A DNA stretch of 64,000 bases, taken from the NCBI RefSeq assembly GCF_000194135.1, contig NC_015318.1, forward strand, positions 572,501 to 636,500. Reading direction: 5' to 3'. Of the stretch, positions 1 to 64,000 are shown in pieces; positions within the stretch are counted from its first letter, which is position 1, and each line of letters begins with the position of its first letter. The notes below the pieces were generated by a model that did not search any database, was not told the DNA's origin, and saw nothing but the letters and a program-made list of their open reading frames with translations. The DNA is from Hippea maritima DSM 10411 (GTDB taxonomy: Bacteria > Campylobacterota_A > Desulfurellia > Desulfurellales > Hippeaceae). Both the position numbers and the translations under genes were made by a program.

Positions 1-1
1 G

Positions 2-574
2 ATGTATGTCAAAGAGGGTGATAGTGTAAAAAAAGGTCAGATGATAGCGTTAATTGATGATACCCTTTATAAAGCTGAGGTTGAAAAGAAGCAGAGCAAA
101 CTCAATAGTATGTTGTTTGAATTAGAAAGATTGGATAATATGACCAACTCTTATGCATACTCAAGCTTAAAGGATGAGATAGAGGTTTTAAAAAAAGATG
201 TAAAGCTCTCTCAACTAATGCTTTCATATACGAGGATTGTAAGCCCAATCGATGGAGTTGTTGCTAAAGATGCAGTTCATGTTGGAGATAGTGTATCACC
301 TTCGAGCGTTGTAGTTTATTTGTATAAGCCATCAACAATCTATGTTAGGGCATTTGTTGATGTAGAGAATGCTAAATATTTAAAGATAGGTAAGACCGTA
401 ATTTTGAAGGATGTAGCAACAAAGGCAAAAAGTGAGGGGAAAATAGAAAAACTCGGTGGAATAGATGTTTTTTCTATCTGCAATAACGGGAGATATATGC
501 CGGTTAGTATATCTTTAAAATCAAAAAAAGGTTTTAACTTCTCAGATCCGGTTTTGGTTATAGTTAAGCGCTAA
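2..574 (+). CDS. HlyD-family membrane-fusion (periplasmic adaptor) protein, 5' partial
   Basis: This is the C-terminal part of a periplasmic adaptor of an RND/ABC-type efflux or secretion system. The window opens inside the gene. The first residues (KEGDSVKKGQ) are the lipoyl/biotinyl-like half-motif of HlyD proteins, followed by a short coiled-coil hairpin (about residues 25-70). The second lipoyl half follows (SPIDGVVAKDAVHVGDSV, about residues 81-98), then a beta-barrel segment. The family links an inner-membrane pump to an outer-membrane channel. The true start, signal peptide and pump partner lie outside the window. Its TAA shares one base with the ATG of the next gene, so the two are probably co-transcribed, although endonuclease V has no obvious link to efflux. 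Confidence 0.8.
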   Translation: MYVKEGDSVKKGQMIALIDDTLYKAEVEKKQSKLNSMLFELERLDNMTNSYAYSSLKDEIEVLKKDVKLSQLMLSYTRIVSPIDGVVAKDAVHVGDSVSPSSVVVYLYKPSTIYVRAFVDVENAKYLKIGKTVILKDVATKAKSEGKIEKLGGIDVFSICNNGRYMPVSISLKSKKGFNFSDPVLVIVKR

Positions 575-1242
575 TGGATTTATCCAGCCTAAAAGATGAG
601 CAAAACAGACTTGCTCTAAAGCTAAATTTAAAGGATAGGATATCTCCTAATAGAGTTAGATTTGTTGCAGGCATAGATTTAACCTATTTAAATATTTGGA
701 AAAACCCTACGCTTGGCATAGCCGCTTTGGTTGTCTGGGATGTAAAAGAAAAGTCTATTGTTGATGTTTTCTATTATGAGCAAGAGGTAGATTTTCCTTA
801 TATACCAACGTTTTTAGCTTATCGTGAACTACCGTTGGTTTTGGGCGTTTTTAAAAAGTGTAATGTTGAGGTTGATGCTTTTATGCTTGATGGCATGGGT
901 ATAATTCACCCTCGAAAACTTGGTATAGCTGCACATTTTGGCGTTGTTTGCGATGTTGTTTCTTTAGGGTGTGCTAAATCTCATCTTATAGGTGTTTATG
1001 ATGAACCGGCTAACGTACCAGGTGATTATAAACCCGTTTTTGTTGAAAATGAATTACGTGGTTTTGTTATGCGTTCAAGGAAAAACGCAAACCCTATATT
1101 TATTTCGCCTGGCAACAATATAACGTCGCATTCAGCAGTTGAGACAACTCTTTTGTGTTTAGAGGGTTACAGGCTTCCCCAGCCAACAAGGCTTGCCCAC
1201 AATTACCTTCAACAATACAGAAGAAAATTACTTAGCAGGTAA
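574..1242 (+). CDS. nfi: Endonuclease V (deoxyinosine 3' endonuclease)
   Basis: Endonuclease V nicks DNA near deoxyinosine during repair of deaminated adenine. The 222 residues match the family length. The metal-binding Asp is in AGIDLTY (Asp35). The strand-separating wedge region is YIPTFLAYRE, close to the family YIPGxLxFRE, and supplies the catalytic Glu. DGMGIIHPRKLGIAAHFGV contains the second catalytic Asp. The start codon overlaps the stop of the upstream adaptor gene (TAATG), which suggests translational coupling. The 3' end overlaps the convergent kinase gene by 15 bases. Confidence 0.93.
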   Translation: MDLSSLKDEQNRLALKLNLKDRISPNRVRFVAGIDLTYLNIWKNPTLGIAALVVWDVKEKSIVDVFYYEQEVDFPYIPTFLAYRELPLVLGVFKKCNVEVDAFMLDGMGIIHPRKLGIAAHFGVVCDVVSLGCAKSHLIGVYDEPANVPGDYKPVFVENELRGFVMRSRKNANPIFISPGNNITSHSAVETTLLCLEGYRLPQPTRLAHNYLQQYRRKLLSR

Positions 1243-4124
1243 ATTTATCTTGAACACAGCCCCATTTTTTGAGTTGTAAACCTCTATTGAGCCGTTTAGA
1301 TGTTCCTCTATAATAATCTTGCTTATATATAAACCAAGCCCTGTACCCTTTTTTCCTTTTGTTGTGAAATATGCGTCAAATATGTAATTGATAATTCTTT
1401 CGTCTATACCACCGCCGTTATCCTCTATCTCTATTATAACTTTTTTGTTTTCTATGTTTGTTCTGATGATTATCATAGGTTTTTTTATGTTTCTATCTAT
1501 GAGTGCATCCCTTGAATTGTTTAAGATATTAAATATCACGTGTTTAAGCTCGTTGCCGTATAATTCAATTGTGCAGTTGCAATTTAATTCGGTCTTTATC
1601 TCTATATTTTTGCTTGCGAAGTGGTCATTAATTATTCGCAATAGATTTCTTATTAGTTCATCTATATTTGTTGGTTCTTTTACTGTTTCTAATCTGAAAA
1701 AGTTTCTAAAATCATCAATTGTTTCACTTAAATGTTTTACGTGCTCAAGTATATTGTTTAGCTTTTCTGTAAATATTTTTTCGTCAATATTTCTGTCTGT
1801 TTGTATGTTAATTAAGAGATTATTCACAGTAGCTGATATCACGTTTAGAGGTTGCCTCCATTGATGCGCGATCATCATCATTGTATCACCTACTGCAGCA
1901 GCTTTAGATTGATGCATAATCATCCTATCTTTTTTTAGGTTTTTTTCAGTTTCTTCTTTTACTTTAATGTTTAGCTGTTTGTTTAGCTCGTTTAACTGTT
2001 CTTGTAGTTTTTTTATAGGAGTGATGTCAACAGCTGTTATTAGTATGACTTCTTTGTTTTTTATTTTGATCTTTGTGGCTTTAGCAAGTGTATTTAAGAT
2101 AGTATTGTCTTTTTTTACAAAATTTAGCTCAAAAATACTTTTGTTTTCTATATATTTCTTGATTTTGTTTATTTCTTCAGATGATGGTAATAAGCTTTGT
2201 ATATTCTTGTTTTGCAATTCTTCTTTTGAGTAATTTAATGCCTCAAGAGTTGTTTCATTAACTTCGAGATAGTTTCTATCAATCTTGTAAAGTAAAACCA
2301 TCTGAATCGAATTTTCCATTATTATTTCAAAGTTTTTTAGTGATTCTTCAAGTCTTCTCTTTATTTTTGATAATTCTTGGTTCTTTTTGTAAAATTTTAA
2401 AATAATAAAGAAAAGGACAGATATGGATACAAGTGATAATAAAATAATGTGTAGTATAAATCTTTTATATATTTCTTTTGTTTTTTTTGCTAACTGATAA
2501 GAGATTATATCTTCTACGCCTTTTTTCCCTATTTTTGATAGTGATTTGTTTATTATACTAACAAGAGTAGGAATTTGCTTGTTTACCACCATAGAGATCT
2601 CTATGTATCTGTTTGCTGACCCTACAATCTTTATGTTTTTTAAATGTTTATTTTTTATGTAATAGGTGGCAATTAAAGAACTTGCTAAAGAAAAGCAATT
2701 GGGATTTTTGTCGAGATTTTTGAATACATTGTTATAAGATTTCATTTCTTTAACTGCTATCTGTGGGCATAATTGTTTTATCACTAATATAGGATATGTG
2801 TGTTCTACCTGAAGAAAAATTTTATTTTTAAGCTTACACAGAGAATTTACAAAGCCCATATTGTTTTTTGAAAATATAAACAGTTCTTCTTTCGCATATG
2901 GATTGCTGAAGATCGCCTGATTTTTTAGTAGTTTTTTATTCGCTATAAGAGGTATAAGGAGGCATTTGCCTTTTCTAAAAAACTCAAGCGATTGTTCAAA
3001 GTTTTGAGTTCTGATAAGGTTAAACTGTAGGTGAGTGATGCTGGATATCTTTTTTAATAGGTCTATAGATATACCTTCTGGTTTTCCATTTTTATCTGTA
3101 AACTCTAAGGGCTCTAAATTGTGTCTTATGCAGTAGTCTATTACAGGGTGGTTTTTAATAAAATCTAACTCTTTTTTTGTAAATAGTTCTAATTTGGGTG
3201 TTGTTTTTATATAGACAGATAAGTTTTCCGGTGGTTTTACTTTTAGAATTTTAGCAAATTTTGATAGTATATTTTTTACAATATCCTTGTTGATGTAGCC
3301 TATAATAAAAGTATTTTGCATGATTATATCTTCAAGGATGTTTGCTTCATATAACAAAGCCCTAAAGGATTTTCTTGGTGAATATTTGGCTAATATAATT
3401 TTGGCTATTTCTTTTTTGTGGGAAAGTGCGTACTGCCATCCCTTTATAGATGCCTGAGTAAATTTTTTCACTATATCTGGATGTTTCTTAATAAATTCTC
3501 TTGATGTAAAAAGGTTTCCTGAATAAGTGAATATGCCATAATTTGACGGATCGATTATGTTATACGCTACGCTAATCTCGTTCAGCAAGTATGTTTGATT
3601 TGTTATGTATATAGGTATTGCATCTACCTTACCCTCAATAAACGGTTTCATGGTGTATGCTCCTCTTTTTTTGATTATCTTTTTAAAACGAATGTGAAAC
3701 TTTCTAATTAAAAAGCCCACACTGGTTAGTGTTATATCTGTTGCTCCGCATAATAACACCTTATTGTTTAAATCTTTGGGAAACAGTATGGACGGTTTAA
3801 CCGCTAGAACCAGAGGAGATTTTTTAAAGAAGTTCGCGAGTAAAACTACAGGTTTCTTCTTTAGTATATATGTAAAGATTTCACTGTCTGCAACGCCAAA
3901 ATCTGCTTTACCTTGTAAGATATCATCGATTGTATTGCCTTGTCGTATTCAATAATTTTTACATCTAATCCTGCTTTTTTGTAGAATCCTTTTTCTTTTG
4001 CCGCTATATATCCTGCAAATTCAAATTGATACTTCCAGTTTAATTTGAGTTTTACTTTAATTGGTTTTGCCAGTGATAAATGAGTTAAAAAGATAACTAG
4101 CAGTGATATTAGAAGACTTTTCAT
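1228..4124 (-). pseudogene. Hybrid sensor histidine kinase with NMT1/SBP sensor, frameshifted
   Basis: Two minus-strand reading frames together make one membrane sensor kinase. The N-terminal piece (4124 down to 3861) has a signal peptide and the start of an NMT1/THI5-like substrate-binding domain (KLNWKYQFEFAGYIAAKEKG). After about position 3930 the family sequence (DDILQGKADFGVADSE) continues in another frame, which is open to 1228. That frame contains the rest of the NMT1 domain, a second SBP_bac_3-like domain, a transmembrane helix (ILLSLVSISVLFFIILKFY), a PAS domain, HisKA with the phospho-accepting His in AHQWRQP, and an HATPase domain (DNGGGID, GTGLGLYIS). A one-base change near 3928-3938 explains the break. 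It could be a real inactivating mutation or a sequencing error. The ATG overlaps the stop of the REC-PAS-EAL gene (ATGA), so the two form a kinase/regulator pair. Confidence 0.8.
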
Positions 4125-6112
4125 TTTTTTATAGAAGGTTCAGGTTTGCCTATATAATACCCTTGTGAATAATCGATGCCCAAAGATTTTACTATCTCAA
4201 ATATCTCTTCATCTGCTACAAACTCAGCTATTGTTTTATAGCCCTGTCTATCTGAAAACATTTTAATCGCTTCAATAATATTTACATTACTTTTGTTGTT
4301 TTTTATATTCTTTATTAAGCTTGCATCAATTTTAATATAGTCTGGTTCATACTCTATAATGCGGGAAAAATTTGAGTAGCCACTACCAAAATCATCAATG
4401 GCTATCTTTGCTCCAACAAGTTTCATGTTTTTTATAAAGTTTTTTACCAGATGTTCATATTTTATGCTTTCATCTTCCAAAAGCTCTATAACCAAATTTT
4501 TTGCTATTGTAGGATTATTTCTTAACTCAACTATAAGTGTTTCTCGCGTTGTCTTATCTTCTATGTCTAAAGAGGATAAATTTATTGATATCTCTTTTCC
4601 TGTTTTCTCTATCATCTTTAATGTTTTTTCTATTACAATTTGTGTTATCTGTTTGTAATATTTTCCTATCTTAGCTATATTTAAAAATATATAAGGTGAC
4701 AAAATATTACCATTTGAGTCTATAAGTCTTACAAGTGATTCATATTTCTCTATTTTACCTGTTTTGTTGTTTAAGATGGGTTGATAATAAGATGTAATTC
4801 GATTATGTTTTATTGCGTCTTTTATAATCCTCAATACTCTTATGTTTTCTTCTGCCTTTTTTTGCATTTTTTGGTATAAATCATCAGCTTTTACTATGTC
4901 TAATTTTTCGTGTTCTGCTTTCTTTATACATAAAGATGCATTTTTGTACATATGATCCTTCTCTTGGGTAAAGCTAATCAGTAATTCTATTTCATATTCG
5001 TATTGGCCAACTTTTATTGGTGTGTTTCTTATTTTTTCTTGGAATGACCTTAGGATGTTCAAAAAATAGTTTATGTTTTCATCTGAGATTTTATAGTCCT
5101 TTATAAATGCAAACTCTCCTTCACCCAGTTCAAATGTAAAGTCAAAGAGAAAATCTTTGGGCATTATTTTTTTAGCTTTTTTCATGAATTTATCTTGGAG
5201 TTGTTCAAGCATTTTTTCACTATATAGTGTTTCTAAGTCCTCGTAATTCTCAATTTTGCATAAAACAAGCACAGGGTTTTTTAACTCATTTATTTTGTCC
5301 TGTAAAACCTTTCTGGGGTTTATTAAATCCGTTACGTTTTCCCTTACGGCTATGTATTCTATTATGTTTTTCTTTTCATCTAAAATAGGAGCTATATGGG
5401 CTTTAAAGTAGCTAGCTTTACCATCTTTTGTTTTGTTTTTAACCAAACCTTTCCAGATTTTTTTTGACTGGATAACTTTCCACAGATTTTCGAAGGCGGC
5501 TTTAGGCATATCGGGATGTCTTACTATGCTGTGGGGTTTGCCTATTAATTCATCTTTTGAATATCCACTTGACTGGCAAAATTTCTCATTTGCGTACGTT
5601 ATTATGCCCTTTGGATCTGTTTTTGTTACGGTAAAGCTCTCGTCTATTATTTGCTTATATTGATTAAGCAGCTCTAAAGCCCTATCCCTTTCCTTTCTGA
5701 GTATCGTTTTTTCCAATACCCTATATACAGATTCCATTAGCTGATCTATGTCTATAGGCTTTATTATGTAATCGTAAACGCCTATTTTTATACTTTCCAT
5801 GAGATATTCTGTGTTGCTAAAAGCTGTTATAATAAGTATGGGTACTTTTTTGTCTATTTCTTTTATCTTCTTTATCATTGTTATGCCGTCCATCTTGGGC
5901 ATGTTTATATCTGTTATTACTATATCGTGGTGGTATTTTTTGAACTTTTCAAAACCTTCTAAACCGTTTTTTGCCTCATCTATATTATTGAAAAAATGTG
6001 AAAGAAGTTGTATGGTTTCTAAACGACTGTTATCGCCGTCTTCTACATACAAAACTTTGATATCTTCTTCATTTTTTATCTTTTGTATCTTTTCAAATAA
6101 TATTCTATCCAT
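4121..6112 (-). CDS. Response regulator with REC, PAS, degenerate GGDEF and EAL domains
   Basis: Likely a phosphorylation-controlled c-di-GMP phosphodiesterase in the cytoplasm. The REC domain (about residues 18-135) keeps the acidic pocket (YVEDGD) and the phospho-acceptor Asp in ITDINMPKMDG. A PAS domain follows (about 150-270). Next is a degenerate GGDEF-like domain whose signature is replaced by GEGEF, so it is probably not a cyclase. The EAL domain (about 410-660) keeps the catalytic set: ESLVRL, SINLSS, IELLEDES, DDFGSGYS, YIKID, a Glu in AEFVADEE, and QGYYIGKP. The gene is translationally coupled to the downstream sensor kinase, which is the probable phosphodonor but is frameshifted. 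No Shine-Dalgarno sequence precedes the ATG (see the adjacent promoter). Confidence 0.85.
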   Translation of the reverse strand: MDRILFEKIQKIKNEEDIKVLYVEDGDNSRLETIQLLSHFFNNIDEAKNGLEGFEKFKKYHHDIVITDINMPKMDGITMIKKIKEIDKKVPILIITAFSNTEYLMESIKIGVYDYIIKPIDIDQLMESVYRVLEKTILRKERDRALELLNQYKQIIDESFTVTKTDPKGIITYANEKFCQSSGYSKDELIGKPHSIVRHPDMPKAAFENLWKVIQSKKIWKGLVKNKTKDGKASYFKAHIAPILDEKKNIIEYIAVRENVTDLINPRKVLQDKINELKNPVLVLCKIENYEDLETLYSEKMLEQLQDKFMKKAKKIMPKDFLFDFTFELGEGEFAFIKDYKISDENINYFLNILRSFQEKIRNTPIKVGQYEYEIELLISFTQEKDHMYKNASLCIKKAEHEKLDIVKADDLYQKMQKKAEENIRVLRIIKDAIKHNRITSYYQPILNNKTGKIEKYESLVRLIDSNGNILSPYIFLNIAKIGKYYKQITQIVIEKTLKMIEKTGKEISINLSSLDIEDKTTRETLIVELRNNPTIAKNLVIELLEDESIKYEHLVKNFIKNMKLVGAKIAIDDFGSGYSNFSRIIEYEPDYIKIDASLIKNIKNNKSNVNIIEAIKMFSDRQGYKTIAEFVADEEIFEIVKSLGIDYSQGYYIGKPEPSIKK

Positions 6113-6120
6113 AAAACAAC

Positions 6121-6149
6121 AAAATAATTTAAATAGAAATTTTTGTCAA
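6121..6149 (-). promoter_or_regulatory. Sigma-70-type promoter of the REC-PAS-EAL gene, probably leaderless
   Basis: Reading the minus strand, TTGACA (6149-6144), a 17-base spacer and TATTTT (6126-6121) precede the ATG at 6112 by only 8 bases. Transcription would start about 0-3 bases before the start codon. There is no purine-rich ribosome-binding site. Confidence 0.55.
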
Positions 6150-6185
6150 ATTTTTAACAAATTGACCCGTTTATGACATTACTAC

Positions 6186-6213
6186 TTGAAAAAATTTTTA
6201 GTTTTGAGATAAT
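6186..6213 (+). promoter_or_regulatory. Candidate sigma-70 promoter of the iorAB-ligase operon
   Basis: TTGAAA, a 16-base spacer and GATAAT lie 28 bases before the iorA ATG. An AAGGAG ribosome-binding site sits between the -10 box and the start codon. Confidence 0.45.
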
Positions 6214-6241
6214 TGACTTTGATTTAAAATAAGGAGTTTTT

Positions 6242-8044
6242 ATGAAGCTGTTTCTCTCTGGTAATGAAGCCATAGCTTTTGGGTTGATTGAAGCCGGTGT
6301 GAGATTTATTAGTGGTTATCCTGGTACACCCTCAAGTGAAGTTTTACCTACAGCTATTAAAATAAAAGAGCAGTTTGGTATAAATGGTTATTTTGATTGG
6401 TCTGTGAATGAAAAGGTTGCATTTGAGGAGGCCACTGCTGCCAATTTTAGTGGCCTATCCGTTGCTGTGGTTATGAAACAGGTGGGCCTAAATGTTGCCA
6501 TGGATCCTTATATGAATACGGCTATTGTTGGCAGTGTTGGTGGTTTTGTTGTTGTGGTGGCAGATGATCCTGGACCTCATTCATCTCAGACAGAGCAGGA
6601 CTCAAGATTTTTGGCTCAATTTGCCAAGATTCCCGTATTGGAACCTTCAGGCCCGAAAGAGGCGTATGAATTTGCAAAGAGGGCTATAGAACTGAGCAGG
6701 GAGTATTCTTTACCTGTAATGCTTAGAACAACAACAAGGGTTTCTCATTCCCGAGAAGATATATCTATTGGAAAGATTACGAATATTGATATAAAACCCC
6801 AGTTTAAAAAAGATACAGATAGATTTGCAGCAACCCCACATTTTAGATTCCTGCTCCATCAAAAACTCAACGACAAACTCAAAGCTATAAAAAATAAATC
6901 GCAATTCAAGGAGCTTTATAATGGCAAGAAACTCATAATAACAAGCGGAATTAGCTTTGCTTATTTGTGTGATATAATTGATGAGTTTAATCTTGATAAA
7001 AAAGTTAAAGTTTTGAAGATAGATATGCCTTTTCCTTTGAATGAGTCTGAGTTGCAACGCTATGTAGATAACTACAATGATGTTTTAGTTATTGAGGAAG
7101 GTTATCCAGTTATAGAGAATCAGCTTATAAATAAAACCACTGTGAAAGGCAGGTGGAATGGTTTTGTTCCTTCTGAAGGGGAATTGACGATTGACGTGAT
7201 AAAAGGTCTTTTGAGGGATTTTGGGGTTTTTGATTTTAAAGAAAATTCAGAGATGGTAAAGCCGCCTTTTAAAAGGCCATCTTTATGTCCTGGTTGTGGC
7301 CATAGAAGCGCCTTTTTTGCTATTAGAAGTGTTTTTAAGGATGATGCTATATATACCGGTGATATAGGGTGCTACACCTTGGGATTGAATCTAAAGGCCG
7401 TTGATACTGTTCACTGTATGGGAGCTTCAGTTTCTTTTGCCTATGGTTTTGATAAGGCTTTCTCTTTGGATGATAGCTCTAAATACATAGTGGCGACAAT
7501 AGGTGATTCGACGTTCTTTCATTCCGGCATAACACCGTTAATAGATGCGATACACAACAATTCAAGGTTTATTTTAGTTATTCTGGATAATACAACTACA
7601 GCTATGACGGGCAACCAGCCAACACCGGCAAATCCGTTTAATGCTGAAAAAGGCAATGCAAATCCAATATCCATAGAGTCAATCGTTAGAGCTTTAGGTA
7701 TTGAGTTTTTAAAAGTCAGAGATGCGTATGATATAGAGGGTACAGAGTCAGACCTTAAAGAGGCTAAATCATATATAGATACCCACAAAAAGCCGGCTGT
7801 TTTAATATTGAGGCATCCATGTGTCTATACTAAAGAGGGATTAAAAGCTAATCCTGTATTTAATGATGTTTATGTTGATAAAGATAAATGCACGGGCTGT
7901 AAGGTGTGCATAAATAGATTTGAGTGCCCTTCTTTGGTGTTTGATGCTTCTGATAAAAAGGTCGGGATAGATGTTTCAACATGCATAAAATGCGGACAGT
8001 GTGTATTTTCGTGTCCTTACGGTGCTATAAAGGTGATAAAATGA
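6242..8044 (+). CDS. iorA: Indolepyruvate:ferredoxin oxidoreductase, alpha subunit
   Basis: Large subunit of IOR, which oxidatively decarboxylates aryl pyruvates (from Trp, Phe or Tyr transamination) to aryl-acetyl-CoA and reduces ferredoxin. The 600-residue length fits the family. The N-terminal pyrimidine-binding half (GNEAIAFGLIEAGVRFISGYPGTPSSE is characteristic, shown only in part: GYPGTPSSE) is followed by the TPP/Mg half with CPGCGHR, GDIGCYTLG and GDSTFFHSG. The C-terminus carries two [4Fe-4S] motifs, CTGCKVC and CIKCGQCVFSCP. The ribosome-binding site is AAGGAG. The stop overlaps the iorB start (ATGA), so the subunits are coupled. Confidence 0.95.
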   Translation: MKLFLSGNEAIAFGLIEAGVRFISGYPGTPSSEVLPTAIKIKEQFGINGYFDWSVNEKVAFEEATAANFSGLSVAVVMKQVGLNVAMDPYMNTAIVGSVGGFVVVVADDPGPHSSQTEQDSRFLAQFAKIPVLEPSGPKEAYEFAKRAIELSREYSLPVMLRTTTRVSHSREDISIGKITNIDIKPQFKKDTDRFAATPHFRFLLHQKLNDKLKAIKNKSQFKELYNGKKLIITSGISFAYLCDIIDEFNLDKKVKVLKIDMPFPLNESELQRYVDNYNDVLVIEEGYPVIENQLINKTTVKGRWNGFVPSEGELTIDVIKGLLRDFGVFDFKENSEMVKPPFKRPSLCPGCGHRSAFFAIRSVFKDDAIYTGDIGCYTLGLNLKAVDTVHCMGASVSFAYGFDKAFSLDDSSKYIVATIGDSTFFHSGITPLIDAIHNNSRFILVILDNTTTAMTGNQPTPANPFNAEKGNANPISIESIVRALGIEFLKVRDAYDIEGTESDLKEAKSYIDTHKKPAVLILRHPCVYTKEGLKANPVFNDVYVDKDKCTGCKVCINRFECPSLVFDASDKKVGIDVSTCIKCGQCVFSCPYGAIKVIK

Positions 8045-8499
8045 AGATTGTGATTTTGGGCGTTGGAGGAATGGGTGCTATTTCTCTTTCGAAAACTATA
8101 GCTTCGATGGCTATAAGTAAAGGCCTGTCTGTGAAATCCAGCGAGATACACGGTATGGCAAAGAAGGGTGGCTTGGTTGAGATTCAGATGAAAGTAGGTG
8201 AGGGCTTAAATGGCGTGGTGCTGCAGGGTGAGGCTGATTTTGTTATAGTTTTGGATGAGCGATATAGGGAGTATGGTTTTGCCTTTCTTAAGAAGGAGGG
8301 CAGACTTTTGATGGCAGAAGCCAATGTAAGAGAGCAAATAGCCAAAGAGTTTGGTGATGTTAAATTTGTAAGCTCCTATATTTTAGGTTTGTTTGTTAAG
8401 TTAGGGGATGTTTTTATTAAGGATGATGCTTTAGAAGTTTTGAGGAACTTTAAAGATGCAGATAAAAATCTAATGGCTTTTGGGAGAGGTTTGAAATGA
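8041..8499 (+). CDS. iorB: Indolepyruvate:ferredoxin oxidoreductase, beta subunit
   Basis: Small (gamma-domain-like) subunit of IOR, 152 residues. The start is set at the ATG overlapping the iorA stop, because MKIVILGVGGMGAISLSKT is where family homology begins. Typical features are the glycine-rich GVGGMG loop and SSEIHGMAKKGG, which in this family contacts CoA/ferredoxin-side elements of the complex. Together with iorA it makes the complete two-gene enzyme. It overlaps the downstream ligase gene by four bases. Confidence 0.93.
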   Translation: MKIVILGVGGMGAISLSKTIASMAISKGLSVKSSEIHGMAKKGGLVEIQMKVGEGLNGVVLQGEADFVIVLDERYREYGFAFLKKEGRLLMAEANVREQIAKEFGDVKFVSSYILGLFVKLGDVFIKDDALEVLRNFKDADKNLMAFGRGLK

Positions 8500-9770
8500 T
8501 TTTTAATAAAGAGATGGAAACATTGCCACGTGAAGAGATTGAGAAACTACAGCTTAAAAGATTGAAGGAAACCCTGGCAAGAATAAAGAAATCAAGTTCC
8601 GTATTTAGAGAAAAATACAAGGATATAGAGCCTGACGATATAAAGAGCTTAGATGATTTAAAACGGCTTCCCATGATTGAGAAGGATGAGCTAAGAAGGG
8701 CATATCCTTTTAGCCATATAGTATCTAAAGATGTAGATTGGATGAGAATGCACATGAGTTCAGGAACAACCGGGACTCCTGTTATAAACGTTATGACTAA
8801 AAACGATATAGCCCAATGGGGAGAAATAATGGCACGCTGCTACTATTCAGCAGGTGTTGGGGCTAATGACAGAATTCAAATAACTCCATCTTTTGGATTG
8901 TTTAACGGTGGTTTTGGCTTTCACTACGGGGCGGAGAGAATTGGCGCATTTATTATACCTATAGGCGCAGGAAGAACACGTCTGCAACTTAAATTCATTA
9001 AGGAGCTTGGCACCACCGCAATAACAGCTATAGCTTCTTATCCTTTAAGGTTAATGGAGGTTGCAAAGGAAATTGGTTTTGATTTTAGGAAAACCAATCT
9101 ACGTGTTGCCATTTTAGGAGCTGAGGTTTGGTCTGACAGTTTAAGGAGAAGAATAGAAAGCGAAATGAATGTAGATACCTATGACATAATAGGTATGACA
9201 GAGACAGGTGGAGTGGGGTTAGGTATCGATTGTGAAGCTAAAAAGGGGATTCATATTTGGGAAGATCACTATATAGTTGAAATTATAGACCCAAAAACGG
9301 GAGAGGTTTTACCTGATGGAGAAGAAGGTGAAATGGTAGTAACAACCCTAACAAGAGAGGGGTTGCCACTTATTAGGTATAGAACCAGGGATATGACTAA
9401 GATTTTGTCTAAAGATATGTGCGATTGCGGGAGAACGCATTTGAGGATAGATAGGCTCAAAGGTAGAACGGATGATATGCTTAAAGTTAAAGGAGTTAAT
9501 TTCTATCCTTCTCAAATTGAAAGCATTTTAATGAAATACGAACAGCTCTCACCCTATTACAATATCGTTATTGAAAAGATTAAAGGTAAAGGTAGTATGA
9601 CTATTGTAGCAGAAAGAAGAAATGGGTTTAACTCTGAGCAGTTAGAGAAACTCTCAAATGAGCTTTATGATTTTTTGGGTTTCCATTGCCATATACAAAT
9701 AGTTCCTGAGGGCACATTGGAGAGGCCGCAGGGTAAGGCTGTCAGGGTTATAGACAAAAGGGCTAAATAG
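8496..9770 (+). CDS. Phenylacetate/arylacetate-CoA ligase (PaaK family)
   Basis: AMP-forming acyl-CoA ligase of the PaaK family, 424 residues. The adenylate-forming motifs are present: the P-loop SSGTTGTP (about residue 89), YDIIGMTETGG, RYRTRD, and the GRTDDMLKVKGVNFYP hinge leading to the small C-terminal lid domain. Translational coupling to iorAB suggests it interconverts aryl acids and the aryl-acetyl-CoA used or made by IOR. The same arrangement occurs in other anaerobes. Exact substrate (phenylacetate, indoleacetate or 4-hydroxyphenylacetate) cannot be read from sequence. Its stop codon lies inside the motA promoter. Confidence 0.88.
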   Translation: MIFNKEMETLPREEIEKLQLKRLKETLARIKKSSSVFREKYKDIEPDDIKSLDDLKRLPMIEKDELRRAYPFSHIVSKDVDWMRMHMSSGTTGTPVINVMTKNDIAQWGEIMARCYYSAGVGANDRIQITPSFGLFNGGFGFHYGAERIGAFIIPIGAGRTRLQLKFIKELGTTAITAIASYPLRLMEVAKEIGFDFRKTNLRVAILGAEVWSDSLRRRIESEMNVDTYDIIGMTETGGVGLGIDCEAKKGIHIWEDHYIVEIIDPKTGEVLPDGEEGEMVVTTLTREGLPLIRYRTRDMTKILSKDMCDCGRTHLRIDRLKGRTDDMLKVKGVNFYPSQIESILMKYEQLSPYYNIVIEKIKGKGSMTIVAERRNGFNSEQLEKLSNELYDFLGFHCHIQIVPEGTLERPQGKAVRVIDKRAK

Positions 9771-9790
9771 ATTTAAAAAGCAGCCGAATA
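9764..9790 (+). promoter_or_regulatory. Sigma-28 (FliA)-type flagellar promoter of motAB
   Basis: TAAATAGA, exactly 11 bases, then GCCGAATA. The enterobacterial sigma-28 consensus is TAAAGTTT-N11-GCCGATAA. The -35 element covers the stop codon (TAG, 9768-9770) of the upstream ligase gene. A GCAGC/GCTGC inverted repeat spans the expected transcription start, and the motA ATG lies 35 bases past the -10 element behind AGGAGG. Confidence 0.65.
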
Positions 9791-9825
9791 TGTAATATGA
9801 GATTGCTGCAAGTTCAGGAGGTTAA

Positions 9826-10671
9826 ATGAACGCTGGTGGCATAGTCCTTACTCTATTAGCAGTTGTTGGAGCGTTTGTATATGAGGGTGGTAATCCTGCT
9901 GTTTTAATTCAGATTGGTGAGTATATAGTCTTGTTTGGTGCATTTTTCGGTATGTTGTTATCTAACGCTTCGCCAAGTGCCCTTAAGGGTGCTTTTGGGG
10001 TTATATTAGGTATTGCAAAACCAGACCCATACAACAAAAAGAACTATTTAGAGCTTTTGAAGATCGTTTATGACCTATCAACAAAGGTCAGAAAGGATGG
10101 TATCTTATCCTTGGAAGCTGTGGTTGATGATCCAGAGTCATCTCCTATTCTTCAGGATGCAGCCTTCTTTTTAAAAAACAAGGAAGCCAGAAGCTTGCTG
10201 ATCGATGCGCTGAGAAATATCGTTACGGGAATCGAGGTTGAAAAGCTTGAGGAGATGCTTGACACTAACATAGAGAGTATAGAAAAAGAAGCTATGGCGC
10301 CTGCAAAAATGGTTGGAACACTTGCTGAGTCTATGCCCGGTATGGGTATTGTTGCGGCAGTTATGGGTGTTATTTTAACAATGGGTGCTCTGGGCGGTTC
10401 CATTCTTGTGATTGGTGAGCACATTGCTGCTGCTCTTACCGGTACATTTTTAGGATTATTGATGTGCTATGGTATATTCGGCCCTATGGCTAAGTATGCT
10501 GAATTTAAAACTGAGGATATGGTTGCCTATCTGAACGCCTTAAAGACTGGAATAATATACATTGCAAAAGGCGATGCGCCAATTATTGCTATGGAGGCTG
10601 TTAGAGAAAGTATTCCGCCACTTGCAAGGCCCGAGTTTGATGAGGCTGAATCCTTTGTAAAGGGTAAATAG
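9826..10671 (+). CDS. motA: Flagellar motor stator protein MotA
   Basis: MotA forms the stator ring around MotB and conducts protons (or Na+) to turn the flagellum. The 281 residues include four hydrophobic segments: two near the N-terminus (about residues 5-20 and 30-55) and two in the C-terminal half (about 165-195 and 200-225). The conserved stretch AESMPGMGIVAAVMGVILTMG holds the essential prolines of the third segment. The cytoplasmic loop between segments 2 and 3 is long, as in the family. The ribosome-binding site is AGGAGG. motB follows after one base, and the upstream sigma-28 promoter ties expression to the late flagellar class. Confidence 0.95.
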   Translation: MNAGGIVLTLLAVVGAFVYEGGNPAVLIQIGEYIVLFGAFFGMLLSNASPSALKGAFGVILGIAKPDPYNKKNYLELLKIVYDLSTKVRKDGILSLEAVVDDPESSPILQDAAFFLKNKEARSLLIDALRNIVTGIEVEKLEEMLDTNIESIEKEAMAPAKMVGTLAESMPGMGIVAAVMGVILTMGALGGSILVIGEHIAAALTGTFLGLLMCYGIFGPMAKYAEFKTEDMVAYLNALKTGIIYIAKGDAPIIAMEAVRESIPPLARPEFDEAESFVKGK

Positions 10672-10672
10672 T

Positions 10673-11536
10673 ATGGCTGAAGAGAATCAAGAAGGTGGAA
10701 TAGTTAAAAAATGCAAAAAGTGCAAGTGTGAAGAAGGCGGAGGTAGTGCGTGGGAAGTTGCATACGGCGACTTTATGACCTCCATGATGGCATTTTTCTT
10801 GGTCATGTGGCTTATAGCTGCCACAAATGTTAAACAAAGAAAAGTACTTTCCACCTATTTTACCCAACCCGGAGCAACATCTTTAACAGAAGGCTCATCT
10901 ATGCTCCCATCCAAAGGGGTTTTTGATATAGGCTCAAGAAGTTTAACGGTATCACAGAGGATACCAGAGATGCCGTTACCGTCTGTTCAGCCACAGAAAA
11001 CATTAAAAGGGAGGGGATTGATTCCGAAGGTATTGAGAAAAAGTGGCGGTGGAATAGGGCAGAGTAAACAGACAATGAATTTATATAATATAATGAAAAA
11101 GATTCAGCAGGTTATAGCAAGCAAAAAGGAACTTTTACAGTATAGAAATCAAATAAAGATGGAAATAACAGAAGAGGGGTTGCGTATTGTAATATTTGAC
11201 AAAAATAAAAGGCCTATGTTCTATCCAGGTTCAGACAAACTCGAACCCTGGGCCAAAGAGGTGCTGGATATAGTAGCCAAACAGCTTGCCGATATTTCAA
11301 ATAAAATAACAATAGAAGGTCATACAGACGCCAATCCTTATGTTATAGGTGGTTTGAGTAATTGGGATCTTTCAACAATGAGGGCCAATGCAGCAAGAAG
11401 AGAGATTCAAACAAATGGTGTTTCTGTAAGCAGGTTTGATAGTATTGTAGGCTATGGTGATACCAGGCCTGTTCCGGGTACAGACCCGAAAGATCCCATA
11501 AATAGACGTATTGTCATTTTGGTTAAAAAGATCTAA
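10673..11536 (+). CDS. motB: Flagellar motor stator protein MotB
   Basis: MotB anchors the stator to peptidoglycan and carries the ion-binding Asp. One transmembrane helix (about residues 34-55) contains the Asp in YGDFMTSMMAFFLVMWL. The C-terminal OmpA-like peptidoglycan-binding domain (about 170-285) has ITIEGHTDANPYV and NRRIVILV. The length of 287 fits the family. Unusually, the short cytoplasmic N-terminus has a Cys-rich patch, CKKCKC, which could bind a metal. Starts one base after the motA stop. Confidence 0.95.
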   Translation: MAEENQEGGIVKKCKKCKCEEGGGSAWEVAYGDFMTSMMAFFLVMWLIAATNVKQRKVLSTYFTQPGATSLTEGSSMLPSKGVFDIGSRSLTVSQRIPEMPLPSVQPQKTLKGRGLIPKVLRKSGGGIGQSKQTMNLYNIMKKIQQVIASKKELLQYRNQIKMEITEEGLRIVIFDKNKRPMFYPGSDKLEPWAKEVLDIVAKQLADISNKITIEGHTDANPYVIGGLSNWDLSTMRANAARREIQTNGVSVSRFDSIVGYGDTRPVPGTDPKDPINRRIVILVKKI

Positions 11537-11606
11537 GGTAAACTATATTTATAATTTAACAATTTTTTAGAATACTTTTTATTACTTAGTTAAAATGGTA
11601 TAATTC

Positions 11607-11635
11607 TTGACAATATTATACTTTTCTTGTATAAA
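11607..11635 (+). promoter_or_regulatory. Sigma-70 promoter of acs
   Basis: TTGACA, 17 bases, TATAAA: a near-consensus promoter 39 bases before the acs ATG, with a GGGGGGAG ribosome-binding site between them. Confidence 0.75.
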
Positions 11636-11674
11636 ATAGAAAAAGTTTAATAAATTTTCCATAGGGGGGAGATT

Positions 11675-13702
11675 ATGGGTAAACAAAAAGGTGTTATCGA
11701 ATCTAAACTTAAAGAAAACAGGGTTTTTCATCCTTCAATTGATTTTGCTCAGAAAGCAAATATAGATTCTGATGAATATGAAAGATTGAAGAAGTGGGCC
11801 GAAAGCGACTGGGAAGGTTTTTGGAAATATTTTGCTATAAAAAAAATAGACTGGTTTAAAAGGTTTGATGATGTATTAGATGACTCCAATCCACCATTCT
11901 ATAAATTTTTTGTTGGCGGAAAACTCAATGTTTCTTATAACTGCTTGGATAGACATATAAAAAGCTGGAGAAAAAATAAGGCGGCAATTATTTGGGAAAG
12001 TGAAAATGGCGATACACGCATTATGACCTATCAAGAACTTTATATAGAGGTCAATAAATTTGCAAGCGTTCTGAAAACATTGGGTGTGAAAAAGGGCGAT
12101 AGGGTTTTGATATATATGCCTATGATACCTGAAGCTGCTGTTGCTATGCTTGCAAGTGTCCGTATTGGTGCTGTTCATAGTGTTGTTTTTGGTGGTTTTT
12201 CCGCAGAGGCTTTAAGGGACAGAATAGAAGATGCTAAACCCAAGATAATAATTACTGCAGATGGTGGATTTAGAAACGGTAAGGCTATTCCTTTAAAAAG
12301 TAAAGTTGATGATGCTATGTCTGGTGTTGAGCATAAGGTTGATTATGTTGTTGTTGTAAGGCATATAGACAGAGACATACATATGAAACCGTTGAGAGAT
12401 TTTTGGTATCAAGATCTTATGGGTGATCCCGATTATGCTCAAATTTACTGCCAGCCTGAAACTATGGACTCTGAAGATCCACTTTTCATTCTCTATACGT
12501 CGGGTTCCACTGGCAAACCCAAAGGCGTTGTTCATTCAACGGCGGGTTATCTGTTATGGACTATGCTTACAATGAAGTGGGTTTTTGATATAAAGGATGA
12601 GGATACATTCTGGTGTACTGCAGATATTGGTTGGATTACCGGTCATTCCTACGGTGTGTATGGACCCTTGGCTATGGGTTCTACAACAGTTATGTATGAG
12701 GGTGTTCCAACATATCCAACACCTGCAAAGTGGTGGGAGCTTGTTGAAAAGCATTCAATAAATATATTATACACAGCGCCTACGGCTATTAGAGCTTTGA
12801 TGAGGTTAGGCAATGAATGGGTTTTGAAACATGATTTATCGTCATTGAGACTCTTGGGTACCGTTGGTGAGCCTATAAATCCAGAGGCATGGATGTGGTA
12901 TTACCAGACAGTCGGAAACGAGAGATCTCCCATCGTGGATACATGGTGGCAAACAGAAACTGGAGGGCACATGATAACAACAGTTCCAGGGGCTCAGACT
13001 GCAAAACCCGGCTCAGCTGGAATGCCACTTCCGGGTATTTTTGCTGAAATCGTTGATACAGAGGGAAATCCTATAAATGATCCAAATAAGGGCGGCTTGC
13101 TTGTTATAACAAAACCATGGCCTTCTATGTTGCGGACTGTTTGGGGTGATGATAACAGATTTATTGAGACCTATTGGAAGAAATTTAAGAACAAAGGATA
13201 TTACTTTGCCGGTGATGGTGCAAGGAAAGATGAGGATGGCTACTTCTGGATTATGGGTAGGGTTGATGATGTCCTGAACGTTTCTGGGCATAGGATAGGA
13301 ACGATGGAAGTTGAGAGTGCTTTAGTCTCACATAGGTATGTGGCTGAGGCTGCTGTAGTTGGTAGGCCGGATGATATCACAGGTGAGGCTATTGTAGCAT
13401 TCGTTGTACTTAAAGAGGGTGTTGATAAGACGCATCACGATGAGCTTGTAAGAGAGCTAAGAGAGCATGTGCAAAAGGAAATAGGTCCTATAGCAAGACC
13501 TCAGGAGATAATATTTACAGACACCCTTCCAAAAACCCGTTCAGGAAAAATCATGAGAAGGCTGCTTAAGGATATAGCATCTGGTAAGAAGATAGAGCAG
13601 GATATATCTACACTTGAGGATGCTTCTGTGTTGGATAAACTTGCTGAACTCAGGGATAAAATGGAAGAGGAGATGAACAAAAACGGAAACTCTAAAAAAT
13701 AG
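11675..13702 (+). CDS. acs: Acetyl-CoA synthetase (AMP-forming)
   Basis: Acs activates acetate to acetyl-CoA via acetyl-AMP. The 675 residues match the family. It has the Acs-specific N-terminal extension (WEGFWKYFA), the P-loop [11 protein letters not shown] (near residue 275), WWQTETGG (acetate pocket and A5 motif), [20 protein letters not shown], and the C-terminal [11 protein letters not shown] whose Lys is the acetylation-regulated catalytic residue. It is transcribed alone, with a strong promoter and a hairpin just after the stop. With POR nearby, acetate could enter pyruvate and biosynthesis or be oxidised. Confidence 0.97.
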
Positions 13703-13717
13703 ATAGCTTGAACCTTT

Positions 13718-13746
13718 CCCTTCTGTGTAATTCATACACGGAAGGG
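13718..13746 (+). terminator. Terminator-like hairpin after acs
   Basis: A 12-bp stem (CCCTTCTGTGTA pairing with TACACGGAAGGG, one G-U) with a 5-base loop lies 15 bases after the acs stop. The following bases (CTTTCCTTG) are only partly T-rich, so termination efficiency is uncertain. Confidence 0.6.
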
Positions 13747-13752
13747 CTTTCC

Positions 13753-13780
13753 TTGACTTTATCTGATAAATGTAATAAAA
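13753..13780 (+). promoter_or_regulatory. Candidate promoter of the riboswitch-DUF364-ABC operon
   Basis: TTGACT, 16 bases, ATAAAA lies immediately upstream of the riboswitch aptamer, which would begin a few bases after the predicted transcription start. Confidence 0.4.
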
Positions 13781-13787
13781 GTTTGTG

Positions 13788-13885
13788 ATCTCCGAGCGGT
13801 TAAGCCTACGGGTTTATGCCTATGGTTTTTCCGCCGATAGGGTGTAGGCGGAAACGCTTGCGCCTCCCGTGTTTGGAAAGGAGGT
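13788..13885 (+). promoter_or_regulatory. Molybdenum/tungsten cofactor (Moco/Tuco) riboswitch
   Basis: Structured leader RNA before a molybdate/tungstate-like transporter operon. P1 pairs ATCTCC (13788-13793) with GGAGGT (13880-13885). Inside it, GCG/CGC and GCCTAC/GTAGGC form a long stem with a purine-rich internal loop (GTTAA opposite GGAAA), capped by CCTAT/ATAGG. The pieces CCGAG near the 5' side and GCCTCCCG near the 3' side look like the conserved Moco-motif segments as I remember them. The element joining the long stem to GCCTCCC is only a few bases, so the P3 stem is absent or tiny. That resembles the variant proposed to sense the tungsten cofactor. Downstream genes support the call. 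A covariance-model search was not possible. Confidence 0.75.
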
Positions 13886-13940
13886 AATTTAGCTATTTTA
13901 TTGAAGTTTTTCCAATTTTTATAAAATCAAAGGGGGATAT

Positions 13941-14699
13941 ATGGGTATTTTAGATGATGCTCTGCTTAAGTTTAGGGATATTGTGCAGAAAAACGGTCTT
14001 TTGGATAAAAGAATTCAGATAAAAATGAGGCCTTTAAAACCCTATGAGGCTATAGGTAAACCAACAAGGGACGATTATCCACTTCTGAAGGGCAAGGAGG
14101 TTTTAGTTGAGGCCACATTTTTAGAAGCCAAAGGGCAGGCATTTACCGATGAGCCCAGTGATTTTGAGGGTTTCATGTGTGATGTTCTAAAGCTGCCTTT
14201 AAAAACAAACAGAAATAGGGCTGTTGTTATTGCAAGTATAAACGCCGTTTTGCGTTATTTAAATATGACATGGGGAACTGTACATTGTAAAGATAGCGAA
14301 CCAGAGGGGTGTGCTAATGAGATGATGGAGCGATTTTTTAGACGTTGGGGCGAGAATGTGACATTGGGACTTGTGGGGCTACAGCCTGCTTTAGCCAGCT
14401 CAGCTATAAAAGTGTTTGGTAAAGGTAATGTAAAGATAGCCGATTTGGATGAGGATAATATAGGTAAAGATTTTGAGGGCGTTAAAATACTTGATGGTAA
14501 AATTTACTCAAATGAAATTGTTGCCAATAGTTTTTTGGCTTTGATTACAGGCTCGAGTGTTGTAAATGGAACGATAGATGAACTTTTAAATGTTTCAAGA
14601 ATGGATAATAAGAATAGGATAGTTATATTTTATGGAACTACTATAGCTGGAGTTGCATCTTTGATGAATTTAAACAGGTTATGCTTTAGGTCTCATTGA
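13941..14699 (+). CDS. DUF4213/DUF364 Rossmann-like protein (putative heavy-metal chelation)
   Basis: 252-residue cytoplasmic protein of the DUF364 family. The N-terminal part (about residues 1-90) is the DUF4213 enolase-N-like domain. The C-terminal Rossmann-like part follows, with the family signatures INAVLRYLNMTWGTVHCKD, GLVGLQPALASSAIKVFG, ADLDEDNIG and VNGTIDELL. The biochemical role is not established. The family was named for a suspected metal- or cofactor-chelating site. Here it is the first gene behind a Moco-type riboswitch and overlaps the ABC ATPase gene by four bases, so a role in molybdenum or tungsten handling is a reasonable inference. The ribosome-binding site is AAGGGGG. 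Confidence 0.8.
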   Translation: MGILDDALLKFRDIVQKNGLLDKRIQIKMRPLKPYEAIGKPTRDDYPLLKGKEVLVEATFLEAKGQAFTDEPSDFEGFMCDVLKLPLKTNRNRAVVIASINAVLRYLNMTWGTVHCKDSEPEGCANEMMERFFRRWGENVTLGLVGLQPALASSAIKVFGKGNVKIADLDEDNIGKDFEGVKILDGKIYSNEIVANSFLALITGSSVVNGTIDELLNVSRMDNKNRIVIFYGTTIAGVASLMNLNRLCFRSH

Positions 14700-15754
14700 T
14701 GATAAAGCTAAACTTTTTTAAAGCATTCGAGAAGCTAAATATAAAAGTTGAGTTGAATTTTGATGGCTTAAGGAATGTGATATTTGGACCATCGGGCTCG
14801 GGCAAATCATCTATTTTAAAGATGATAGCTGGCTTTTATAATCCTGATAATGGATTTATAAGGTTTAAAAATGAGTGTTTTTTCAATAGCTTAAAAGGAA
14901 TAAAAATAGCAACGCATAAAAGGAATGTAGGCTACCTGCCCCAAGAATGGACACTCTTTCCTCACCTTACTATCAAGGAGAACATACTATATCCGATCAA
15001 GGCAAGAAAAATGGAATTTGATAGGGCTCTTTTTGAATTCTTTGTTAACAAAGCGGAACTGAGCCAATACCTTGATGCGTTTCCAGAGGAAATTTCGGGA
15101 GGGCAAAAACAGAGAGTAGCCCTTATTAGAGCTTTAATGGCAAAACCTAAGCTGTTGCTTTTGGATGAGCCTTTTAGTGCCTTGGATAGATCTATTGCAG
15201 AAAAACTCAGGTATTTCCTTGTAAAAATGGTAGAGGAACTTGAGATACCTACAATTTTTGTTAGTCATAATCTTGAAGAGGCTTTCTCTTTTGCAGAAAA
15301 TATGGCAATTATAAAAAATGGATTGATTTTGGAGGCCTCAAAAAAAGATGAACTTTTTAGAAAACCTATTTATGTAGAAAGCGCAGAGTCGTTGGGTTTT
15401 AAGAATGTCTTTAAAATAGATGGGAAAACGGCTAATTCTGTTAATATAAAGGGTTTTTGGTTTGAGGTTGAGAAGATTGAGGGTGACTACTGCTGCATAA
15501 GACCAGAGGATATTTTAGTTCTAAGGGATAATGCGGATAATTCAGATAGAGAAAATGTACTGAAAGGTAAGATTTCATCCATTGAGTGTGTTGGCACTCA
15601 TACAGTTTTGGAATTTAATGCGGGGGGGTTGATTTTGTTTATAAATATACCCAACCATGCTGTTTATAAAATGGGGCTAAAGAAGGGAAAAAATATAACA
15701 ATATCGCTAAAAAGAAATAGCTTAACCACCTGCAAAACATTTAGAGGTTTTTAG
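14696..15754 (+). CDS. ABC transporter ATP-binding protein, molybdate/tungstate type (ModC-like)
   Basis: ATPase of an oxyanion importer, 352 residues. It has Walker A GPSGSGKSS (about residue 32), Q-loop YLPQEW, signature SGGQKQRVALIRAL, Walker B LLLDEPFSALD and the H-loop His in FVSHN. A C-terminal extension of about 120 residues resembles the TOBE/Mop regulatory domain of ModC (CIRPEDILVL, VGTHTVLEF, AVYKMGLKKG). It is coupled to the DUF364 gene upstream and abuts the permease gene downstream. The upstream riboswitch favours Mo or W over sulfate as substrate. Confidence 0.85.
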   Translation: MMIKLNFFKAFEKLNIKVELNFDGLRNVIFGPSGSGKSSILKMIAGFYNPDNGFIRFKNECFFNSLKGIKIATHKRNVGYLPQEWTLFPHLTIKENILYPIKARKMEFDRALFEFFVNKAELSQYLDAFPEEISGGQKQRVALIRALMAKPKLLLLDEPFSALDRSIAEKLRYFLVKMVEELEIPTIFVSHNLEEAFSFAENMAIIKNGLILEASKKDELFRKPIYVESAESLGFKNVFKIDGKTANSVNIKGFWFEVEKIEGDYCCIRPEDILVLRDNADNSDRENVLKGKISSIECVGTHTVLEFNAGGLILFINIPNHAVYKMGLKKGKNITISLKRNSLTTCKTFRGF

Positions 15755-16522
15755 ATGAAACTTACGAAGATAGCACTTTTACCTTTGAGTATTTTGCTTA
15801 TTTTTATGGGTATACTTCTGATTTATGGTTTTGAAGGGGTGTCCCCTGGTGATTTAGTAGGGTTGCTTGGGGATAAGGAATTTTTATCAGCGGTGGTTTT
15901 TGGACTTGAAACCTCTCTTTTTTCTGTTTTGCTTTCGGCCGTCTTTGGTATACCTGCTGGTTTTTATCTGGCAAGAAACAATAGCAGTTTTTCTCGTTTT
16001 GCCGATATTTTATTTGACATTCCACTTGTAATTCCGCCTTTAGTTGTAGGTGCTCTACTTTTAAATCTCTTTAATTGTCCGTTTGTAGAGAGGTTTTATT
16101 CCTTTGTTTTTACATTTTGGGGTGCTGCTATAGCCCAGTTTTTTATCTCTTTTCCGTTTACCGTTAAATCTTCAAAGACAGCATTCGAACTTATTTCTCC
16201 TGTTTATGAAAGAATAGCTATGACGCTTGGCGCCTCACCCATGAAATCATTTTTTGATACCACATTTAGGTTATCTTTTTATGGTATATTTTCAGGTCTT
16301 ATTCTGAGTTGGCTTAGAAGTTTAGGAGAGTTTGGTGCGACTCTTCTTGTTGGGGGTGGAATAGCCTATAAGACAGAGAATATTCCTATAAACATCTATT
16401 TGAAAATAACAGAGGGTAATTTTAGGAGCGGTTTTGCAGCAAGCTTATTGGTTGTAGTTTTAGCTATTGTATGTGTCTTTCTGGTAAAGATGGTGTTCTC
16501 TAAAAAGAGGATTGGGATATAA
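15755..16522 (+). CDS. ABC transporter permease, molybdate/tungstate type (ModB-like)
   Basis: Inner-membrane permease of 255 residues with about six hydrophobic segments. The EAA-loop region (AMTLGASPMKSFFDTTFRLS, about residues 155-174) docks onto the ATPase. The tail LSWLRSLGEFGATLLVGGGI is typical of ModB/CysT/TupB permeases. Its ATG directly follows the ATPase stop codon. No periplasmic binding protein gene is present before or after, so a binding protein encoded elsewhere would have to serve this pair. The end overlaps the convergent K+ channel gene by 23 bases. Confidence 0.85.
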   Translation: MKLTKIALLPLSILLIFMGILLIYGFEGVSPGDLVGLLGDKEFLSAVVFGLETSLFSVLLSAVFGIPAGFYLARNNSSFSRFADILFDIPLVIPPLVVGALLLNLFNCPFVERFYSFVFTFWGAAIAQFFISFPFTVKSSKTAFELISPVYERIAMTLGASPMKSFFDTTFRLSFYGIFSGLILSWLRSLGEFGATLLVGGGIAYKTENIPINIYLKITEGNFRSGFAASLLVVVLAIVCVFLVKMVFSKKRIGI

Positions 16523-18008
16523 TTTGCTCAAACTTCTCCATATCTTCTTTTGTTCCTACACAAATCAAAGTTGAACCTATCTCTATTATGTCATTAGCTT
16601 TTGGATTGAATTTCGTTGTTTTGTCCTTGCCTATCATAGCTATGATTATGAGATTGTATTTGCTTCTTATATCTGTTTCTTTTATTTTTTTACCTGCGTA
16701 TGGTGATTTTTTTGTTATGTAGAACTCACCCATTTCTATTGTTGTATCCGACTGCATAACAATTGAGACCAATTCTGCAGTTTTGGGCGATATAAGCATT
16801 CTGGAGATATCATAGCCACTCGATTGGTAGGGTGATATTGTTTTTGCCCCTAACTTAACGAATTTTTTTACTGAGTCCTCAGAATTGGCTCTTGCAACAG
16901 CCAGAATGTTTTTGTTTTCATCTTTGGCCGTTATCAGCGTGTAGATGTTATCTGCATCTGAATCCATAACTAAAGCTATGCCTTGTGCTTCTTTTACCCT
17001 TGCTTTTTTAAGTATTTCCTCATCGGTTGCACTACCTATAATAACCAAATATCCATTTTCTATAGCTTCCCTTGCCGATTCTGGGTTTTCCTCTATAATC
17101 ACGAATTTCTTTTTAAACCTTTCCATTTCTTTTGCCACTACCTTACCCACCCTGCCAAATCCGCAGATAATGAAGTGTTTAGACAGTTTTTCTATCTTTT
17201 TTTCCATAATCTCCTCCGTATTGAGTTTTAGTTTTAATATTCTATCGGTAAAAGCACTTGATACAATACCTGTTAGGAGCGCAATACCTGAAATACCCAT
17301 TACCATCAAGAACGATGCTACGCCGCGACCTATAGGTGTTATAGGTGTTATATCACCATAACCTACCGTTGTAAATGTAACAATACTCCACCATATAGCA
17401 TCGAAAATTGAACGTATGTTGGGATTTCTGTGTCCCTCCGCTATAAGCATTACAATAGATGAACCCATTATGATAAAGAAAAATATTACAAATACAATGG
17501 AAATTTCGAAGGCTTTTTCTTTTAATCCTTCTGTGAGCTCTTGGACACTTTTGCTAAAACTTGCTCCCTTGAGTATTCTTGCTATTAAAATAAGAATTCT
17601 GTAAGGATATGGTAGATAATCATAGGGTATTATAGCGAGTATATTTGCTATTGTGCCTGCAGATAGAAAGTAGGAAATTATACATGCTGCTTTGGAATTA
17701 CTTGCCTGTTTTTTCTGTATGAATAGAGGTATTTTTAATCGGACTTGAGGTTTTTTCTTTTGATTTGCCTTCTCGAATGCAAGGATTGTTTTTAGAATAA
17801 AATCAAACGTAAAAGCAAAAATTGTTATAATCTCTAAAATCTTGTAAATTTTTGGGGAGCCTATGTATATGGGAATAGCGTTGTCATATCCGACTATGGC
17901 AAGTAGTGAAATAGCAGTTGTAATTTGCATGGAAAATCTATATAACTTAGCCGATTTAGAGCTACCGTAGAAGGTTTTTTGGATGTCTATCTCTTTATTC
18001 TTTTTCAT
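16500..18008 (-). CDS. Potassium channel with TrkA-N and TrkA-C (RCK) domains
   Basis: Inner-membrane K+ channel of about 502 residues. Membrane part has several helices (first near residues 27-60) and the pore helix plus selectivity filter TTVGYGD (about residue 216). The cytoplasmic part has a Rossmann TrkA-N domain (HFIICGFGRVGKVVAKEM) and a TrkA-C domain near the C-terminus. RCK domains gate such channels by nucleotide or ion binding. I chose the ATG at 18008 over the GTG one codon upstream. A perfect TATAAT lies only 9 bases before it, so the message may be leaderless. It is divergent from the DUF89 gene. Confidence 0.9.
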   Translation of the reverse strand: MKKNKEIDIQKTFYGSSKSAKLYRFSMQITTAISLLAIVGYDNAIPIYIGSPKIYKILEIITIFAFTFDFILKTILAFEKANQKKKPQVRLKIPLFIQKKQASNSKAACIISYFLSAGTIANILAIIPYDYLPYPYRILILIARILKGASFSKSVQELTEGLKEKAFEISIVFVIFFFIIMGSSIVMLIAEGHRNPNIRSIFDAIWWSIVTFTTVGYGDITPITPIGRGVASFLMVMGISGIALLTGIVSSAFTDRILKLKLNTEEIMEKKIEKLSKHFIICGFGRVGKVVAKEMERFKKKFVIIEENPESAREAIENGYLVIIGSATDEEILKKARVKEAQGIALVMDSDADNIYTLITAKDENKNILAVARANSEDSVKKFVKLGAKTISPYQSSGYDISRMLISPKTAELVSIVMQSDTTIEMGEFYITKKSPYAGKKIKETDIRSKYNLIIIAMIGKDKTTKFNPKANDIIEIGSTLICVGTKEDMEKFEQIISQSSF

Positions 18009-18017
18009 CACCTATTA

Positions 18018-18023
18018 ATTATA
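18018..18023 (-). promoter_or_regulatory. -10 box of the K+ channel gene
   Basis: TATAAT on the minus strand ends 9 bases before the channel ATG. No good -35 match is visible at 16-18 bases; the region overlaps the divergent promoter's -35 box. Confidence 0.4.
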
Positions 18024-18040
18024 CACAAACCTATTTTTAA

Positions 18041-18068
18041 TTGAAAGTTTTAGCCAAAATAATATAAT
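18041..18068 (+). promoter_or_regulatory. Sigma-70 promoter of the DUF89-rnhB/queH operon, probably leaderless
   Basis: TTGAAA, 16 bases, TATAAT. The -10 box ends 9 bases before the ATG at 18078, so the 5' untranslated region would be about 0-4 bases. There is no ribosome-binding site. Confidence 0.6.
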
Positions 18069-18077
18069 CATCTTGCT

Positions 18078-18965
18078 ATGAGGGTGCATGCTGAGTGTTA
18101 TCAATGTTTCATATCCCAAGCTATTCGTTCGAGCAGGCTCTTTTATGAAGATAGACAGCATCTGCTTAGGCCAGCTCAAGAAGTGGTTAGAATTTTGCGT
18201 GATATCAATGTTGAGTTACCCCCACCTTTGATTAGTGAGGATGTGTATGGCACAATCAGAAAGAGCTTGGGTATAGAAGACCCTTACAAGCAGATAAAGA
18301 GAAAATACAACGATATAGCCTTGAAGTATGAGGACTTTGCAGTAAGCGAAATAGAGCAAGCAAACGACCCCCTTCTTTATGCTATAAGGCTTTCCTTGGC
18401 TGGTAATATAATAGATTTTGGTTCACAGATTGGAAGTTTTAGTCTTGAAAACACCATAGATGAGGTTGTTAAAAACCCCCTTGATTTGACAGATTTTGAC
18501 CTGTTTGAGAAGGATTTGCAAAAAGCGGACCGGGTTGTCCTGCTTGCCGATAATGCCGGTGAGATCGTTTTTGATAAGATCTTGCTTAAAACGATAAAGG
18601 AGTTGTATCCTAAAAAAGAGCTATTTATCATTGTCCGCGGTGGGCCTATAATAAACGATGTTAGCTTAGAGGATGCACTCTATGTTGGAATAGACAAGAT
18701 TGCAAAGGTAATAGATTCTGGCCAACTCATCCCTGGGTTTTGGCCCGATTTTGCAAAGGGTGAGTGTAAAACTGTTTATGAGAGTGCCGATATTGTTATA
18801 TCGAAGGGGCAGGGCAACTTTGAGACCTTAAGCGAGTTTGAGGATAGGCGGGTCTATTTTCTTTTTTTGATAAAATGCAGTGTCGTTGCCCACTATTTGG
18901 GTCTTAAAAAGCTTTCTAAGATATTCATAAGAAACGACGAGCGATGGGCAAGACTGCGGGCGTAG
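18078..18965 (+). CDS. DUF89-family damage-control phosphatase
   Basis: Metal-dependent phosphatase of the DUF89 (ARMT1-like) superfamily, thought to remove damaged or excess phosphorylated metabolites. 295 residues. It has the Cys-containing N-terminus (HAECYQCF) seen in the prokaryotic class, the metal-binding LLADNAGEIVFDK (Asp-Asn, about residue 155), VRGGPIINDV, and the second-Asp region ADIVISKGQGNFETL. Substrate unknown. It heads an operon of housekeeping cofactor and repair genes and overlaps the next gene by 22 bases. Confidence 0.85.
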   Translation: MRVHAECYQCFISQAIRSSRLFYEDRQHLLRPAQEVVRILRDINVELPPPLISEDVYGTIRKSLGIEDPYKQIKRKYNDIALKYEDFAVSEIEQANDPLLYAIRLSLAGNIIDFGSQIGSFSLENTIDEVVKNPLDLTDFDLFEKDLQKADRVVLLADNAGEIVFDKILLKTIKELYPKKELFIIVRGGPIINDVSLEDALYVGIDKIAKVIDSGQLIPGFWPDFAKGECKTVYESADIVISKGQGNFETLSEFEDRRVYFLFLIKCSVVAHYLGLKKLSKIFIRNDERWARLRA

Positions 18966-20092
18966 ATGAGGCTGGAAGGGGGCCTTGGGCTGGCCCGGTT
19001 GTTGCAGCCTGCGTAATATTAAATAAAGATATCCCCCATTTGGGCGATATAGACGATTCTAAAAAACTCTCGCCTAAAAAGAGGGAAGAGCTCTATAGGG
19101 TTATAAAAGAAAACTCCATTTATGGCATAGGCGTTGTCTCAAATAAAGAGATTGATAAGCTGGGTATAGTTAAAGCTGTTGAGCTTGCCATAAAAAGGGC
19201 AATAGATGTGATGGATGAAAAGCCATCGTTTTTACTCATTGACGGTAAGGATAGATTTGATTTGCCTATAAAGTATAAAACCATAATCGAGGGTGATGCA
19301 AAGGTAAAATCTATCGCAGCAGCAAGCATACTGGCCAAGGTTTGGCGTGATAGGTATATGGAGCTTGTGGCAGATATATACCCAAAGTATGGTTTTGAGA
19401 AACATAAGGGTTATGGGACAAAGGCGCATACCCTTGCGCTTGAAAAATACGGTCCGTGCCAAATTCATAGGTTTAGTTTTAAGCCGATTCAGAGAGTATT
19501 GGAGAAAAAAAATAGAAAGCCAAGGCTGCTTTTGCATGCATGTTGCGCTCCGTGTGCGACAAGCGTAATAGAAAGATTAAAGGCGAATTATGATGTTGAG
19601 GTGTTTTTTTATAATCCCAATATACACCCAAAGAGAGAATATGAGGTTAGATTAAAAGAGATTGAGAGGCTTTGCCAATACCACAAGATAAAGCTCCATG
19701 TGGGCAAATACAACCCTAAAAGATGGATTGATAGAGTTAAGATGTACAAAAACGAGTCTGAGGGTGGCAAGCGGTGTATTTTATGCTATGCAGATAGAAT
19801 GAAGGAGTCTGTTAGGCTCGCAAGCGAGTTGGGTTTCGACTATTTTACGACGACATTATCCGTTAGCCCTTTAAAAAGCTGGGAAAAAATAAAAACAATA
19901 GGAGAGGCATTAGCTGCAAAATACAATATAGCCTTTGAGGATACGGATTTTAAAAAGAAGGATGGTTTTAAGCGCTCTGTAGAGTTATCCAAGGAATTTG
20001 GTTTTTACAGGCAAACTTACTGCGGATGCGTCTATTCCAATATTGAACAGAAAAGAAAGAGGGGTATTTTACATGGAGAAAAATCAGATTGA
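18944..20092 (+). CDS. Fusion of ribonuclease HII and epoxyqueuosine reductase QueH
   Basis: One reading frame of 382 residues with two unrelated enzymes. Residues about 1-190 are RNase HII, which cuts RNA in DNA:RNA hybrids and at single ribonucleotides: GVDEAGRGPWAGPVVAA carries the first catalytic Asp-Glu, then the DDSKKLSPKKRE region, SIAAASILAKVWRDR and GYGTKAH. Residues about 191-375 are QueH (DUF208), the last step of queuosine synthesis in tRNA: the cysteine motif HACCAPC, then GGKRCILCYADRM and QTYCGC supply the remaining metal/Fe-S cysteines. Both halves look intact. The start overlaps DUF89 and the end overlaps the next gene, so expression is coupled. Confidence 0.92.
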   Translation: MGKTAGVDEAGRGPWAGPVVAACVILNKDIPHLGDIDDSKKLSPKKREELYRVIKENSIYGIGVVSNKEIDKLGIVKAVELAIKRAIDVMDEKPSFLLIDGKDRFDLPIKYKTIIEGDAKVKSIAAASILAKVWRDRYMELVADIYPKYGFEKHKGYGTKAHTLALEKYGPCQIHRFSFKPIQRVLEKKNRKPRLLLHACCAPCATSVIERLKANYDVEVFFYNPNIHPKREYEVRLKEIERLCQYHKIKLHVGKYNPKRWIDRVKMYKNESEGGKRCILCYADRMKESVRLASELGFDYFTTTLSVSPLKSWEKIKTIGEALAAKYNIAFEDTDFKKKDGFKRSVELSKEFGFYRQTYCGCVYSNIEQKRKRGILHGEKSD

Positions 20093-21560
20093 TGTATTAA
20101 TAGATAGGTATGGATTTGAGATGGTTGAGACCCACATATCATGGGTTTTGCTTGGGAATGAACTTGTCTATAAGATAAAAAAGCCCGTGGATTTTGGTTT
20201 TTTGGATTATACGACGATTGAAAAGAGGCTAAAGTTCTGCCAAAAAGAGATTGAGTTGAATAAGCGACTTGCTGAGGAAATATACTTAGGCGTTAGCATG
20301 ATTACAGACAAAAACGGTGATATATCGATTGACGGTGATGGTGAGGTTATTGATTATGCGGTGAAGATGAAGAGGATGCCGCAGGGTAGGATGATGGATG
20401 TGCTGCTTGATGAGAATAGGATAAACTCAAAACATATTGATGTTTTGGCAAGAAAGATAGCAGATTTCCACAAGAATGCCTCAACCAATGATTACATAGC
20501 CTCTTTTGGCAGCCTAAAAACAAATAAGCTCAATACAGACGAAAACTTTGAGCAGACAAAAGGCGGTATAGGAACATTTATAACTCAATTTCAATACGAT
20601 TCTGTTAAAGACTATACGGATAGGTTTTATGCCCAAAACGGTGATGTATTTCAAAAGCGGATAGAGGAGGGCAAGGTTAGGGATTGCCACGGCGATATGT
20701 ATTCTAAGAATATCTGCATAGTTGATGAGGATCACATCTATATATACGACTGCATTGAGTTCAATGAACGTTTCAGGTATTCTGATGTGGCAAGCGATGT
20801 TGCCTTTATGTTGATGGATCTTGAAAATAAGAACCGATGGGATTTATCAGGGTTGTTTTTGAAAAGCTATCTTGGGTATTCCTCAGATAACGGTATGATG
20901 GAGGTGCTTGATTTTTACAAGCTTTACAGAGCCTATGTTAGGGGTAAGATAGCCTTTTTTCAGGATAACCCCGATGAGGCCAACAGGTATTTTGATCTGG
21001 CTTTCGGTTATTTGCCAGAAGAATATAAACCTAAGGTATTTATCTTTAGCGGCTTGAGCGGCTCTGGAAAGACAACACTGGCACTTGAGTTATCCAAAAG
21101 ATACGGTTTTATGGTTCTATCAAGCGATATAATCAGAAAGAGACTTGCGGGCATGGATGTAAATGATAAGGATCTTGCAGACTTTGGCAGTGGTATTTAC
21201 TCGGTTAAGATGACAGAGAGGGTTTATGCAAAGATGATTGATGATGCCTATCAGCTTGCAAGGTTAGGCAAAGGCGTTATCTTAGATGCCACTTTTTTGA
21301 AGAAAAGCCAGAGAGAGGCTGTTTTTAGTAGATTTTTAAGGCTCGGCATAAAACCTATAGTTGTTTTTATTGATATAGATGATAAAACAGCCAAGGAGCA
21401 TTTCAAGAAAAGAGAGAAGGGTAAAAGCGTATCGGATGGGAGGTATGAGATTTATCTAAAACAAAAGGAGTTGCTTGAAAAACCCGATGATGCAATTATT
21501 TTAGATGGCAAAGCTGCGATTGAAGATAATTTGAAGGTTTTAGGGGGGATTTTAAGATGA
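20073..21560 (+). CDS. Aminoglycoside phosphotransferase-like / P-loop kinase fusion protein
   Basis: About 495 residues with two domains. The N-terminal half is an APH-like kinase fold (YKIKKPVDFGFLDY, Brenner-like CHGDMYSKNICI, YIYDCIEFNERFRY). The C-terminal half is a zeta-toxin/adenylylsulfate-kinase-like P-loop NTPase (FSGLSGSGKTTLALEL, LSSDIIRKRLAG, VILDATFLKKSQRE). This fusion recurs in bacteria, but its substrate is unknown and antibiotic resistance should not be assumed. I start at MEKNQIDVL (20073), behind AAAGAGGGG, rather than at an upstream in-frame start inside the QueH coding region. Confidence 0.82.
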   Translation: MEKNQIDVLIDRYGFEMVETHISWVLLGNELVYKIKKPVDFGFLDYTTIEKRLKFCQKEIELNKRLAEEIYLGVSMITDKNGDISIDGDGEVIDYAVKMKRMPQGRMMDVLLDENRINSKHIDVLARKIADFHKNASTNDYIASFGSLKTNKLNTDENFEQTKGGIGTFITQFQYDSVKDYTDRFYAQNGDVFQKRIEEGKVRDCHGDMYSKNICIVDEDHIYIYDCIEFNERFRYSDVASDVAFMLMDLENKNRWDLSGLFLKSYLGYSSDNGMMEVLDFYKLYRAYVRGKIAFFQDNPDEANRYFDLAFGYLPEEYKPKVFIFSGLSGSGKTTLALELSKRYGFMVLSSDIIRKRLAGMDVNDKDLADFGSGIYSVKMTERVYAKMIDDAYQLARLGKGVILDATFLKKSQREAVFSRFLRLGIKPIVVFIDIDDKTAKEHFKKREKGKSVSDGRYEIYLKQKELLEKPDDAIILDGKAAIEDNLKVLGGILR

Positions 21561-22288
21561 GGTTGGGTGTAAATATAGACCATGTGGCAACAATAAGGGA
21601 AGCCAGAAAAACCAATGAGCCGGAGCCGATATACGCGGCCTTGCTTGTTCAGGAAGCATTAGCAGACGGCATAACAATGCATCTTAGAGAGGATAGGCGC
21701 CACATTCAGGATAGGGATGTTTATCAGGTAAGGGAGATTGTTAAGATTCCGTTAAATCTTGAGATGAGCCTAAATGAGGAGATAGTCAGGATAGCCTTAG
21801 ATGTAAAACCACACCAGGCAACGCTTGTGCCAGAGAACAGGCAAGAGATCACAACAGAGGGCGGTTTGGATGTTGTGGCAAACAGCGATAGGGTATCGGA
21901 GGTTATAAAGAGACTAAAAGGTGAGGGTATTCTTGTAAGCCTGTTTATAGACCCGCAAGAGTGGCAGATTGAACAGGCAAAAAACTTGGGCGCAGATGCG
22001 ATAGAGCTCCACACAGGAAATTATGCAAATGCAAAACACGATATGGAAAAACGGCTCGAACTTGAAAAGCTCATCGATGCTGCCAAGTATGCTAAATCGT
22101 TAGGTTTGCATGTTCATGCAGGACATGGTCTTACCTATGAGAATGTAAAACCGGTTGCCGCGATTAAGGAGATAGAAGAGCTAAACATTGGCCACAGCAT
22201 AATAGCAAAGAGCGTCTTTGTTGGCATGAAGGAAGCTGTAAGTTTGATGAGACAGCTGATACACGAGGCACGATGGAAGTTGGCATAG
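21557..22288 (+). CDS. pdxJ: Pyridoxine 5'-phosphate synthase
   Basis: PdxJ condenses 1-deoxyxylulose-5-phosphate with aminoacetone phosphate to form pyridoxine 5'-phosphate (DXP-dependent vitamin B6 route). 243 residues, a TIM barrel. Signature pieces are RLGVNIDHVATIREAR, MHLREDRRHIQDRD, LEMSLNEE, SLFIDP, ELHTGNYA, HAGHGLTYENV and ELNIGHSIIAKSVF. The start overlaps the upstream stop (ATGA) and the end overlaps acpS by 16 bases. Confidence 0.97.
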   Translation: MRLGVNIDHVATIREARKTNEPEPIYAALLVQEALADGITMHLREDRRHIQDRDVYQVREIVKIPLNLEMSLNEEIVRIALDVKPHQATLVPENRQEITTEGGLDVVANSDRVSEVIKRLKGEGILVSLFIDPQEWQIEQAKNLGADAIELHTGNYANAKHDMEKRLELEKLIDAAKYAKSLGLHVHAGHGLTYENVKPVAAIKEIEELNIGHSIIAKSVFVGMKEAVSLMRQLIHEARWKLA

Positions 22289-22602
22289 ATATAGAGGAGA
22301 TTGAAAGGATAGAGAAGGCCCATAAGCAGTTTGGTGATAGGTTTCTAAGGAGAGTTTTTTCGGAGGAGGAGTTGAATTATTGTTTCTCTAGGAAGAATCC
22401 TTATCCATCGCTGTGTGGGAGATTTTGTGCAAAAGAAGCAGTTGTAAAGGTATATGCTGGAAAGCTTTTGATTTCGGATGTGAAGATAGTTAACGCAGAA
22501 AGTGGTAAGCCCATGGTTTTTATACGCAATAAACCCTCCGATATAGCAGTTTCTATAAGCCACTCGAAACATTATGCCACAGCCGTTGCCGTTAAACCAT
22601 GA
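22273..22602 (+). CDS. acpS: Holo-[acyl-carrier-protein] synthase
   Basis: AcpS moves the 4'-phosphopantetheine arm from CoA to acyl carrier protein. 109 residues, slightly short of the usual 120. The metal-binding Asp is in VGIDIEEIERI and the Glu in GRFCAKEAVVKV; VSISHSKHYATAVAV is the usual C-terminal motif. The gene overlaps pdxJ upstream and folC downstream, and pdxJ-acpS adjacency is a common bacterial arrangement. Confidence 0.94.
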   Translation: MEVGIDIEEIERIEKAHKQFGDRFLRRVFSEEELNYCFSRKNPYPSLCGRFCAKEAVVKVYAGKLLISDVKIVNAESGKPMVFIRNKPSDIAVSISHSKHYATAVAVKP

Positions 22603-23810
22603 ATGAAATTGAAGCATTCAAAGAGCTAAACGGCATACTCAATAGCCTAAATCCATACGCAATGGATCTGTCGCTTGATAGGATTAAGTCGTTTTTGAAT
22701 AAGATAGGCAATCCTCAGAATAGCTTTAAATCCATTTTAGTGGGTGGGACAAACGGTAAAGGCAGTGCTGTTAGCATGCTTTCTAAGGCCTTCATTGATG
22801 CCGATTACAATGTTGGCACATACACCTCACCCCACCTTATTCAGTTAAACGAGCGCTTCAAGATCAACGGTAAAATCGTTCCTTTTGCTATATTGCTTGA
22901 ATATGCCCGGTTCGTTCAAAGTTTGAATTTTGAGCATTTGACATATTTTGAGTTCTTAACGGCTATGGCATTTTTGCTGTTTAAGGATTTTGGTGTTGAT
23001 GTGGCTGTTTTAGAGGTAGGGATGGGAGGTGAGTTTGATGCCACAAATGTGATTGACCCCATCTTGAGCATTTTGACATCCATATCACTTGACCATACGA
23101 AACATTTGGGTGATACGCTTGAAAAAATAACCCTAACCAAAAGCAAGATTATCAAAAGATTAGGGGTTGTATCAAAAAACCCCGAAACGGTTATAAAAAC
23201 CATCAAGGATAGTGTAAATGCAGAGGTGTTCTTTGTTGATGATGATTATGTAAAAAGGGCCAAAGATTTGGGCTTTTTTAATGTTAATACAGACAATGTT
23301 GCAACCGTCCTGCTTGCCATAGATCTCCTAAACCAAAGGTATGGTTTTGGATTAGATCCCTTTAGTATAAAAAAGGTTTTTTGGCCTGGGAGGTTTGAGG
23401 TTATAGAATCCAATGGTAAAGCGTTTATACTGGATGGGGCGCACAACGCCTCGGCCGTTGAAAACTTGATCGGGCTTATAGATAGGTTTGGTTTTCGTAT
23501 TGACGCTATTGTTTTTGCAGCGCTTACAACCAAGGATTGGAAGGAGAATTTGACTAAGTTATGTGATATATCACCCAATATAAAGTTGCCTCAACTAAAA
23601 TATAAGCTTGGTGTTGAACCGAAAGATATACAGGCTTTTTTGAGAAGAAGGGGTGTATGTCAAACAGAGCTGTTTGATGATGTAAATAGTTGCATAAACA
23701 AACTCTTCAATTCTGAATATGAAAACATACTTATCACGGGATCGCTATATTTGGTTGGCGAGGCCTTAGCGTGTAATCTAATGGAAGGGGAGGGCGGCTT
23801 TATGCCGTAA
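22599..23810 (+). CDS. folC: Bifunctional folylpolyglutamate synthase / dihydrofolate synthase
   Basis: FolC adds glutamate to dihydropteroate and to folates. 403 residues, Mur-ligase fold. The P-loop is VGGTNGKGSAVSM (about residue 47), followed by GTYTSPHL, LEVGMGGEFDATNV, the SLDHTKHLGDT segment and the C-terminal FILDGAHNASA. It closes a six-gene operon in which each gene overlaps the next. A hairpin overlaps its stop codon. Confidence 0.95.
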   Translation: MNEIEAFKELNGILNSLNPYAMDLSLDRIKSFLNKIGNPQNSFKSILVGGTNGKGSAVSMLSKAFIDADYNVGTYTSPHLIQLNERFKINGKIVPFAILLEYARFVQSLNFEHLTYFEFLTAMAFLLFKDFGVDVAVLEVGMGGEFDATNVIDPILSILTSISLDHTKHLGDTLEKITLTKSKIIKRLGVVSKNPETVIKTIKDSVNAEVFFVDDDYVKRAKDLGFFNVNTDNVATVLLAIDLLNQRYGFGLDPFSIKKVFWPGRFEVIESNGKAFILDGAHNASAVENLIGLIDRFGFRIDAIVFAALTTKDWKENLTKLCDISPNIKLPQLKYKLGVEPKDIQAFLRRRGVCQTELFDDVNSCINKLFNSEYENILITGSLYLVGEALACNLMEGEGGFMP

Positions 23811-23818
23811 CCTTCCCC
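23787..23818 (+). terminator. Hairpin between convergent folC and porB
   Basis: GGGGA/TCCCC and CGGC/GCCG pair around a TTTAT loop, with a small internal bulge, covering the folC stop. A T-run comes only about 9 bases later. It may terminate folC transcripts or protect both 3' ends. Confidence 0.4.
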
Positions 23819-23830
23819 AGTGGCTATTTT

Positions 23831-24781
23831 TTAGTCTTCGAAATAGGATATACCACACTCTTCTCTTTTTAAGAGCCACTCCCAGTGTCTATCAACCTGC
23901 TTTTGGAACTCTTCAATTAAATACTCATTGCCTTTCTTGAAGAGGTGCGCAAACCTTCTTTGTGGTTTTAGGTATTCCTCAACAGGCAGTTTTTTCTTTG
24001 GTTTGTAGTTGATAACAACCTTTCCTTTGATAACCTCATACAACGGCCATACACATGTATCGACGGCCAGTTGTGCTATTTCAATGGCTTTGTTAGATGG
24101 GAAACCCCAGCCCGTGGTACATGGCTCAATAACGTTTATGTATGTTGGGCCATCAACATCAAGTGCTTTTTTGACCTTATTCATTAGATCTCTCCAATTG
24201 GAGGGTGAAGCCTGTGCGATGTATTCCATGTGATGGCCTTCTAAAACGCTCACAATGTCTTTTCTTGGTTGTTCCTTTCCAAATTTAACTTTACCGTTTG
24301 GTGATGTTGTTGTAGAGCCTCCAAATGGAGTTGCAGAAGAGCGCTGGTTTCCTGTATTCTGATATGCGTTGTTATCATTACAGATATAAAGAAATTGATG
24401 CCCTCTTTCAATGGCACCCGAAAGTGCCTGCAACCCTATGTCGTATGTACCTCCATCACTTGCAAATGCTATAAACCTAATATCTTTTTTGACTTTACCC
24501 TTTTTCTTTAGGGCTTTATAGGCGGCTTCAACGCCGGATATTGTACTTGCAGCATTCTCAAAGGCTGTATGAATCCACGGCACATTCCAGCTTGTATATG
24601 GATAAAGACCAGTTGAAACCTCAAAACAACCGGTAGCTGCCGCAACAACTATATCGTATTTGTCTGTCTCAGCTGCCGCAAATACCTGTCTTGCTATAAC
24701 TGAGTGCGTACAACCTGGACACAATCTATGGCCACTTACAAGGCCTTCCTTTTTCTTTGCTAAATCATTTAACAGAGCCAT
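23831..24781 (-). CDS. porB: Pyruvate:ferredoxin oxidoreductase, beta subunit
   Basis: TPP-binding subunit of four-subunit POR, which interconverts pyruvate + CoA and acetyl-CoA + CO2 with ferredoxin. 316 residues. CPGCTHSVIARQ supplies the first cluster-ligand cysteines. TPP/Mg motif is ASDGGTYDIGLQALSGA with CNDNNAYQNTG. The last gene of the porGDAB order, three bases after porA's stop. The sequence matches PorB better than the 2-oxoglutarate or 2-oxoisovalerate relatives, but substrate specificity is inferred. Confidence 0.93.
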   Translation of the reverse strand: MALLNDLAKKKEGLVSGHRLCPGCTHSVIARQVFAAAETDKYDIVVAAATGCFEVSTGLYPYTSWNVPWIHTAFENAASTISGVEAAYKALKKKGKVKKDIRFIAFASDGGTYDIGLQALSGAIERGHQFLYICNDNNAYQNTGNQRSSATPFGGSTTTSPNGKVKFGKEQPRKDIVSVLEGHHMEYIAQASPSNWRDLMNKVKKALDVDGPTYINVIEPCTTGWGFPSNKAIEIAQLAVDTCVWPLYEVIKGKVVINYKPKKKLPVEEYLKPQRRFAHLFKKGNEYLIEEFQKQVDRHWEWLLKREECGISYFED

Positions 24782-24784
24782 ATC

Positions 24785-25975
24785 TTACCCCCATGCTCCT
24801 CTTAGGTTTAGACAATCGAACTGTTTTTCAACCTTACCCGTATCAACTATTTTCTTTAATGTTTCGTACACAGAGTTTATATGCCTGGGCTGGGTATCTC
24901 TTCCTCCAAGTCCGTATGTGTAGTTGATTACAGGAGCCCTTGTATCTGTATCATACAAAGCGCTTCTTATCTCGTTGAATAGGGGTCCACCTTGAGCACC
25001 TGATGGTGACACCCTATCCAAAACCGCTATGGCTTTAGCAGATTGCAGGGCATCTGCAATATCTTTGAATGGGAATGGTCTGAATAGTCTTATCTTTAAC
25101 AAGCCAGCTTTAACGCCGTTTTCTCTTAAATTATCCACAACATCCTTTGTTGTGCCGCATACAGAGCCTGCAGCGACAACAACAAAGTCTGCATCGTCTA
25201 ATTTGTATGCCTCATAAAGTCCATACTCCCTTCCAAAAGCCTTGCCAAAATCTTTTCCTACCTGAGTCACGACATCTTTTGCATTTAAAAGACCTTTAAG
25301 TTGATTCATTTTGTGTTCGAAGTACCAATCTGGTGGAGCCCAGGCACCGTGAGTTATAGGATCATCAGTATTGAGTAGTGGAAACTTAGCCTCATATTTT
25401 CCTATAAATTCCTTAACAGCTGCATCATCCTCAAGTTCCCATATTTCAATAGCATGAGATACATTGAAACCATCAAATGCAGCTAATGCTGGAGTAATTA
25501 CTTTCTCGTTTTCAGCTATCTTTATTGCTTGAATTAAATTATCATAAGCTTCTTGGGAATTTTCAGATATTAATTGAATCCATCCTGTATCCCTTCCACC
25601 CATTATGTCTGAATGGTCACCGTGTATGTTTAGTGGGGCAGAAAGAGCTCTTGCTGCAACTGCCATAACAATTGGAAGCCTCATTCCGCTTGCTATGTAT
25701 AGCATCTCCCACATAAGTGCATAACCGTTTGCGCTTGTGGCTGTCATAACCCTTGCACCGGCTGCTGCTGCGCCGATACATGCACTCATTGCAGAATGTT
25801 CACTTTCAACAGTAACAAGCTCTGTGTCCATTTCACCGTCAGCTATAAACTGAGCCACGGCTTGAGGTACAGGTGTTGAAGGTGTTATTGGAAAGGCTGC
25901 TATAACATCTGGATTGATCTGTCTCATTGCATGGGCGGCAGCCTCATTTCCCGTCAATGCTACTTTTTTACCCAT
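24785..25975 (-). CDS. porA: Pyruvate:ferredoxin oxidoreductase, alpha subunit
   Basis: 396-residue pyrimidine-domain subunit of POR. It has TGNEAAAHAMRQINPDVIAA, the AFPITPSTPVPQ segment that binds substrate carboxylate, TVESEHSAMSACIGAAAAGA (with the catalytic-site Glu) and TSANGYALMWEMLY. The C-terminal half is the domain that helps bind CoA. Ribosome-binding site AGGAGG lies before the ATG. Adjacent to porD (upstream) and porB. Confidence 0.94.
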   Translation of the reverse strand: MGKKVALTGNEAAAHAMRQINPDVIAAFPITPSTPVPQAVAQFIADGEMDTELVTVESEHSAMSACIGAAAAGARVMTATSANGYALMWEMLYIASGMRLPIVMAVAARALSAPLNIHGDHSDIMGGRDTGWIQLISENSQEAYDNLIQAIKIAENEKVITPALAAFDGFNVSHAIEIWELEDDAAVKEFIGKYEAKFPLLNTDDPITHGAWAPPDWYFEHKMNQLKGLLNAKDVVTQVGKDFGKAFGREYGLYEAYKLDDADFVVVAAGSVCGTTKDVVDNLRENGVKAGLLKIRLFRPFPFKDIADALQSAKAIAVLDRVSPSGAQGGPLFNEIRSALYDTDTRAPVINYTYGLGGRDTQPRHINSVYETLKKIVDTGKVEKQFDCLNLRGAWG

Positions 25976-25993
25976 TTATTTCCTCCTAAGCTT

Positions 25994-26338
25994 TTACTTG
26001 GAAAAGACTTCTTTTCTTAACTCTTCCACTGTTTTACCTTTTGCCTGGGCCTCTAAAACCATCTGGAGAGATTTTGGTTTACTTGGGCATTGCTCAACAC
26101 AGATTCCACAACCTTTGCAATGGTCATAATCTATACCAGCCATCTTTCCATTTTCATCTACAAGAATAGAGCTATCGGGACAATAAACCCAGCAAAACAT
26201 ACATTGAATGCAAGTGTCTGGATTCCAGACTGGGCGCTCAACTCTCCATGAGCCAGTTTCGTAGTTTTTAGAATTACCAGGGTCCTTTATGGTTGCGCCA
26301 ATAAGTACTTCATCCCATTTTAGCAATTTCTCAGCCAT
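25994..26338 (-). CDS. porD: Pyruvate:ferredoxin oxidoreductase, delta (ferredoxin-like) subunit
   Basis: 114-residue polyferredoxin subunit. Two [4Fe-4S] motifs, CIQCMFCWVYCP and CKGCGICVEQCP, carry electrons from the TPP site to external ferredoxin. Translation starts directly after the porG stop. Confidence 0.93.
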   Translation of the reverse strand: MAEKLLKWDEVLIGATIKDPGNSKNYETGSWRVERPVWNPDTCIQCMFCWVYCPDSSILVDENGKMAGIDYDHCKGCGICVEQCPSKPKSLQMVLEAQAKGKTVEELRKEVFSK

Positions 26339-26914
26339 TTACTTTACCTCCTCGTAGGCTGTTTCTATAGCCTTTCTATTGCCTTCTATTATTTTCTCAG
26401 GGAATTTGCCTGCCTCTTCCAATAGCTCAACAACACCCTTTGATACCTCTTCTTTGCTGAAAAGGCCTGTTACCTTTGCCAATGCTCCAATCATAGGTGT
26501 GTTTGGAATTGCCCTACCCAATGTTTCGATGCTTATCTTGTTTGCATCAACCACATAAACTTCATAACCCTCAAGGCCCAATTCTTTAATAACCTCTTCT
26601 TTGTCGAATGCCGTGTTTACTATAACCTTGCCATCTTTTTTTAGACCCTCTTTTACATCAATTAAGCCCATTAGTGTTGGATCCAGAATTAAAACAATGT
26701 CTGGCTCCATGTACTCTGAATGATCCCTGATCGGCTTGTCGTTAACCCTTGTGAAAGCAACAACAGGAGCTCCTCTTTTCTCTGCGCCATATACGGCAAA
26801 ACCTTGAGCGTATATTCCCTCCTCTTGAGAGATTAACTCTGCCAATGTTTTGGCCGCCGTAACGGCTCCCTGTCCGGCCCTTCCGTGCCATCTGATATCC
26901 ATTTTCTTAGACAT
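26339..26914 (-). CDS. porG: Pyruvate:ferredoxin oxidoreductase, gamma subunit
   Basis: About 191 residues; the family signature IRWHGRAGQGAVTAAKTLAE follows the start. I place the start at 26914 (MSKKMDIRW), eight bases downstream of a GGTGGGGG ribosome-binding site, not at the ATG at 26947, which lies inside recR. The subunit has the AGQG motif of the gamma family and the YGAEKRGAPVVAFTRV loop. It is the first POR gene of the run and follows recR by 25 bases. Confidence 0.92.
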   Translation of the reverse strand: MSKKMDIRWHGRAGQGAVTAAKTLAELISQEEGIYAQGFAVYGAEKRGAPVVAFTRVNDKPIRDHSEYMEPDIVLILDPTLMGLIDVKEGLKKDGKVIVNTAFDKEEVIKELGLEGYEVYVVDANKISIETLGRAIPNTPMIGALAKVTGLFSKEEVSKGVVELLEEAGKFPEKIIEGNRKAIETAYEEVK

Positions 26915-26939
26915 CTTTAGACCCCCACCAAAATTTGTT

Positions 26940-27545
26940 TTATGCAACAGTTCTCATTTTGAATGCTTCTATGAGTGTTTTTTTGTTTATATAGTTTATG
27001 TCCGCACCAGCAGGCACACCTATTGCAACCTTTGTGATTTTAATATTGGACGGTTTCAGTTTTTCTTTTATGTATTGCATAGTCAACTCCCCCTCTGTTG
27101 TAGGACTGATTACCAAGATGAGTTCTTTCTTTTGTTCTTTTAGTATTCTGCTTACTAAATAATCTATACGTTTTATAATGCTATCTATTCCGTATATAGG
27201 TGAAATAACTCCCCCCAGTATAAAGTAAAGTCCATTATATACATTTGCCGTCTCTATTTCAAGTAAATTTTCAATAGTTTCAACTACGCATACGGTTTCA
27301 TGGTCGCGCGATTTATCGGAACATATATCACATATACCATTTTCGTTTGCGGTTAGATTATAACAAAGTCTGCATGATTTGACCTTTTCAGATATTTCTT
27401 TTAGTAGTTTAGATATAGAGTTTGCTTTATCTTTGTGTTCTGCTAACCAGAAAGCATACTTTGAAGCGTTTTTCTCTCCTATGCCTGGTATATTTTTTAA
27501 ATATAAGCTCAACTCATCCAATAATTTCAAATGAGCATTTTTCAT
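26940..27545 (-). CDS. recR: Recombination protein RecR
   Basis: RecR works with RecF/RecO in gap repair. 201 residues: helix-hairpin-helix near the N-terminus (LKNIPGIGEKNASKYAFWL), a four-cysteine zinc finger (CRLCYNLTANENGICDIC), and a Toprim domain (VCVVETIENLLEIE) followed by LVISPTTEGELT. Its ATG overlaps the ybaB stop. The dnaX-ybaB-recR order is widespread. Confidence 0.96.
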   Translation of the reverse strand: MKNAHLKLLDELSLYLKNIPGIGEKNASKYAFWLAEHKDKANSISKLLKEISEKVKSCRLCYNLTANENGICDICSDKSRDHETVCVVETIENLLEIETANVYNGLYFILGGVISPIYGIDSIIKRIDYLVSRILKEQKKELILVISPTTEGELTMQYIKEKLKPSNIKITKVAIGVPAGADINYINKKTLIEAFKMRTVA

Positions 27546-27874
27546 TAAAACATACCGGGAATATTAAGACCCCCTGTGAGTGCTGCTATTTTCTCATCCA
27601 TCTGTTGTTTTGCCTTCCTTATAGCCTCATTTACACCCGAAAGAACCAAATCTTCAAGTGTTTCTATATCCTCAGGGTCCACTATTTCTTTTGAGATTTT
27701 TATATCAACTATTTCACCTAAACCATTTGCGGAAACGGATACCATACCGCCGCCCACGCTTACCTCAACCGTTTCTTTAGCAGCTTCTTCTTGAGCCTTT
27801 GCTATCTGTTTCTGGATCTTTTTTGCTTGAGCCATTAAAGAGTTTAAGTCCATTCCGCCGAAACCCTTTGCCAT
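27545..27874 (-). CDS. YbaB/EbfC family nucleoid-associated protein
   Basis: Small dimeric DNA-binding protein of 109 residues with the family pattern: an N-terminal helix (LNSLMAQAKKIQKQIAKAQEEAA) and the central sheet VEVSVGGGMVSVSANGLGEIVDIKIS, followed by EDLVLSGVNEAIRKAKQQMDEK. Located between dnaX and recR as in most bacteria, which points to a recombination or chromosome-organisation role. Confidence 0.94.
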   Translation of the reverse strand: MAKGFGGMDLNSLMAQAKKIQKQIAKAQEEAAKETVEVSVGGGMVSVSANGLGEIVDIKISKEIVDPEDIETLEDLVLSGVNEAIRKAKQQMDEKIAALTGGLNIPGMF

Positions 27875-27910
27875 TGCATTACTCCTTTCTAAAGCTTAAT
27901 TAATTGTATA

Positions 27911-29164
27911 TTATTTTTTTAATTTTTCAATATTTACTATCTTGCCACCGAAGGTTTTCAAAATTATGTCTATTTTTGAAGGCTCTTCTTCTGAGAATTC
28001 TTTTTCTTCAGTGTTTGAGCCATATTGTCTGTTTTGTATTGGGGGCTTTTCTTCTGTCTTAATAGGTTGAAGAGTTTCTGTTTGGGTTTTGGATAAGTCT
28101 GTGGAAACATTTGAGTTTGTTTTGGATAATTTTTCTATAATTATATCAATGCTCTCTAAATCATTTGTGGCTATTGCTTTATGTGTTGCAACTATTAAAG
28201 CATCTGTAGGCTCTATTTTTTGTTTTATATCTTTTAATGCATTGTAATATATGTTAATCAGTGCTGTTTTTTGTGTTTTTGATAAATCTTTTTCTATGAT
28301 GTTTTCTATAACCTGTTTTGTGAATGTTTGAAGATTGGATGATATTGTATTTAGGTTTTTTATTATATCCAAAGCTTCTTTTGCTTTGTTTTGGATTATA
28401 AACTCTACATAACTATTGACAACATCTTTTGTTGGAATGCCAACAACAACAGAGACATCTTCTTTTGTAATTGTATCCGTTGGTTTGAATGCTATGCATC
28501 TATCCAAAAAGCCTTCTGCTACCCTAAGTGAGCCTGTGCTTGCATATGATATAAGCTCTATTGCTTCATTATCTATTTTTATATTTTCTTGGCTTGCTAT
28601 GTATTTTAACTTCTTTTCTATTTCGTTTTTGGGAATCCTGTTAAGTGTAAGTATTTGACATCTGGATAGTATTGTTTCAGGAATTTTCTCTATGGCCGTT
28701 GTTGCAAATATGAATTTGACATATTCTGGTGGTTCTTCAATAGTTTTAAGCATGGCGTTGAAGGCCTCAAGTGTAAACATGTGAATTTCATCTATTATGT
28801 AAACCTTGAATCTTCTTTTGAGTGGCGGGTATTTAACGCTTTCTATTATATTGCGGGCATTCTCTATTTTTCTATTTGATGCTCCATCTATTTCTATTAC
28901 ATCGACATCTTTGCCTAAGGCTATTGCTTTACACGCTTCGCACTCACCACACGGCTCTGTAGTTGGTCCGTTCTGGCAGTTTAGAGATTTAGCTATGATT
29001 CTTGCCAATGATGTTTTGCCTGTACCCATGGGGCCTGCTAAGAGTATAGCATGGTGCAGTTTCTCTGTTTCTATAGCGTTTTTTAGGATTGTTGTGGCTA
29101 CGGGCTGGCCTATTACCTCTGAAAGCTTAGAGGGTCTATATTTCCTTGCTAGAACCTTATACAT
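27911..29164 (-). CDS. dnaX: DNA polymerase III subunit gamma/tau
   Basis: Clamp-loader ATPase, 417 residues. MYKVLARKYRPSKLSEVIGQ marks the true start (29164), behind AAGGGAGA; an upstream in-frame start would read into the SRP RNA. Walker A GPMGTGKTSLARI, a zinc module CGECEAC preceded by C, DEIHMFTLEAFNAMLK and the sensor-1 SRC region. The C-terminal part is short (about 60 residues after domain III), close to gamma rather than the longer tau tail of E. coli. No frameshift signal was noticed. Confidence 0.94.
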   Translation of the reverse strand: MYKVLARKYRPSKLSEVIGQPVATTILKNAIETEKLHHAILLAGPMGTGKTSLARIIAKSLNCQNGPTTEPCGECEACKAIALGKDVDVIEIDGASNRKIENARNIIESVKYPPLKRRFKVYIIDEIHMFTLEAFNAMLKTIEEPPEYVKFIFATTAIEKIPETILSRCQILTLNRIPKNEIEKKLKYIASQENIKIDNEAIELISYASTGSLRVAEGFLDRCIAFKPTDTITKEDVSVVVGIPTKDVVNSYVEFIIQNKAKEALDIIKNLNTISSNLQTFTKQVIENIIEKDLSKTQKTALINIYYNALKDIKQKIEPTDALIVATHKAIATNDLESIDIIIEKLSKTNSNVSTDLSKTQTETLQPIKTEEKPPIQNRQYGSNTEEKEFSEEEPSKIDIILKTFGGKIVNIEKLKK

Positions 29165-29176
29165 TTCATCTCCCTT

Positions 29177-29299
29177 AGCGATGCCCAGCTGAGCAGGACA
29201 TTGCACGCTCACACAACCCTACCTACCGTTGCTCCCTTCCGGGCCTGGCGGGGTTCAGCAGGGCGTGTGTCGCACAAGCCCACCCAGCTGAGCATCGCT
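29177..29299 (-). ncRNA. ffs: Signal recognition particle RNA (4.5S-like)
   Basis: The minus strand contains the SRP domain IV core CCAGGCCCGGAAGGGAGCA, with the GGAA tetraloop and the asymmetric loops that bind Ffh. The two ends (AGCGATGCTCAGCTGGG and CAGCTGGGCATCGCT) pair to close the long hairpin, giving a molecule of about 120 nt. It ends 12 bases before the dnaX start codon, and dnaX commonly follows ffs. Exact termini are estimated from pairing. Confidence 0.93.
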
Positions 29300-29309
29300 A
29301 AAAGAAACA

Positions 29310-29386
29310 TGGCGCGCCCAAGAGGATTCGAACCTCTGACCCCAAGAACCGCAATCTTGTGCTCTATCCAACTGAGCTATGGGCGC
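29310..29386 (-). tRNA. tRNA-Arg (anticodon GCG)
   Basis: Minus-strand cloverleaf: acceptor GCGCCCA/TGGGCGC, D-arm AGCTCAGTTGGATAGAGC, anticodon stem CAAGA/TCTTG with loop TTGCGGT (anticodon GCG, reading CGC/CGU), T-arm AGAGGTTCGAATCCTCT and an encoded CCA. Ten bases upstream of the SRP RNA gene. Confidence 0.95.
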
Positions 29387-29407
29387 CCTTTAGAGTCTAA
29401 ACTAAAA

Positions 29408-29502
<95 letters not shown>

Positions 29503-29515
29503 GCTTGCGGGATTG

Positions 29516-29544
29516 ATACTAACAGCATTTTTTAAAAATGTCAA
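29516..29544 (-). promoter_or_regulatory. Sigma-70 promoter of the tRNA-Ser/tRNA-Arg/SRP RNA transcript
   Basis: TTGACA, 17 bases, TAGTAT on the minus strand. The predicted start is about 7 bases before the tRNA-Ser 5' end. No terminator is seen before ffs or dnaX, so the unit may read into dnaX and beyond. Confidence 0.7.
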
Positions 29545-29558
29545 GAATGGCATTGGCC

Positions 29559-30773
29559 TTAGGTGATGTAGATATTTTCTGAGAATTCTATAGCTTCAAA
29601 GTAATAATTGTTTATATTTTCGTTTTTTAGTTTTGTTTGTTTTGCTATCTTTTGTGCTGCCTCAAAGTCTCCATTTTCATAAGCTTTTATAAAGTCCAAC
29701 AGTTTTTTGTACTCATTTTCTTTACCTAATAAGGCCTCTTTTATTTTCTTATCTATATAGTTGAACTCTTTTAGTACCTCCTCCATCGGAGCATCAAGTA
29801 TTGAGTCTATTAACGAGAACAAGCCTAGGATGTAAGATACCTCTTCATCTGTGTTGAAATATTTTGCTAATAGTGATGCAAATTTAGCTCGCACAGTTGA
29901 TAAAATTATCAACTCTTGCGGTTTATTTTCTGCTAATTTTGAAACATAGAGTAGGTTTAACCATTCTTTAGTCTTTTTCTCTCCCAGCATGGATACAGCT
30001 TTTTTTATAGAATTTACCTTGGATTTTAAGCCAAAAAATGGAGAGTTGACCAAAGATAGAAGTTTTGTATGCATGTATAAGTCGCCGCTTATAAAACTAA
30101 TAAGGTCTTCCAAAGTGCTTTTGGGGTCATTTATTGTTTTTAATGCTTTGATTATGGTTGCCTGGTAGGGTGATATATCCTTTTTGGTTTGAATAGTTGG
30201 TTTTTGGAAAAAGAATCCCTGAAAATAACTAAAGCCTAATTTTAAAGCAAATTCAAAATCTTCTCTTGTTTCGACCTTTTCTGCTAAGAGCTTAAGGTTA
30301 TAAGGCGTGTATAATTTAATCTGGTCTTCTATTTCCTTTTTGGATAGTTCGAGAAAATCTATCTTAATGATATCGGCAAGTTCTACAAGATGTTTTTGGT
30401 GTTCTAAAAAGACAAAGTCGTCTAAAGCTATTGTATATCCCAACTTTTTAGCGTTTTTCAGTGATTCAAGTATCTCATTTTCTGCTAAAACATCCTCTAA
30501 AACTTCAATGATTATTTTGTCTTTGGGTAGGGCTTCATAAACCCTATCCAGGATCAAATCTTTGGTGAAATTTATAAATATCTTTCCTTGTTTTGCTATT
30601 TTATCCATGCCTAAGTTTATAAAGGCGTTTATTATAACCCTGCTTGTAGCTGTATTCCCGTCTATATTGGATGCCGACGTAGAGGATGAAAGGCTTTCTC
30701 TGTATAAAAGCTCATATCCAAATGTTTTTCCGTTTCTATCTAATATTGCCTGTCTGCCTATTAAAAAATCCAT
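29559..30773 (-). CDS. EAL-HDOD (YuxH-type) signalling protein
   Basis: 404 residues. The N-terminal EAL-like domain (about 1-195) starts GRQAILDRNGKTFGYELLYRE; the EAL motif reads ELL and the DDFGxG motif reads ALDDFVFLE, so several catalytic positions are missing and it is probably not a phosphodiesterase. The C-terminal HDOD domain (about 200-390: SLVNSPFFGLKSKVNSIKKAVSMLG) lacks HD catalytic residues, as is usual. Such proteins act in chemotaxis or surface-behaviour signalling. Twelve bases after the thioredoxin-like lipoprotein gene. Confidence 0.87.
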   Translation of the reverse strand: MDFLIGRQAILDRNGKTFGYELLYRESLSSSTSASNIDGNTATSRVIINAFINLGMDKIAKQGKIFINFTKDLILDRVYEALPKDKIIIEVLEDVLAENEILESLKNAKKLGYTIALDDFVFLEHQKHLVELADIIKIDFLELSKKEIEDQIKLYTPYNLKLLAEKVETREDFEFALKLGFSYFQGFFFQKPTIQTKKDISPYQATIIKALKTINDPKSTLEDLISFISGDLYMHTKLLSLVNSPFFGLKSKVNSIKKAVSMLGEKKTKEWLNLLYVSKLAENKPQELIILSTVRAKFASLLAKYFNTDEEVSYILGLFSLIDSILDAPMEEVLKEFNYIDKKIKEALLGKENEYKKLLDFIKAYENGDFEAAQKIAKQTKLKNENINNYYFEAIEFSENIYIT

Positions 30774-30785
30774 TGTTCTTGCTCT

Positions 30786-31259
30786 TTATGGCGTTGATAG
30801 ATATTCGTTTATACTCATTGTTTGATAGGCCTTTGTTGTTATATATTTTAACACCTTTGCCATAGTAGCTGGCTTTACATAACCTGGTATTGTTAGTATT
30901 ATCTTAGTGTTGGCATCTGTAATAACAACATAAGGTGTTGAACCTCTAAACCCAAACATCCTTGCCAGACTTGCCGTGTCAAGTTTTAGTTTGCCTTTTG
31001 AGGTTTTAATAGTGTAATAGTTATCTTTGTCTATATGAATGAAGTAGAACTTCATTTTGTTTTGATAGTCTTTCAAAAGAGCGTTTGTAGATAAGTCTTT
31101 GTTTAATTTTATGCAATATGGACATGTAGTGCTGTCGAATATCAACACTATAGGCTTGCCATTGCTTTTTATATCTATGGTCTTTTTGGGATGTTTTGAG
31201 CAGCCATATACGAATAACAAAGCAGAAACGATAAAAATGAAAAAAAGCTTCCTTAACAA
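30786..31259 (-). CDS. Thioredoxin-fold lipoprotein with CPYC motif
   Basis: 157 residues. Lipoprotein signal peptide with lipobox VYGC (Cys about residue 20), then a thioredoxin fold with redox motif CPYC in VLIFDSTTCPYCIKL, a Pro before a strand (GSTPYVVI, the cis-Pro position) and GYVKPATMAKVL. SoxW/TlpA-like periplasmic thiol-disulfide role; electrons could come from the CcdA encoded upstream. The start is TTG at 31259 with GGAGGG nine bases before it. Confidence 0.8.
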   Translation of the reverse strand: MLRKLFFIFIVSALLFVYGCSKHPKKTIDIKSNGKPIVLIFDSTTCPYCIKLNKDLSTNALLKDYQNKMKFYFIHIDKDNYYTIKTSKGKLKLDTASLARMFGFRGSTPYVVITDANTKIILTIPGYVKPATMAKVLKYITTKAYQTMSINEYLSTP

Positions 31260-31309
31260 CTTATTCCCTCCTAAAACAGTATATCATTTGATAGTATAGC
31301 AAATTAAAT

Positions 31310-31627
31310 CTAAAAGAAGTAGTGAAAAATCCAATCAAGTCTTCCCCGTTTCAGAAAGTACATGCCGCTAAATTTCATAACCTCTTTGATTTTTTGCCTC
31401 ATTTGAGGCTTGTAACAGTGGATTTTGCAATGCTTGCATTGCGGTTTGGGATCAAGCGGGCAATTGTATAATCTTTCGAGTGAGTATTGGAGCAATTCAT
31501 AACACTCCTTACAATATCCATCCCTGTACACCTTAGTGCCTTTTTTTATATGGTTTTCCTTACAATACACCTCTATAAACTTTTTTAATATTTTTTCATC
31601 TTTTTTTATGCGTTTTTCTTTTTTCAC
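31310..31627 (-). CDS. YgbA-like 'nitrous oxide-stimulated promoter' family protein
   Basis: 105 residues, Cys-rich. Seven cysteines, with CKECYELLQYSLERLYNCP and CKHCKIHC, match the PF11756 family. E. coli YgbA is regulated by NsrR and linked to recovery from nitrosative stress, but the mechanism is not known to me. A metal or Fe-S cluster is likely from the cysteine spacing. Overlaps purD by four bases. Confidence 0.75.
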   Translation of the reverse strand: MKKEKRIKKDEKILKKFIEVYCKENHIKKGTKVYRDGYCKECYELLQYSLERLYNCPLDPKPQCKHCKIHCYKPQMRQKIKEVMKFSGMYFLKRGRLDWIFHYFF

Positions 31628-32898
31628 AGATACTTATAGGCTTTGTTTCCTATATCTGTTCTGTAATGCATTCTGTCAAAGTGTATGAATTTTATTGCAT
31701 TATACGCCTTTTCCTGTGCTGTCCTAAAATCTTTATCCATTCCTACAACGTTTAATACCCTGCCGCCGTTGGTAAGAATTTGTCCATCTTTTAGTTTTGT
31801 TCCAGCATGAAATACGATGACATCATCTAATTCAACTATCTTATCAAGACCGATTATAGGTTTGCCTTTTTCATAACTTAGTGGGTATCCGCCGCTTGCC
31901 AAAACAACCCCCACGGCATAGCCCTCTTTCCAGCTTAATGAGTATTTATTGAGATTGCCCTCGATTGTTGCAAGCATGATTTGTACAATATCGCTTTTAA
32001 GTAGCGGAAGAATAGCCTGGGTTTCAGGGTCTCCAAAGCGGCAGTTAAACTCAAGGACGTATGGTTTCTTATCTTTTATCATTAATCCCGCATACAATAC
32101 ACCTTTATATGGTGCCTCCTCTTTTTTCATTCCGTCTATAGCTTTTTTCATTATATTGTCTATGATGTATTGTTTGAGATTTTCATCTACTATGGGTGCA
32201 GGGGCGTATGAGCCCATTCCGCCTGTATTTGGTCCTTCGTCGTTGTTGTATATCGGTTTGTGATCCTGGGCTGCTATCATTGGCAGTATATTCTCACCAT
32301 CACTGAATACCAAAAACGAAGCTTCTTCCCCCTCCAAGAATTCTTCTATAACAACTCTGTTTCCAGCCTCGCCGAATCTTTTTTCTATAAATATTGATTT
32401 CAATGCTTTGATAGCTTCCTCTTTGGTTTTAGCAACGGTAACACCTTTGCCAGCTGCAAGCCCATCTGCCTTTACAACTATGGGCGCCCCCTTTTTTTCT
32501 ATGTATGCTTTTGCATCTTCAAAGCTGGTGAATGTTTCGTATTCTGCTGTAGGTATATTGTATTTTTTTAAAAAATCCTTTGTAAATGATTTACTTGCCT
32601 CAAGCTGGGCTGCCTTCTTAGATGGGCCAAATGCCTTTATTCCGACCTCAGAAAGCCTATCCACAATCCCGTCGGCCAATGGGTTTTCAGGTCCAATGGC
32701 CACCAAATCTATGGCTTTTTCTTTGCAAAACCCAACAACTCCATCTAGATCCTCTGCCGATATATCTATATTAGTGGCAATTTCTGCCGTTCCTGCATTT
32801 CCTGGTAGACAAAATAAATTATCGCATAGTGGGGATTGTTTTATTTTCCATGCCAGAGCGTGCTCCCTTCCGCCTCCGCCAACTATAGCTATTTTCAT
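31624..32898 (-). CDS. purD: Phosphoribosylamine-glycine ligase
   Basis: GARS, second step of purine synthesis. 424 residues with VGGGGREHALAWKI at the N-terminus, the ATP-grasp elements KADGLAAGKGVTV and EEFLEGEEASFLVF, the signature FNCRFGDPETQAILPLL and the C-terminal GGRVLNV domain. Ribosome-binding site AAGGAGGAG. Nine bases after the chemoreceptor gene, so they may be co-transcribed without a functional link. Confidence 0.96.
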   Translation of the reverse strand: MKIAIVGGGGREHALAWKIKQSPLCDNLFCLPGNAGTAEIATNIDISAEDLDGVVGFCKEKAIDLVAIGPENPLADGIVDRLSEVGIKAFGPSKKAAQLEASKSFTKDFLKKYNIPTAEYETFTSFEDAKAYIEKKGAPIVVKADGLAAGKGVTVAKTKEEAIKALKSIFIEKRFGEAGNRVVIEEFLEGEEASFLVFSDGENILPMIAAQDHKPIYNNDEGPNTGGMGSYAPAPIVDENLKQYIIDNIMKKAIDGMKKEEAPYKGVLYAGLMIKDKKPYVLEFNCRFGDPETQAILPLLKSDIVQIMLATIEGNLNKYSLSWKEGYAVGVVLASGGYPLSYEKGKPIIGLDKIVELDDVIVFHAGTKLKDGQILTNGGRVLNVVGMDKDFRTAQEKAYNAIKFIHFDRMHYRTDIGNKAYKYL

Positions 32899-32907
32899 TT
32901 CTCCTCC

Positions 32908-34518
32908 TTATACTTCAAATCTATTTACTGCATCAGATACATTTTGTGCTATTTCCTTAAGCTCAACAGAGGCTCTCGATACGTTTTCTGCTGCCTTCGT
33001 ATTTTCCTTAGCTGCGTTTGTTACCTCTTGAACCTGGGCGTCTATTTCAGCAACCGTTGCCGAGATCTCCTCTATAGCGGCACTGGTTGAGTTTATCTCT
33101 TCTATGGTTTGATTGGTTCTTTCAACAACCTCGTTTATGTGGTCTTTGTTTTTCTGTATAGCTTCAGCTTCAGCCAATATACTATCCTGAGTGTTCTTTG
33201 TTTTTTCTATGGCTTTATCAACATCTATCTGCATCTGTGTTATCATGTTTCTGATCTCTTCTGTTGATGTTTGGGTTTTTTCTGCTAACTTTCTAACCTC
33301 ATCGGCAACAACGGCAAAGCCCCTGCCTGCCTCGCCAGCCCTTGCTGCCTCAATTGCGGCGTTTAATGCTAAAAGATTTGTCTGGTCTGCTATGTCGCTA
33401 ATGACATCAACGATCTTTCCAATATTTTTAGATGATTCCCCTACCACGTTTATCTGATGCATCGTGTCTTCAGCTAATTTTGCGTTTATATCCATATTTT
33501 TAACCCTTTGTTCGATGTCATCGATCATTTTTTGATTAACCTCACCAATCGTATTCGCCAATTGAGCGACATTCTCGGCCGATTTTGCTATGCCATTAAT
33601 CGCTTGAGTTGTGTCATTTATGGCATGAACAATCTCCTCCATACTTCTTGTTGTCTGTTCGTTTGTAGCTGACATCTCAATAGCAGCCGACGATAGATTT
33701 GTTGAGTGTTCTAACATTACATCACTTGCTTGTTTAATATTTTTGACCATTACTTCAAGTGCTTTTGCCATGTCATTTAGGTCTTGTTTTAGTTTTCCTA
33801 TTTCATTATTTGAATCTATCTTGAAGCTTACATTGAGTTTTCCTTCTTTGAATTGACTGATTATCACAGAAACATCAAGCAAGGGGTTGAGTAAATAGTT
33901 TTTTATAGCTACATACCCAAACATTAAAAGACCTGCCAATATGAAATAAATAACCAAAAGTACCATACTTGTTGCGTTTAGGCTAGATTTTAAGCTATCC
34001 ATTGTTGACCTCATTGTAGCTATCCTTGAGCGGGTAAGATTGGTTATCTGTTTTTCTATAGATAGGGTCATTTTATCTATTCTGTTTAGTTCCTCTGGAG
34101 TAATTTTACCCGTAGATATGGAATTTTCTATTTGCTTTATTGCAAGGTTTAGTTGACTATCTATTGATGATTTTAGATTATAGAGCCTTGATTTTTCAGT
34201 GTTGCTTAGGATTGATGAGTATTTGTTTGTATTGTTCTCTATAATTTCGTTTATCTTTGTAAAATATGCTTTTGCCTGATTAAGTAAGTCTCTACTGTGT
34301 AGTGTGTATGACTTTAAGAGTAGTTTTTCACCCTTATTGAAGTTTTCTTCTATTTGGTGGTATATCTGAACCTGGATTAGGTCTCTGTAGTAGATGCTGT
34401 TTATTTGTGTTTTGTTCTTGTTTATGACGGAGAAGGTATAGACTGTGGCTATGATAAATCCAAACAGTATCAACGCAAGGCTTCCACGAATCAAGTTTTT
34501 AACCGAGATGTTTTTCAT
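32908..34518 (-). CDS. Methyl-accepting chemotaxis protein
   Basis: 536-residue transmembrane chemoreceptor. TM1 at about residues 11-30, a periplasmic four-helix-bundle-like sensor (about 31-185) with helical, charged sequence and no recognisable Cache domain, TM2 at about 185-207, HAMP, then a coiled-coil signalling domain with the universal hairpin [32 protein letters not shown] (shown only in part here: [12 protein letters not shown]). No C-terminal CheR tether pentapeptide. Ligand unknown. Ribosome-binding site GGGAGGTGG. Confidence 0.94.
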
Positions 34519-34574
34519 AGACCACCTCCCAATTTTTATCCTAAATTTAATGTCAAGGTGATACTTTTCAAGTG

Positions 34575-35249
34575 TTAAAATCCACCGTTGTATATCAAGT
34601 ATGCCCCGGCAAGTATTAGCATAACTCCACTTGCTTTTTGTAAAAGGTCAAGCCTTTTTAGGGCTTTTGAAACTTTGAAGAAGTAATTTATAGAGAACGA
34701 GAAAGCCAGAAATGGCAAACCTATGCCCAATGAGTATAAGGAAAGTAGTATAACACCCTCCTTTACGCTGTTTGCATCTGCTGCAAGTAGCAAGATGGAA
34801 GAGAGCATTGGTCCAACGCATGGACTCCATCCAAATGCGAAAATAACACCAAAAACAAATGATGATATGAATCCATGTGATGGCATGCAGGCCGTTAGTC
34901 TTTTTGTTTGGGTTAAGATTTTTATGTTTATCAAACCACTGAGTTGAAGGCCAAAGAAGATTAAGATAAAGCCTGATATTTTTGCAAATAGTATCTTATT
35001 TGTTAGCAGGAATGTGCCTATGCTACTTGATGCTGCACCCATTGTGATGAATATCAATGCAAAGCCAAATATAAATACAGTTGTTTTTGCAAATATAATC
35101 AAAGGCTGAGTTTGGCTTTTGCTTTTTAAATCCTCAAGGCTGTGGCCTGTTACGAAGGATATATATACAGGTATCAGAGGAAAGATACAAGGGGAAAAAA
35201 AACTTAAGATTCCAGCAAAAAAAGAACCCCACATCAAACTTATGCTCAT
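34575..35249 (-). CDS. CcdA/DsbD-type thiol:disulfide transmembrane protein
   Basis: 224 residues and about six helices. The two redox cysteines sit in [13 protein letters not shown] (TM1) and [13 protein letters not shown] (TM4), as in CcdA. It carries electrons from cytoplasmic thioredoxin to periplasmic thioredoxin-fold proteins, used in cytochrome c maturation. The lipoprotein with CPYC about 3.3 kb downstream is a possible partner. Five bases after flhG. Confidence 0.9.
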
Positions 35250-35254
35250 AAAAT

Positions 35255-36112
35255 CTAACCTCCTCCAAATAGCGACGCAAAGAAGCGCGCAATGGGATTT
35301 TCTTTTACCTTAATACTTTCTTTAAACATGTTGTTTATAAACTTTTTTATGGCTATTGTAAAGTTTGAGTTTGGGTATAGCTGAGCTATTGGTTTTTGTT
35401 GTTTAACGGCTAATGGTAGGTTTTTGTCCATAACAGCAAATCCAGCACTTTTAAATTCCTTTTTTAGGAAATTCTTGCATATCTTATTTAGGTTATTGTA
35501 AGTATTTTCTGCCTCTTGAGGATTTTTTGCCATATTAATAAATATGCTTATATTGTCTTTTTTGTAGTTTGTTGATGCTATTTTTATTATTGCGTATGCA
35601 TCAGCTACGGATGTAGGCTCTGGGGTTGCTATTGTGACAATTTCTTCTGCACTTTTTAGAAAGAATGTTACCTTTCTTGATATACCAGCACCTGTATCAA
35701 TTAAAAGGATATCTGTATCTTTTGTTATTTCAAGCATTTCATCTTTTATTTTAGAAAAGACGGGTTCGTTTATATTTGCTATCTCCTCAACACCGCTACC
35801 TGCCGGTATAACATGAAAATTGTCGTTTACCTTTATCATTATGTCTTTCATCTTTTTGCCGTTTTTTATTACATTAATAAGTGAGTATTTGCTTTTTAGT
35901 CCAAGTAGAATATCTATATTTGCAAGGCCTAAATCTGCATCAAATACAATAACCTTTTTGCCTATGCTACTTAATAGATATGCTGTATTAGCAACAATAT
36001 TTGTTTTACCGACACCACCTTTACCGCTTGTGAATGCTATTACCCTGTTTTTTTTCTTGTCTTTGTTTTTTTCATTAACCATCTTTCTTAATTTCTCAGC
36101 TTGATCAGCCAT
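35255..36112 (-). CDS. flhG: Flagellar number regulator FlhG (MinD/ParA family)
   Basis: 285-residue deviant-Walker ATPase: VIAFTSGKGGVGKTNIVANT (about residues 24-43), DADLGLANIDILLG, LIDTGAGIS and the helix near the C-terminus. With FlhF it sets flagellar number and place. Sits directly after flhF with an 8-base overlap, the classic order flhA-flhF-flhG. A Ser-Gly-Lys P-loop and Asp-Thr-Gly switch look intact. Confidence 0.92.
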   Translation of the reverse strand: MADQAEKLRKMVNEKNKDKKKNRVIAFTSGKGGVGKTNIVANTAYLLSSIGKKVIVFDADLGLANIDILLGLKSKYSLINVIKNGKKMKDIMIKVNDNFHVIPAGSGVEEIANINEPVFSKIKDEMLEITKDTDILLIDTGAGISRKVTFFLKSAEEIVTIATPEPTSVADAYAIIKIASTNYKKDNISIFINMAKNPQEAENTYNNLNKICKNFLKKEFKSAGFAVMDKNLPLAVKQQKPIAQLYPNSNFTIAIKKFINNMFKESIKVKENPIARFFASLFGGG

Positions 36113-37301
36113 TTTTTACCTCTCCTTTTATTATTAAAGAGGAGATTTTTAGAGGTTGAGCCTCCATTATATCATCTGGTACATCTTGCCCAAATGACAC
36201 ATATGATACAGGTTTTTTTAGTTTTACAACAAGATTTAGCATGCTGCCTGGAGTTTTTGTTTCATCTACCTTTGTAAATATTAAATCGTCTATAGGTAAA
36301 ATCCCAAAGCGCTTGTGTATGTTGAGACAGTCTTCTTCCTTTGTATTGACCGCCATTACAAGTGATAGGTGTAGCCTGTCTTCATTTTTGAATATACCGA
36401 ATAACTCATTTAGACGTTTTATATCCTGAGGGCTCCTGCCTACTGTATCTACCAAAACGACGTTCATATCCTTAAGTTCTTCTAATGCATTTTTAAAATC
36501 CTCTTTGGTTATGCTTACTATAGCCGGTATGTCCATTATCTTTGCATAATTTAGAAGTTGATCCACAGCTCCTATGCGATATGTATCTGTGGTGATTATA
36601 CCGACCTTTTTGTCCTGTTTTAGTTTGTAAATTGCCGCTAATTTGGCCAGGGTTGTGGTTTTACCGACACCTGTAGGGCCGAGTAGAACTATATTTTTCT
36701 TTTTTGGTTTACTTTGTTTGAAGAATTGCGATATAACTATAGAAAGGTATTCTTTTACGTATTCCTCGTCGTTGAGTTTGGATTTGTTTATGTTTCTATA
36801 AAGTCCTAAAGCTATTTTGTAGGCATATTTTTTCTTTATCCCCAGATCGCACATGTAGGTGAAATATTTATTCATTCCTAATGGGATTTTTGATATATCT
36901 ACCTCTTCTGTTTTCTTTACATAATTTATCGCTGTTTTTAAGTCATTTATGTCATTTTTAATGTCCCCCACGAGTTTTTCTATACTTTCTTTTCCAGCGG
37001 ATAGTATTAGCTGTTCTAACTTTTTTATCCTTTCCTCTAATTTATCCGCCTCATTTTCTTTTTTGGTTGGAATATCCGAACCCGTATATTTTTTTACAAC
37101 GTTTTTAAAGTTTTTTTCTTGTTTTGGAGGTTTTTCATCTATTGCAGCTGTAACCTCATATACTTCTTTTTTAAAGAACGAAAAGAAAGAGCCCTGTTTT
37201 ACCTTTTTGTAGGATAAAATAACGGCATCTTCCCCTAAGTCCTCCTTTATCTTTTTTATCGCATCTGGCATTGTAGGGGCTCTGTATGTTTTTACTATCA
37301 T
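36105..37301 (-). CDS. flhF: Flagellar biosynthesis GTPase FlhF
   Basis: SRP-type GTPase that positions the flagellum. 398 residues: B domain (about 1-130) with the charged, Lys-rich linker, N domain, then G domain with GPTGVGKTTTLAKLAA (P-loop, about 208), DTYRIGAVDQL, VDTVGRSPQD and FTKVDETKTPGSML. Overlaps flhA by 4 bases and flhG by 8. Confidence 0.95.
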   Translation of the reverse strand: MIVKTYRAPTMPDAIKKIKEDLGEDAVILSYKKVKQGSFFSFFKKEVYEVTAAIDEKPPKQEKNFKNVVKKYTGSDIPTKKENEADKLEERIKKLEQLILSAGKESIEKLVGDIKNDINDLKTAINYVKKTEEVDISKIPLGMNKYFTYMCDLGIKKKYAYKIALGLYRNINKSKLNDEEYVKEYLSIVISQFFKQSKPKKKNIVLLGPTGVGKTTTLAKLAAIYKLKQDKKVGIITTDTYRIGAVDQLLNYAKIMDIPAIVSITKEDFKNALEELKDMNVVLVDTVGRSPQDIKRLNELFGIFKNEDRLHLSLVMAVNTKEEDCLNIHKRFGILPIDDLIFTKVDETKTPGSMLNLVVKLKKPVSYVSFGQDVPDDIMEAQPLKISSLIIKGEVKNG

Positions 37302-39370
37302 AACTCTATACTACTAATACTTTTTATCTGAATACCTTCAGCTATTTCTGCATATGAGATAACAGGTACCCTCGGGAAGAACCTCTCGATGAAACCTTTA
37401 AAGTATCTTCTTATTTTGGGTGATGTCAAGATAATTGGTTCTATACCGTTTTCCACAGCGTTAGAAATGGCCTCTTGTGTTTTTTCAAGTAGTTTTTCGG
37501 ATATATTTGGTGGCAAATCAAGATATGTCATGCCACCTTGTTCCTTTATATTTGCGTTGATTATACCATCTACGTTGCTTCCTAAAGTTATTACATTTAT
37601 AGTGTTGTTTTCATCTTTGTATTTGTTGGTAATGTGTTTAGCCAGTGCAGCTCTTACATATTCTGTTAAAATTTCTGGGTCTTTTGTGTATGCTGCATAA
37701 TCTGAGAGTGTCTCAGCTATTGTTATCATATCCCTCACGGGTATGCCCTCATTAAGCAGGTTTTTCAATATTTTATGAATTACACCAAGCGATAGTTGAG
37801 ATGTAAGTTCTTCGATGATTTTAGGATAATCGCCTTTTATAGAATCTAAAAGTTTGCTTGCATCTTGCCTTGTGAATATCTCTGAGATATGGCTTTTTAC
37901 CAACTCTGTTAAGTGTGTTATGATTACTGTTATAGGATCTACTACTGTGTAACCCTTTACGATGGCCGAGCTTTTGTCCTTTGCATCTATCCATATAGCA
38001 TCAAGTCCGAAGGCAGGTTCTTTTGTAGGTATGCCTTCAATGTCTTTGCTACCTCCAGGCTTCATTGCAAGGAATTTATCTGGATAAACGCTATACCTTG
38101 CAACTTCAACTCCTTTTATCAGAAATACATATTCGTTTCTGTCTAAATTTAAGTCGTCTCTAATTCTAATTGAGGGTATTATGACACCAAGTTCTGTGGC
38201 TATCTGTTTTCTCATTAATTTGATGCGCTTTATTAATCCGCCGCCATTCTGTTCTTCAACAAAACTTATCAGGCCGTATCCGATCTTTAGTTCAAGTAGG
38301 TCAACCTTTATTGCCTCCTCTATAGATTCTACAGTAATCTCCTCCTCTGGCTCTTCAGCTTTTGCTTGCTCTACTTCCTCTTCTGCTTCCCTTTTCTTCT
38401 TTGTTGAGGATATAGAGTAGGCTATACCTGAGAGCACAGCAGCCAGTATTAGAAGATGAAATGTAGGCATGCCCGGCACAAACGCCATTATTGCAAGAAC
38501 TATGGCTGCTATGTATAGGGTTTGGTATTGGTTGATGAGTTGATTGACTATATTAGTTGAAAGATTAGCTTCTTCTGAGCTTCTGGTTATTATTATGCCT
38601 GCTGCTGTGGATACAGTTAGAGCTGGTAGTTGGCTTACAAGACCATCTCCAATTGTTAAAACAGTATATCTACTCGCTGCAGCCGATAGGCTCATGTGAT
38701 GTTGCAGAACACCTATTATAATGCCACCTATAATGTTGATTGCTGTAATCAGAAGGCCAGCTATGGCATCACCCCTTACGAATTTACTGGCACCGTCCAT
38801 TGCGCCGTAAAAATCGGCCTGGCGAGCTATTTCGTCCCTTCTTCTCCTTGCTTCTTTTTCGTCTATAAGTCCTGCATTTAGGTCTGCGTCTATACTCATC
38901 TGTTTGCCAGGCATTGCATCAAGTGTGAACCTTGCTGCAACCTCTGCGACCCTGCCGGCTCCCTTGGTTATAACAACGAAGTTTATAATTACAAGGATTA
39001 TAAATACTATTAAACCCACTACATAGTTGCCTCCAACAACAAAATAACCAAATGTTTCTATCATTTTACCTGCAGCTTCTGGTGATTGACTTCCATGCAA
39101 AAGTATCGCTCTTGTAGTTGCTACATTTAGAGAGAGTCTGAACAGCGTTACGGCAAGTAGTATTGAGGGAAATGTTGAAAAATCGAGCGGTTTTTGGACA
39201 TAAACGCTTATAAAAAATATAAGTAGAGCTAAAGCAAATGAGGTCGAAACAAGGAAATCTATTAAGAAACCGGGCAAAGGTATAACCAAAACGGCAAATA
39301 CAATTACTACTGTTAATACTACACTGAAATCGCTGAGTTTTATACTCTTTAGATTCAATTCCTTATCCAT
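37298..39370 (-). CDS. flhA: Flagellar export apparatus protein FlhA
   Basis: 690-residue inner-membrane component of the flagellar type III export gate. Eight hydrophobic helices span about residues 14-310, with the conserved FHIPEP-type charge-relay loop TLDAMPGKQMSIDADLNAG (about 149-167) and RREEIARQADFYGAMDGA-like segment. A Glu-rich linker leads to a cytoplasmic domain of about 350 residues that docks chaperone-substrate complexes. No ribosome-binding site before the ATG; the promoter -10 box ends 9 bases upstream. Confidence 0.97.
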   Translation of the reverse strand: MDKELNLKSIKLSDFSVVLTVVIVFAVLVIPLPGFLIDFLVSTSFALALLIFFISVYVQKPLDFSTFPSILLAVTLFRLSLNVATTRAILLHGSQSPEAAGKMIETFGYFVVGGNYVVGLIVFIILVIINFVVITKGAGRVAEVAARFTLDAMPGKQMSIDADLNAGLIDEKEARRRRDEIARQADFYGAMDGASKFVRGDAIAGLLITAINIIGGIIIGVLQHHMSLSAAASRYTVLTIGDGLVSQLPALTVSTAAGIIITRSSEEANLSTNIVNQLINQYQTLYIAAIVLAIMAFVPGMPTFHLLILAAVLSGIAYSISSTKKKREAEEEVEQAKAEEPEEEITVESIEEAIKVDLLELKIGYGLISFVEEQNGGGLIKRIKLMRKQIATELGVIIPSIRIRDDLNLDRNEYVFLIKGVEVARYSVYPDKFLAMKPGGSKDIEGIPTKEPAFGLDAIWIDAKDKSSAIVKGYTVVDPITVIITHLTELVKSHISEIFTRQDASKLLDSIKGDYPKIIEELTSQLSLGVIHKILKNLLNEGIPVRDMITIAETLSDYAAYTKDPEILTEYVRAALAKHITNKYKDENNTINVITLGSNVDGIINANIKEQGGMTYLDLPPNISEKLLEKTQEAISNAVENGIEPIILTSPKIRRYFKGFIERFFPRVPVISYAEIAEGIQIKSISSIEL

Positions 39371-39379
39371 ATCATAATT

Positions 39380-39409
39380 ATTATAACTAACTTAGATTAT
39401 TTTTTCCAA
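39380..39409 (-). promoter_or_regulatory. Sigma-70-type promoter of flhA-flhF-flhG, probably leaderless
   Basis: TTGGAA (39409-39404), 18 bases, TATAAT (39385-39380) on the minus strand. The ATG is at 39370, so the 5' untranslated region would be about 0-4 bases. It lies between the ClC stop and flhA. Confidence 0.6.
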
Positions 39410-39419
39410 TAACTTTGCT

Positions 39420-40733
39420 TTATTGTATAGGTAGGTTTAGTTTGCATTCCTGCTGAGAGGTATATGCGTTTACGCCGTATGAGAAGATATAACTTACAAT
39501 AACCGAAGCAGTTAGGGGTATTATTAAGTCTGTTTGGCTTATCTCAAGCACCAGCACTATAGCTGCCAAAGGTGTTTTGGCAGTAGCGGCTAAAAAAGCT
39601 GCCATTCCGCTTAGGCTAAACAGTACGATGTTCTCATTAAATAAACCACCAAAAAGGTTGCCTAAAATGGCTCCCATTATTAGGCTTGGAAGAATCAAAC
39701 CGCCAGAAATCCCAAAACCTATAGTTAGAGGAATTATAGACATCATAAGCAAAAGGTATTTTAGTGATTGATATATGCTTAAATGTATAACCGATATGTT
39801 AGTTAGAGCTTGATAATTGACGCTTGCATTTAGAAGGTCTAATTTGTCATGACTTAATAGAATTACAAGTAATGGTAGTGCCAAAATTACACCAACAATA
39901 GGTCTAAAAACTGGAGCTATAAATGATGAGATGCAATTTGCAAAGTGAAACGAGCTTATAAAGATGTATGTTGCTAAAGCTATAACAAGCCCAAGAAGCA
40001 TGAGCATAGGTATGCTGTGTATACTCCATGCTGTCGATACGCCGCTTAAATTCATTAAGCTATGTTTTCCCCTTAGAAACGAAAAAACCAAATAACTAAA
40101 GACCGATGCTATGAGTACCTGTGGAAATGATTCATACTCCATGTCTGACACATAAGCTATCTCTAAGGCAAATATGGCCCCGCCTAACGGAGCTTTAAGC
40201 AGAGCTGATGTGAAAGCTCCAGCACCTATTAGCGCTATTTTTCTACTATATCCCTCTTTTAATTTTATTGTTTTGGATAGATACAATGAGATGGATGATC
40301 CTATAAAAAAAGATGGACCTTCTCTTCCTGCTGTAAATACACCTGAGAGTGCTAAAACACTTATGATAAACTTTTTTATGAGAGATTTAAACGAAACAGG
40401 TTTCTCCATATGATTTAGTACATAATTTATCCCGGGTCCTGCTATTGTTGCATCGTTTTTTATATATAATCCTGTAATCATAGCGACCAAGACAGCAAAT
40501 GTTGCCACGAAAAGAGGTTTGTTTGGTATAGTTGTATTTATGAGTAGAACAAAATAGTCGAACAAGCTTGCAATTAACCCTACAATAATACCGCATATGG
40601 CAGAGAATGGTATCCATTTTAATATATAAGCTGCTATTTCTATCCAGTTGAAATGCGTACATTTTATGGATTCTTTGCAGTTTTCAATGGCGTCTTTTGG
40701 CTTTATTCGAGACATATGTTTTAACCAAAACAT
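39420..40733 (-). CDS. ClC-family chloride channel or antiporter
   Basis: 437-residue membrane protein with about ten hydrophobic segments. ClC signatures are present in altered form: GPGINYV in place of GSGIPE, GREGPSFFIGSS, and GFGISGGLILPSLIMGA for the GxFxP region. A regulatory CBS domain is absent. The Glu in GREGP is the family's gating residue. The ATG at 40733 and one at 40715 (MSRIK) are both possible, and neither has a clear ribosome-binding site. Overlaps the AI-2E gene by 31-50 bases, so it is translationally linked. Confidence 0.9.
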   Translation of the reverse strand: MFWLKHMSRIKPKDAIENCKESIKCTHFNWIEIAAYILKWIPFSAICGIIVGLIASLFDYFVLLINTTIPNKPLFVATFAVLVAMITGLYIKNDATIAGPGINYVLNHMEKPVSFKSLIKKFIISVLALSGVFTAGREGPSFFIGSSISLYLSKTIKLKEGYSRKIALIGAGAFTSALLKAPLGGAIFALEIAYVSDMEYESFPQVLIASVFSYLVFSFLRGKHSLMNLSGVSTAWSIHSIPMLMLLGLVIALATYIFISSFHFANCISSFIAPVFRPIVGVILALPLLVILLSHDKLDLLNASVNYQALTNISVIHLSIYQSLKYLLLMMSIIPLTIGFGISGGLILPSLIMGAILGNLFGGLFNENIVLFSLSGMAAFLAATAKTPLAAIVLVLEISQTDLIIPLTASVIVSYIFSYGVNAYTSQQECKLNLPIQ

Positions 40734-41706
40734 CCCCTACGGAGATGATTACAGGACCAAGTATTATTCCTATAGGACCAAAAACTACTATAGAACCCAA
40801 TATGCCAAAGAACAAAACCATTGAGTGTATGTTTATTTTGCTGCTTATGATGATGGGTCTGAAGTAGTTATCCACAGTTCCTATGGCAAGGCTTCCCCAT
40901 GCTAATATAAATGCTCCTTTTATGTATGCGCCGCTTATAAGTAGATAAATTGCTGCAGGAATCCAAATAACGGCTGTTCCTACTAATGGAACAAATGAAA
41001 ACATGGCAATAAGAAACATCCATAAAAAAAAGGCATTCAACCCCACAATAAGAAATCCAATAGCACCTATGATACCTTGAATAAAGGCTGTTAAAACCCC
41101 GCCTAACACCGTGGCATTTATGCTATCGCGTATGGATTTTAGTATTTTATAGAAACTTTCCTTGTCGTCTATAATAGATGATATATAGTTTAAAAAATCA
41201 TCAGCATCGCGAATGAGATAGAATGCTATGATAAAGGAAAATAAAAATTCAGCGGCAATTGTGTATGTTTGTGAAAAGATAGCGCCTACATTTTTTGTAA
41301 TCAATACGCCTGTGTTTTTTATAAGACTAAACAAAGCATCATCTAACTTGTCGATGTAGGGTGCAAATATCTTGAGTTTTGAGAAGTTTTGAATCTTAAC
41401 TATTATTGTGTTGAATGAACTTTTTATGTTTTCTATGTTTCCCATGAATTTCTCAGATTCATCAACCATAATATAAACACCCAATGTTATTGGCAGGGCT
41501 ATGATTATGAGCACAATTAGTATTGTTAAAAGAGATGCAATATTTTTACTGCTTATCTTTTTGCTGAGTCGCTCAAATAGAGGGTAAAAAACTATGGCTA
41601 TGGTAACACCCCACACCAAGGACTTCCAGAAAGGAAGCATTATAGCCGTAAAGGCTATAGCGATGATTACAAGAAAAAGTCCAATAAATGCAGATCTCAT
41701 ATCCAA
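40684..41706 (-). CDS. AI-2E family (PerM-like) transporter
   Basis: 340 residues and about eight helices with the family's C-terminal conserved stretch (LVGTAVIWIPAAIYLLISG, PLVG near residue 240, and GPIGIILGPVIISVG). The family contains both AI-2 exporters and Na+/H+ antiporters, so the substrate cannot be named. Overlaps the polysaccharide deacetylase gene by 10 bases. Confidence 0.88.
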   Translation of the reverse strand: MDMRSAFIGLFLVIIAIAFTAIMLPFWKSLVWGVTIAIVFYPLFERLSKKISSKNIASLLTILIVLIIIALPITLGVYIMVDESEKFMGNIENIKSSFNTIIVKIQNFSKLKIFAPYIDKLDDALFSLIKNTGVLITKNVGAIFSQTYTIAAEFLFSFIIAFYLIRDADDFLNYISSIIDDKESFYKILKSIRDSINATVLGGVLTAFIQGIIGAIGFLIVGLNAFFLWMFLIAMFSFVPLVGTAVIWIPAAIYLLISGAYIKGAFILAWGSLAIGTVDNYFRPIIISSKINIHSMVLFFGILGSIVVFGPIGIILGPVIISVGDVLVKTYVSNKAKRRH

Positions 41707-42743
41707 TGATAAACCTTGGAATAGATTTTTGCAAATGCAGGCCTTGAGTAAATTTTAAGTCTCTTTTTGAACCATCTTGGATCTGCTCTAACTTCTACTC
41801 TGGGGAGCAGATAAGGGTATGTGTTTTTCTCAACAAGGCCTACATTAAGCGTTAAACCTGCCTTGTAGCCTGAGTTTTGAAGTTCATAGATTACATCCGC
41901 ATCGTAGTGTCCCCATGGATAGCAGAAAAAATCTACTTTTTTACCCAAATTTTCCTCTAATTTTTGTTTTGATAGCTGCAATTCCCTTTTTATACGTTCC
42001 TCTTTGTCCTTTTGTGTATCGTAGTTGATGTCCAAACCATGTTTTTTTATGTAGGATTTTGCCATCTTCCTTAAAATAGACTTTGCATCTCTTCTTCTAA
42101 AAAAAAGTACCCCACCAGAATTTTTTACAAAATCCGCAAGATAATCTCTTAAAGCTAAATCATCCTTCATGCATAGAGTGGTACACTCCCATTTTTTTTG
42201 ATAAATTGGCACGCCTAAACGTCTGTCGTTTGTAAGTTCTAAAAACCATTCGTAGGAGTTGTCTGAGTTGAAAGTGTGTATTTTAGGACAACAAAAACAG
42301 GCCTTGTGGTTTAATGAATGGCTTCCAACTTCAAATACACCACTTTGTTGCATATCAATTAACTCATCCCAGCTTACAAAGTGGGATTTTTCTATTAATT
42401 TATTGACCTGGTTTGCTATGTTCATACCAACAAGCTCATCATAGGTTGCTCTTTTTATGCCTTCGGATACCTTATTTGCAACAACGAATATAGTGGCAAA
42501 GAAACCGTATTTTTTGAGTATAGGATATGCGTAGATGTAGTTATCGGCATAGCCATCGTCGAAGGTTATATGAACGGTTTTTTCTGGCAGTGGTTTATTT
42601 TGAGATAGATAATCGTGTATTTCGCTGAGCTTTATAGGTCTAAAGCCTGACTCTTTTAGGGCTTTCAGGTTTTCTTCAAATGTATCTGGGTCTATTCTTT
42701 GACCATAGTTAATGCTGTGATAACAAAGAATTAGACTTCCCAT
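41697..42743 (-). CDS. Polysaccharide deacetylase (CE4 family)
   Basis: 348 residues, NodB-homology fold. Metal and catalytic motifs are visible: ITFDDGYADN (Asp-Asp, about residue 59) and the His pair in GSHSLNHKA (about 140). A later FFCYPWGHYDADV matches the family's motif 3/4 region. About 120 extra residues sit between the second and third motifs. Probably acts on cell-envelope or exopolysaccharide amino-sugars; it has no obvious signal peptide. Confidence 0.88.
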   Translation of the reverse strand: MGSLILCYHSINYGQRIDPDTFEENLKALKESGFRPIKLSEIHDYLSQNKPLPEKTVHITFDDGYADNYIYAYPILKKYGFFATIFVVANKVSEGIKRATYDELVGMNIANQVNKLIEKSHFVSWDELIDMQQSGVFEVGSHSLNHKACFCCPKIHTFNSDNSYEWFLELTNDRRLGVPIYQKKWECTTLCMKDDLALRDYLADFVKNSGGVLFFRRRDAKSILRKMAKSYIKKHGLDINYDTQKDKEERIKRELQLSKQKLEENLGKKVDFFCYPWGHYDADVIYELQNSGYKAGLTLNVGLVEKNTYPYLLPRVEVRADPRWFKKRLKIYSRPAFAKIYSKVYHWI

Positions 42744-43538
42744 TCAGTCGTTATCCCCATCAAGTAATCTTCCCAGTCCGCCTAAAATTGAGCCTTCTCC
42801 TTTCTGAGATCCACCTGCTACTGGTGCATTCTCTATTATCCTGTCTGCCAATCTTGAAAACGGTAAGCTTTGAAGGTAAACGGTTCCATAGCCTTGAAGG
42901 GTGGCTAAAAACAGCCCTTCTCCTCCAAAAAACATTGACTTCAGTCCTTTTACCATCTCTATTGAATAGTCGATTGACTCATCAAACGCCACAATACATC
43001 CTGTATCAACCCTTAGTTTCTCACCATTTAGCTGTTTTTTTATTACTGTACCACCAGCATGAATAAATACCATACCATCACCCGAAAGCCTTTCTAAGAT
43101 AAAACCTTCGCCACCAAATAGGCCTGTACCAAAGCGTTTAGTGAAAGCTATATCTATACTTGTGCCATATGCAGCACATAGAAACGCATCCTTTTGACAT
43201 AAAAGATCACCCTGAAGTTTTCCCATATCAACGGGAATTATTTTTCCGGGATAAGGTGCTGAGAATGCCACTTTTCTTTTTTTTGAATCCCTGTTTGTAA
43301 AGTGTGTCAAAAATAGAGATTCTTGGGCCAACATCCTTTTCCCAGCCTTAAACAGTTTACCTAAGAGTCCGCTGTCTGCATCTGAGCCATCACCCAATTT
43401 TGCCTCAAAGGTTATGCCCTCTTCCATGTAATTCATTGCTCCTGCTTCTGCTATTACCGTTTCATTTGGGTCTAATTCAACTTCGACTATCTGCATATCG
43501 TCGCCCAATATTTCATAATCAACTTCATGGCACCTCAT
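42744..43538 (-). CDS. TIGR00266 / AIM24 family protein
   Basis: 264 residues. Begins [32 protein letters not shown] and contains [53 protein letters not shown] and [28 protein letters not shown], which are characteristic of the AIM24/TIGR00266 proteins (bacterial relatives of a mitochondrial inner-membrane assembly factor). No enzyme function is known. Only short pieces of these motifs were needed for recognition. Ribosome-binding site AAAGGAGG. It heads a four-gene minus-strand run. Confidence 0.88.
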
Positions 43539-43571
43539 AGCTACCTCCTTTTTAAAAAAGGTTATTATTTT

Positions 43572-43600
43572 TTGACAAAGAGGTCAACTTTTAATAGGCT
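43572..43600 (+). promoter_or_regulatory. Sigma-70 promoter of the tat-pilD-lptF operon
   Basis: TTGACA, 17 bases, TAGGCT. The -35 box lies in a small inverted repeat (TTGAC, 6 bases, GTCAA) that could be an operator. GGGAGG and the TTG start at 43625 follow. Confidence 0.55.
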
Positions 43601-43624
43601 TTTTAGCGGTTTGGGAGGTTTGAG

Positions 43625-43876
43625 TTGATAGGTACGCCAGAGCTCATAGTTATTGCCGTAATAGCGCTTTTTATAGTAGGACCAAAGAGATTGCCAGAGA
43701 TCTTGAGGGGTATGGCGTATCTATATAAAAATATAACTAAAGCTATGGATGAACTTAAAAAAGAGCTTGAAGAGGATTTAGAGGAAATAAATGAGGTAAA
43801 CCCAAAAAAACAGATTGAAAAGAAATGGGAAGAGTTTTTGAAGGATGAAGAAGAGGATAAAAAAAGACCCAAATAA
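43625..43876 (+). CDS. Twin-arginine translocase TatA/TatB-type subunit
   Basis: 83 residues: a short N-terminal membrane helix (PELIVIAVIALFIVGPKRLPE, the PELxxIxxxxLxxxGPKRLPE pattern), an amphipathic helix (LRGMAYLYKNITKAMDELKKE) and an acidic tail. The GPKRLPE hinge and the elongated charged tail resemble TatB more than TatA. Starts with TTG behind GGGAGG. Overlaps or abuts tatC. Confidence 0.88.
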   Translation: MIGTPELIVIAVIALFIVGPKRLPEILRGMAYLYKNITKAMDELKKELEEDLEEINEVNPKKQIEKKWEEFLKDEEEDKKRPK

Positions 43877-43877
43877 T

Positions 43878-44588
43878 ATGACCCTGCTTGAGCATATAGA
43901 AGAACTAAGGATAAGACTTCTATGGATAGTAGGGGGTATTTTAGTTGCCTTAGTTGGTATGTTCTCTTACTCGCAGAAGGTTATAGAGATTGCCGTAAAG
44001 CCATTAAAAGATGCCCTACCTGCGGGTAGTAAGATTATATTTACCGGTGTTACAGAGGCATTCTGGGTTAGAGTTGAGGCTGCTTTAGTTGCTGCAATTA
44101 TAGTTAGTATCCCATTTACATTTTATCAGATTTGGCTATTTATAAAACCGGGACTAAAGGAAAATGAAAGAAAATTTGCAATACCTTTCGTTTTTGTTTT
44201 TAGCGTGTTGTTTGTAGGTGGTGCAATGTTTGCCTATTGGGTGGTTTTGCCGCTCGGATTTAAGTTTTTGCTTAAGTATGGTGGAAAGGACCTATCAGCG
44301 ATGCCCAGCATAAAACAGTATATGTCTCTATTTTTAAAGATGATAACATCGTTTGGCCTTGTGTTTGAACTGCCCATAATTTCATTTATACTTGCCCGTA
44401 TGGGTGTGATAAACGGTAAAGATTTACTTAAAAAATTCGATTATGCCTTGCTTGTTATATTCTTTGTTGCAGCTATTCTAACACCCCCGGATGTGTTTAC
44501 CCAGTTTCTGATGGCCGCACCTTTGACACTTCTTTATATTTTGAGTATTATCATAGCGTATGTATTTTCAACAAAAGATAATACTTGA
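43878..44588 (+). CDS. tatC: Sec-independent protein translocase TatC
   Basis: About 236 residues, six transmembrane helices, the membrane core that recognises twin-arginine signal peptides. The N-terminus LLEHIEELRIRLL and FTGVTEAFWVRVEAALVAA are conserved. Family homology begins at MTLLEHIEEL (43878), one base after the tatA/B stop; an upstream in-frame ATG at 43845 would add 11 residues. The end overlaps pilD by 29 bases. Confidence 0.94.
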   Translation: MTLLEHIEELRIRLLWIVGGILVALVGMFSYSQKVIEIAVKPLKDALPAGSKIIFTGVTEAFWVRVEAALVAAIIVSIPFTFYQIWLFIKPGLKENERKFAIPFVFVFSVLFVGGAMFAYWVVLPLGFKFLLKYGGKDLSAMPSIKQYMSLFLKMITSFGLVFELPIISFILARMGVINGKDLLKKFDYALLVIFFVAAILTPPDVFTQFLMAAPLTLLYILSIIIAYVFSTKDNT

Positions 44589-45330
44589 TTTAATAGCCTT
44601 TATCTTTGGCTTGATTATAGGTAGTTTTTTAAATGTATGTATATACAGGATACCTTTGGGTAAATCTATTGTTTGGCCGGCATCGTTTTGTCCAAACTGT
44701 AAGCAGAAGATAAGATGGCATGATAATATACCGGTTGTGAGTTTTATTCTGCTTAAAGGCAGATGCAGGTATTGTAAATCGAAGATATCACCTATCTATC
44801 CTGTTGTTGAGCTTTTAACTGGTCTTTTGACGCTTTTTGTGTTTATGAGATTTGGTTTGAGTCTTGATGGGGTGTTTTATCTTGTTTTTGTGTATAGCCT
44901 TATAGTTGCAAGTTTTGTTGACCTTAAGCATTACATAATACCGGATAGGATAAGCTTGGGCTTGATTGCCGTTGGATTGGTTTTTGGTTATATAAGGGGT
45001 GATTTTTTGGGCTCACTCTATGGTTTTTTAGCTGGTTTCTTTGGCCTTTATATAATGGCTATTATAGGAAGCTGGGTTTTTAAGAAAGAGGCTATGGGAG
45101 GTGGCGATATAAAGCTTTTGGGTGGGATAGGTGCTTTTCTTGGTATAAAAGGCGTTTTATTTTCACTGTTTTCTGCGTCCTTATTTGGTAGTTTTGTTGG
45201 GATTGCTCTTATTCTATTTGGCAAGAAATCCTATGCGGATAAATTGCAGTTTGGGCCTTATCTTTCAGTTGGGGCTGTTCTTTATATATTTATAGGCAAA
45301 CAGTTAATATTCTATCTTTACGGTTGGTGA
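44560..45330 (+). CDS. pilD: Type IV prepilin peptidase
   Basis: 256 residues, multi-pass membrane aspartic protease that cuts and N-methylates prepilins. Motifs: FGLIIGSFLNVCIYRIPLG, the zinc motif CPNC/CRYC, catalytic Asp in FVDLKHYIIPD and in GGGDIKLLGGIGAFLG. No pilin or secretion gene is beside it, so its substrates are elsewhere. Start overlaps tatC. Membership in the operon with Tat and Lpt genes appears incidental. Confidence 0.93.
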   Translation: MYFQQKIILDLIAFIFGLIIGSFLNVCIYRIPLGKSIVWPASFCPNCKQKIRWHDNIPVVSFILLKGRCRYCKSKISPIYPVVELLTGLLTLFVFMRFGLSLDGVFYLVFVYSLIVASFVDLKHYIIPDRISLGLIAVGLVFGYIRGDFLGSLYGFLAGFFGLYIMAIIGSWVFKKEAMGGGDIKLLGGIGAFLGIKGVLFSLFSASLFGSFVGIALILFGKKSYADKLQFGPYLSVGAVLYIFIGKQLIFYLYGW

Positions 45331-45331
45331 T

Positions 45332-46378
45332 ATGCTAAAAAAGCTTGACAGATATATATTAAAAAGTCTTATTGTTTCGTTTGTTATCTCATTTTTTGTT
45401 ATAGCAGTGGTTATGCTGATAGGCGACCTTGTTAAACTTTACGATCTTTTATTTGGTAAAGGTTCAAGTTTTATTGTTTTGCTAAAAATTTTGGGTTATA
45501 CGGTAGTTTTTTTGCTTGCTTTTATTGTTCCTATGGCTTTGACTATAGCTATAAACTATGTCTATTCGGATTTATCAAACAATTCTGAAATTACAGCTAT
45601 ACGCAGTTGCGGTATTTCTCTTTTTAGAGTTTACTTCCCAGCTTTTCTGTTTAGCGTTGCTGTTTTTGTATTTTTATTCTACAGTATAGCCTTTGTTGCG
45701 CCAAAGGCAAGACTATCATATAGGGTTGAGATTGCCAAAACATTCAGAAATAAGGTGTATGCTGCATTAAAACCCAACATGTTTTACGATAAGGTTGATG
45801 GTGTTATGTGGATAAAAAATCTCTCACCGGATAAAAAGCATCTAAAAGATGTATTCTTTGCTCAAAAGGGTAAAATTTTTTTAGCTAAGAAAGGCGATTT
45901 TAAAGATATACCTTCTGGAATTTTGGCTGAATTCTTTAATGTAAAGATGTACAGTCCTTCAAAAAGCGGTTTTGAGTATGGTAGTTTTGATAGATATGAG
46001 TTGGCCTTTTTGACAGGTAGAGGATATTTTAAACCCAATAAAAACAATACCAGATTTATGAGCTTTGGAGAAGTTGTTAATTACTATTCAAAGAGTAAAA
46101 GCAAGGATGCTCTATATAGGATAAACAAGATTGTATCTATGTCTATGAGTGTTTTTGCCCTTTCTTTAATTGCCTTTAGCTTTGGCATAACCTTTTCTCG
46201 AAGTGGTAAAAGTGCAGGTATCGTGGCGAGCTTATTTCTCTTTTTTATGTTCTACATAATATTAATGCTAAGCGAATCACTATGCGATGCTACAGGTAAT
46301 CCTTATTTTATCTATCTTCCTAATGTGGTTGCGTTTGTTTTTGGCTCTTATATCTTCTATAAAAAGGTAAAAATGTAG
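45332..46378 (+). CDS. LPS export permease LptF/LptG
   Basis: 348-residue inner-membrane permease of the LptBFGC system that extracts LPS. Six helices (three at each end) flank a periplasmic beta-jellyroll (about residues 125-255). RYILKSLIVSFVISFFVI, ALTIAINYVYSDLSNNSEITAIRSCGIS and the C-terminal FSFGITFSRSGKSAGIVAS are typical. Whether F or G cannot be fixed from sequence alone. The 3' end overlaps the convergent lnt by 59 bases. Confidence 0.92.
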   Translation: MLKKLDRYILKSLIVSFVISFFVIAVVMLIGDLVKLYDLLFGKGSSFIVLLKILGYTVVFLLAFIVPMALTIAINYVYSDLSNNSEITAIRSCGISLFRVYFPAFLFSVAVFVFLFYSIAFVAPKARLSYRVEIAKTFRNKVYAALKPNMFYDKVDGVMWIKNLSPDKKHLKDVFFAQKGKIFLAKKGDFKDIPSGILAEFFNVKMYSPSKSGFEYGSFDRYELAFLTGRGYFKPNKNNTRFMSFGEVVNYYSKSKSKDALYRINKIVSMSMSVFALSLIAFSFGITFSRSGKSAGIVASLFLFFMFYIILMLSESLCDATGNPYFIYLPNVVAFVFGSYIFYKKVKM

Positions 46379-47735
46379 CAAAGAGTACGATTAAGTAGTC
46401 GAAAAGCCAACCAAACCTATCGTATACGGTTTTCGTGTATAGTGGAATATTTAGCTGTGTTGTTAGAACCCCTATCTTGTCAGTTGGTAGTTGGTTTAAG
46501 ATTTTACCATCTGGAGCCACTATAAAACTCAAACCGGTATTTGCAATTCTTATGAGCATTGTTTTATTTTCTACTGCCCTGTATATGTCACTTCTTGGAA
46601 ACAAGTAGAATGTCGGTGTTTTGTCAAACCATGCATCATTTGTAAATACGGTCAATATATCAATACCAGAGGTTTTATATAATCTTGAAATAGACGGGTA
46701 GTTTTCTTCATAGCACACCATTGGGCCTATATTTACCCCTTTTGTTTTAAAAATAACATTCTTTTTGCCTTCTGTTAGGTTGTAGTTTTCCATCTTAAGA
46801 ATGGCTGAGAATGGCATGAATTCTGCAAATGGTACAAGTTTCTGTTTATTGTAATAGTTTAGTTGGTTTTTTGAATATAATACTACAGAGTTGTAATATT
46901 TTTCCTTATCCTTTATTACAGCACCAAAAATAAGGGAAAAGCTGTTTGAATGTATAAGGTTTTCTATTTTTTTTGAGTATATTTTGCTGAAAAGATAGGG
47001 ATAGGCGGATTCAGGCCAAAATACTACATCACTTTTTAATCCCTTGCTTAAAGATAAGTATATGTTTAAATTTCTGCTTAGCAGGTTGTTCTCCCACTTT
47101 TCATCTTGAGGTATATTTCCCTGCACCAAAGATATAGAAATATGTTTAAATGATATGGGTTTTGTGGTTGGTATAAGTATAGATAAAAAAATCGCTCCAG
47201 CTAAAACGGCAGATTTTTTAAACTCTTTTTTTAAAAGATATAATAGTGCTAAGTTTAAGTAAAGTATTTTCAAATCCACAAACATAGAGCCAAATATTGA
47301 TGCATCTTTGATAAAAAAGGGTAAGTTGTATGTAAATATGTTTAGGTTTCCAAGGGGTAATCCATAAAGTGCTTTGTTTTTTAAAACCTCAAATGCTACA
47401 AACAGGATTGGAAAAATCAATAGATTTGATTTGATCTTTTTAAACACATAAGCACTGCTTGCAAGATAGAATAAATGGTAAATTGACAAACCAATTACAA
47501 GCAGTAGCGCAAAGATGGCGTTTAAGCCGTAATATACATGTGTGCTTTTATATATTCCGCTGTAGATAAATGCCAAAAATGGCAAAAATGTAAATATAGT
47601 TGATTTTATCGGCCTTTTTTCTAAAAAGTACAAAAATGGAATAAAAGCAATAAAACTTAGCCACGAGAAGAAAAAAGCCGCAATAAGCGGTAATGATGCG
47701 AGATATATTGTTTTATTGTATAGTTTGTCCAGCAT
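46320..47735 (-). CDS. lnt: Apolipoprotein N-acyltransferase
   Basis: About 471-residue inner-membrane enzyme that N-acylates lipoproteins. N-terminal helices (about 12-170) precede a periplasmic nitrilase domain with the catalytic Glu in FWPESAYPY, Lys in KLVPFAEFMPF and Cys in GPMVCYEENYPSISR. I start at MLDKLYNK (47735); the ATG at 47765 lies inside fmt. Translationally overlaps fmt's end. The tail overlaps lptF. Confidence 0.93.
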   Translation of the reverse strand: MLDKLYNKTIYLASLPLIAAFFFSWLSFIAFIPFLYFLEKRPIKSTIFTFLPFLAFIYSGIYKSTHVYYGLNAIFALLLVIGLSIYHLFYLASSAYVFKKIKSNLLIFPILFVAFEVLKNKALYGLPLGNLNIFTYNLPFFIKDASIFGSMFVDLKILYLNLALLYLLKKEFKKSAVLAGAIFLSILIPTTKPISFKHISISLVQGNIPQDEKWENNLLSRNLNIYLSLSKGLKSDVVFWPESAYPYLFSKIYSKKIENLIHSNSFSLIFGAVIKDKEKYYNSVVLYSKNQLNYYNKQKLVPFAEFMPFSAILKMENYNLTEGKKNVIFKTKGVNIGPMVCYEENYPSISRLYKTSGIDILTVFTNDAWFDKTPTFYLFPRSDIYRAVENKTMLIRIANTGLSFIVAPDGKILNQLPTDKIGVLTTQLNIPLYTKTVYDRFGWLFDYLIVLFATFLPFYRRYKSQKQTQPH

Positions 47736-48642
47736 TAAACTTATATCCAGCCAGAAAAGCCTCAATGGGCATAGCTTTTTTTGACTGAGGCTGAATAGTT
47801 TTTATTGATATAGCGTCTTCTTTGCAGCCAATTATAAGTTCCTTTTTTGATGCTTTTATCACCTGAGCAGGTTTTGTTATATCAGTTTTTATTAGTTGAG
47901 CCTCGAATATTTTGAACATTTTGCCTTCTAAATAGAAATAGGCTGTTGGCCACACATAGAAAGCTTTAATCTTGTTTATGATCTGCTGGGCTGTTTCGTT
48001 TTTAAAGTCAATTTGGCCATCCTCTTTTTTTATAATTTTTGTGTATGTTGCTAGGTTTTCATCCTGAACTTTGGGCTTTAAATTATCTATATTTTCTAAA
48101 GCGCATAGTATCATCTTTGAGCCGATTTGAGATAGTCTATCGTGGAGAGTTTTATAGTTATCTTCTGGATAAATTTTTTCAATCCATTGCATATAGATAT
48201 CACCCGCATCCATTCTATCTATCACGTCAATTAGGGAAACACCTGTGTAGTCATCACCGTTTAATAGGGCGTAATTTATGGGTGATGGCCCCCTGTACTT
48301 AGGTAGGATAGAGGGGTGAATGTTAATAGATTTTTTTAGATTAGGGAGTTGCAAAATGTCATTGGGTATAAACTTACCGTATGATACCACAACAAACACG
48401 TCTGCATTAAATTCCTTTATTTTGTTTATAGTTTCCTCTGTTTTTAGCTTTTCTGGCTGAAACACTTCCAATCCATACTCCAAGGCCACTTCTTTTGTTG
48501 GTGGTTGTAGAAGTTTTTTTCCTCTTTTGCCTTTAGCATCAGGTGTACTTATCAAACCTACAACGTCAAATTGCTTTGATTTTATGAGCGCCTCAAGTGG
48601 TTCTTTAGCAAATTCGCTTGTACCAAAAAACAGCACCCTCAT
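47713..48642 (-). CDS. fmt: Methionyl-tRNA formyltransferase
   Basis: About 309 residues. RVLFFGTSEFAKEPLEAL at the start, the 10-formyl-THF/catalytic segment SINIHPSILPKYRGPSPINYAL and DRMDAGDIYMQ; a C-terminal OB-like domain follows. Start at 48642 behind AAGGAAG, overlapping the def stop (ATGA). def and fmt are a common pair: formylation of initiator tRNA and deformylation of proteins. Confidence 0.95.
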   Translation of the reverse strand: MRVLFFGTSEFAKEPLEALIKSKQFDVVGLISTPDAKGKRGKKLLQPPTKEVALEYGLEVFQPEKLKTEETINKIKEFNADVFVVVSYGKFIPNDILQLPNLKKSINIHPSILPKYRGPSPINYALLNGDDYTGVSLIDVIDRMDAGDIYMQWIEKIYPEDNYKTLHDRLSQIGSKMILCALENIDNLKPKVQDENLATYTKIIKKEDGQIDFKNETAQQIINKIKAFYVWPTAYFYLEGKMFKIFEAQLIKTDITKPAQVIKASKKELIIGCKEDAISIKTIQPQSKKAMPIEAFLAGYKFNAGQTIQ

Positions 48643-49145
48643 TTTTTTTCTTCCTTTTGCCTTTTTTTCCACTGCTTTTTGAAGAATTCCTTTCTCGTTG
48701 GAGGTAGATGGTCTATGAATAGTTTTCCATTTAGATGGTCTATCTCATGTTGAATCACAACACTTAGAAATTCATCCGTCTCAAGGATTTGCTCATTCTC
48801 GTTTCTGTCTAAATATTTTACCTTTATCCATTTTTTTCTATCTTTTACAACGTCGTAATATCCAGGAACACTTAAACAACCCTCTTCATGTTCTTCGAAT
48901 ATACCTTCTGATGCTATAATAACAGGATTTATTAGTTCAATGGGCTGATTTTTTCCATCGGGTCTTAGGTCTATCACCACTAATTTCTCTTGAAGACCTA
49001 CCTGTTCTGCAGCCAGGCCTATGCCGTTGAATTTATACATCGTCTCTCTCATTTGATTGAGTAAATCTACAATTCTATCATCTATTTTTTCAACATCTTT
49101 TGCTTTTTTTCTTAAAATTCCATCCGGATAAACCCTTACTTCCAT
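48639..49145 (-). CDS. def: Peptide deformylase
   Basis: 168 residues. All three motifs: GIGLAAEQVG (motif 1), EGCLSVPG (Cys ligand) and QHEIDHLNGKLF (HExxH-type metal site). Cleaves formyl from new proteins. Starts behind AGGAGGTAAG. The C-terminal tail is rich in Lys/Arg. Confidence 0.96.
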   Translation of the reverse strand: MEVRVYPDGILRKKAKDVEKIDDRIVDLLNQMRETMYKFNGIGLAAEQVGLQEKLVVIDLRPDGKNQPIELINPVIIASEGIFEEHEEGCLSVPGYYDVVKDRKKWIKVKYLDRNENEQILETDEFLSVVIQHEIDHLNGKLFIDHLPPTRKEFFKKQWKKRQKEEKK

Positions 49146-49187
49146 TTCTTACCTCCTGTTAAATGATAGGATTTATCCGCCCAAAAA

Positions 49188-50276
49188 TCAAGAACTCTTA
49201 AGTGTCTCATAAATAAATCCAAGTGTTCTTTTGGATATGGATTTTCTCATGAAATTTATGTTTCCCATATATCTTAGGGTTTGTGTTATCTCATCAGAGT
49301 TTATACGCAGATGCAAATCAAACTCATTACCAACTAAATTGCAGGGGCAGGCTACTATATCGGCTTTCTCAAAAGCGTCGTCAATTCTTATGTTTGCATC
49401 GCTTACAAAACTTCCTATGAATGGCGCTTTATCAAACATTAAAAGTGCTAAATATCCAGCTGTTATACTTTCTAAGAATGCTATTGTTAAATCTTCTTTC
49501 TCAAGTTCTTCAGATAAAACATCTTCTATGGTTTGGTTTTTTGTTGAATATAGCTTATACCCGAATTTTTCAAAGAGGTTTTTCTTTAGATCTTCGAGGA
49601 TATCTTTATCCTCAGAGAGCGTTCTTATGGCAAGTTCTCCCTCCATTGCGTTTAGTATAATTTTTATATTTTGAGTATTTGTTCTCTTTAAAAACTCATC
49701 GGCGTCTGACTCTGGCACTCCTATTAGTTTAAAATCGCATCTGTATAGTTTTATTGGTTTTATTATCTCTTTTATGTTTTTAATGGCATAGTTTTCAAAC
49801 ATAGGCTTCATTTCACTTGGAACGCCTGGCATGCATATAAAATAAGATTGGTTGCATTTTAAAAAGATACCAGCTGCTGTCCCGTTGTGGTTAGGAAGGA
49901 TTTTAGCCCCTTCAGGCAGATAAGCTTGTCTTGTGTGGCTTGTTTTTAGCTTTACGCCTTTGGCTTTTACCTTGCTGAGTATGTCAAAGTATACACTTTT
50001 GTTTAATTTTAGTCTTTTTTTACATGCCTTTGATACGGCTTGCGTTGTTTTATCATCAAATGTTGGCCCAAGCCCACCGGTTGTTATAATGATTGCCTCT
50101 TTTCTCATCAGTTGGCTAAGAAGTTGCTCTAATTCATTTAGGCTATCTCCTACTGCAAATATGCCAGAAACACTAAACCCTTCTTCTTTTAATCTTCTTG
50201 CCAAATAGTTTGAATTTGTGTCTAATATCGAGCCCTCTAAGATCTCATTGCCTATGGATACTATGAATATTTCCAT
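49188..50276 (-). CDS. cinA: CinA-family protein with degenerate C-terminal domain
   Basis: 362 residues. The N-terminal MoCF_biosynth-like domain is normal (VSIGNEILEGSILDTNSNYLARRL, ITTGGLGPTFDDKTTQAVSK, PNHNGTAAGIFL, MPGVPSEMKPMFE). The middle KH-like part is present. The C-terminal CinA domain, usually with the AESCTGG nicotinamide-nucleotide amidase motif, here reads FLESITAGYLALLMFDKAPFIGS and continues poorly conserved, so deamidase activity is doubtful. It follows tauE with five bases between them. Confidence 0.85.
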   Translation of the reverse strand: MEIFIVSIGNEILEGSILDTNSNYLARRLKEEGFSVSGIFAVGDSLNELEQLLSQLMRKEAIIITTGGLGPTFDDKTTQAVSKACKKRLKLNKSVYFDILSKVKAKGVKLKTSHTRQAYLPEGAKILPNHNGTAAGIFLKCNQSYFICMPGVPSEMKPMFENYAIKNIKEIIKPIKLYRCDFKLIGVPESDADEFLKRTNTQNIKIILNAMEGELAIRTLSEDKDILEDLKKNLFEKFGYKLYSTKNQTIEDVLSEELEKEDLTIAFLESITAGYLALLMFDKAPFIGSFVSDANIRIDDAFEKADIVACPCNLVGNEFDLHLRINSDEITQTLRYMGNINFMRKSISKRTLGFIYETLKSS

Positions 50277-50280
50277 TTTA

Positions 50281-51024
50281 TCACCCTATAATCAATAGTT
50301 TTAAAGCGAAAACTAACAATAGAGCTAAAACCACATACCGTATAAATTTATCTCCCTTTTTTACAGATAAAGATATAGCCATTTTTGCACCGACTATGCT
50401 ACCAGCACCAAGCAGTAGGCCAATAAGAAAATTTACTTGATGAGAAAAAATGAATAATGGCAGCACTATTATTGTATATAGGGTTATTATAAAGACCTTT
50501 ATGGCATTTGCCTCGACCATATTAAAGCCCCCCCAAAGCGAGGCTGCAATTATAAAAAACCCAACACCTGCTTGAATAAAACCGCCATATATACCTATAA
50601 GGAAGAATGAAACAAGTATAAATACCCATTTTTTAGATGAGTAGTTTCTGTTTTTTGAAAATTTATTGGGATTGTAAATAGTTACAAGGCTTATTAAAAC
50701 CATGAAGATGGCTATTGTTTTCTTTAATATTTCATTTGGTATATGAATAGCTATATAGCTTCCAAGTATGGCGCCAATTATTGCTGGTGCAGAGACTATA
50801 AGAGCGAATTTAAGTTTAAGTATGTTGAGTTTGTAGAATTTTGTCGATGCGAAAATATTCTGAAGTAGAATACCAACCCTATTTGTTCCATTGGCTATAT
50901 TTGGTGGTAGTCCAATAGCTATTAGAAAGGCAAGCGTTAAGAATGACCCACCACCTGCAAGTACATTTATAAGTCCAACTATACAGCCTATAGTAAAAAT
51001 TAAAACCGCATGCAAGAGGTCCAT
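50281..51024 (-). CDS. Sulfite exporter TauE/SafE family permease
   Basis: 247 residues, about eight helices, with the N-terminal GLINVLAGGGSFLTLAFLI motif (family GxxxGxxxGGGGG-like), GTNRVGILLQNI and a repeated half at the C-terminus (GFIQAGVGFFIIA). Transports an organosulfur or sulfur-oxyanion compound; substrate unknown. No ribosome-binding site before the ATG; promoter -10 lies 6 bases upstream. Confidence 0.85.
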   Translation of the reverse strand: MDLLHAVLIFTIGCIVGLINVLAGGGSFLTLAFLIAIGLPPNIANGTNRVGILLQNIFASTKFYKLNILKLKFALIVSAPAIIGAILGSYIAIHIPNEILKKTIAIFMVLISLVTIYNPNKFSKNRNYSSKKWVFILVSFFLIGIYGGFIQAGVGFFIIAASLWGGFNMVEANAIKVFIITLYTIIVLPLFIFSHQVNFLIGLLLGAGSIVGAKMAISLSVKKGDKFIRYVVLALLLVFALKLLIIG

Positions 51025-51030
51025 AAAACT

Positions 51031-51058
51031 ATTTTATCAGTTGGTGTGGCTTATGCAA
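51031..51058 (-). promoter_or_regulatory. Promoter of the tauE-cinA-def-fmt-lnt run, probably leaderless
   Basis: TTGCAT (51058-51053), 16 bases, TAAAAT (51036-51031) on the minus strand; ATG at 51024. The transcription start would fall on or beside the start codon. Confidence 0.45.
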
Positions 51059-51064
51059 CAAAAA

Positions 51065-51094
51065 TTGACAATACAAGCGGCTATATGTTAGGCT
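51065..51094 (+). promoter_or_regulatory. Candidate promoter of the thioredoxin gene
   Basis: TTGACA, 18 bases, TAGGCT. The same -10 variant appears before tatA/B. The ribosome-binding site GGAGGAG follows before the ATG at 51128. Confidence 0.4.
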
Positions 51095-51127
51095 TTGGCG
51101 TAGAATTTTTGTTATGGAGGAGTTTTG

Positions 51128-51487
51128 ATGGTTGAGAGTTTAACTACACAGGAGTTTAAAGAGAAGATCTTTAACTACGAGGTCAACAAGGATTGGAAGT
51201 ATGAGGGTGACCTGCCTTGTATAATTGATTTTTATGCAGACTGGTGCGGTCCTTGTAAAATGGTTGAGCCAATTTTGGAAGAGCTTGCCAAGGAATATGA
51301 TGGAAAGGTAAGGTTTTATAGGATCAACACAGATAATGAGCAAGAGCTTGCTGCTGTATTTGGAATAAGGAGCATCCCATCTTTGTTATTTATTCCAAAG
51401 GATGAGCAACCCCAGATGGCTGTTGGTGCTATTCCAAAAGAAGCTTTCAAGCAGGCTATCAAAGAGGTTTTGAAGGTAGAAGACTAA
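51128..51487 (+). CDS. trxA: Thioredoxin
   Basis: About 119 residues. The redox motif is WCGPC in DFYADWCGPCKMVEPIL and the cis-Pro is in GIRSIPSLLFI. The N-terminus is longer than that of E. coli thioredoxin by about 10 residues and its family is the general thiol reductase. Start at the ATG at 51128, behind GGAGGAG. Transcribed alone and closed by a strong terminator. Confidence 0.92.
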   Translation: MVESLTTQEFKEKIFNYEVNKDWKYEGDLPCIIDFYADWCGPCKMVEPILEELAKEYDGKVRFYRINTDNEQELAAVFGIRSIPSLLFIPKDEQPQMAVGAIPKEAFKQAIKEVLKVED

Positions 51488-51492
51488 AATTG

Positions 51493-51515
51493 GGAGAGCT
51501 TAAGCTCTCCTTTTT
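51493..51515 (+). terminator. Intrinsic terminator of the thioredoxin gene
   Basis: GGAGAGC, TTAA loop, GCTCTCC, then TTTTT. Perfect 7-bp stem with a T-run, five bases after the stop codon. Confidence 0.88.
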
Positions 51516-51690
51516 GACTCTATAAGAGCTCTTGGATTGCTAATTTCCTCTTTTTAATTTTAATCGGGTTTTTTATAGTAAATAGATATAATTTTCTTCA
51601 ATATGAATTCTTTATTTTTATTACTTTTTAATTTAGATTAAAATTTTGGATTAAAGAATTAAAAGGCAAACAGATTTAAGATGTATAGAA

Positions 51691-51712
51691 AGGGCAGCTT
51701 TGCTGCCCTCTT
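51691..51712 (-). terminator. Bidirectional terminator hairpin after the RRM gene
   Basis: GGGCAGC, AAA loop, GCTGCCC on the minus strand followed by TTTCT; on the plus strand the same stem is followed by TCTTTT. It lies about 20 bases beyond the RRM stop codon. Confidence 0.75.
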
Positions 51713-51728
51713 TTAGGTTAGGATTGTT

Positions 51729-51989
51729 TTAGAATCTGCGGGGTTTTCTTTCCCTTGCTTCGTTAACCTTTAGGTTTCTACCACCAAAATTAACACCGTT
51801 TAAAGAATCAATGGCTTTCTGAGCATCATCGTCGCTCATCTCAACAAAACCAAATCCCCTTGACCTGCCGGTCTCTCTGTCTGTGATAATCTTTGTGGAA
51901 CTTACCTCTCCATACTCTCCAAACAATTCTTTAAGCTCATCCTCCGTTGTAGAGTAGGGTAGATTACCCACATAAAGCGTCTTAACCAT
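51729..51989 (-). CDS. RNA-recognition-motif (RRM) RNA-binding protein
   Basis: About 86 residues, a single RRM with RNP2 (LYVGNLP) and RNP1 (RGFGFVEM) and a basic tail (RERKPRRF). This small class is like cyanobacterial Rbp proteins, which are often cold-regulated. Start at MVKTLYVGN (51989) behind GAGGTG; the upstream in-frame codons lie in the leader. The 5' leader is structured and has a possible attenuator. Confidence 0.92.
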   Translation of the reverse strand: MVKTLYVGNLPYSTTEDELKELFGEYGEVSSTKIITDRETGRSRGFGFVEMSDDDAQKAIDSLNGVNFGGRNLKVNEARERKPRRF

Positions 51990-52004
51990 AAAAACACACC
52001 TCAA

Positions 52005-52073
52005 CAAAAAATCTATTGCTAAACACCTTTGGCATTTAGCTCTCCATTAACCTATGGTTGTAAGCCAACGGAG
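52005..52073 (-). promoter_or_regulatory. Structured leader / candidate attenuator of the RRM gene
   Basis: In the minus-strand leader, CTCCGTT (52073-52067) pairs with AATGGAG (52048-52042). Then GCTAAATGCC, AAA, GGTGTTTAGC (52040-52018) forms a 10-bp stem (two G-U pairs), followed five bases later by a six-T run. This resembles an intrinsic terminator inside the leader. The spacing between stem and T-run is longer than ideal. Confidence 0.45.
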
Positions 52074-52080
52074 TTGATGG

Positions 52081-52109
52081 TTTATATCACAGCCCACCGG
52101 CTTTGTCAA
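52081..52109 (-). promoter_or_regulatory. Sigma-70 promoter of the RRM gene
   Basis: TTGACA (52109-52104), 17 bases, TATAAA (52086-52081) on the minus strand. Predicts a leader of about 85 bases. It sits five bases from the divergent mqnD promoter. Confidence 0.75.
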
Positions 52110-52114
52110 ATTGT

Positions 52115-52143
52115 TTGGACAGTTTTATTTATTTTCGTATAAT
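52115..52143 (+). promoter_or_regulatory. Sigma-70 promoter of the mqnD operon
   Basis: TTGGAC, 17 bases, TATAAT. The ATG at 52178 follows behind AAGGAG. Confidence 0.7.
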
Positions 52144-52177
52144 GGGTGCAGAAATTTTAAATCTAAGGAGTGGGAAG

Positions 52178-53014
52178 ATGGAAAAAAAACTTTTGACACT
52201 TGGTCACAGTCCTGACCCGGACGATGCGTTTATGTTTTACGGTTTAAACATAGAAAATGGAGTGGACACAAACGGTTTTGTTTTTGAGCAGATTTTGAAG
52301 GATATACAAACATTGAACGAGATGGCCATCGATGAAAAATTAGATATAACGGCCATATCTTTAGCTGCTTATCCGACAATCTCAGATAAATATGCAATTC
52401 TTTCAAGCGGCGCAAGCATGGGGTATAAATACGGGCCTCTTGTAGTTGCAAAAGAGAAGTTCGGTCTTGATGAGCTTAAGAAAAAACTTATTGCCGTGCC
52501 TGGGAAACTGACAAGCGCCTATCTTGAATTACGCTTGCTTTTAGGCAAAGACATAGCTGTTGAGGTTATGCCGTTCGATGAGATATTTGATGCAGTAGTA
52601 TCTGGAGATGTTGATGCAGGACTAATTATCCATGAAGGACAGTTAACCTATTCCAACTACAATCTAAAAAAGATTATAGATTTAGGTGAGTGGTGGTTTG
52701 AAAAGACTCAACTGCCCCTTCCTTTAGGTGTTAATGCCATCCATAGAAAATTTGGCGAAGATATGAAGAAGATTTCCAAAATTCTCAAAAACAGTATTTT
52801 ATTTTCCTTGAATCACAGAGATGAAGCTGTGGAATATGCCCTAAATTTTGCAAGGGGAATGGATAAGGGATTAGCAGACAAATTTGTTGGCATGTATGTA
52901 AATGATCTTACTGTTGATATGGGAGAGAATGGCCTAAGGGCCTGTAAGCTTCTGCTTAGTGAGGCCTATGATAAAGGATTGATAGATAAACTGCCAGAAA
53001 TAGACCTTGTCTAA
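52178..53014 (+). CDS. mqnD: MqnA/MqnD-family protein, likely 1,4-dihydroxy-6-naphthoate synthase
   Basis: About 278 residues of the periplasmic-binding-protein fold used by the futalosine menaquinone pathway. The N-terminus LGHSPDPDDAFMFYGL matches the MqnD substrate loop, and DITAISLAAYPTISDKYAIL, VPGKLTSAYL and GLIIHEGQ are characteristic. Start chosen at MEKKLLTLG (52178) behind AAGGAG. MqnD converts cyclic de-hypoxanthine futalosine; other family members are unassigned, so this is likely but not certain. The ORF overlaps the next by eight bases. Confidence 0.78.
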   Translation: MEKKLLTLGHSPDPDDAFMFYGLNIENGVDTNGFVFEQILKDIQTLNEMAIDEKLDITAISLAAYPTISDKYAILSSGASMGYKYGPLVVAKEKFGLDELKKKLIAVPGKLTSAYLELRLLLGKDIAVEVMPFDEIFDAVVSGDVDAGLIIHEGQLTYSNYNLKKIIDLGEWWFEKTQLPLPLGVNAIHRKFGEDMKKISKILKNSILFSLNHRDEAVEYALNFARGMDKGLADKFVGMYVNDLTVDMGENGLRACKLLLSEAYDKGLIDKLPEIDLV

Positions 53015-54179
53015 AAAATCCTTTGATGTTGCAATAGTGGGTGCGGGGGCTTGCGGGCTTGCCTGCGCCCTTCATCTTAAAACGACCAGTGTTGTAGTTT
53101 TTGATAAAAAAAGCGGTGCAAGAAAACTATCCATAACAGGTAATAACCGCTGCAATTTGACTAACATCCTGCCATTTGATGAATTTCTGGAATCTTATGG
53201 TAAGAATGGAAAGTTTTTGCGTGATGTATACTCATATTACTTTAGAAATGAACTTTTAGAAGAGCTAAAAGGTTTTGGCGTTGAAGTTAAAATAGAAAAC
53301 AATAAAGTCTATCTTTCAAATATGACATCAAGACAACTTGCTAATATATTACTTAAAGAAACTAAAAAAAAGGCAGCCTTTAAACCATATGAATCGGTGA
53401 ACTTTTTAAGGAAAAATAATGGTTTATTTGAGATTAGAACACAAAAAGGTGTATATTTTTCCAAGGTTGTTGTCTTGGCTTGTGGTGGTATGAGTTATCC
53501 TCATACCGGTTCTGATGGTTCTTGCTATAACTTTGCTCAAGGGTTTAATCATGAAATAGTTCACCCTCGACCCATGGAGGTGGCGTTTTGCTCATCTGGC
53601 TGTGATATATTTAAGGGGTTAAGCTTTCAGTCTAAAAAGATTACCCTGAATGTAAAAGGTAAAAAATATAAAATTAGAGGTGATTTTATATTTACACATT
53701 TCGGCATAAGCGGACCAGCTATTTTTGAGCTTTCTAAGTACGATTTTAATGAGGCTGAACTTGTTATTGATTTTCTTGATACCCAAAGAGAAGATTTTAT
53801 TAATGGTTTACATAACTACAAAGGTAAAGTTAAAAACTTTGCCTGCAATTTTGTTCCTTTGAGATTTGCAACTGTTTTGCCATTTGCCCAAGATAGGGGT
53901 TGTAGGTTGAGCAAAAAACAGCTAAATACAGTAGCTAATTTTTTGTCTAATTTTAAATTGAAAGTTAAAAAATGTGGCTTTGATAAAGCTTTTGTTACAG
54001 CAGGTGGGGTTAGCCTAAAAGGTGTAAGCCCTAAAACACTGGAGTCCAAATTAGCAGAAAGGCTTTTTTTCTGCGGTGAGATTCTAAACATCCAAGGCCC
54101 CATAGGCGGATTTAATCTTCAATTTGCCTTCTCAAGCGGCGTGTTTGTAGCAAAATCTATAAACGATATGTATTTATAA
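53007..54179 (+). CDS. BaiN/HI0933-like NAD(P)/FAD-dependent oxidoreductase
   Basis: 390-residue flavoprotein. FAD-binding dinucleotide motif DVAIVGAGACGLACALHL, GARKLSITGNNRCNLTN (HI0933 signature), VVLACGGMSYPHTGSDG, FTHFGISGPAIFELSKY and the C-terminal AGGVSLKGVSPKTLESKL and FNLQFAFSSGVFVAKSI. Family oxidises bile-acid or other hydrophobic substrates; no substrate is known here. Starts at TTG overlapping mqnD's end. Confidence 0.85.
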   Translation: MSKKSFDVAIVGAGACGLACALHLKTTSVVVFDKKSGARKLSITGNNRCNLTNILPFDEFLESYGKNGKFLRDVYSYYFRNELLEELKGFGVEVKIENNKVYLSNMTSRQLANILLKETKKKAAFKPYESVNFLRKNNGLFEIRTQKGVYFSKVVVLACGGMSYPHTGSDGSCYNFAQGFNHEIVHPRPMEVAFCSSGCDIFKGLSFQSKKITLNVKGKKYKIRGDFIFTHFGISGPAIFELSKYDFNEAELVIDFLDTQREDFINGLHNYKGKVKNFACNFVPLRFATVLPFAQDRGCRLSKKQLNTVANFLSNFKLKVKKCGFDKAFVTAGGVSLKGVSPKTLESKLAERLFFCGEILNIQGPIGGFNLQFAFSSGVFVAKSINDMYL

Positions 54180-54212
54180 TTAAAAATACTTTTTCGGTTT
54201 TTGTTTTTTGTA

Positions 54213-54221
54213 TGATATAAT
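54213..54221 (+). promoter_or_regulatory. Extended -10 promoter of the SIMPL-like protein gene
   Basis: TGATATAAT, an extended -10 (TGn + TATAAT), 27 bases before the ATG. The -35 match is weak. GGAGGTG follows as ribosome-binding site. Confidence 0.45.
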
Positions 54222-54248
54222 TTTAAAAAATGAATTTGGAGGTGTACC

Positions 54249-54938
54249 ATGAAGAGGTTGTTATTTGCTGTGTTATTGTCTTTTATTTTTGTTGTCAATG
54301 GATATGCCTCTGAGAAATACTCAACAATATCTACAAATTTCGAGATAACAAAGATGGTAAAATGTGATAGACTTATTGCTGGTTTTAGGGTTTGTGCGCA
54401 GGCTAATACATTTTCTGAGGCTTTGAATAGACTAAAACCTGTAAATAATGAGTTTTTAAACTTTTTATACAGTTTGCTGCCAAAGTCAGACATAAAGACA
54501 AGGGATGCCTATTCCTCGTCAAATGGTGCAGCTTTAATTGTTATGGTGGATACGAAAAAAATCTTGGTTTTGCCAAAAATTTTAAACTATATATCCACTA
54601 AAAAGTTTCCTTACAAGGTAGGCGTAGAGGTTTTATATATTTCATACGGCATATCTGATGAGACTCAAAATAAGGTAAAAAGCGAAATATTTAAAGATGC
54701 GCTTCAAAGATCAAAATATTTGCTAAATATTATAAATAATGAAATGGGACGTAAATACTATTTAGGTAATCTATATGTAAACTATTCGTTTGGCCCTATA
54801 ATGCTTAGAAATTCTAATTTTGAAAGGCTTATGGCTAAAAGTAATACTGCTGTAGAAAGCACTCCGATAGAAACCTCATCAGGTTCAAAGCTAATAAAGG
54901 TTAATGTTAGATTCCAGGCTGTGGCTCCTATAAAATGA
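54249..54938 (+). CDS. Secreted SIMPL-domain-like (DUF541) protein
   Basis: 229 residues with a signal peptide (LLFAVLLSFIFVVNGYAS). The later part, YISYGISDETQNKVKSEIF and DALQRSKYLLNIINNEMG, resembles the second half of the SIMPL domain, and the final VNVRFQAVAPIK its last strand. The N-terminal half is diverged. No function known; likely periplasmic. The stop overlaps the start of hemG by four bases, so they are co-transcribed. Confidence 0.5.
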   Translation: MKRLLFAVLLSFIFVVNGYASEKYSTISTNFEITKMVKCDRLIAGFRVCAQANTFSEALNRLKPVNNEFLNFLYSLLPKSDIKTRDAYSSSNGAALIVMVDTKKILVLPKILNYISTKKFPYKVGVEVLYISYGISDETQNKVKSEIFKDALQRSKYLLNIINNEMGRKYYLGNLYVNYSFGPIMLRNSNFERLMAKSNTAVESTPIETSSGSKLIKVNVRFQAVAPIK

Positions 54939-56260
54939 AAGCCATAGTTGTTGGAGCCGGCATAAGCGGTGCTTCAGCCGCTTTCCTTTTGAAGAAGTTA
55001 AACTACGATGTTCTGGTTATAGAAAAGCTGAGAATCGGCGGCAAGGCCTACAGCGTTGCGCAAAATGGCTATGTTATAGAGACAGGTCCAAATGGTTTTT
55101 TGGAAAACAAAAAGGAAATTTTGAATCTTGTTTATGAAAGTGGCTTTGAGAAAGAGTTAATCGAGGCAAACAAAGAATCACAAAGAAGATTTATCTACTC
55201 GAAAAATAAACTGTGGGAGCTTAAAAATAATCCTATATCCTTGTTGTTTAACGGCTTTTTCTCTATAGGAGGCATATTATCATTCTTGGAGGAGCCATTT
55301 GTTAGGCCGTTGCTTGAGGATGAAACCGTTGAGGATTTTGTTTTGAGAAGATTTTCAAAAGAGATGCTGAATAAGCTTATAGGACCTATGGTTTGTGGCG
55401 TTTTTGCAGGAGACCCCTCACGCATGAGTATGGAGTCAAACTTTCCGAGGATAAAGGAGGTAGAAAAAGAGCATGGTTCTTTAATTAGAGGTCTCATAGA
55501 TTTAATGATAAAAAGGAAAGCCAGGGCTTCTTCGGCGAAGGGAAGCCTATCTGCGAATCTCTTGTCATTTAAAAACGGCGTTTTGAGTTTTATTGAACAC
55601 CTTTTGAACGGTGTTGATGTTGTTTTCGATGAGATAGGGGAAATAACCAAAAATGAAAAATTTTATCTAAAAGGAAAAACGGCTAACTATTCTGCAGATA
55701 TTATTGTATTTGCTATTCCAAGTTATGCCTTAACGAAAGTTTTCTGGGATGCAGACCGTGAATTTGCAAAAGCTGTTTCATCTGTAGAATATGCGCCTAT
55801 GTCTGTTTTAGCTTTTGGGTTTAATAAGGAAGGGTTGCCCGATATTGTTAATTCTTTTGGTTATCTTTTTAATTTAGAAGAAATAGAGGATATCATAGGT
55901 GTTCTTTTTGATAGTAGTATATTTAAGGGCAGGGCGTATAAGGATAAGATGCTTATTAGGTGTATGGTTGGAGGAGCTTTAAGAAAAAATAGTCCTTTTA
56001 AATCTAATTTATTTGAAATAGGCATAAAAGAACTTCAAAGGAGTGCCTCTATTTTTTTACCGCCTGAGTTTTTTTATAAACTTGTCCATCCTAAGGCTAT
56101 ACCACAATACTCTCTTGGTCATAAAAATGTTTTAAATAGCGTGAAAGACTTCGAGGATAAAAATAAAGGGTTGTTTATAACAGGTAATGCTTTTTGGGGT
56201 ATAAGCTTAAACGACTGCGTTAAGGCCTCTTACGATTTGATTGAAAGGGTAGGGGGTTAA
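54935..56260 (+). CDS. hemG: Protoporphyrinogen oxidase (HemY type)
   Basis: 441-residue FAD enzyme of heme synthesis: oxidises protoporphyrinogen IX. N-terminal dinucleotide loop VVGAGISGASAAFLLKKL, VIETGPNGFLENKKEIL, GPMVCGVFAGDPSRMSMESNFPRI and the C-terminal GLFITGNAFWGISLNDCV. In anaerobes the HemY-type enzyme may use a non-oxygen acceptor, or be a coproporphyrinogen-related oxidase. The gene symbol follows protein-family usage (hemY/hemG). Terminator hairpin covers its stop. Confidence 0.85.
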   Translation: MKAIVVGAGISGASAAFLLKKLNYDVLVIEKLRIGGKAYSVAQNGYVIETGPNGFLENKKEILNLVYESGFEKELIEANKESQRRFIYSKNKLWELKNNPISLLFNGFFSIGGILSFLEEPFVRPLLEDETVEDFVLRRFSKEMLNKLIGPMVCGVFAGDPSRMSMESNFPRIKEVEKEHGSLIRGLIDLMIKRKARASSAKGSLSANLLSFKNGVLSFIEHLLNGVDVVFDEIGEITKNEKFYLKGKTANYSADIIVFAIPSYALTKVFWDADREFAKAVSSVEYAPMSVLAFGFNKEGLPDIVNSFGYLFNLEEIEDIIGVLFDSSIFKGRAYKDKMLIRCMVGGALRKNSPFKSNLFEIGIKELQRSASIFLPPEFFYKLVHPKAIPQYSLGHKNVLNSVKDFEDKNKGLFITGNAFWGISLNDCVKASYDLIERVGG

Positions 56261-56276
56261 AGCCCCCCTGTTTTTT
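56251..56276 (+). terminator. Intrinsic terminator of the mqnD-hemG operon
   Basis: AGGGGG, loop TTAAAG (containing the hemG TAA), CCCCCCT, then GTTTTTT. The minus strand lacks a T-run here, so it acts on the plus-strand operon. Confidence 0.75.
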
Positions 56277-57687
56277 ATACGTCAAAATATAGGTAAAACT
56301 CAGCTGGATGTGGAATGGAGTTTACGTATTTAATTTCATTTTCGCGTTTGTAATCTATCCAAGTTTTTATTAAATCCTCTGTGAATACATCGCCTCTTAG
56401 TAAGAATTCATAATCCTTTTCAAGCTCGTTTAATGCTTCCTCAAGGCTTGCAGGCATTTTATTCACCCTTGCAAGCTCCTCGGGTGGTAAATCATAAATG
56501 TTTTTATCTAATGGCTCACCTGGGTCTATCTTGTTTATAATTCCATCCAATCCTGCCATAAGCATAGCTGTAAATGCTAAGTATGGGTTGGCTGTTGGAT
56601 CAGGGAACCTTACCTCTATTCTTTTTGCCTTTGGTGATGGTGAATACATTGGTATTCTTATTGCTGCAGATCTGTTTCTTGATGAGTATGCAAGGTTAAT
56701 TGGGGCTTCAAAGCCTGGTATTAGTCTTTTGTATGATATCGTTGTTGGGTTTGTGAATGCTGCCAAAGCTTTACCATGTTTAAGTATTCCACCTATATAA
56801 TAAAGACCTATCTCGCTCAATCCAGCATAGCCGTTGCCTGCAAATAGTGGTTTTCCATCTTTCCATAAACTCTGGTGTGTGTGCATACCCGTTCCGTTGT
56901 CTCCAGCTAAAGGTTTTGGCATGAATGTTATAGTTTTTCCATACATAGATGCTACGTTTTTTGCTAAGTATTTGTATTTCATTACGTTGTCTGCTTGCTG
57001 TAGAAGCGGTGCATACTTTATGTCTATCTCTGCTTGGCCTGCCGTTGCAACCTCGTGGTGGTGCGCCTCAACTTCTATACCGGCTTTTTCAAGCTCGAGT
57101 ACTATTTCGCTCCTTAGATCCTGTAATGTATCCGCTGGTGGAACAGGGAAATATCCTTCTTTGTGTCTTATTTTGTAACCTAGATTTGGGTCTTCATCTT
57201 TACCTGAATTCCATATACCCTCGATAGAATCAACTGAATAGTATGATGTATTTGATTTAACATCAAATCTTACATCGTCAAAAATAAAAAACTCAAGCTC
57301 AGGTCCAAAGAAAGCTATATCAGCTATTCCTGTGGATTTTAGATACTCCTCAGCTTTCTTTGCAATAGCCCTTGGATGCCTTTGGTATGGCTCTTTGGTT
57401 ATTGGGTCTACTATATCGCAAATGATATTGAGTGTGTTTACCTCCGTAAATGGGTCGACAAAAGCCGTTGCAGCATCGGGAATTACTAGCATGTCACTTT
57501 CGTTTATGCTTTTCCATCCTCTTATTGATGAGCCATCAAAACCTAAACCCTCTTCAAAGACCTCTTCAGTTATTACATGTGCCGGTACTGTAAAGTGCTG
57601 CCAGGTGCCTAATAGGTCGACAAACCTCACATCTACCAGTTTAATGTCTTCTTCCTGAATCTTTTTTACCAACTCCTCTGGAGTCAT
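56275..57687 (-). CDS. glnA: Glutamine synthetase, type I
   Basis: 470-residue dodecameric GS. Start at MTPEELV (57687), behind GGAGGTGAAAGG; an upstream in-frame start would lie in the leader. Substrate loops: [48 protein letters not shown]. The Tyr in [10 protein letters not shown] is the adenylylation site of GSI-beta, so covalent control by GlnE is possible. Preceded by a sigma-54 promoter and a divergent sigma-54 activator. Confidence 0.97.
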
Positions 57688-57722
57688 CCTTTCACCTCCA
57701 TTCCAAATTTGATTTATTTTAA

Positions 57723-57737
57723 GCAACTATTGTTCCG
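57723..57737 (-). promoter_or_regulatory. Sigma-54 (RpoN) promoter of glnA
   Basis: Minus-strand CGGAACAATAGTTGCT matches the -24/-12 consensus TGGCAC-N5-TTGC, with GG and GC ten bases apart. Transcription would begin about 57711, 24 bases before the ATG. Confidence 0.65.
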
Positions 57738-57743
57738 TTACTG

Positions 57744-57826
57744 TTGCAATAGCAGATTTACGAAAATTCAAGATAGATATGTATTTTTTGATTGCAATTT
57801 TGTTTACAAAAATGTAGAATTGCAAA
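57744..57826. repeat. Three TTGCAA sites between glnA and the sigma-54 activator
   Basis: TTGCAAT at 57744-57750 and 57792-57798 and TTGCAAA at 57820-57826; the middle copy is the palindrome ATTGCAAT. The first also lies within an inverted repeat CTATTG-N14-CAATAG that spans the glnA -24 region. Candidate activator or enhancer sites; the third is beside the activator's own start codon. Confidence 0.45.
57792..57820 (+). promoter_or_regulatory. Promoter of the NifA-like activator gene, probably leaderless
   Basis: TTGCAA, 17 bases, TAGAAT. The -10 box ends seven bases before the ATG at 57828. No ribosome-binding site. The -35 box coincides with a TTGCAA repeat. Confidence 0.5.
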
Positions 57827-57827
57827 C

Positions 57828-59372
57828 ATGATGGCGCGTATAAGTATCAAAGAAGGCTACCTATCAATTATACACGAGGTTAGTAAAATTTTAAGTAAAA
57901 AAAATTCATTAAATGAGGCGTTAAAAGAGATATTGAAGATATTATATTCCTATTGGGATGCCCCAATCTCTTTTGTTGCCCTCTATGATGAACAAAGCGC
58001 AAACTTAAGAATAACCGAAAGTTTTGGTATGACCAAGAAAGAGGTGTCAAGGGGTATATTTAAAAAGGGAGAAGGTATTATAGGAAGTATATTCAAAAAC
58101 GAGATACCTGCTGTTATATACGACATAAAAACCAATCCTAAATACCTTAATAAAACAAAGATAGCAAAGAGGGTAGATAGAGAGCTTGTGTTTTTGGGTG
58201 TCCCTATAAAGGTAGGCGGAGAAAAGTTTGGAGTTCTCTGTGTGTATAAGGAAAAGGATAGGGAGTTTTCCCATGATGATGCTGTTAAGATGCTCTCAAC
58301 TTTAGCTACTTTAATAGGCTTGACAAAGAAGATGTATGAGAGAATGGAGGAGGAGCGTAAGTATTGGGAAGAAGAAAAGGAGTTGCTTCTAAGTAATCTA
58401 AGCAAGGACTCCATAGCTCTAAATGACATAATAGGCGTTTCTGATGCTATTTCAAATCTCAAAAAGATGATACTAAAAGTAGCTGCTACAGATTCTACTG
58501 TATTGATTACAGGAGAATCTGGAACAGGTAAGAGTCTAATAGCTAAAACTATCCATAAATTGTCTTTAAGGAAAAACAAGCCGTTTGCTACAATAAACTG
58601 CGCAGCTATCCCAGAAAATCTTTTAGAAAGTGAATTATTTGGATATGAAAAAGGTGCATTTAGCGGTGCTATTTCAAGAAAAAAGGGTAAGTTTGAACTT
58701 ACAGATGGGGGAACACTTTTTTTGGATGAAATAGGCGACATGCCTTTGAGTTTGCAGGCGAAATTGTTAAATGTTTTACAGGATAAAGAGATTTCAAGAT
58801 TGGGAAGTGAACAGACAATATCTATAGATGTTAGAATTATTGCTGCCACAAACAAGGATATAAAAAAACTTGTTAGCTTAGGGCATTTTAGGGAAGACCT
58901 TTTTTATAGGATAAACGTTATACCACTCCATATTCCATCTTTGAGAGAAAGAAAAGAAGATATACCTATTTTAGTTGATTATTTTTTACGAAAATTTGGT
59001 GAGCGTTACAAAAAAAGGCTTTCGGTAGATAATCCTACAATGAAGATTTTAATCAACTATAGATGGCCTGGAAATATAAGAGAACTTGAAAACACCATAG
59101 AAAGATTGATTGTAATGAATGATAAAAGAATAACCCCTGAGGATTTACCGGATTATTTGAAAGAGGATATTGAGTTTGAGAAGGAGATAACAGATAAAGT
59201 CGGTTTTTCGGATATGCCATCAACAATAGAGTCTATAGAAAAGCAGCAGATTCAAGATGCCTTAAAAAAAACCGGCTATGTTAAATCAAAAGCCGCAAGA
59301 CTGTTAGGATATACAATAAGACAGCTTGATTACAGAATAAAAAAATATGACATAAAGATTCAAAAACTGTAG
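57828..59372 (+). CDS. NifA-like sigma-54-dependent transcriptional activator
   Basis: About 514 residues: an N-terminal GAF domain (about 10-170), a sigma-54 AAA+ domain with Walker [39 protein letters not shown] and RLRRE-like arginine finger, and a C-terminal Fis/NifA HTH ([19 protein letters not shown]). The sigma-54-contact loop reads GAFSGA where most members have GAFTGA. Its position opposite a sigma-54 glnA promoter suggests nitrogen control. Start at ATG 57828 or 57831. The end overlaps flhX by 13 bases. Confidence 0.85.
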
Positions 59373-59611
59373 ATGTAGGCTAAAATTTTAGCTACAGCCT
59401 CGTAAAGTTCCTCTGGTATTTCCTCATTTAATTTAACCTTATAGAGACTTTCAGCTAAAAGGGGGTCTTTTTCTATGTATATACTATGCTTTTTTGCTGT
59501 TTTTTCTATTTTGTCTGCTAAAAAGCCTCTGCCTTTTGCCACAACTTTAGGCGCATTATCCTCTTGATTTTTATACCTTAGGGCTACGGCTTTTTTGCTG
59601 TCTTTATCCAT
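59360..59611 (-). CDS. FlhB C-terminal-like protein (FlhX)
   Basis: 83 residues resembling the cytoplasmic domain of Flh[73 protein letters not shown]. It lacks the NPTH autocleavage motif and the membrane part, as in FlhX proteins described in several bacteria that can substitute for the FlhB C-terminus. The ATG overlaps the lptD stop (TAATG). Confidence 0.87.
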
Positions 59612-61722
59612 TAATATTGCTTTTTAATTGTAAATAATCCTGTTAGGTTTAGGGTAATCCAGAAGCCTTTATTTAATACTGTTTTGTAGGAGCCGTCCTC
59701 TTGCTCTTCAGACTCCCTGTTGAAGTATAAATCAAGGCCAATCCCCCAGCAATCTTCCTGGTATAAGAAGCCAATTTTTCTTGATGGAAAATAATTATGG
59801 ATGGTGCTTCTTTGTGCAGATGTATAAAGATAAAGGCTTTTTACAGGATAGATATATACTTTTCCTTTAATAGTATCATCTGTTAAATTGTAATTACTAT
59901 CTCTTGCCATAGTATGTCCAAAACTGAATCCAAACCTTTTTATATTTATGTCTACATCCTCGCTTGAATCTGTGAAGACATGTTTTTTGAAAAAATAGTG
60001 TGCTTGGCTGTTTATAGTTAAAAAATTAAATGGTTTTATAATAGTTTGTTCATAAACAGGTGGAAAAGGTGTATGGTAGTTATGGGAAAAATCGTATTTA
60101 ACCTCAAACTTGTTATAGAGCATATTTTTGTAGACAGGTGACTGATTGCTTAAATATTTTGCAGTTAAACTGTTTTCAAATGTGAAGGTGATTTGGTTTG
60201 TTTTGCTATAGGTGCTTACGAAATCGGGAAATTTTGATTGGTCTCGGTCAGGGATGTATTCATATTTCAATGTAGGTTTTATAGAGTGTTTTATGCCCTT
60301 AAAACCTTCTGTATTGTTGTTTAAAAATATGCCGTCTATTGTTGTACTTGTTGATAGTATGTAGTCTGGTATAAACGATCTTCTTGTAAACTTTTCATTA
60401 TCTGGAGCGTTTTCCCAACGGGCATAAAGCTGGTGTATCCCTACTTTTGGCGTAAAATTAAAATAAGATATTTTTGCAGGATATGATAAAAATGCCGTTG
60501 TATCTGATGAAATGCCTCTATTGCCTTTTATTCTAAAGTTATTTGTAGTCGACTCTGAGAAGTCCAGTGTTAGATTTTTGTATAGTTTTTTGTTTATTAT
60601 TCCTATTCTGAGTGAGGGAAGTTTCTGGAGTGTTTCTCTATTATTTTCAGATATCAAGTCTTGATTGTATTCACTATAGAGCGATAAGTAGTAGTTGGAT
60701 TTAGAGATGTAATAGGAGGCTTTTGATGTTGTGTATCTATCTGAAGTCATTTTTATATTGTTTGCATTTATAACCCTTAGGTTGTTTTTATGATTGACCA
60801 GGTTGATATCATATTTAAATATGCCATAGTTTCCAAAATCGGCATATTGATTTGCCTTTATGTTTATCCTTGTTTTTTTATTCTTTTCACTTTCGTATGG
60901 CACCTTCTCTTTAAATATCGTTATGTTCCATTCTCCCTTTGAGTGTTTTGTCCAATAGAATCTATATTGCCCTTTAACTCCATTGCCTTTCCTTGAATAT
61001 GTAAATGGATATAGGGTTATGTCTTGAGATGGTGATAAATTTATAAAAAACGGTTGAATATACTCAAATCCATTGATATTTGATGAGCCTATCTGTGGCA
61101 TCAAAAACCCTGTTTTTCTTCTTTTATCTAGATTTCTATAAAAAAATGGCGAAAAAAATATTGGCATCTTTTTAGCCTTGAAAATGACCGGGTATGCAAA
61201 CAAATAATCCCCTTTTACTACATAGGTTTTATGGGCTTTTATAGACCATTTTGGAGAGCTGTCGTCTTTAAAGTTTATAAAATCTTGGCATTTGCAGGTT
61301 GTTATTATGCCGTCTTTTATAAAATACCTATTTTTCGAATATACTATTATCTTTTTAGCCCTTATATACATGCCTACGCCGTTATTTTTTGAAAATAAAA
61401 CCGCATTTTTTATGTACCCTTTGTAGGTTGAATAATTTAGTGCAGCTTCTTTGCCTTTTATCCAGTTATTCTTCTTATCAGTCAATATAACATTGCCCTT
61501 TGCCGTAGCTATAGATGTTTTTGTATTATAGCTTACCTTATCGGCCTTAAGAGTATAATTTTCATCATATATTAGGCAGCTTCCGTAAGCGTAGTATGTG
61601 TTGAGTTGCTTGTTATAAGAGACATGATTTGCCTTAATATGCACTACGCTGTCGCTTGCAAATGCGGTTATTTGTATAAACAATAACAAGAAAAGAGAAG
61701 TAAGGAAAACTGCTTTTCTCAT
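59611..61722 (-). CDS. lptD: LPS assembly protein LptD
   Basis: About 703 residues. Signal peptide ([22 protein letters not shown]), an N-terminal OstA/LptA-like beta-jellyroll ([39 protein letters not shown]) and a long C-terminal beta-barrel of aromatic strands ([10 protein letters not shown]-like). It inserts LPS into the outer leaflet with LptE. A promoter 7 bases upstream of ATG 61722 supports this start over the ATG at 61758, which lies upstream of the -10 box. Fewer Cys than E. coli LptD: none of the usual disulfide set was seen in the C-terminal half. Confidence 0.9.
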
Positions 61723-61729
61723 GCTTTTG

Positions 61730-61758
61730 AGTATATTAAAAAAATGGATTTTAAGCAA
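61730..61758 (-). promoter_or_regulatory. Promoter of lptD-flhX, probably leaderless
   Basis: TTGCTT (61758-61753), 17 bases, TATACT (61735-61730) on the minus strand, seven bases before the ATG at 61722. Transcription would start at or next to the start codon. Confidence 0.55.
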
Positions 61759-61772
61759 TAGATAAATTTATG

Positions 61773-61801
61773 TTGAAATTATGTTCTTATTTAATTATCA
61801 T
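61773..61801 (+). promoter_or_regulatory. Sigma-70 promoter of the DUF302 gene
   Basis: TTGAAA, 17 bases, TATCAT; an AGGGGGG ribosome-binding site precedes the ATG at 61837. Divergent from the lptD promoter. Confidence 0.55.
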
Positions 61802-61836
61802 TAATTAAAATTTAATTAAGTTTTAGGGGGGTTGCT

Positions 61837-62325
61837 ATGTTTGATTTTAAAAGTTTTCTGGGTGGTACACTGCTTGGCTCAACTTCAGTTGGTTTTACTT
61901 TTCTTAAGCTGTTTCAGACCAAGATGGTTAAAGAGATTGTAAGCCCTAAGAGTTTCGAGGAGACTTGCAGTGCCATAGAAAAGGTTGTGCCTGAATTTGC
62001 AGATGAAGGGTGGGGCTTTCCTTTCGGCAAGTGGGATTTCTATAAGGTGTTTGAAAGTAGAAATATTGAGGTAAAAGACATAAACAAAATTATGGTTTAT
62101 TTTTTATGCAACGCAAAACTTGCTGCCCAAGTTATAAATGTAAATCCAGCTATGATGGGTATTATGCCATGCTCATGGGCGGTAAATGAAAAAACAGATG
62201 GAAAAGTCTATATAGCAAAAATAAATATAGGGTTAATGTCAAAGATGTTTACAGGAACGATAAGAGAGATGATGCTTGAGGTGGAAGAGACAGAAAAGAG
62301 GATGTTTGAGCGGATTTTTGCATAA
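61837..62325 (+). CDS. DUF302 family protein
   Basis: 162 residues. An N-terminal hydrophobic segment (FLGGTLLGSTSVGFTFLKLF) precedes a DUF302-like domain: EIVSPKSFEETCSAIEKVVPEFADEGWG, YFLCNAKLAAQVINVNP and MPCSWAVNEKTDGKVYIAKIN. Family function unknown; possibly membrane-anchored. Strong ribosome-binding site AGGGGGG and a terminator directly after the stop. Confidence 0.8.
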   Translation: MFDFKSFLGGTLLGSTSVGFTFLKLFQTKMVKEIVSPKSFEETCSAIEKVVPEFADEGWGFPFGKWDFYKVFESRNIEVKDINKIMVYFLCNAKLAAQVINVNPAMMGIMPCSWAVNEKTDGKVYIAKINIGLMSKMFTGTIREMMLEVEETEKRMFERIFA

Positions 62326-62327
62326 AA

Positions 62328-62352
62328 AACCCGGGTTTTTAGCCCGGGTTTT
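62328..62352 (+). terminator. Bidirectional terminator between DUF302 and the chemoreceptor
   Basis: AACCCGGG, 7-base loop, CCCGGGTT, then TT; the minus strand has ...GGGTTTTTTATG after the same stem. Two bases after the DUF302 stop and just before the convergent chemoreceptor's stop. Confidence 0.8.
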
Positions 62353-62359
62353 GATCTTT

Positions 62360-64000
62360 TTAAACTTCGACTCCAGTCCTTAAGCCTCCCCAATGTTTGC
62401 CTTCAACATAAATAGGAACAGACATATCATACATTGCATTCCCTGTGTCCCTCAAATATGTCTGAACCAAGAGTGGTTCTGTATTTCTTGCGCAGGCAAG
62501 ACCTACCGGGTCATCAAATTTTCTCTTAGACCTATTATTTATCAAGTCTTTTTCATAATCACCTGTTAGAGGCTTATCGTAAATTGAGTTATGGGCTGCT
62601 GCATAGCCATTGTTGTCCACTAACAAGAAGTACTTAAATTTGTTATTTTTGGCCAGATACTTGTCCTCAATAGGCTGAATATATTTTTTAATAAAGTCTG
62701 TGAATCTTGTTTCATACTTCTGTGGATTTGTGTTTGGAATAGGCCTGTAATCTCTATCCCATATATCGGATGATGATATTACGCCGTTTTTGATTGCATT
62801 ATTGATTGTATCTTCTATCTCCTCTTTTGCTTGCCTTAAGAGTTTATATATATCCTCCATTGGATGGTCTAACTTTAGTTTCTGAAGCATCTTAAATGCC
62901 TGATTTGATACCTCGGTTAAATCAACGCTCTGATTTGCAACCTCATTCAAGCTGCTTACCACCTCACGTGTAGAGTGCGTTACTGTTGTAACAGTTTGGG
63001 TTACCTCTTCAATCGATGCCGACTGTTCCTCAACAGCAGCTGTTATATTTGAAAGCATTTGGGATGCCTTTTCTATCTCTCCTACTACATTCTCAAATGT
63101 ATTCTTTATCTTTGCGGTCTCCTCTCCGCTTTGTTTTATCTTTGAGGCAATCTACAAGTTTTGGTCTATTAGCTTTTCTGCATTAACACTTACTGTGTTT
63201 ATCATTTCGTATATTTCATGTGCGTTTGATTGCGTTTTTTCTGCTAACTTTCTCACCTCATCAGCAACAACGGCAAAGCCGCGTCCAGCCTCACCAGCAC
63301 GGGCAGCCTCAATAGCGGCATTTAAAGCCAAAAGATTTGTTTGGTCTGCTATATCATTTATAACGTTTACTATGTTTGATATGTTCTTTAGATTATCCCC
63401 AAGCTCATTAATTAAGTGTTTTCCGTCCTCCATCATTTCTACATTGGATTCCATGGCTGTTTCTACATTTTCAGCGATTAATAGGACTTCTTTTGCTGCC
63501 TGTTCAATTTCACTCATGAAATTGCTAAAATCCTCAACATTCTTTGATATATCCGTAATAGCATAAGATGCATCTTTCATTGTTGAGTTTATGGCATCAA
63601 ACTGTTCCATATTCTCATTTATTGCGGTAATTGTTTTCTTGAGTTCGAAATTAAATTTAGCATTAAATACACTGGCTTTTCCTGCAGCCGTGATAAGGTT
63701 ACCTATTGTTGTATTTATAAGCTCTTTGAATTTCTTCATAAATGTTTCAACAAATGGCACAGAGGGCGTTTTTATCTCTTTTAATAGGTCTATCCTTTCA
63801 TCTGATATAATATCCTTAAATTGCCTGTTTATTTTTTCCACATTTGATATCAACTGATAATAGTAGTAGGCAAAATTTGCTGCTGCAAAAAGGACAGAAG
63901 CGCCTATAAAAAACAACAGGAAATGATTTGTGAGCGCATCTTTGAAAAATACATAAGAAATTATACCGAAAATAACATAAAGTATAAATGTGATGGTTGT
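62360..64000 (-). pseudogene. Methyl-accepting chemotaxis protein with in-frame amber stop, 5' partial
   Basis: The gene enters from beyond the right edge: a TM hairpin ([11 protein letters not shown] and [21 protein letters not shown]) is followed by the chemoreceptor signalling domain with [16 protein letters not shown]. At 63152-63154 the codon is TAG (…IDQNL-stop-IASKIKQSG…), yet the same frame continues open for another 264 codons (63151 to 62360) with a normal C-terminal half: the rest of the coiled coil and a Cache-like C-terminal domain ending HWGGLRTGVEV. Relatives would have Lys (AAG). Either a nonsense mutation, a sequencing error, or read-through. The convergent terminator follows. 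Confidence 0.8.

Follow-up and report, generated by a model that had tools for sequence, protein, structure and literature searches.

The window analysed here, 64,000 nucleotides in length, corresponds to bases 572501-636500 of the complete, single-contig genome of Hippea maritima (1,694,430 bp). On its forward strand, genes encoding a DUF364 protein, a ModC-like ATPase, and a ModB-like permease are tightly packed downstream of a riboswitch, and the following features were recognized:

13718-13746, forward strand: terminator-like hairpin closing the acetyl-CoA synthetase gene that precedes the leader (12 pairs, 6 of them G-C, and a T-rich tail; consensus match only)
13778-13899, forward strand: Moco RNA riboswitch aptamer, P3-less (RF01055 match, covariation)
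13790-13793, forward strand: 5' strand of P1 (CTCC; pairing in 100% of sequences at alignment columns 13-16)
13834-13839, forward strand: CCGATA linker at the P3 site (identical 6 nt in all family members)
13875-13884, forward strand: 3' side of P1, GGAAAGGAGG; in sister operons it is the likely ribosome-binding site directly before ModC (leader comparison)
13932-13936, forward strand: the DUF364 gene's own Shine-Dalgarno, GGGGG, with the ATG at 13941 (from the sequence)
13941-14699, forward strand: 252-aa DUF364 protein belonging to the His-Cys-x7-Cys clade (PF04016 at 29 bits, signature, fold closest to 3npg/3l5o)
14699 (or 14696)-15754, forward strand: ModC/WtpC-like ABC ATPase with TOBE domain (profile matches)
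15755-16522, forward strand: ModB/WtpB-like ABC permease (profile matches)

The hairpin at 13718-13746, located after the acetyl-CoA synthetase gene, indicates that the leader is a separate unit. The Rfam covariance scan that the earlier note had proposed gave a significant match to the Moco riboswitch, RF01055, at 13778-13899, covering the full model (1-135) with 88.2 bits (E 3.6e-20; gathering score 36 bits). This aptamer leaves the P3 positions of the model unfilled, and six nucleotides, CCGATA, lie between P2 and the next stem; the linker in place of P3 measures 4-6 nt in 31 of 31 aligned relatives. Compensatory changes are evident when 31 RF01055 members of the Hippea lineage and other lineages are aligned: 18 of the 28 aptamer pairs changed on both sides, both-side changes reached 138 cells versus 43.5 in shuffles, and the predicted pairs were formed in 94.3% of cells versus at most 54% when slid. 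Both the riboswitch class and the P3-less form, as proposed from the letters at first reading, are borne out by these results. The aptamer shares the full-length covariance match, the conserved junction, the GAAA tetraloop, the missing P3, and the site before a Mo/W transporter with the P3-lacking group of Moco RNAs described previously (Regulski et al. 2008, PMC2408646), while the Hippea maritima operon differs in having DUF364 as its first gene. The ModA-type transporter under this P3-less RNA resembles the Pelobacter exception of the same study. As judged from sequence, the leader is a further instance of a known riboswitch class, with an informative regulon.

The ATG of the ModC-like gene overlaps the DUF364 stop codon, and the ATG of the ModB-like gene abuts the ModC stop; together with the profile matches, this tight packing confirms the riboswitch-led DUF364-ModC-ModB operon described earlier. 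The ModC-like ATPase (14699-15754), which contains two TOBE matches, scored best with TIGR02142 (220 bits, cut-off 285) and reached 216 bits with WtpC, while the ModB-like permease scored 162 bits with TIGR01581 and 153 bits with TIGR02141 (cut-off 183). All of these scores are below the cut-offs, and neither protein reached an NCBIfam equivalog cut-off for molybdate or tungstate. Compared with ModABC and WtpABC transporters, the system shares the TOBE ATPase, the permease, and ModA-like binding proteins, but its genes are divided between two riboswitch units, and its ModB and ModC remain under the equivalog cut-offs.

No ModA-, TupA- or WtpA-like gene was evident among the open reading frames listed around the operon. 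The initial description of a system with no binding protein therefore holds for the operon itself but not for the regulon, since two ModA-like genes are located in trans under a sister riboswitch. The whole genome contains two RF01055 matches (88.2 and 87.5 bits), both P3-less; the second is located at 1309390-1309508, 723 kb from the DUF364 operon, and two tandem ModA-like genes, SBP1 and SBP2, follow directly on its 3' side (chromosome ~1.3095 Mb). With TIGR01256 (cut-off 62.5 bits), SBP2 scored 67.9 bits and SBP1 57.4 bits, and the two proteins form two clades with support of 100/100. RF01055 is also present in 14 of the 15 other family genomes, where the downstream gene set is stable and the gene order variable. 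DUF364-ModC-ModB follows the riboswitch in G002 to G007, and G003 and G004 also possess a separate SBP1-SBP2 unit; SBP1-DUF364-ModC-ModB constitutes a single operon behind the riboswitch in G001; G008 carries three riboswitches, over DUF364 alone, SBP1 alone, and ModC-SBP2-ModB; and in other genera (G009, G010, G011, G013, and G014) the riboswitch leads ModC-SBP(-SBP)-ModB. Because relatives hold the same genes in one operon, SBP1 and SBP2 most likely deliver the oxyanion to the ModBC of the DUF364 operon. Put most simply, ModBC would use binding proteins encoded in trans and subject to the same regulator; the probable cognate ModA protein is present in the genome and unlinked here, and operonic in relatives.

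With a probability of roughly 0.7, these genes represent a two-locus Mo/W uptake regulon under cofactor feedback, with DUF364 acting in the cytosol on the oxyanion after import. The P3-less riboswitch with DUF364-ModC-ModB would be one half of this regulon, and the second riboswitch with the two ModA-like genes the other. When the cofactor is plentiful, the aptamer would fold and expression would be lowered, by analogy with the characterised class. SBP1 and SBP2 would pass molybdate or tungstate to ModBC, as their one-operon counterparts in relatives suggest, and DUF364 would most likely bind or modify the oxyanion imported by ModBC before cofactor assembly, possibly through its conserved His-Cys...Cys...Cys residues.

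Whether the regulon serves molybdenum or tungsten is a matter of competing evidence. Previous work showed that RNAs without P3 track with the use of the tungsten cofactor (Tuco) and that P3 deletion did not change specificity (PMC2408646), so the absence of P3 is a correlation with Tuco only. The earlier note had favoured tungsten-cofactor sensing; its argument from the P3-less form stands as such a correlation, but the evidence is mixed because the Wtp/AOR cluster of the same genome carries no RF01055. This tungsten-type cluster contains WtpA (290 bits, equivalog cut-off 243), WtpB, AOR, a tungsten-type radical-SAM maturase (470 bits, cut-off 380), and MoeA; the second ModB-type permease of the genome adjoins WtpA. 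The whole-genome search found no RF01055 at this cluster or at the second AOR locus. AOR and WtpA are thus encoded in the genome yet lie outside riboswitch control, and the riboswitch-led binding proteins are of the ModA type. Sensing of the tungsten cofactor by the P3-less RNA, with tungstate supplied by the operon, is possible, at odds clearly below even: the Tuco-correlated form of the RNA, the two AOR-type genes of the genome, and the P3-less riboswitches that lead molybdopterin oxidoreductase genes near tRNA-Sec at locus L076 are consistent with it, while the cluster without a riboswitch and binding proteins that score as ModA, which as a type make no distinction between Mo and W (PMC5517513), argue against it, as do the Desulfurella-like relatives (by kinship) G016-G018, which belong to a different family of the order and have AOR but no RF01055.

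A role in the supply of molybdenum, or of both metals, is no less likely. The operon could supply molybdate, for example for polysulfide reductase, with the P3-less RNA sensing Moco or both cofactors and tungstate entering through WtpAB, a reading to which we assign only slightly less than even odds. The ModA-type binding proteins under the riboswitch beside a separate WtpA system agree with it, as does the PsrABC polysulfide reductase encoded by Hippea (PMC5317093), but it conflicts with the P3/Tuco correlation (PMC2408646), and WtpAB has no adjacent ATPase here, hence ModC may serve both systems. In the family, P3-less RNAs on ModA-type genes coexist with WtpA and AOR without riboswitches, which provides a natural test of the proposed sensing of Tuco by P3-less RNAs.

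The WtpA-WtpB pair without an adjacent WtpC was found in Hippea maritima (L230 6462-8175) and in G004, while WtpC is kept in G001 and G008. The best Hippea maritima match to the WtpC-type ATPase of relatives (L241, G000:C1:134623-135231) has an in-frame stop, and the G004 counterpart (L242) is open. The lack of an adjacent WtpC hints that ModC may be shared with WtpB, a reading set aside here because other ABC ATPases exist.

The DUF364 protein placed first in the proposed uptake regulon is divergent. It matches PF04016 weakly (29 bits, cut-off 23) and only with its C-terminal half. In the clade that it makes up with 64 relatives, PF04016 was matched by 65 of 65 members and DUF4213 (PF13938), the N-terminal domain of canonical DUF364, by 0 of 65, both at E<=0.001. 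The canonical Hippea DUF364 paralogue near argF does match PF13938 and lacks the His-Cys...Cys motif in its sequence. The signature of the clade, H115-C116-x7-C124...C248, is almost invariant: H115, C116, C124, and C248 each occur in 99-100% of 79 clade sequences from many phyla, in which KGQAxTD, N101, G146, P149, D168, T203-G204, N209, and G232 are likewise conserved. Clostridium ragsdalei and Solidesulfovibrio alcoholivorans are among the species with a clade member. An AlphaFold model of the protein (pLDDT 92.5) recovered the two-domain fold of 3L5O (Dhaf4260) and 3NPG (PH1506) (PMC2954201); 3npg and 3l5o chains were the only PDB fold matches below E 0.001 (TM 0.47-0.59) and are the sole confident matches of the predicted model. 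A phmmer search of the PDB with the single DUF364 sequence gave no match, and 3npg/3l5o were reached by profile and fold comparison. The Hippea maritima protein thus shares the DUF364 C-terminal domain and the fold with these structures, and the Mo/W transporter neighbourhood is common to its operon and the paper describing them, but identity is 14-17% at a TM of about 0.5-0.6, the DUF4213 N-terminal model is not matched, and the His-Cys-x7-Cys...Cys signature is added. Its membership of a divergent, multi-phylum clade with its own signature, as delineated by sequence comparison, is a new point.

According to the 2010 study, the neighbours of DUF364 include tungstate and molybdate transport genes (PMC2954201). 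In the comparison of DUF364 neighbourhoods that had been recommended for this operon, linkage to ModA and ModB proved recurrent: of 70 non-Hippea loci, 26 have both within 4-5 kb of the clade gene (25 on the same strand), as do 16 of the 33 where both flanks reach 4 kb. A ModA/B-like gene lies within 1.5 kb in 27/70 non-Hippea clade loci versus 0/14 canonical DUF364 loci, all taken from one pattern search and phylogenetically non-independent; ModB is not nearby in 44 of the 70, some owing to short contigs. A riboswitch scan over 78 DUF364 loci, with Rfam confirmation, revealed further links. A P3-less riboswitch precedes ModA-ModB-ModC-DUF364 on a Syntrophomonadaceae contig (L086), in L122 and L141 such a riboswitch is separated by ~300-400 nt from a solitary DUF364 gene downstream, with no same-strand gene called between, and one lies between DUF364 and ModA in L077. 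At L076, a P3-less riboswitch is followed by a Porin_5 protein, ModA, DUF364, ModB, ModC, and FmdE; next to them, two genes for molybdopterin oxidoreductases that resemble formate dehydrogenase in sequence are each led by a P3-less riboswitch of their own, and a tRNA-Sec is encoded nearby.

Coupling of DUF364 to the riboswitch does not appear universal even inside the family, since DUF364 orthologues in sister genera adjoin argF/argG and not riboswitch-Mod genes. DUF364 could be a passenger without Mo/W function, present at the site before the riboswitch-ModCB cassette came. We regard this as unlikely: in the Desulfurella-like G016 a canonical DUF364 and a short clade gene do lie beside ARMT1/RNase HII and argF/argG (L238), and ARMT1 is also found near the Hippea maritima operon, but DUF364 alone has its own riboswitch in G008, and linkage to ModABC is found repeatedly in many phyla, as is the link to a riboswitch in Bacillota. 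The riboswitch-DUF364 loci elsewhere are independent of Hippea and constitute the best evidence against a passenger. As for the role in Mo/W supply first proposed from the gene order, it gains support from comparative genomics, both from the ModA/B linkage of clade loci and from the riboswitch links elsewhere, but as an idea it was anticipated in 2010 (PMC2954201); new relative to that link, at the sequence level, are the clade-specific signature and the neighbourhood counts.

More tentatively, the His-Cys-x7-Cys...Cys DUF364 may act in the cytosol as an enzyme or chaperone not recognised before, preparing molybdate or tungstate imported by ModBC-type transporters for cofactor assembly, in at least two phyla under direct feedback by the finished cofactor; we would place this below even odds. 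Structures of DUF364 proteins have been solved since 2010 without an assigned function, and the upstream riboswitch, the ModABC linkage, and the Cys/His signature turn the annotation of putative heavy-metal chelation into a testable claim of Mo/W handling.

Canonical and clade DUF364 genes were also observed as neighbours, both preceding argF and argG, in Desulfurella-like and sister genera (L238 5782-7142, L073 6737-8220). In L101, L114, and L140, the clade gene stands beside another ABC system, consisting of a binding protein with an EFTDHA-SAYVA-type N-terminus, a permease, and an ATPase, and the clade may therefore work with importers of different kinds.

With regard to expression control, an aptamer segment was previously proposed to act as the ribosome site of E. 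coli moaA (PMC2408646). In four relatives, the GGAAAGGAG of the aptamer is the likely ribosome site directly before ModC. A start codon lies 4-11 nt behind the aptamer's GGAAAGGA[G/A] in 21 of 23 family leaders, which are related to one another (shuffle mean 7.9, 0/1000 as high); it belongs to ModC itself in four leaders and mostly to a short open reading frame of unrelated sequence in the others. Leaders with such a start codon include L003 6391-6600, L037 6664-6740, L043, L046, L048, and L054. The Hippea maritima DUF364 leader is one of the two exceptions among the 23, and upstream open reading frames were rejected as its mechanism. In-silico folding showed that the DUF364 ribosome site is able to pair with aptamer segments and gave no clear OFF switch; because any Shine-Dalgarno can find a pairing partner in the CUCC and CCUCCC of the aptamer, folding was rejected as uninformative for deciding between ON and OFF.

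Finally, outer-membrane genes were also observed behind Moco riboswitches. Porin-like proteins are encoded at L047 5665-6924, L050 6632-7936, L045 1-401, and L076 5924-7153, of which only the L076 protein is a Pfam porin (Porin_5), and those of L047 and L050 match no Pfam family. No literature joining the terms "Moco riboswitch" and "TonB-dependent" was found in a search whose coverage mostly excluded subscription papers, and within that coverage a single paper mentions both DUF364 and molybdenum. In G003 (L038 719-2911), a P3-less Moco riboswitch is located 75 nt upstream of a gene for a TonB-dependent receptor, an arrangement that suggests an outer-membrane step in Mo/W acquisition.
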